This document shows positions 1 to 5,348 of a stretch of DNA of 5,348 nt, piece by piece. The notes below the pieces were generated by a model. It worked only from the letters and a program-made list of their open reading frames with translations, was not told the origin of the DNA and ran no database searches. The stretch comes from Candidatus Eiseniibacteriota bacterium. Lineage in GTDB: Bacteria; Orphanbacterota; Orphanbacteria; Orphanbacterales; Orphanbacteraceae. Made by a program: the position numbers and the translations under genes. The stretch is from NCBI GenBank assembly GCA_024276995.1, contig JAJRWB010000034.1:1-5348 (forward strand). The letters run 5' to 3'. How positions within the stretch are numbered: the first letter of the stretch is position 1; each line of letters opens with the position of its first letter.

Positions 1-99
1 AGGGCACGATCGTCCGGCTTGGGCCGACCCGCCGCGGAAGAATCCTTCAGATAAGAACGAATTCTGCCTCTTCGCAAGGTCGCTGAGGTATTGCTGCAT
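1..99 (-). CDS. Possible start of a gene under the sigma-54 promoter (partial, unrecognised)
   Basis: On the minus strand an ATG at 99-97 opens a frame that stays open for 33 codons to the window edge. It reads MQQYLSDLAKRQNSFLSEGF and continues with a Gly/Ser/Arg-rich stretch. I do not recognise the family. It is the first ATG downstream of the predicted sigma-54 transcription start, about 34 nt after it, in the same direction, so by position it is the likely first cistron of the regulated transcript. Against it: there is no clear Shine-Dalgarno just upstream, and 33 open codons are not strong evidence in GC-rich DNA. The leftward transcript could instead begin with a non-coding RNA or a later start codon. 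Confidence 0.4.
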   Translation of the reverse strand, partial: MQQYLSDLAKRQNSFLSEGFFRGGSAQAGRSCP

Positions 100-142
100 G
101 TGTTATGATCGATTTTGGCTCTTATCCGTGGATCTGGGCTAA

Positions 143-159
143 AGCAAATGCCGTGCCGG
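143..159 (-). promoter_or_regulatory. Sigma-54 (-24/-12) promoter reading leftward
   Basis: Read on the minus strand the site is CCGGCACGGCATTTGCT. The sigma-54 consensus is TGGCACG-N4-TTGCW. Here GGCACG (157-152), four bases (151-148) and TTGCT (147-143) match everywhere except the first T, which is C. The invariant GG (157-156) and GC (145-144) are exactly 10 bp apart. Transcription should start near 133 and run out of the left edge of the window. The promoter begins 44 bp past the stop codon of a sigma-54 activator gene on the same strand, which makes that activator the obvious candidate regulator. Its enhancer sites would then lie in roughly 200-350, inside the 3' end of the activator gene. 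I could not pick out a convincing repeat there. Confidence 0.82.
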
Positions 160-202
160 TTTTAGAATCGCGCTGATCAGGACGGCGGGCGGAGTGAAAA
201 CC

Positions 203-1765
203 CTACCCCTCCACCCCCAACCTCTTCAACCAGTTCGTCAGCGTCTGATAGTGCTCGAACCCGAGAAGTTCCGCGGCGCCTGTCTTCTTTCCGCCCGCCT
301 CGCGCATGCCGCGCACGAGGTAACGCCGCGCGATGTCGTCGAGCAGATCCTCCAGGTTGAAGCCGTTGCCGAGCGGCCTGTCGAGCAGGTCCACGCCCGC
401 GTGGCCTGCCGCCCGGTCCGCGCCCGTCGCACCCGCGTCACGCCTGCCCGCGCCCCCCACCACCACCGGTTGCACCGCCTCCCGCACATCGTCCTCCCCG
501 ATCTCCGCCCCGTTCGACCAGAGGACCGCCCGGGTCAGCGTATTTCTCAGTTCCCGCACATTCCCCGGCCACGAGTGATTGAGCAGCACCCGCTTCGCCC
601 CCACGGTCAGATTCTTCTCCACGTGCCCCGGCTCTGCGGCGCTCTCGCCGTTGATCTCGTCGAGGAAGTAGTCGATGAGAAGCCCGAGGTCGCCGTGGCG
701 CTCGACGATCGGCGGCAACCGGAGGACCGCCACGGCGAGCCGGTAATACAGATCCGCGCGGAACCGCTCGTCCGCCACGTCCTGCTGGAGGTTCCTGTTG
801 GTCGCGGCGATCACCCGCGCGTCGACCGGGATCTCCTCGCTCGTCCCGACACGCACGATCCGTTTCTCTTCGAGCGCCCGGAGCAGTTTCACCTGCGCCG
901 GCGCCGAAAGCTCGCCCACCTCGTCGAGAAAGATCGTCCCTTCGCCCGCCTCCTCGAAGTGGCCGCGCCGATCGCGGCCCGCGCCGGTGAAGGCGCCTTT
1001 CACGTGGCCGAACAGCTCCGACTCGATCAGGTTCTCGGGGATGGCGCCGCAGTTCACCGCCACAAACGGCTCGTCGGCGCGCGGCCCGGCGCGGTGGATC
1101 GCCCGGGCGAGGAGATCTTTCCCCGTCCCCGACGGCCCCTCGATCAGCACCGGCACCGATCGGATGGCGACCCGCTTCGCCCGCCCGAGAAGCCGCTTCA
1201 TCACGTCGCTCTGGTGGAGGATGTCGTCGAACTCCGCTGCGGCGGGCGGCGCGGCGAGGCTCATCCGCGACGCGGCCACGTCCGCCTGCATGTAAACGTC
1301 CGGGATGTACTCCATCGAGATCTCGAAAGGGATCCGCGCCTCCACCACCCCCTCCTCGGCGGACGACTGGATCAGCCGCGCGCCGATCCGCGCCTTGGCG
1401 AGGAGGACCCAGATGGCGGCCATCGCCGGTGTGCCGGGGGAGAGATGAAACGTCAGGTCGAGCGCGTGCCCGTGCTCCTCCTGCAGCCGCTCGATCTCGG
1501 CGATCGCCACGGGGTAGATTTCGCCATGCTCCGTGGGCGACGAGAGCTTCACCTTCTGGAGCCGCACGTCGAGGCCGGTTCGTTTCCTGATCCAGCGGAG
1601 GTAGCGGTCCGACTGCGCGGCGGGATAGTTCGACAGGAGCGAGACGGCGTCGAAAGGGAGGTCGTCGAGGGCGCGCGCCACCGGCCCGGGCATGCGCTCC
1701 CCCCCGTCCGACTTCATCCCCTCGAAGTCGGCGCGCCCCACCCACGACAGAAGAATTCGTGTCAT
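203..1765 (-). CDS. RtcR-like CARF-domain sigma-54-dependent transcriptional activator
   Basis: The 520-residue protein is a bacterial enhancer-binding protein: a cytoplasmic, ATP-driven activator that remodels sigma-54 RNA polymerase. Residues ~1-170 form an RtcR/CARF-like sensor, beginning with a hydrophobic strand (TRILLSWVGR) and carrying the ligand-loop motif HLSPGTPAM (~107-115) followed by LLAKAR and ARLIQSS, which resemble E. coli RtcR as I remember it. The AAA+ domain has Walker A GPSGTGKD (210-217), an intact GAFTGA sigma-54 contact loop (257-262), Walker B GTIFLDEVGE (276-285), sensor I AATN (320-323), arginine-finger segment FRADLYYRL (335-343) and sensor II WPGNVREL (399-406). 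A Gly/Ala/Asp-rich linker (~434-464) leads to a Fis-type helix-turn-helix (~478-520, with KKTGAAELLGF and QTLTNWLKRLG). There is no response-regulator receiver domain, so activation should be by ligand and not by phosphorylation. A TTG six codons upstream (1783) is in frame, but it lies upstream of the predicted transcript start, so I chose ATG 1765. In RtcR the CARF domain senses RNA-damage products and represses the ATPase until bound; the ligand here is unknown. I give no gene symbol because orthology to rtcR is not shown. Confidence 0.9.
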   Translation of the reverse strand: MTRILLSWVGRADFEGMKSDGGERMPGPVARALDDLPFDAVSLLSNYPAAQSDRYLRWIRKRTGLDVRLQKVKLSSPTEHGEIYPVAIAEIERLQEEHGHALDLTFHLSPGTPAMAAIWVLLAKARIGARLIQSSAEEGVVEARIPFEISMEYIPDVYMQADVAASRMSLAAPPAAAEFDDILHQSDVMKRLLGRAKRVAIRSVPVLIEGPSGTGKDLLARAIHRAGPRADEPFVAVNCGAIPENLIESELFGHVKGAFTGAGRDRRGHFEEAGEGTIFLDEVGELSAPAQVKLLRALEEKRIVRVGTSEEIPVDARVIAATNRNLQQDVADERFRADLYYRLAVAVLRLPPIVERHGDLGLLIDYFLDEINGESAAEPGHVEKNLTVGAKRVLLNHSWPGNVRELRNTLTRAVLWSNGAEIGEDDVREAVQPVVVGGAGRRDAGATGADRAAGHAGVDLLDRPLGNGFNLEDLLDDIARRYLVRGMREAGGKKTGAAELLGFEHYQTLTNWLKRLGVEG

Positions 1766-1774
1766 TGCGGGGAA

Positions 1775-1796
1775 ATCATACAAAATGTTTTATGAT
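1775..1796. repeat. Imperfect 22-bp palindrome within the activator promoter
   Basis: The segment has outer half-sites ATCATA and TATGAT around a 10-bp centre. Compared with its own reverse complement, 18 of 22 positions agree, with mismatches only in the inner part. It overlaps the -10 box and most of the spacer of the minus-strand promoter, where a bound dimer would block polymerase. Autorepression by the CARF activator is one possibility, but AT-rich promoter sequence also produces such symmetry by chance. Confidence 0.35.
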
Positions 1797-1803
1797 TATG
1801 CAA
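1775..1803 (-). promoter_or_regulatory. Sigma-70-type promoter of the CARF activator gene
   Basis: On the minus strand -35 TTGCAT (1803-1798) and -10 TATGAT (1780-1775) are separated by exactly 17 bp. The -10 box has one mismatch to TATAAT and the -35 box two to TTGACA. Only nine bases separate the -10 box from the ATG at 1765, so transcription would start at about 1768-1766 and the leader would be 0-3 nt. The lack of a Shine-Dalgarno fits leaderless translation. The spacer and -10 box lie in an imperfect palindrome (1775-1796), a possible operator. Confidence 0.6.
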
Positions 1804-1967
1804 GGAAATCTGTGGAAACGCCGGGGGGCACAATAGGTTCCCACCCGATCCCCGTTTACCTCCTATAGTATAGTTGATACTCTTCATCATCCAGGGACGA
1901 TTCCGCATTCCGTGCGATCTCGTTCGAAACCATTCACCCGCTCCAAACGGCCCCCCGGGTGTTTCTC
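1804..1967 (+). promoter_or_regulatory. Upstream region of the beta-helix gene; promoter not resolved
   Basis: This is the remainder of the divergent intergenic region. An AT-rich patch at 1864-1881 contains two overlapping TATAGT boxes (1864-1869 and 1869-1874) and TTGATA (1874-1879), any of which could belong to a rightward promoter. None has a convincing partner at 16-18 bp. The frame of the downstream gene is open back to a TGA at 1875-1877 but has no usual start codon before GTG 1959. I see no Shine-Dalgarno, riboswitch or terminator hairpin here. Confidence 0.2.
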
Positions 1968-4900
1968 ATGCGTCTTCCGCACAAGGGATCCTTTCTGCAT
2001 CCCCTTGCGATCCTTGCCTCTCTCGGGGCGACGCCGATCGACTCGCCCAGCGGGATATTCGTGAGCAACCGCGATTCACGGGCGGACGCGACCGCGCGCG
2101 CTTGCGACCATCCTTCCGTCTTTGATGGCAGGACCGACTCGCTCCCCTTCTCGGTCAACCTCGCCAATTCGGTGGATTGTGAGGACGGCATAGCCGACGG
2201 GAGCATCCAGTACGCGGATTCATTTCAGACGATCGCCGGGTCGCTCACAGGCTTTTCCGGGGGCGGCAGCGCAGCCGCATCGGCCACTCACCTCGACACT
2301 CTGGACCGATGGAAGATTACCACCGGATCCGGCCAGGGCCTCACGGAGCTTTACTTTCAGGTTGTCGGCAAGCCGGCCCGGTTCGTATTCGACGGCAATG
2401 CGACGGGCGCCACCACCGGCCCGGAAACGGTGGCGGAGGTTTCGGTTCAGCTCCATTCGCCGGACATCGAAGACTACCTGTGGCGTATCTTCGTTCCCGC
2501 CGATTCCGCGGCCGGGCCGGTCGTGTGGCACGAAGAGGGCGAACTCCCGCCGGGGTACTACGCGATCTCCACTAGCGTAAGGGCAACGGGAGTCCCCGAC
2601 CGTGCCAGCGCGAACATCCCGCACACCGCAAGCGCCTCCGGCGGCTTCTCGTTCACATTCTCCCAGGATCCCGATCCCACCATCGTCAACTCGACCGGCG
2701 ACGCCGGCGACGAGAATCCGGGAGACGGTCTGTGCGATACGGGCGGCCCGCCCGTGAACGGACAGCCCGAGTGTACCCTCCGCGCCGCCATCATGGAAAC
2801 GAACGCGACCGAGGGTATCGCCAGGATCATCTTCGAGATCCCCGCGTCCGATCCCGGGTACAACTCTTCCGTGAAGGCGTTCCGGATCAAGCCGAAACCG
2901 CCGAAGGCGCTCCCCGAAATCACGCAGCCCGTCATCATCGACGGCACGACGCAGGCGGGCTTCGCCCCGACGGCGACCGAAAGGACCCGTTCCGCCTCGT
3001 CCGCGCCCACCGGCCCGCGCCCCACGATCATCCTCGACGGGATCGATCTCGGAAATACGAGCAACGAATTCCATGGCTTGAACATCAGCGCCGGCGGGAG
3101 CGAGGTTCGCGGCCTTTCGATCATCCAGTTCTTCGGACATGGCATCTATTTACATGAGAAGGGGAACAACAAGATCCAGGGCAGTTTCATCGGCATCGCA
3201 CCGGGGGCGACAAGCTTTGTGGAAGGCGGAAACCGACACGATGGCATCCGCATCGAGGGGATCGCCGACAATCTCATCGGCGGGTTGCCCGAAAGCGATT
3301 GCAATGTGATTTCGAACAACGGACTGAGCGGAACCGGGGGGAGCAACGTTCTTATCGTGAACGCCGCGGCAAGAAACAACACCATCATCGGCAACTACAT
3401 CGGCACGGGTGACAAGGGACGGGTCGGATTGGCCAACGTAATGGGGGTGCTGATCGACAAGGCGCCGGAGAACGCGGTGGTGAGCAACGTGATCTCAGGC
3501 AACATGTGGGGCATTGATATCGAGGGTGAGGAATCACACGATAATCAGGTCGAAGGGAACCTGATCGGCATTGGAGCCGACGGATCGCTCGCCGTGCCCA
3601 ATACGTTCGGGGGGATTCTCATCAATGGCGCTTCGTTCAACACGATCGGCGGACCGACGGCGACACCGGGAACCGCGCCGGGCAACGTGATCTCGGGCAA
3701 CCGCTCGGATGGACGAACCGCCCACGGCATCAGCATTGTCACCGCGGGGTTCGGCCACAACTCCATTCTCGGCAACCTGATCGGAACGGACCGAACCGGT
3801 AGCCTGCCGAGAGGAAACGGTGGCGCGGGCGTCCATATCGAACTCGCCGACAGCAACGACGTGGGCGGGCCCGACCCGCAGGACGCGAACGTGATCGCCG
3901 ATAATGACTCGGGCGGCGTCGTCCTCAAGTCGAACGGCAACAGCGTGGTCGGTAACTTCATCGGCACCGACATCGACGGCAATGCTCCCCTCGGCAACAA
4001 GCATTGGGGAATCCGTGTCCACCACAAATCGAACAATATGATCCGCAACAATCTGGTGAGCGGCAATGACGAGGGCGGCATCCTGATCGAAGGCGAAGAG
4101 GCGGGAGAAAACGATATTGTGGAAAACGTGATCGGAACGGACGCCAACCAGGCAACCGCCTTCGGAAACGACGGGCCCGGTATCGCAATCCAGGGGGCAC
4201 ACGAAAACCGGGTTGAAGGCGGCCTCGTCTCGGGCAACCTGGGAAGCGGTGTCGCCCTGACCGACAGCGCCTGGGGCAACACGATCGTGGACAATCTCAT
4301 CGGCATCGACCGGCGCGGCGACGAAGCGTTGCCGAACAGAGCCGACGGCGTCCACATTCTCGATTCGCCTTCGAACCTGATGGAAAACAACGCCGTGTCG
4401 GGAAACGGCGTTGCCGGTGTACACATCCAAGGTGGCAAGGCGCGGTCGAACGTTCTCTACAACAACCAGATCGGTCTTTCGTCGGACGGCCTCGACTCGC
4501 TCGGCAACGGCGAGGATGGTGTCTACCTGAACAACTCGCCGGAGAACAGGATCGAGGAGAATGTCATTGGAGCCAACGGACGATACGGCGTCTTCGTTCT
4601 CGGCGGCGCGACAAGTTCGGTTCTCTTCAAGAATATAATCGGCATGAATTCCGACCAGTCGAAGCGAATCGGAAACTCGGCGGACGGCATCCGTTCTCAG
4701 CTCAACGAGAAGACGGTGATCCAGCAGAACGTCATCGCGGCAAACGGCTTCAACGGGATCTGTATCTCGAATCACGGCACTGTTACGAACGATACGGTGT
4801 GGCTGAACACGATCTTCAGCAACGGGCAGAACGGGGTGCTGGTCACGGGGGGCACGCGAAACGTGATCCGCAAGAACAGCATCTATCAGAACGGTCTGCT

Positions 4901-5285
4901 CGGGATCGATCTCGAGCCGGTGGGGGTCACCACCAATGACGAAACCGATGGGGACACCGGGCCGAACGATCTGCAGAACTATCCTGTTTTGAGAATCGCC
5001 TTCGAGGATACATTCTCCCTGACGACGACCTTGATCGGCTATCTGAATAGCACGCCAGGCGCGACGTTCGACATCGATCTGTTCGACAATATCGACTGTG
5101 ACGCCACCGGCCGGGGCGAGGGGCGAATCTATCTCGAGACATTTCAGGTGACCACGGGGATGGACGGCGTGGGCGGATTTTCAAAGAAGCTGGACTACCT
5201 CCTGGTAAACACTTATAAGGCCCCCGGCGGTCAAGATAAAAAGTCCTCCTGCAATCAAAAGTCCTCCTGCAATCACCGCTCGTAA
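1968..5285 (+). CDS. Large exported CSLREA / parallel beta-helix repeat protein
   Basis: The 1105-residue protein is probably secreted or surface-attached; its ligand or enzymatic role is unknown. Residues 1-20 are basic then hydrophobic (RLPHKGS, FLHPLAILASLGA), a weak signal-peptide pattern. Residues ~52-235 look like a beta-sandwich, ending in LPPGYYAIS and GFSFTF strands as in several exported-protein domains. Residues ~239-290 carry a CSLREA-type segment (VNSTGDAGDENPGDGLCDTG, then CTLRAAIMETNA at 269). Residues ~300-980 form a right-handed parallel beta-helix of PbH1/NosD-like rungs with recurrent NVISGN, GIxIxG and IGTDxxG motifs. Residues ~1004-1085 (NYPVL...LIGYLNSTPGATFDIDLFDN) match the domain that usually closes this family, but the usual final ITATATDPxGNTSEF-like strand is missing and a KSSCNQ-KSSCNH tail ends the chain. 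There is no visible LPXTG, PEP-CTERM or type IX sorting signal. GTG 1959, three codons upstream, is an alternative start; neither has a Shine-Dalgarno. No pectate-lyase-type catalytic site is evident. Confidence 0.85.
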   Translation: MRLPHKGSFLHPLAILASLGATPIDSPSGIFVSNRDSRADATARACDHPSVFDGRTDSLPFSVNLANSVDCEDGIADGSIQYADSFQTIAGSLTGFSGGGSAAASATHLDTLDRWKITTGSGQGLTELYFQVVGKPARFVFDGNATGATTGPETVAEVSVQLHSPDIEDYLWRIFVPADSAAGPVVWHEEGELPPGYYAISTSVRATGVPDRASANIPHTASASGGFSFTFSQDPDPTIVNSTGDAGDENPGDGLCDTGGPPVNGQPECTLRAAIMETNATEGIARIIFEIPASDPGYNSSVKAFRIKPKPPKALPEITQPVIIDGTTQAGFAPTATERTRSASSAPTGPRPTIILDGIDLGNTSNEFHGLNISAGGSEVRGLSIIQFFGHGIYLHEKGNNKIQGSFIGIAPGATSFVEGGNRHDGIRIEGIADNLIGGLPESDCNVISNNGLSGTGGSNVLIVNAAARNNTIIGNYIGTGDKGRVGLANVMGVLIDKAPENAVVSNVISGNMWGIDIEGEESHDNQVEGNLIGIGADGSLAVPNTFGGILINGASFNTIGGPTATPGTAPGNVISGNRSDGRTAHGISIVTAGFGHNSILGNLIGTDRTGSLPRGNGGAGVHIELADSNDVGGPDPQDANVIADNDSGGVVLKSNGNSVVGNFIGTDIDGNAPLGNKHWGIRVHHKSNNMIRNNLVSGNDEGGILIEGEEAGENDIVENVIGTDANQATAFGNDGPGIAIQGAHENRVEGGLVSGNLGSGVALTDSAWGNTIVDNLIGIDRRGDEALPNRADGVHILDSPSNLMENNAVSGNGVAGVHIQGGKARSNVLYNNQIGLSSDGLDSLGNGEDGVYLNNSPENRIEENVIGANGRYGVFVLGGATSSVLFKNIIGMNSDQSKRIGNSADGIRSQLNEKTVIQQNVIAANGFNGICISNHGTVTNDTVWLNTIFSNGQNGVLVTGGTRNVIRKNSIYQNGLLGIDLEPVGVTTNDETDGDTGPNDLQNYPVLRIAFEDTFSLTTTLIGYLNSTPGATFDIDLFDNIDCDATGRGEGRIYLETFQVTTGMDGVGGFSKKLDYLLVNTYKAPGGQDKKSSCNQKSSCNHRS
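3186..4676 (+). repeat. Nine-module IGTDxxG...LGN beta-helix repeat array
   Basis: Within the beta-helix gene the motif [F/Y/L/V/Q/I]-I-G-x-x-x-x-G-x(3-5)-GN recurs with first codons at 3186, 3396, 3561, 3777, 3957, 4128, 4296, 4467 and 4635. The spacings are 210, 165, 216, 180, 171, 168, 171 and 168 nt. The last five modules are therefore very regular at 56-57 residues, about two and a half helix turns, while the first ones are longer and irregular. Between them lie GIxIxG, NxIxGN and VISGN rungs. The repeats have diverged at the DNA level, which suggests old duplication and not recent expansion. Confidence 0.8.
5239..5274 (+). repeat. Perfect 18-bp tandem duplication at the 3' end of the beta-helix gene
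   Basis: Two identical adjacent copies of AAAGTCCTCCTGCAATC preceded by A (5239-5256 and 5257-5274) lie 8 bp before the stop codon at 5283-5285. The unit is six codons long, so it stays in frame and yields KSSCNQ then KSSCNH. Perfect identity of the two copies indicates a recent slippage or duplication event. Confidence 0.9.
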
Positions 5286-5292
5286 AGAGAGG
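5284..5292 (+). promoter_or_regulatory. Shine-Dalgarno overlapping the beta-helix stop codon
   Basis: AAAGAGAGG lies immediately after and partly within the TAA at 5283-5285, and ends 5 nt before the ATG at 5298. It is the clearest ribosome binding site in the window. It is the main reason for calling the next reading frame. Confidence 0.55.
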
Positions 5293-5297
5293 CGATC

Positions 5298-5348
5298 ATG
5301 GTATTCGGTCAGACCCCTCGTCCTGTCTTCGCTTCGAAGTGGGCGCGG
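5298..5348 (+). CDS. Start of a downstream gene, probably co-transcribed (partial)
   Basis: ATG at 5298 opens a frame that runs 17 codons to the window edge (MVFGQTPRPVFASKWAR). It lies 12 nt after the stop of the beta-helix gene and is preceded by a good Shine-Dalgarno, which is typical operon spacing. The basic end (KWAR) could be the n-region of a signal peptide or membrane anchor, but too little is visible to identify the product. Confidence 0.5.
   Translation, partial: MVFGQTPRPVFASKWAR

Follow-up and report, generated by a model that had tools for sequence, protein, structure and literature searches.

Which genes does a sensor-type sigma-54 activator control when a sigma-54 promoter lies directly behind its own stop codon? 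The locus described here raises this question in a stretch of 5,348 nucleotides (the window), which is a complete contig (C15) of a genome assembled into 81 contigs (3.76 Mb, about 96% complete). The initial annotation had proposed that a CARF-AAA+-HTH activator, followed on the same strand by a sigma-54 promoter reading out of the window, governs an inducible RNA-damage or defense module. The best explanation, which we consider quite probable, is that the window carries the regulatory head of an inducible antiphage operon, made up of the activator and its stop-codon sigma-54 promoter; the sensor protein probably turns on the antiviral genes that follow it, using a start signal located past its own end.

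Domain architecture of the activator

The activator gene lies on the minus strand at positions 203 to 1765, with its ATG at 1765 and its TAG at 205 to 203, and encodes 520 amino acids plus the stop, as defined by the open reading frame, a PADLOC match, and ortholog alignment. Its AAA+ sigma-54 interaction domain (725 to 1219, minus strand) matches Pfam Sigma54_activat (PF00158; 2.8e-67), and a Fis-type C-terminal HTH (257 to 340, minus strand) is indicated by a weak Pfam HTH_8 match together with ortholog alignment. Walker A and B, the GAFTGA loop, and the HTH are intact and conserved across the aligned orthologs, and the YQTLTNWL segment of the HTH is invariant in five of them. The PADLOC model RtcR_PspF2--CARF_AAA_HTH matched at nearly full length (596.8 bits; residues 9 to 525, model positions 2 to 481 of 481), and the protein aligned end to end with its orthologs. 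Judged from its sequence, the activator belongs to the PADLOC RtcR_PspF2 group (PDLC01995), with which it has in common the whole-length match, the three domains, and the defense gene neighbors of its relatives, but from which it differs in a 17- to 19-residue insertion (linker before the HTH) and in the IS-like element that comes next downstream in its own genome.

When the first 180 residues were modeled with AlphaFold (pLDDT 83), the N-terminal 147 residues adopted a predicted CARF fold, which places the putative sensor domain at about residues 1 to 147 (positions 1325 to 1765, minus strand). The best Protein Data Bank match of the modeled N terminus was Csm6 (Z 16.4, 140 residues at 2.4 Å), followed by VC1899, Csm6', Can2, Cad1, and Csa3; the leading matches are CARF proteins. 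Pfam, PADLOC, the predicted CARF fold, and the intact motifs together bear out the three-domain activator of the initial annotation.

After CARF strand 4, the protein reads LSPGTPAM, with proline at the place of the basic residue in the window and most orthologs and serine in one ortholog (L085); none of them is basic there. The window's CARF domain fails the cyclic oligoadenylate sensor motif [DN]x[ST]xxx[RK] (basic residue after strand 4), as that motif is given in PMC4012209. According to the same source, RtcR too mostly lacks the basic residue, and a different ligand is possible. The cyclic oligoadenylate-sensing proteins Csm6, Can2, and Csa3 share the CARF fold (Z 12 to 16), but they carry K or R after strand 4 where the window's activator has proline, and the predicted output of the activator is sigma-54 transcription rather than nuclease activity.

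A -10-like element, TATGAT (1775 to 1780, minus strand), lies 15 nt before the activator ATG and is a possible sigma-70 promoter. TATSAT occurs 12 to 15 nt before the activator start at 7 of 17 loci, and a sigma-70 scan upstream of the activator gave no full match; the element is a hint that the activator mRNA may be constitutive and have almost no leader. About 27 sigma-54 activators are encoded in the genome. Among phage records, matches to the activator were partial and fell mostly in the generic AAA+ part, some of them in proteins annotated as rtcR.

Defense genes behind the activator in relatives

The orthologs compared came from the same bacterial family (L062 and L063; 55 to 56% identity), from betaproteobacteria (L059 and L060), from plasmids (L076 to L082, all seven records in which the CARF part is encoded), and from contigs classed as viral (L084 to L089). 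Culturable hosts are represented among the orthologs by Azotobacter chroococcum pAcX50d and Vitreoscilla filiformis pVF1. Same-strand defense-type genes follow the activator in 12 of the 13 close relatives whose downstream genes were examined, a count that takes L086 and L087 as one and leaves out L082 (Vibrio, no annotation) and L084 (which ends just past the activator). Downstream genes were assigned with HMMs for L062, L063, L085, L089, and part of L059, by reading translations for L060, L103, and L104, and from the annotation as deposited for plasmids.

Type I restriction-modification (R-M) genes lie behind the activator in L060, L077, L079, L080, and L081, and also in the distant relatives L103 and L104. 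Genes for a vWA protein, a kinase, and a superfamily 1 helicase follow it in L059, L076, and L078, joined by a PP2C phosphatase in the latter two; all six annotated plasmid orthologs head either type I R-M or vWA-PP2C-kinase-helicase operons. The same-family ortholog L063 heads an operon for Hma (HmaA, 1683 bits; HmaB, 1193; HmaC, 754), a PADLOC candidate system according to PMC8565338. Co-directional behind the activator of L062 (5863 to 10569) are an ADP-ribosyl-glycohydrolase, a UvrD helicase with a PD-(D/E)XK nuclease, and a type III-like methylase. On the L085 contig (9573 to 16467), which is classed as viral, the genes behind the activator encode PDC-S14, a reverse transcriptase of DRT type 1 (1395 bits), and a type I restriction subunit; a kinase lies behind the activator of L089, and the downstream genes of L086 and L087 fell into no recognized defense family.

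The genes of L086 (9661 to 11340) and L087 (9671 to 11629) follow a CARF activator with its sigma-54 site on contigs classed as viral, have no PADLOC or Pfam match, and are candidates for unknown defense genes; an endolysin-like gene is found near those of L087. A small DUF4258/BrnT-like gene, annotated in L078 (15733 to 16068) and recognized by eye in L059 (near 10090 to 10416) and L084 (7340 to 7657, minus strand), sits beside the activator, in agreement with the BrnT-like toxins noted at CoCoNuT loci.

The sigma-54 site and the adjoining IS-like element

The sigma-54 site, CCGGCACGGCATTTGCT, occupies positions 159 to 143 of the minus strand and begins 44 nt past the activator stop TAG. It has the form GG-N10-GC with one mismatch to TGGCACGNNNNTTGCW, agrees with the -24/-12 consensus at 11 of 12 positions, and fits the TGGCACG-N4-TTGCW context with one mismatch. 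From there it reads straight into a repetitive element, the end of which fills positions 1 to 141 and the border of which lies 1 to 2 bp beyond the site.

Window positions 1 to 142 recur at the end of contig C32 (1 to 141, 100%) and near the end of contig C24 (130674 to 130829, 99%), and all three copies diverge abruptly at 142-143. The border is formed by an 18-bp terminal inverted repeat, TAGCCCAGATCCACGGAT (141 to 124), which with one or two changes also starts a different sequence, one that contigs C17 (31419 to 31530) and C68 (3926 to 4198) share at their ends and in which a transposase-like frame opens. With three right-end and two left-end copies, the repeat has the anatomy of an insertion sequence present at least three times, and we refer to it as IS-like. 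Contig breaks coincide with ends of the element. The C17 and C24 flanks have AGCT in common, a possible 4-bp target duplication, so these two ends may represent one insertion. An IS1380-like identity is no more than a lead, since neither the Pfam models nor the plasmids gave a match to the 47-aa transposase-like fragment of the element.

Because the repeat starts 1 to 2 bp past the promoter and the contig ends inside it, any leftward genes lie beyond the assembled sequence and are unreadable in this genome. No contig could be paired with the window. A search of the genome for N6_Mtase (PF02384) returned nothing, an HmaA query returned weak helicase matches and no ortholog, and no recognizable defense genes were seen by eye near the opposite end of the element on C17 and C68. 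The target operon may have been displaced or lost in this genome.

It is possible, though we think it doubtful, that the locus is a degenerate remnant, in which the insertion cut the activator off from its operon and the promoter now reads only into the element, leaving a switch without function in this strain. The nearness of the repeat border to the promoter, the multicopy nature of the element, and the negative searches for N6_Mtase and an HmaA ortholog would all fit such a history, but the reading frame of the activator is unbroken, no motif in it is damaged, and the insertion left the -24/-12 elements as they were, suggesting either a recent insertion or continued selection. Moreover, with a genome about 96% complete and a contig that is unlinked, absence of the operon does not follow from those searches.

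Position of the site across relatives

CCGGCACGGCATTTGCT is the sole match of its kind in the window; of 200 dinucleotide-shuffled versions, 5 contained one, with all positions and both strands counted. The 3.76-Mb genome contains GGCACGNNNNTTGCW 5 times, which puts the chance of a match in any one single-strand stretch of 200 nt at about 1e-4. Since this pattern is not enriched genome-wide over a reversed control (5 versus 7 occurrences), the case for the site rests on its position. We scored sites with a weighted sigma-54 score (maximum, 17) and counted as good a site of at least 14 within -25 to +60 of the activator stop. Of the 16 family members, the window among them, 10 had such a site, compared with 2 of the 34 other sigma-54 activators (Fisher p 3.8e-5, or 2.7e-4 once close pairs are collapsed) and with 1.4% of random windows. 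L085, which was not among these 16, has a site scoring 14 at +3. Elsewhere the site lies farther on, at 80 to 534 nt past the stop and ahead of the next gene in L059, L078, L086, and L087, and at +99 to +138 in the more distant CARF activators L103, L104, and L106; L089 has no good site.

A chance origin of the -24/-12 match is unlikely, and we give little credence to the reading in which the match is accidental and the activator acts at other places in the genome: the reversed control and the shuffles lend it some room, but such a match is rare in a stretch of 200 nt and falls at the one place where orthologs also carry one. The near-consensus, co-oriented promoter initially annotated at 143 to 159 holds up, its position is conserved in orthologs, and the sigma-54 gene on which that annotation had made its reading depend is present as a single rpoN (Sigma54_DBD, 210.7 bits). 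We looked across 17 loci for a shared dyad (arms of 4 or 5 bp) that might serve as the activator's binding site, covering the 250 nt ahead of the gene, its final 250 nt, and the 200 nt behind it; none was clearly commoner than in shuffles.

Comparison with RtcR

That the activator is a true RtcR, regulating an RNA-repair (RtcB/RtcA) operon that is here co-oriented, is scarcely credible: it shares 33% identity with E. coli RtcR over about 415 residues and has RtcR as its closest NCBIfam model, but the RtcR equivalog NF038308 scored 351.5 bits against a cutoff of 650, the PADLOC RtcR model scored 199 bits against 597 for RtcR_PspF2, no rtc genes lie beside the orthologs with annotated or inspected neighbors, and a search for RtcB (PF01139) that matched in 9 of 14 control genomes had no match in this 96%-complete one. 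Identity as RtcR was rejected on the sub-cutoff score and the genome without RtcB.

The E. coli and Salmonella RtcR proteins have in common with the window's activator the CARF-AAA+-HTH architecture, sigma-54 dependence, and a CARF domain that lacks the basic residue usually present after strand 4. They differ in being divergent from rtcBA and tied to it, whereas the operons of the activator's relatives are co-oriented and the window's genome is without rtcB; the C-terminal HTH does not align. The contrast that had been drawn between a divergent rtcR in E. coli and a co-oriented target here is correct, and co-orientation is the rule, already published, in the RtcR_PspF2 sister group. Of the "RNA-damage or defense" module, the defense part is strongly supported by the operons of the relatives, and the RNA-repair or RNA-damage part is not supported, with no RtcB found in the 96%-complete genome and no rtc genes beside the orthologs examined.

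A model of the switch and its relation to known systems

For the inducible antiphage operon that we favor, the activator would be expressed constitutively, at a low level, from a promoter of its own, and its CARF domain would sense an infection-linked nucleic acid signal (by analogy, the same kind of signal here). As expected from the family, ligand binding would lead the AAA+ domains to form a ring, the ring would remodel sigma-54 RNA polymerase at the -24/-12 site behind the activator's stop codon, and the co-oriented defense genes would then be transcribed; the position of the promoter is observed directly. In this genome, a transcript from the site would now start inside the IS-like element because the element lies so close downstream. 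The element may have uncoupled the switch, and the original defense genes would be found beyond it or would have been lost.

The linkage of such activators to defense is already published. RtcR-like proteins that are unlinked to rtc and often linked to R-M systems have been described and proposed to activate downstream genes via sigma-54 (Makarova et al. 2014, PMC4012209), and RtcR homologs have been shown to head co-directional superoperons of CoCoNuT and type I R-M systems, at their 5' end (Bell et al. 2024, PMC11090510). Those loci and the relatives compared here have in common that a CARF-sigma-54 activator gene comes first in a co-directional defense operon. In contrast to what the accessible text of PMC11090510 describes, the relatives of the window's activator also carry Hma, type III-like R-M, and DRT1 payloads, and the sigma-54 promoter, which is not named there, is here located at the activator's stop codon. 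In the accessible portions of PMC4012209, PMC11090510, and PMC8565338, we found no description of this promoter position or of Hma and DRT1 payloads with this activator. A sigma-54 promoter at the activator's stop is a modest general addition.

Whether the activator and its stop-codon promoter form a portable inducible cassette, placed before unrelated defense systems and answering to one infection signal, seems to us evenly balanced; this reading spans Hma, type I and type III-like R-M, DRT1, and vWA-PP2C-kinase-helicase systems in distant bacteria, on plasmids, and on contigs classed as viral. If it is true, any unknown gene behind the cassette is a predicted infection-induced defense gene, and a CARF activator followed by a -24/-12 site at its stop becomes a sequence rule for finding inducible defense genes of no known family. 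Many defense systems are studied as though permanently active; finding one conserved sensor-plus-promoter head in front of many different ones would mean that costly defenses are kept silent until a signal arrives, and it gives a concrete promoter to test.

Remainder of the contig

The rest of the window is largely taken up by a divergent gene (1959 to 5285, plus strand) encoding a 1,108-aa parallel beta-helix repeat protein (NosD/Beta_helix, with a weak CSLREA match). Near the end of this gene, close to the contig end, the short direct repeat AAAGTCCTCCTGCAATC is present in two copies.
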